Shown here piece by piece: positions 1 to 6,994 of a stretch of 6,994 nucleotides of DNA. Each line of letters begins with the position of its first letter. Position 1 is the first letter of the stretch. This stretch comes from Deltaproteobacteria bacterium (GTDB taxonomy: Bacteria > Desulfobacterota > Desulfobacteria > Desulfobacterales > ETH-SRB1). The DNA lies in the NCBI GenBank assembly GCA_019314185.1, contig JAFCZU010000164.1, positions 1 to 6,994 of the forward strand, written 5' to 3'. Under the pieces are notes generated by a model that saw only the letters and a list, made by a program, of their open reading frames with translations, had not been told where the DNA came from and did no database searches. A program made the translations under genes and the position numbers.

Positions 1-126
1 CAACTCTATCTCATCAACACCTACATTTATGAGCAAATCAATGATGTGCAGCTTTTCAGTCAGATCAAAATAAACATGAGCTGCCTGCTCACCTTCCCTC
101 AATGTAGAATCGATAATTCCTTTCAC
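1..126 (-). CDS. NifV/LeuA-like (homocitrate synthase family) protein, second copy, 3' part outside the window
   Basis: Only the first 42 codons are visible; the reading frame is open to the left edge. The start chosen is GTG at 126, because an AAGGAG ribosome site (140-135) lies 8 bases upstream. The peptide begins with the HMGL/homocitrate synthase signature IIDSTLREGEQ: in this family the Asp binds the catalytic metal and the Arg belongs to the active site. It differs from the complete paralogue at 3862-4410 at only 4 of the 42 residues, and sits in the same place, just downstream of an ATPase gene with a CGKKC tail. Whether this copy is also a half-length protein or a full homocitrate synthase cannot be told from this window. 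Confidence 0.8.
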   Translation of the reverse strand, partial: MKGIIDSTLREGEQAAHVYFDLTEKLHIIDLLINVGVDEIEL

Positions 127-160
127 TTTTGTCACTCCTTACTCAATGATATTAAGACAT
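1..160 (-). repeat. Direct repeat, copy 1 (start of NifV-like gene and its leader)
   Basis: Bases 1-160 align without a gap to 4285-4444 in the same orientation, with 137 of 160 identical by my count (about 86%). The repeat covers the 5' part of the NifV-like gene, its ribosome site and the sequence derived from the end of the upstream ATPase gene. It ends within the ATPase tails, where similarity drops, and its other end lies beyond the left edge. It most likely reflects duplication of the ATPase/NifV-like unit. Confidence 0.85.
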
Positions 161-162
161 CT

Positions 163-1278
163 TTATTGCCCCCTGACACACGATGCGGGAATTTCCAGAG
201 CTGGAGAGCGGCACTTCTTGCCACATAGCGGGTGACAAGCGTTTCTGCTGAATGACACCCAAACTTCATCGTTTACCTCGTAGTTCAACAAACGTCTTGT
301 AGTGGTTGCATACAGCTTCAAACCTGCAATATCGACTATAATCTTTAGTGCGGGACCGTTCTGAATTATGCCTGTGATTATTCCTCTTATCGAATTGTCC
401 CCTTTTTCTGAACCCAGGACCACATCCTCGGGATGGATACAAAGGTGGATTTTTTTCTTACGCTCGAATAGGGGATACTTTAGGGCGCTAATTTTAAAGG
501 GATTTGACCCATTGGTTATCTCAATTGTTGCTTCATCGCAGTTTAATCCGATGATCTGCCCCTTTAAAATATTCCTTACCCCGACGAATCTGGCCGCAAA
601 TTCTGTTTTAGGACGATAGAACACCTCATCCGGCGTGCCAATCTGTTGTATTTCTCCTTCATTCATGATAGCAATGTCATCTCCAATCACCATTGCCTCT
701 GTCAGATCGTGCGTTACATAAATTCCGGTTACACCAATATTTTTCAGAATATTTTTCAGTTCTTCACGTAATTTTTCCCTTAAAATCGGGTCTAAGGCAC
801 TTAATGGTTCGTCCAGGAGTAAAACATCCGGATTCATAACCAGTGCTCTGGCCAAGGCGATTCTCTGCTTCTGCCCTCCACTTAAGTGGGATGTTTTTTC
901 TTCCTTAAGGTCTTCAATTTCCAGTCTTTCCATTGTATTATGTACTCTGCTATTCACCTCATTTTTGGGCAACTCTCTTATTCTTAAGCCAAAGGCCACG
1001 TTCTCGAATACGTTTTTATGAGGGAATAGAGCGTAATCTTGAAAAACAAAGCCAATATTTCTCTCTTGAGGTTGCAAATCATTTATAACTTTATTGTTCA
1101 GCCTTATATCTCCGCTGTCTTGCCTTATTAATCCGGCTATTATTCTCAACTGAGTAGTTTTACCACATCCGCTTGCTCCCAAGAGCACCATTATTTCTCC
1201 GTCTGCCACACTCAGGCTGATGTCATGCAGCACAACTTTATTCTTGAATTTTTTAGCGATATTTATCAACTCAATCAT
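163..1278 (-). CDS. modC: Molybdate-type ABC importer ATP-binding protein (ModC-like) with CGKKC tail
   Basis: This 371-residue cytoplasmic ATPase energises the ModB-like permease encoded just upstream. Visible motifs: Walker A GASGCGKTT (34-42), Q-loop Gln80, signature LSGGQ (132-136), Walker B and catalytic Glu in DVLLLDEP (151-158), and H-loop His190. After FVGVRNILKG (about 231-240) comes a C-terminal domain of the TOBE/MOP kind, which in ModC proteins can bind oxyanion and act in regulation. The start ATG overlaps the permease stop in an ATGA junction, indicating translational coupling. An unusual tail HPLCGKKCRSP (349-359) is shared with the other ATPase in this window. The frame stops at TAA (165-163), but the next codons in the same frame read RCLNIIE and then stop, matching the RKCLNNIK end of the paralogue. 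The protein has therefore probably lost a short ancestral tail. Molybdate rather than tungstate is assumed from general resemblance. Confidence 0.9.
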   Translation of the reverse strand: MIELINIAKKFKNKVVLHDISLSVADGEIMVLLGASGCGKTTQLRIIAGLIRQDSGDIRLNNKVINDLQPQERNIGFVFQDYALFPHKNVFENVAFGLRIRELPKNEVNSRVHNTMERLEIEDLKEEKTSHLSGGQKQRIALARALVMNPDVLLLDEPLSALDPILREKLREELKNILKNIGVTGIYVTHDLTEAMVIGDDIAIMNEGEIQQIGTPDEVFYRPKTEFAARFVGVRNILKGQIIGLNCDEATIEITNGSNPFKISALKYPLFERKKKIHLCIHPEDVVLGSEKGDNSIRGIITGIIQNGPALKIIVDIAGLKLYATTTRRLLNYEVNDEVWVSFSRNACHPLCGKKCRSPALEIPASCVRGQ

Positions 1279-2063
1279 GATCTCGCGACCCTTTTAAATA
1301 TTATAAGTGTGGTGAAGGAAATTGCTATTAACACTAAGGAAAGTAAATTAGCCGTCTCTCTTTCCCCGCTTAAAGCATTGTTAAAAATCGCTAGCGGCAA
1401 AGTCACTAATAACCCGCTAACCATCATAGTAGCGCCAAACTCCCCTATAGCCCGAGCATACGCCATTACTATTCCGGACAGCACCCCTGTTTTTGATAAA
1501 GGCAAGATAACTTTCCAGAATATTTCAAACTCATGCGCTCCAAGCGTCTTTGCGGCATCAATCAGAGAAGGTTGAATGTCTTCCATTTTTGTTCTGGTAC
1601 TTCTAACAATAAAAGGTATGGCAACGAACGTTTGGGCGACGACGATTGCAAAGATCGTGAACATAATTGTAATCCCCAGTTTGTTGAGTGGATATCCAAT
1701 CAACCCATACCTTCCAAACGTTAGCAGGAGCAGGTATCCGGCTACACTCGGTGGCAATACAAAAGGAAGATTCACCATTGTATCCAGCACATCTTTCAGC
1801 GGAAAACTCTTGTACGTAAGCACGTAGGCGAGCGGAACCCCCACGAGTAAAGAAATCACGGTTGAAACCATGGCGGTTAGCACACTCAATATGATTGGAT
1901 TAACCACCGCTCCGGATAATAAAATTCTGAAATCCACCGGGCTCGAGAAAATATTAAATACCAGTGCCAGGAGCGGAAAAATGACCAACAGAGCAAACAC
2001 CAAAAAACTGAGGCCGCTTGAAAGCTTAAATCCGATATTCAGGTAATTACTACGGGTCAACAT
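1275..2063 (-). CDS. modB: Molybdate-type ABC importer permease (ModB-like)
   Basis: This inner-membrane permease (about 262 residues) has several hydrophobic segments and the EAA cytoplasmic loop that docks on the ATPase (DAAKTLGAHEFEIFWKVILP and the following residues, about 169-197, then AIGEFGATMMVSG). The RAIGEFGAT sequence is characteristic of ModB/CysT-type permeases. I chose ATG 2063 because AGGAG (2073-2069) lies 5 bases upstream. An alternative GTG at 2090 would add 9 residues and overlap the binding-protein stop as GTGA, but has no clear ribosome site. The gene lies between the permuted ModA-like gene and the modC-like gene and overlaps the latter by 4 bases, so the three form one operon. 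Confidence 0.9.
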   Translation of the reverse strand: MLTRSNYLNIGFKLSSGLSFLVFALLVIFPLLALVFNIFSSPVDFRILLSGAVVNPIILSVLTAMVSTVISLLVGVPLAYVLTYKSFPLKDVLDTMVNLPFVLPPSVAGYLLLLTFGRYGLIGYPLNKLGITIMFTIFAIVVAQTFVAIPFIVRSTRTKMEDIQPSLIDAAKTLGAHEFEIFWKVILPLSKTGVLSGIVMAYARAIGEFGATMMVSGLLVTLPLAIFNNALSGERETANLLSLVLIAISFTTLIIFKRVARS

Positions 2064-2086
2064 GTTCACTCCTACTTTCCCACGGT

Positions 2087-2905
2087 TCACTTCGGCACGA
2101 CTACAACCATTTCGTTACTGGCAAATACGCTGTAATCTATCACGAAGCCTTTTTCTGTGAGGATTTTCATGTGTTTCGGGCTGGCTGAGGCAAACACGTC
2201 AGCGCCGGCTTCACCGCTTACCGCTCCACCCTGTATTCGCTGTCTTAAAGAGCCGGAGCTTGCAAATAGCAGCTTTATCTCACCACCGGTCATCTTTTCG
2301 AATTCAGCAGCTATTGCTTCAAAGACACCGGTTAACGATGCTGCGGCATAAACAACAATAGTATCTTTGATCTCCTTCGGCGTGAAAGGTTCCGGATTAC
2401 TCACCCCGCCGATAAATCCGTAATCGGCGAGTATATCCTGCCCCTCTTTAAATAGTACAAATTTAATGAACTCAGAGGCTGCTTCTTTGTCATCGCTATC
2501 CTTTAAAACTGTGATCGGGTATTCCGGCACTACGTTAATTCCTTCAGGGATTGCTATAATCCTAACCCTTTCTCTTTCAGTGTAAGCGTCCGTTCGATAA
2601 ACAAACCCCGCATCAACTTCCCTTAAGACAACCTTGTCCAAAACAGCTCTGACGTGGATATCCTTGGAAACAATGTTGTTTGTAATCTTGCCGGCGAGAT
2701 CCGGATTAGTCTTTTCCAAATTAGAAAGAACATCCACTGCATACCTTCCAGCCGGAACATGCCCGGGGTTTCCGATAGAAATCTTTACTCCTTCCAGTCC
2801 CAAATCTTCGAATTTATCTATTTTTACCTCGTTTTTCTCGACACATCCCACGGTCAGCACGGCAAACACTATCACGAACAATCCGACGATAAACACTTTT
2901 CTCAT
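2087..2905 (-). CDS. modA: Circularly permuted ModA-like oxyanion-binding lipoprotein
   Basis: This 272-residue periplasmic binding protein of the molybdate family has its halves in swapped order. Residues 1-21 form a lipoprotein signal (hydrophobic stretch, then LTVGC with Cys21). Residues about 24-165 (VKIDKFEDLG, GNPGHVPAGRYA, DAGFVYRTDA, ending ILADYGFIG) match what is normally the C-terminal half of ModA. A linker (about 166-181, proline-rich) follows. Residues 182-272 match the normal N-terminal half: TIVVYAAASLTGVFEAI, LLFASSGSLRQRI, GADVFASASPKHM, and NEMVVVVPK, where the protein ends. In ordinary ModA, VVPK runs straight into the segment that here begins the mature protein. Expected ligand regions are all present: Ser190 in AAASLT, Ser216/217 in ASSGS, PAG at 51-53, and Tyr103. 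The segment GGAVSGEAGADVF has a few more residues than the usual GAPADVF. ATG has an AGAGGGG site upstream. The stop touches the modB region, so co-expression is likely. Both halves being intact argues for a working protein rather than a remnant. Confidence 0.88.
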   Translation of the reverse strand: MRKVFIVGLFVIVFAVLTVGCVEKNEVKIDKFEDLGLEGVKISIGNPGHVPAGRYAVDVLSNLEKTNPDLAGKITNNIVSKDIHVRAVLDKVVLREVDAGFVYRTDAYTERERVRIIAIPEGINVVPEYPITVLKDSDDKEAASEFIKFVLFKEGQDILADYGFIGGVSNPEPFTPKEIKDTIVVYAAASLTGVFEAIAAEFEKMTGGEIKLLFASSGSLRQRIQGGAVSGEAGADVFASASPKHMKILTEKGFVIDYSVFASNEMVVVVPK

Positions 2906-2932
2906 TTTGTACCCCTCTAAAAATTCGTATTC

Positions 2933-3391
2933 TCAAAAGTTTTTACGCAGGCAAGTCAACTGCGTTGATGCCCATTTTTGTTTTTTATAAAAGCCGAGCG
3001 CATGAAAATTATTTCTGTCAGCGAGAAGCTGAATCCTTTTTGCGCCCTTTTTATTCGTCCACTTTTCGATCGACAGTAATAGTTTTTTGCCTATGCCCTG
3101 TCCTCGATATAATTTGGCGACGACCATATCCTCGATTAATGCAACCATTCCCCCTTCAGCCGTTGAAACAAGCAGTTGAGCACTGATCATCCCTATGACT
3201 TGTTCCCCTGAAGCGGCAACCATGATGCAACCTTTTTCATTATCGCCAAGCATCACGGCAAGCCCGTTTCGCTGGGTCGTCTCGTTAAATGCAAAATCCT
3301 CCTCTATGGAAAACAATTCTTCAAGAAGACCGACCATTTGATTTATGTCGGAAAGCCCGGCTTTTCTTATGATAATAGAATGGAAAGTCAT
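2933..3391 (-). CDS. GNAT-family N-acetyltransferase
   Basis: This 152-residue cytoplasmic enzyme is predicted to transfer acetyl from acetyl-CoA to an amine; the substrate is unknown. The acetyl-CoA pyrophosphate-binding motif A is clear: MVVAKLYRGQGIGKKLL, with RGQGIG at 96-101. The usual closing region NNFHALGFYKKQKW (127-140) is also present, and the length is typical for a single-domain GNAT. ATG 3391 is preceded by AGAGG at a spacing of 7. It begins 13 bases after the ferredoxin stop and ends 27 bases before the ModA-like start, so it is almost certainly in the same operon. Nothing in the sequence identifies its target. Position alone would suggest a role linked to the ferredoxin or transporter, which is inference. 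Confidence 0.88.
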   Translation of the reverse strand: MTFHSIIIRKAGLSDINQMVGLLEELFSIEEDFAFNETTQRNGLAVMLGDNEKGCIMVAASGEQVIGMISAQLLVSTAEGGMVALIEDMVVAKLYRGQGIGKKLLLSIEKWTNKKGAKRIQLLADRNNFHALGFYKKQKWASTQLTCLRKNF

Positions 3392-3404
3392 TTTTTTGCC
3401 TCTA

Positions 3405-3710
3405 TCAGCTCAATAGATACTCTTCAGCGGCTACACCGTCTTCCAGAGCATCCAGAATTTCATCAATTATATCTTCGCTTTCAACATTCCCATACCAGAA
3501 ATTTTCCGGATAAATAACCATTATAGACCCGTTGTCGCACTGTTTCATGCAGCCTGTGCTTGTAAGTAGCGCATCCATTCCCCTGTCGAGTATTTCGTTT
3601 TCTATGTAAGGTATGAAATCCGTAGAACCTTTTTTGTTACACTTACCCTTGATTTCCCCTGATGCCCTGAAACTTGAACAAACAAAAATATGACGTTTCG
3701 GTTTTTCCAT
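3405..3710 (-). CDS. 2Fe-2S ferredoxin, Shethna type (thioredoxin-like ferredoxin)
   Basis: This 101-residue soluble electron carrier has four cysteines spaced C-x12-C-x29-C-x3-C (Cys11, 24, 54, 58), the pattern of thioredoxin-fold 2Fe-2S ferredoxins. The opening EKPKRHIFVC, the TSTGCMKQCDNG loop and the IYPENFWYGNV stretch closely resemble the small 2Fe-2S (Shethna I) ferredoxin of Azotobacter vinelandii as I recall it (KPEFHIFIC, TTTGCLGPCQAG, IYPGAVMY), which is linked to nif genes. ATG 3710 is chosen over an upstream in-frame ATG at 3758 because GGAGG (3722-3718) lies 7 bases before it, and the extra residues would fall across a repeat. It is the first gene of the ferredoxin-GNAT-mod group. 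Its electron partner is not visible here. Confidence 0.9.
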   Translation of the reverse strand: MEKPKRHIFVCSSFRASGEIKGKCNKKGSTDFIPYIENEILDRGMDALLTSTGCMKQCDNGSIMVIYPENFWYGNVESEDIIDEILDALEDGVAAEEYLLS

Positions 3711-3717
3711 TATGATT

Positions 3718-3746
3718 CCTCCATGATATTTGATATATAAATTCAT
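3718..3746 (-). promoter_or_regulatory. AT-rich leader with ribosome site and possible promoter of the ferredoxin/mod operon
   Basis: Just before the ferredoxin is an AT-rich stretch (ATTTATATATCAAATATC on the minus strand) followed by GGAGG. TATATA-like hexamers could serve as a -10 element. No good -35 is seen at the expected spacing, because that region is occupied by a REP-like hairpin, and I see no sigma-54 type GG/GC element. The ribosome site is clear; the promoter is a weak guess. Confidence 0.25.
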
Positions 3747-3748
3747 CA

Positions 3749-3775
3749 GGGCAGACACACAGGTCTGCCCCTACA
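3749..3775 (-). repeat. REP-like hairpin, unit 1
   Basis: On the minus strand, TGTAG is followed by a hairpin with 8-base arms GGGCAGAC and GTCTGCCC around a 6-base loop. A GTAG tetranucleotide 5' of a palindrome is the hallmark of REP elements mobilised by RAYT (TnpA-REP) transposases. It pairs with the inverted unit at 3806-3832. The differences between the two units are compensatory, so stem pairing is preserved. The family is likely dispersed across the genome. Confidence 0.75.
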
Positions 3776-3805
3776 GATGTTTCAATATTTTTTTGATAAC
3801 GCCAA

Positions 3806-3832
3806 TGTAGGGGCGAACCTGTGTGTTCGCCC
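3806..3832 (+). repeat. REP-like hairpin, unit 2 (inverted to unit 1)
   Basis: On the plus strand, TGTAG is followed by arms GGGCGAAC and GTTCGCCC around a CTGTGT loop. It faces unit 1 across a 30-base spacer, so the pair resembles a BIME. The hairpins lie between the NifV-like stop and the ferredoxin start. In the transcript they could slow RNA decay or attenuate readthrough from the upstream transporter operon. No T-run follows them, so they are not typical intrinsic terminators. Confidence 0.75.
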
Positions 3833-3861
3833 AATTGCCTGTGTTTTACATGCAACCATGA

Positions 3862-4410
3862 TTACATACACCCCATGCCAACTCCAGAACACTTCCTGTT
3901 GCATGCATCCACATCACGTCTGATCATATAATTCATACTGTGGCCTTCAAAAACCGCCTCAACAGCTTCTTCAATCAGCCCGTCGAGTTCAAGAATATCT
4001 ATTTTTTTTGATAAAACCTGCCTCGGGTTATTACCTGTGCCGTTCGTAAGAAGTATACTTTCCCGCGCTCTCGTCATTACCCATGTTCTGTCCCGGCCCA
4101 GCTTATGTTCTATATGAATGTCTGAAACAGGGATCGAAAGCGCAATAACATCCGGCGACAGGGCTAACGTTTCTTCAATGTCTCCGGGAAGGCACCGGCA
4201 CCACAGTGCAAGTTTCGGGCACCCTGCAAGTTTTCCGGCTTTTTTGATGAGTTCCCTGGTCTCTGGGTTTTGCACTGCAATTCCCAGCTCTATCTCATCA
4301 ATGTCAACCTTTATGAGCAGATTGATGATGTGGAGCTTTTCTGTCAGGTCAAAATAGACGTGGGCTGCCTGTTCTCCTTCCCTCAATGTAGAGTCGATAA
4401 TTCCTTTCAC
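3862..4410 (-). CDS. Truncated NifV/LeuA-like protein with cysteine-rich tail
   Basis: This 182-residue protein resembles the first part of homocitrate synthase, which condenses acetyl-CoA with 2-oxoglutarate and supplies homocitrate for the nitrogenase cofactor. Residues 1 to about 115 align with NifV by eye: IIDSTLREGEQ at the start, then WCRCLPGD, SIPVSDIHIEHKLGRDRTW. The rest of the barrel, with the family's HxH metal ligands, and the C-terminal domain are absent. Instead there is an unrecognised segment (about 116-160) and a tail DACNRKCSGVGMGCM with three cysteines. Full-length NifV is about 380 residues. GTG 4410 is chosen because GAGGAG (4424-4419) lies 8 bases before it; GTG 4419 would overlap that site. 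It begins 12 bases after the ATPase stop. Catalysis by this protein alone is doubtful. It may need a partner, as with the split NifV of Clostridium pasteurianum, or have a new role. Confidence 0.75.
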   Translation of the reverse strand: MKGIIDSTLREGEQAAHVYFDLTEKLHIINLLIKVDIDEIELGIAVQNPETRELIKKAGKLAGCPKLALWCRCLPGDIEETLALSPDVIALSIPVSDIHIEHKLGRDRTWVMTRARESILLTNGTGNNPRQVLSKKIDILELDGLIEEAVEAVFEGHSMNYMIRRDVDACNRKCSGVGMGCM

Positions 4411-4444
4411 TTTGGTCACTCCTCACTTAATGTTATTAAGGCAT
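4285..4444 (-). repeat. Direct repeat, copy 2 (start of NifV-like gene and end of ATPase gene)
   Basis: This is the counterpart of bases 1-160, in the same orientation and gap-free. Here the repeat includes the last codons of the ATPase (CLNNIK and stop), the GAGGAG ribosome site and the first 42 codons of the NifV-like gene. Substitutions are scattered and many are synonymous, which fits an older duplication or gene conversion with coding constraint. Confidence 0.85.
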
Positions 4445-5544
4445 TTTCTCCGCTGCTCCGGTTCTCTGCATTTTTTGCCGCATAACGGATGAGGCGCATC
4501 CGGGGCAAAGCAAACCAAAACATTTTCGTATGTATTAAAATCAAAAAGATCTTTTGGGATCGCGGCATGCAGCTCCATGCCGCCAGTGTCAATCGTTGCC
4601 TTTAAGCCATTGCCGTTGTTTGTTTTATTTACTATTTTCCCCCTAATTTGATTCAAGTTGGCGTTAACTACTTCACTTTCTCTTTTTAGAGTAATTTTTT
4701 CCGGATGGATGCACAGGTTGATCTCTTTGCCTTTTTCGAAAATAGGATATTTTTTAACTCTAATTTTAACAGGTTGACCCAGGCCGTCATTATTGACTTG
4801 TACAACGGCTTCATGCTGATTTATTTCTATTACGCGTGCTTTTAAAATATTTTTAGCTCCGACAAAACGGGCTACAAACTTGGTTTTGGGATGATAAAAC
4901 AGTTCATCAGGGGATTCGATCTGCTCTACTTTCCCCTTATTAACTACCGAAACACGATCCCCCAGGAAAAAGGCTTCGCCATGGTTGTGGGTAACATAGA
5001 TTGTGGTTACTCCCATTTTTTGCTGAATATTTTTAAATTCACCTCCTATTTTCTCTCTCGTCAAAACATCCAGGTCACTCATAGGCTCATCCAGGAGCAA
5101 TACTTTTGGAGAGGGCGCAAGTGCCCTGGCCAGGGCTACTCGCTGCTTTTCTCCACCGCTCAAATCTTTGGGGTATCTCCGGGCAAGGTCACGGATATTC
5201 ATCAAATTTAACATTTCATCCAGCCTGGCCTCAATCTCATGGACGCGCCTTTTTTGTATCTTCAATCCATAGGTGATATTAGAGACTACATCAAGGTGAG
5301 GAAACAGGGCTAAATCCTGGAATAAGTAACCGACGCCCCTCCGGTTAACCGGGATCTCATCCACCGGCACCCCATCGAATAGTACCGATCCCTCGTACTC
5401 GATCAATCCAGACAGGATGTTTAGCAAGGTTGTTTTGCCGGCGCCGGTCGGTCCCAAGAGAACCATAAGCTCGCCGCTTGCTATGTTTAAGCTTATATTA
5501 CGACAGATAAAATTGCTGATATTTTTCAGCTCTATAGCGGGCAT
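4423..5544 (-). CDS. ABC importer ATP-binding protein, ModC-like, with CGKKC tail (NitT/TauT-type system)
   Basis: This 373-residue ATPase is encoded directly behind a SsuC/TauC-type permease. Motifs: Walker A GPTGAGKTT (31-39), Q-loop Gln76, signature LSGGE (128-132), Walker B with Glu in VLLLDEP (148-154), D-loop SDLD, and H-loop His186. ATPases of NitT/TauT systems (SsuB, TauB, NrtD) are usually about 250 residues and stop after this domain. This one continues with a ModC/PotA-like C-terminal domain starting near FVGAKNILKA (227-236) and ends in HPLCGKKCREPEQRRKC (Cys355, 359, 368). It is paralogous to the ATPase at 163-1278 over its whole length. ATG 5544 has GGAG upstream, overlapping the region of the permease stop, so translation is probably coupled. 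Either the permease recruited a ModC-type motor or both derive from a shared anaerobe-specific family. The substrate is unknown. Confidence 0.87.
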   Translation of the reverse strand: MPAIELKNISNFICRNISLNIASGELMVLLGPTGAGKTTLLNILSGLIEYEGSVLFDGVPVDEIPVNRRGVGYLFQDLALFPHLDVVSNITYGLKIQKRRVHEIEARLDEMLNLMNIRDLARRYPKDLSGGEKQRVALARALAPSPKVLLLDEPMSDLDVLTREKIGGEFKNIQQKMGVTTIYVTHNHGEAFFLGDRVSVVNKGKVEQIESPDELFYHPKTKFVARFVGAKNILKARVIEINQHEAVVQVNNDGLGQPVKIRVKKYPIFEKGKEINLCIHPEKITLKRESEVVNANLNQIRGKIVNKTNNGNGLKATIDTGGMELHAAIPKDLFDFNTYENVLVCFAPDAPHPLCGKKCREPEQRRKCLNNIK

Positions 5545-5545
5545 A

Positions 5546-6298
5546 TTATCTCCATTTGTGAGTCAACCTGTGCTCCATGTAGATGAAGAATCTCTCAAAG
5601 GATAGACACATCACCGACAAAACTATCAAGCATACTATGACAATATCTATCCTGATCAAACTTTCGGCCCTCATGAGCAACGCCCCGATGCCGGTTGGAA
5701 TGGCTACCATCTCAGCGGCTATTATTACCCGCCAGGCCATCCCCGCCTCCAGTCTCAAACCGGTAAATATATTGGAAAGAGCGAGGGGCAAAAGTATGGT
5801 GCTCAAGATTTTTCTTTCAGATGCCCCCAGGGTCTTTGCAACCTTGACAAGGTTCTTATCTACGGTTTTGATACCGGTGACGGTGTTATAAAGCACAGGA
5901 AAGAATGAACAGATAAATATTATCATGATTGGAAGCATTTCACTTATTCCAAACCAGAGCATCAAAATGGGCAGCCAGCCCAAAGCGGGAATAGGGCAAA
6001 GCAGGCTAAATATCGGATGAAGTGTTCTATTTATAGTTTGCTTATAACCCATCAAAATGCCGATCAACAGACCGGCAATAGATCCAGTGGAAAAACCGAT
6101 CAAGACCCTGGCAAGGCTCCTCAAAAAGTTATCCGGCAGCACTCCGCTGGCCGTGAGATAATAAAATTCCTGTATCACCGTAGTAAAAGGCGGGAAAAAG
6201 AAGTGCCCGGGGATTAGTTCCAGCCGTGTTACGATCTCCCAGATTAATAGAAAAACTAATACAGGAATTAAGCTATAAGCGGCTTTTATCCTTTTCAT
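5546..6298 (-). CDS. NitT/TauT-family ABC importer permease (SsuC/TauC-like)
   Basis: This 250-residue inner-membrane permease belongs to the nitrate/sulfonate/taurine importer group. Visible features: an N-terminal hydrophobic helix (about 8-20), FFFPPFTTVIQEF (33-45), typical of SsuC/TauC proteins, PIPALGWLPILMLWFGIS (102-119), and the EAA coupling loop (VAKTLGASERKILSTILLP, about 153-171, then LRLEAGMAWRVIIAAEM). Length is normal for the family. Its ATG overlaps the binding-protein stop as ATGA, and its own stop lies one base before the ATPase start. All three genes are therefore translated as one unit. Sequence does not reveal the substrate; small anions, sulfonates, and pyrimidine or thiamine precursors are all carried by relatives. 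Confidence 0.92.
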   Translation of the reverse strand: MKRIKAAYSLIPVLVFLLIWEIVTRLELIPGHFFFPPFTTVIQEFYYLTASGVLPDNFLRSLARVLIGFSTGSIAGLLIGILMGYKQTINRTLHPIFSLLCPIPALGWLPILMLWFGISEMLPIMIIFICSFFPVLYNTVTGIKTVDKNLVKVAKTLGASERKILSTILLPLALSNIFTGLRLEAGMAWRVIIAAEMVAIPTGIGALLMRAESLIRIDIVIVCLIVLSVMCLSFERFFIYMEHRLTHKWR

Positions 6299-6994
6299 TT
6301 GATAAACCCCGTTAATTCAATAAAATCCTCGGCTTTAAATGATTTCTTTATGTATTCTAATTCCACGCAGGTATCTATCGCTTTCTGGATTTCTTTCTGG
6401 TCAATATCAGTGGTATTAACCAGTCTTACCGTTAATGATTTTAATATCGGCGTGGGAGTAATCATAAGTTTGGAAGCTACATCAATAGCTTTAACAGGGA
6501 ATATCTTTTTCCCGGCAACCTGTAATCCTCCGGCAACAATTTCTGCTGCTTCTTCAGGATGACTATTGATAAATTGTGTCGCTCGCTCAGTAACATTTAC
6601 CAATTTTTTCACTATGTCAGGATACTCCTTTATGAGTTCTTCCCTTACCACCAAAACACTGCCCTGCATATTGGGCCAGAGGTCTTGGGCGGTTAAAAAT
6701 ACTCTAAACCCTAATTCCTCTGCCATAGTGGGAAATTGTTCACAAATAAAGGCCGCATCCAATTGACCCATTTTGAGGGCAAGAAGCAGTTTGGGCGGAT
6801 TCATCCTTCTGACTTTTTTTAATATCTGCTTTTTATCCAGGTGATATTTTTCTATCATTTTATGCAGAAGCGCATCAAGGGGACTGCCTTCTCGACTGCA
6901 TCCAATACGAATCCCTTCCTTTTTCAGGTCGTCGATAGTCTTGACTCTGTCAGGGTTAACAACAAAACCATAGCCGTATTTATGGATTCCGGCT
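6295..6994 (-). CDS. NitT/TauT-type ABC importer substrate-binding protein (SsuA/NMT1-like), 5' end outside the window
   Basis: The frame stays open upstream of the internal ATG at 6858 to the right edge (reading GIHKYGYGFVVNPDRVKTID, then LKKEGIRIGCSREGSPLDAL), so the true start and signal peptide are missing. About 233 residues are visible. TIDDLKKEGIRIGCSREGSP matches the 'DLKGKKIGV...GS' core of NMT1/SsuA-like proteins. Further on come PPKLLLALKMGQLDAAFICEQFPTMAEELG (in two parts, ligand-cleft region) and VVREELIKEYPDIVKKLVNVTERATQFINSHPEEAAEIV, the latter a very common closing pattern in this family. It delivers an unknown solute to the permease encoded next, with which it overlaps by an ATGA junction. 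No nitrate- or taurine-specific residue can be read from this part. Confidence 0.88.
   Translation of the reverse strand, partial: AGIHKYGYGFVVNPDRVKTIDDLKKEGIRIGCSREGSPLDALLHKMIEKYHLDKKQILKKVRRMNPPKLLLALKMGQLDAAFICEQFPTMAEELGFRVFLTAQDLWPNMQGSVLVVREELIKEYPDIVKKLVNVTERATQFINSHPEEAAEIVAGGLQVAGKKIFPVKAIDVASKLMITPTPILKSLTVRLVNTTDIDQKEIQKAIDTCVELEYIKKSFKAEDFIELTGFIK

Follow-up and report, generated by a model that had tools for sequence, protein, structure and literature searches.

A natural circular permutant of ModA as the likely binding protein of a modABC operon

Genes at the locus and order of the parts in the protein

The window, by which we mean the whole stretch of 6,994 nucleotides that was analysed, carries on its reverse strand a modABC operon whose first gene is a modA of unusual internal order. 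This gene (2087..2905, ATG start, 272 aa), delimited from its open reading frame and profile matches, is followed by modB and a modC-type gene with overlapping ends. The modB permease gene (1275..2090) scored 202.8 bits against TIGR02141 (cut-off 182.6) and overlaps the end of modA by 4 nt if it starts at a GTG, with an alternative ATG at 2063. The ATG of the modC-type ATPase gene (163..1278) overlaps the modB stop, and its product, which ends in the tail HPLCGKKC, is ModC/WtpC/PotA-like by profile and below the equivalog cut-offs, including that of modC. The first-pass annotation had described an intact mod operon, which agrees with a modB above its cut-off adjoining modA and a modC-type gene next in line.

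The 272-aa protein opens with a signal peptide (2843..2905, residues 1-21) whose lipobox, LTVGC, marks Cys21 as the lipoprotein anchor. It is followed by the C-terminal half of canonical ModA (2414..2824, residues ~28-164) with the VPAG, VRAVL and GFVY sites, which corresponds to the ModA profiles from position 81 or 83 to their end and to residues 114-234 of E. coli ModA. The linker between the old C-terminus and the old N-terminus (2363..2413, residues 165-181) is seen as a gap between the two aligned blocks, and the AlphaFold2 (AF2) model is confident there. The N-terminal half of canonical ModA (2090..2362, residues 182-272; E. coli ModA 8-95) comes last, contains the AAASLT and FASSGSL sites, and ends with the strand EMVVVVPK.

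The modA profile TIGR01256 matched in two stretches (E 1.4e-41), the better of which aligned residues 21-163 with profile positions 83-217. The whole protein reached 142.8 bits against a curated cut-off of 62.5, with the stretches in swapped order. PF13531 likewise matched in two stretches (E 2.6e-49; best, residues 17-164 to profile 81-226), while the first 86-90 profile positions of PF01547 and NF002918 covered residues ~181-271. In the alignment with E. coli ModA (3r26), chain residues 114-234 fell on residues 37-164 and chain residues 8-95 on residues 182-272. Thus, Pfam, NCBIfam and PDB alignments all confirm the earlier claim that the C-half precedes the N-half. The linear order of TIGR01256 members, N-half and then C-half, was not found in this protein; because its C-half comes first, we term it a permuted ModA variant rather than a standard TIGR01256 member. 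Both blocks are cyclically shifted and the linker lies between the old ends, as in a natural circular permutant. Under the annotation "molybdate ABC transporter substrate-binding protein" such a topology can stay hidden, and linear tools split the protein in two.

Predicted fold, hinge position and oxyanion site

Structure prediction, which had been proposed earlier as a check, gave a confident AF2 model (pLDDT 93.3, pTM 0.82), and this model and its comparison with the PDB indicate a two-lobe type II fold. The canonical ModA structures listed cover only the first half of the model, with chain 94-233 of 1wod aligned to model residues 26-167. Strands 259-263 and 266-271 of the model flank the likely hinge equivalent. 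According to PMC9171197, the first hinge of P. aeruginosa ModA is Gly104-Thr105. Its equivalent would be situated at ~N264-E265, and the chain would end ~7 residues further on, after a strand that is probably in lobe B. A cut ~7 residues past hinge 1 would keep both hinge crossings and would shift the termini and the lipid anchor from lobe A to lobe B. The first-pass annotation had placed the cut at the hinge crossing and the anchor at the hinge: the cut is indeed near the hinge, not exactly at it, and the anchor has moved, presumably into lobe B instead. The idea that a two-hinge protein had become a one-hinge protein was dropped, since the cut lies ~7 residues beyond the hinge and the last strand is still expected to enter lobe B.

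The residues S190, S217, A52, V85 and Y103 are all present in the protein and are the same as those of the E. coli ModA site, the five positions being assigned by what we take to be the E. coli ModA numbering. This fits the earlier statement that the ligand-binding regions survive. We then compared 112 permuted rows, namely 102 database proteins and 10 loci, four of which duplicate a database row. The equivalents of S217 and V85 occur in 112 rows each, that of Y103 in 111 and that of A52 in 108, so that four of the five oxyanion-site positions are retained in at least 108 of 112 rows. The Tharpella-type rows have Val at the S190 equivalent.

In comparison with canonical ModA (TIGR01256, SBP cluster D-IIIa; E. 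coli 1amf/1wod, P. aeruginosa 7t4z), the permuted protein is alike in its halves, site residues, modB/modC-type partners and predicted lobes. It differs in the swapped order of the halves, in the linker at the old ends, and in the termini and anchor, which would have passed from lobe A to lobe B. The tungstate-binding proteins WtpA and TupA are oxyanion receptors of the same fold and gave weak profile matches. However, they have the canonical order, and the permuted ModA lies below their curated cut-offs (29.1 bits against 242.75 for WtpA, TIGR03730). The best whole-chain structural match was S. pneumoniae PstS2 (SP_2084, 4h1x), which is phosphate-binding by annotation and shares ~15% identity; from its partial sequence, 4h1x appears to have the same permuted order as this ModA.

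Permutation was already known in this fold from the glycine betaine-binding protein OpuAC (2b4l, 2b4m). PMC2395249 reports that glycine betaine-binding proteins, molybdate-binding proteins and CysB are related to one another by structural permutation, which places permutation within the type II receptor fold as prior knowledge. For ModA itself, no paper listed in searches of the open-access literature describes a natural permutant in its title or the opening of its abstract, in line with the remark made in the first-pass annotation.

Relatives, breakpoint classes and origin of the permutation

A search for relatives with the swapped order had also been suggested. The best 120 matches of each of three protein searches gave 256 distinct proteins, in each of which a script located both halves by profile. 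Among the matches listed, 102 of the 256 are permuted, that is 101 besides the protein studied here, 153 are canonical and one fragment (P0059) is undecided. Since the script scored the tandem protein P0209 and the class-2-type fragment P0124 as canonical, the cleaner canonical count is 151. The first listing (best 120) splits cleanly into P0001-P0063, with 62 permuted proteins and one fragment, and P0064-P0120, with 57 canonical ones. The E-values, combined with the 101 further proteins, exclude chance as the source of the swapped order. The earlier reading of a circularly permuted ModA-type protein is therefore supported by profiles, structure comparison and relatives.

Permuted members are spread over Methanococcales (Methanotorris igneus, P0011; Methanococcus aeolicus, P0015), other archaea (archaeon BMS3Abin16, P0055), Firmicutes-type genomes and relatives of Candidatus Tharpella, and also occur in Peptococcaceae (P0017, P0019) and a Thermodesulfovibrionales bacterium (P0002). 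At genome level, full-length permuted matches were found in 7 of 394 relatives of G006 (in the draft of G132, the N-terminus is encoded in a different frame), in 4 of 298 relatives of G002, and in 14 of 198 relatives of G009, a Candidatus Tharpella genome (the match in G698 holds an internal TAG). In 398 genomes of the G002 phylum, two were found among the matches listed (G002 and G1036). With each genome counted once and G001 included, 27 genomes carry a full-length permuted match, and the gene is thus inherited in independent genomes. One permuted protein, P0006 (336 aa), carries a NifH-like N-terminus in front, by either deletion fusion or artefact.

An assembly or binning artefact, in which two modA fragments were misjoined and the real genome holds a normal modA, had been named at the outset as the finding that would overturn the permutation. 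The nearest relatives are indeed MAGs, and the window gene is mosaic relative to locus L001. Of the 13 windows of 100 nt from 2360 to 1061, 11 reach at least 91% identity to L001 and the others 86 and 90% (the tract is mostly 91-96%), while its flanks within modABC are 74 to 89% identical; the C-half has a dS of 0.66, the N-half one of 0.06. This mosaic tract (1061-2360) may reflect recombination or an assembly chimera inside modA, yet both of its sides come from permuted genes and the swapped order is unaffected. The same order in 101 other proteins and full-length copies in 27 genomes, including the 14 of 198 relatives of G009, speak against a misjoin, as do the consistent linker and breakpoint, the protein's own signal peptide and the purifying selection described below. 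Moreover, the gene lies in single-contig genomes: G072 (one contig of 1,569,500 bp) encodes a protein identical to that of M. aeolicus, and G385 (one contig of 1,854,197 bp) one identical to that of M. igneus, which excludes a general assembly artefact. Consequently, we regard a misassembled origin of the swapped order as extremely improbable.

The permuted copy coexists with canonical ModA in some genomes. M. igneus and M. aeolicus have canonical copies besides the permuted one. M. maripaludis ModA (P0157) is canonical; further ModA genes of this species are named in PMC2723118. A TIGR01256 search of 10 genomes returned the permuted copy as the sole strong full-length ModA, with each of its stretches below the cut-off in G009 and G010. 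A truncated canonical N-half is also present in G003, and a single additional weak match in each of G004, G009 and G010. These 10 genomes are mostly MAGs, so that missing genes are no proof of absence. In G003, pieces resembling modB and modC, named by eye, come after the truncated N-half (L091:403-672) in other frames, and the whole resembles the remains of a canonical mod locus in a genome whose permuted locus is intact.

The permuted proteins fall into two classes by breakpoint. Class 1, with 93 of the 102 proteins including the present one, ends after the strand VVVVPK and restarts at KIDKFEDLG. Class 2 comprises the other nine (P0054, P0057, P0058, P0060, P0062, P0063, P0121-P0123), is cut ~28 residues earlier, starts ..DYNIFAKNELVVVIP and ends ..ADMKNMLDLAK. 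Accordingly, 1wod aligns over chain 66-233 with residues 25-191 of the class 2 model, compared with chain 94-233 on residues 26-167 of the class 1 model. A lipobox was recognised by pattern in 81 of 93 class 1 proteins and in none of the nine of class 2. The 12 class 1 failures mostly have the Cys in a slightly different context, and the N-terminus is fused, extended or missing in P0006, P0238, P0023 and P0244. Cys21 is invariant in the 54 class 1 sequences of alignment A1, from which the N-terminally odd rows P0006 and P0023 were omitted. Hosts of class 2 were not found in the 398 G002-phylum genomes, where the best matches listed are class 1 or split.

To examine the origin of the permutation, a tree was calculated from 61 rows with the halves restored to canonical order (35 permuted, thinned from 112, and 26 canonical, thinned from 222). 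In this unrooted tree, a supported branch (98/92) separates all permuted rows from the canonical ones, and classes 1 and 2 are supported at 98/90 and 100/98, respectively. The N-half alone also unites all permuted rows (97/96), while the C-half alone does not recover a single permuted clade. This disagreement would be expected if the halves of two different binding proteins had been fused. However, the C-half tree does not reject such a clade (p-AU 0.494), both halves are ModA-type by TIGR01256, and they are joined in a single confident predicted fold; we therefore consider a fusion improbable and retain one permuted ModA.

The best matches to WtpA and FbpA place the second block of permuted ModA at the chain start, and hence the canonical order is taken as ancestral. 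An earlier suggestion derived the gene from tandem duplication of modA and loss of the outer halves. Such a route, in-frame duplication followed by loss of outer parts, would be the simplest and is plausible, since P0209 (496 aa, N-C-N-C) joins two full canonical ModA units in a single frame and so provides an actual example of the kind of intermediate proposed. The permutation would have arisen once or a few times, and vertical inheritance, probably together with transfer, would have carried it through anaerobic archaea and bacteria. The simplest history is a single permutation whose breakpoint changed later. Two independent permutations, one for each class, are nevertheless a serious possibility to which we give somewhat less than even odds: the breakpoints are ~28 residues apart, all nine class 2 rows lack a lipobox by pattern, and class 1, class 2 and canonical ModA form three separate groups, set against the branch (98/92) that opposes all permuted to all canonical rows.

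It is tempting to speculate, albeit doubtful, that nature favours a cut just past the first hinge, with the lipid tether on lobe B, and has arrived at this design in both ModA and a PstS-type protein. If true, tandem ModA-ModA, class 1 and class 2 would form a natural series of breakpoint origin and movement, which would also show how a moved tether alters docking on ModBC. The family has about a hundred members with two breakpoints and can be compared with canonical ModA and with a tandem example, so that the duplication-and-trimming model is directly testable, and a natural circular permutation that can be traced in one operon-bound family is, in our judgement, a rare chance. For sensor design, the family offers ready-made receptors with their ends in lobe B.

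Role of the permuted ModA and surroundings of the operon

The dN/dS values of the gene against loci L001, L002, L003 and L004 are 0.28, 0.20, 0.21 and 0.19, respectively (L005 is saturated), which demonstrates purifying selection. The permuted ModA is real and probably functional, and likely the working receptor of this operon.

The neighbourhood of the permuted gene varies among its relatives. In L137 and L140, permuted modABC comes after nif genes, with NifH over its cut-off and NifD/K/E/N, NifB and NifV-like products below their equivalog cut-offs; L005 has a similar nif arrangement (genes named by eye) with a NifD-like match on that contig. Of 26 genomes examined, 10 have NifD-like genes, all of them below the NifD equivalog cut-off: nine of nine in the window's group as defined by similarity and the 61-row tree (G001-G005, G051, G072, G132, G385), one of three in the BMS3Abin16 group, and none of 14 in the Tharpella group. 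The permuted copy of G051 lies right after nif, the modA near nif in M. aeolicus is the canonical copy, and the permuted gene of M. igneus is near genes for a formylmethanofuran dehydrogenase subunit and MoeA-type proteins. As the neighbours differ by group, the general job would be Mo or W supply, with nitrogenase a likely customer in the window's group only; there, permuted ModA would go with nitrogen fixation and provide Mo for nitrogenase. According to PMC9765008, a modA of M. thermolithotrophicus is induced under diazotrophy (log2FC 5.5). This gene is a candidate for a permuted copy, for which the nif-adjacent copy of G051 argues and against which the canonical copy of M. aeolicus stands.

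A changed job, as receptor for another oxyanion (tungstate, phosphate, sulfate) or as a sensor rather than a molybdate importer subunit, was also considered. The Val at the S190 equivalent in Tharpella-type rows, the phosphate-annotated PstS2 (4h1x) as the best whole-chain match and the M. igneus neighbourhood, where tungsten is possible, would suit such a role. On the other hand, the five site equivalents of the window protein are those of E. coli ModA by the numbering we assume, modB and a modC-type gene directly follow, and some relatives have nif contexts, which makes a changed job unlikely.

Combined, we estimate with roughly 90% probability that the gene encodes a naturally circularly permuted ModA, the lipid-anchored binding protein of a modABC system, with an ordinary two-lobe fold and a role as molybdate (or tungstate) receptor. 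Such a protein would fold as an ordinary two-lobe type II receptor, close on molybdate (or tungstate) with the canonical site residues, and hand the oxyanion to ModBC, while its membrane tether would be shifted from lobe A to lobe B and its new ends would lie ~7 residues after the first hinge.

No Rfam or tRNA match turned up in the window, and scanning 2800-3500 for promoters and terminators gave nothing informative. In both copies of a direct repeat of 163 nt (1-163 and 4285-4447, 85% identical), an ATPase gene ends and a NifV-like frame begins, so that the region seems to be flanked by two related ATPase/NifV-like modules. Both ATPases of the window (163-1278 and 4423-5544) terminate in a Cys tail (PLCGKKC or a close variant), as do those of L001-L005, L135, L136 and L138; the pattern did not catch the ATPases of L137 and L006-L010. 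The NifV-like frame at 3862-4419 encodes only 185 aa with a Cys-rich end (CNRKCSGVGMGC), and its residues 7-128 match residues 4-125 of a homocitrate synthase of 365. At 3405-3758, there is a weak, below-cut-off match to 2Fe-2S ferredoxins of the clostridial and Azotobacter type. The stretch 4423-6993 encodes an odd mixed transporter, in which a ModC/PotA-like ATPase stands beside a TauC/SsuC/SaoP-type permease and an SsuA-type binding protein.
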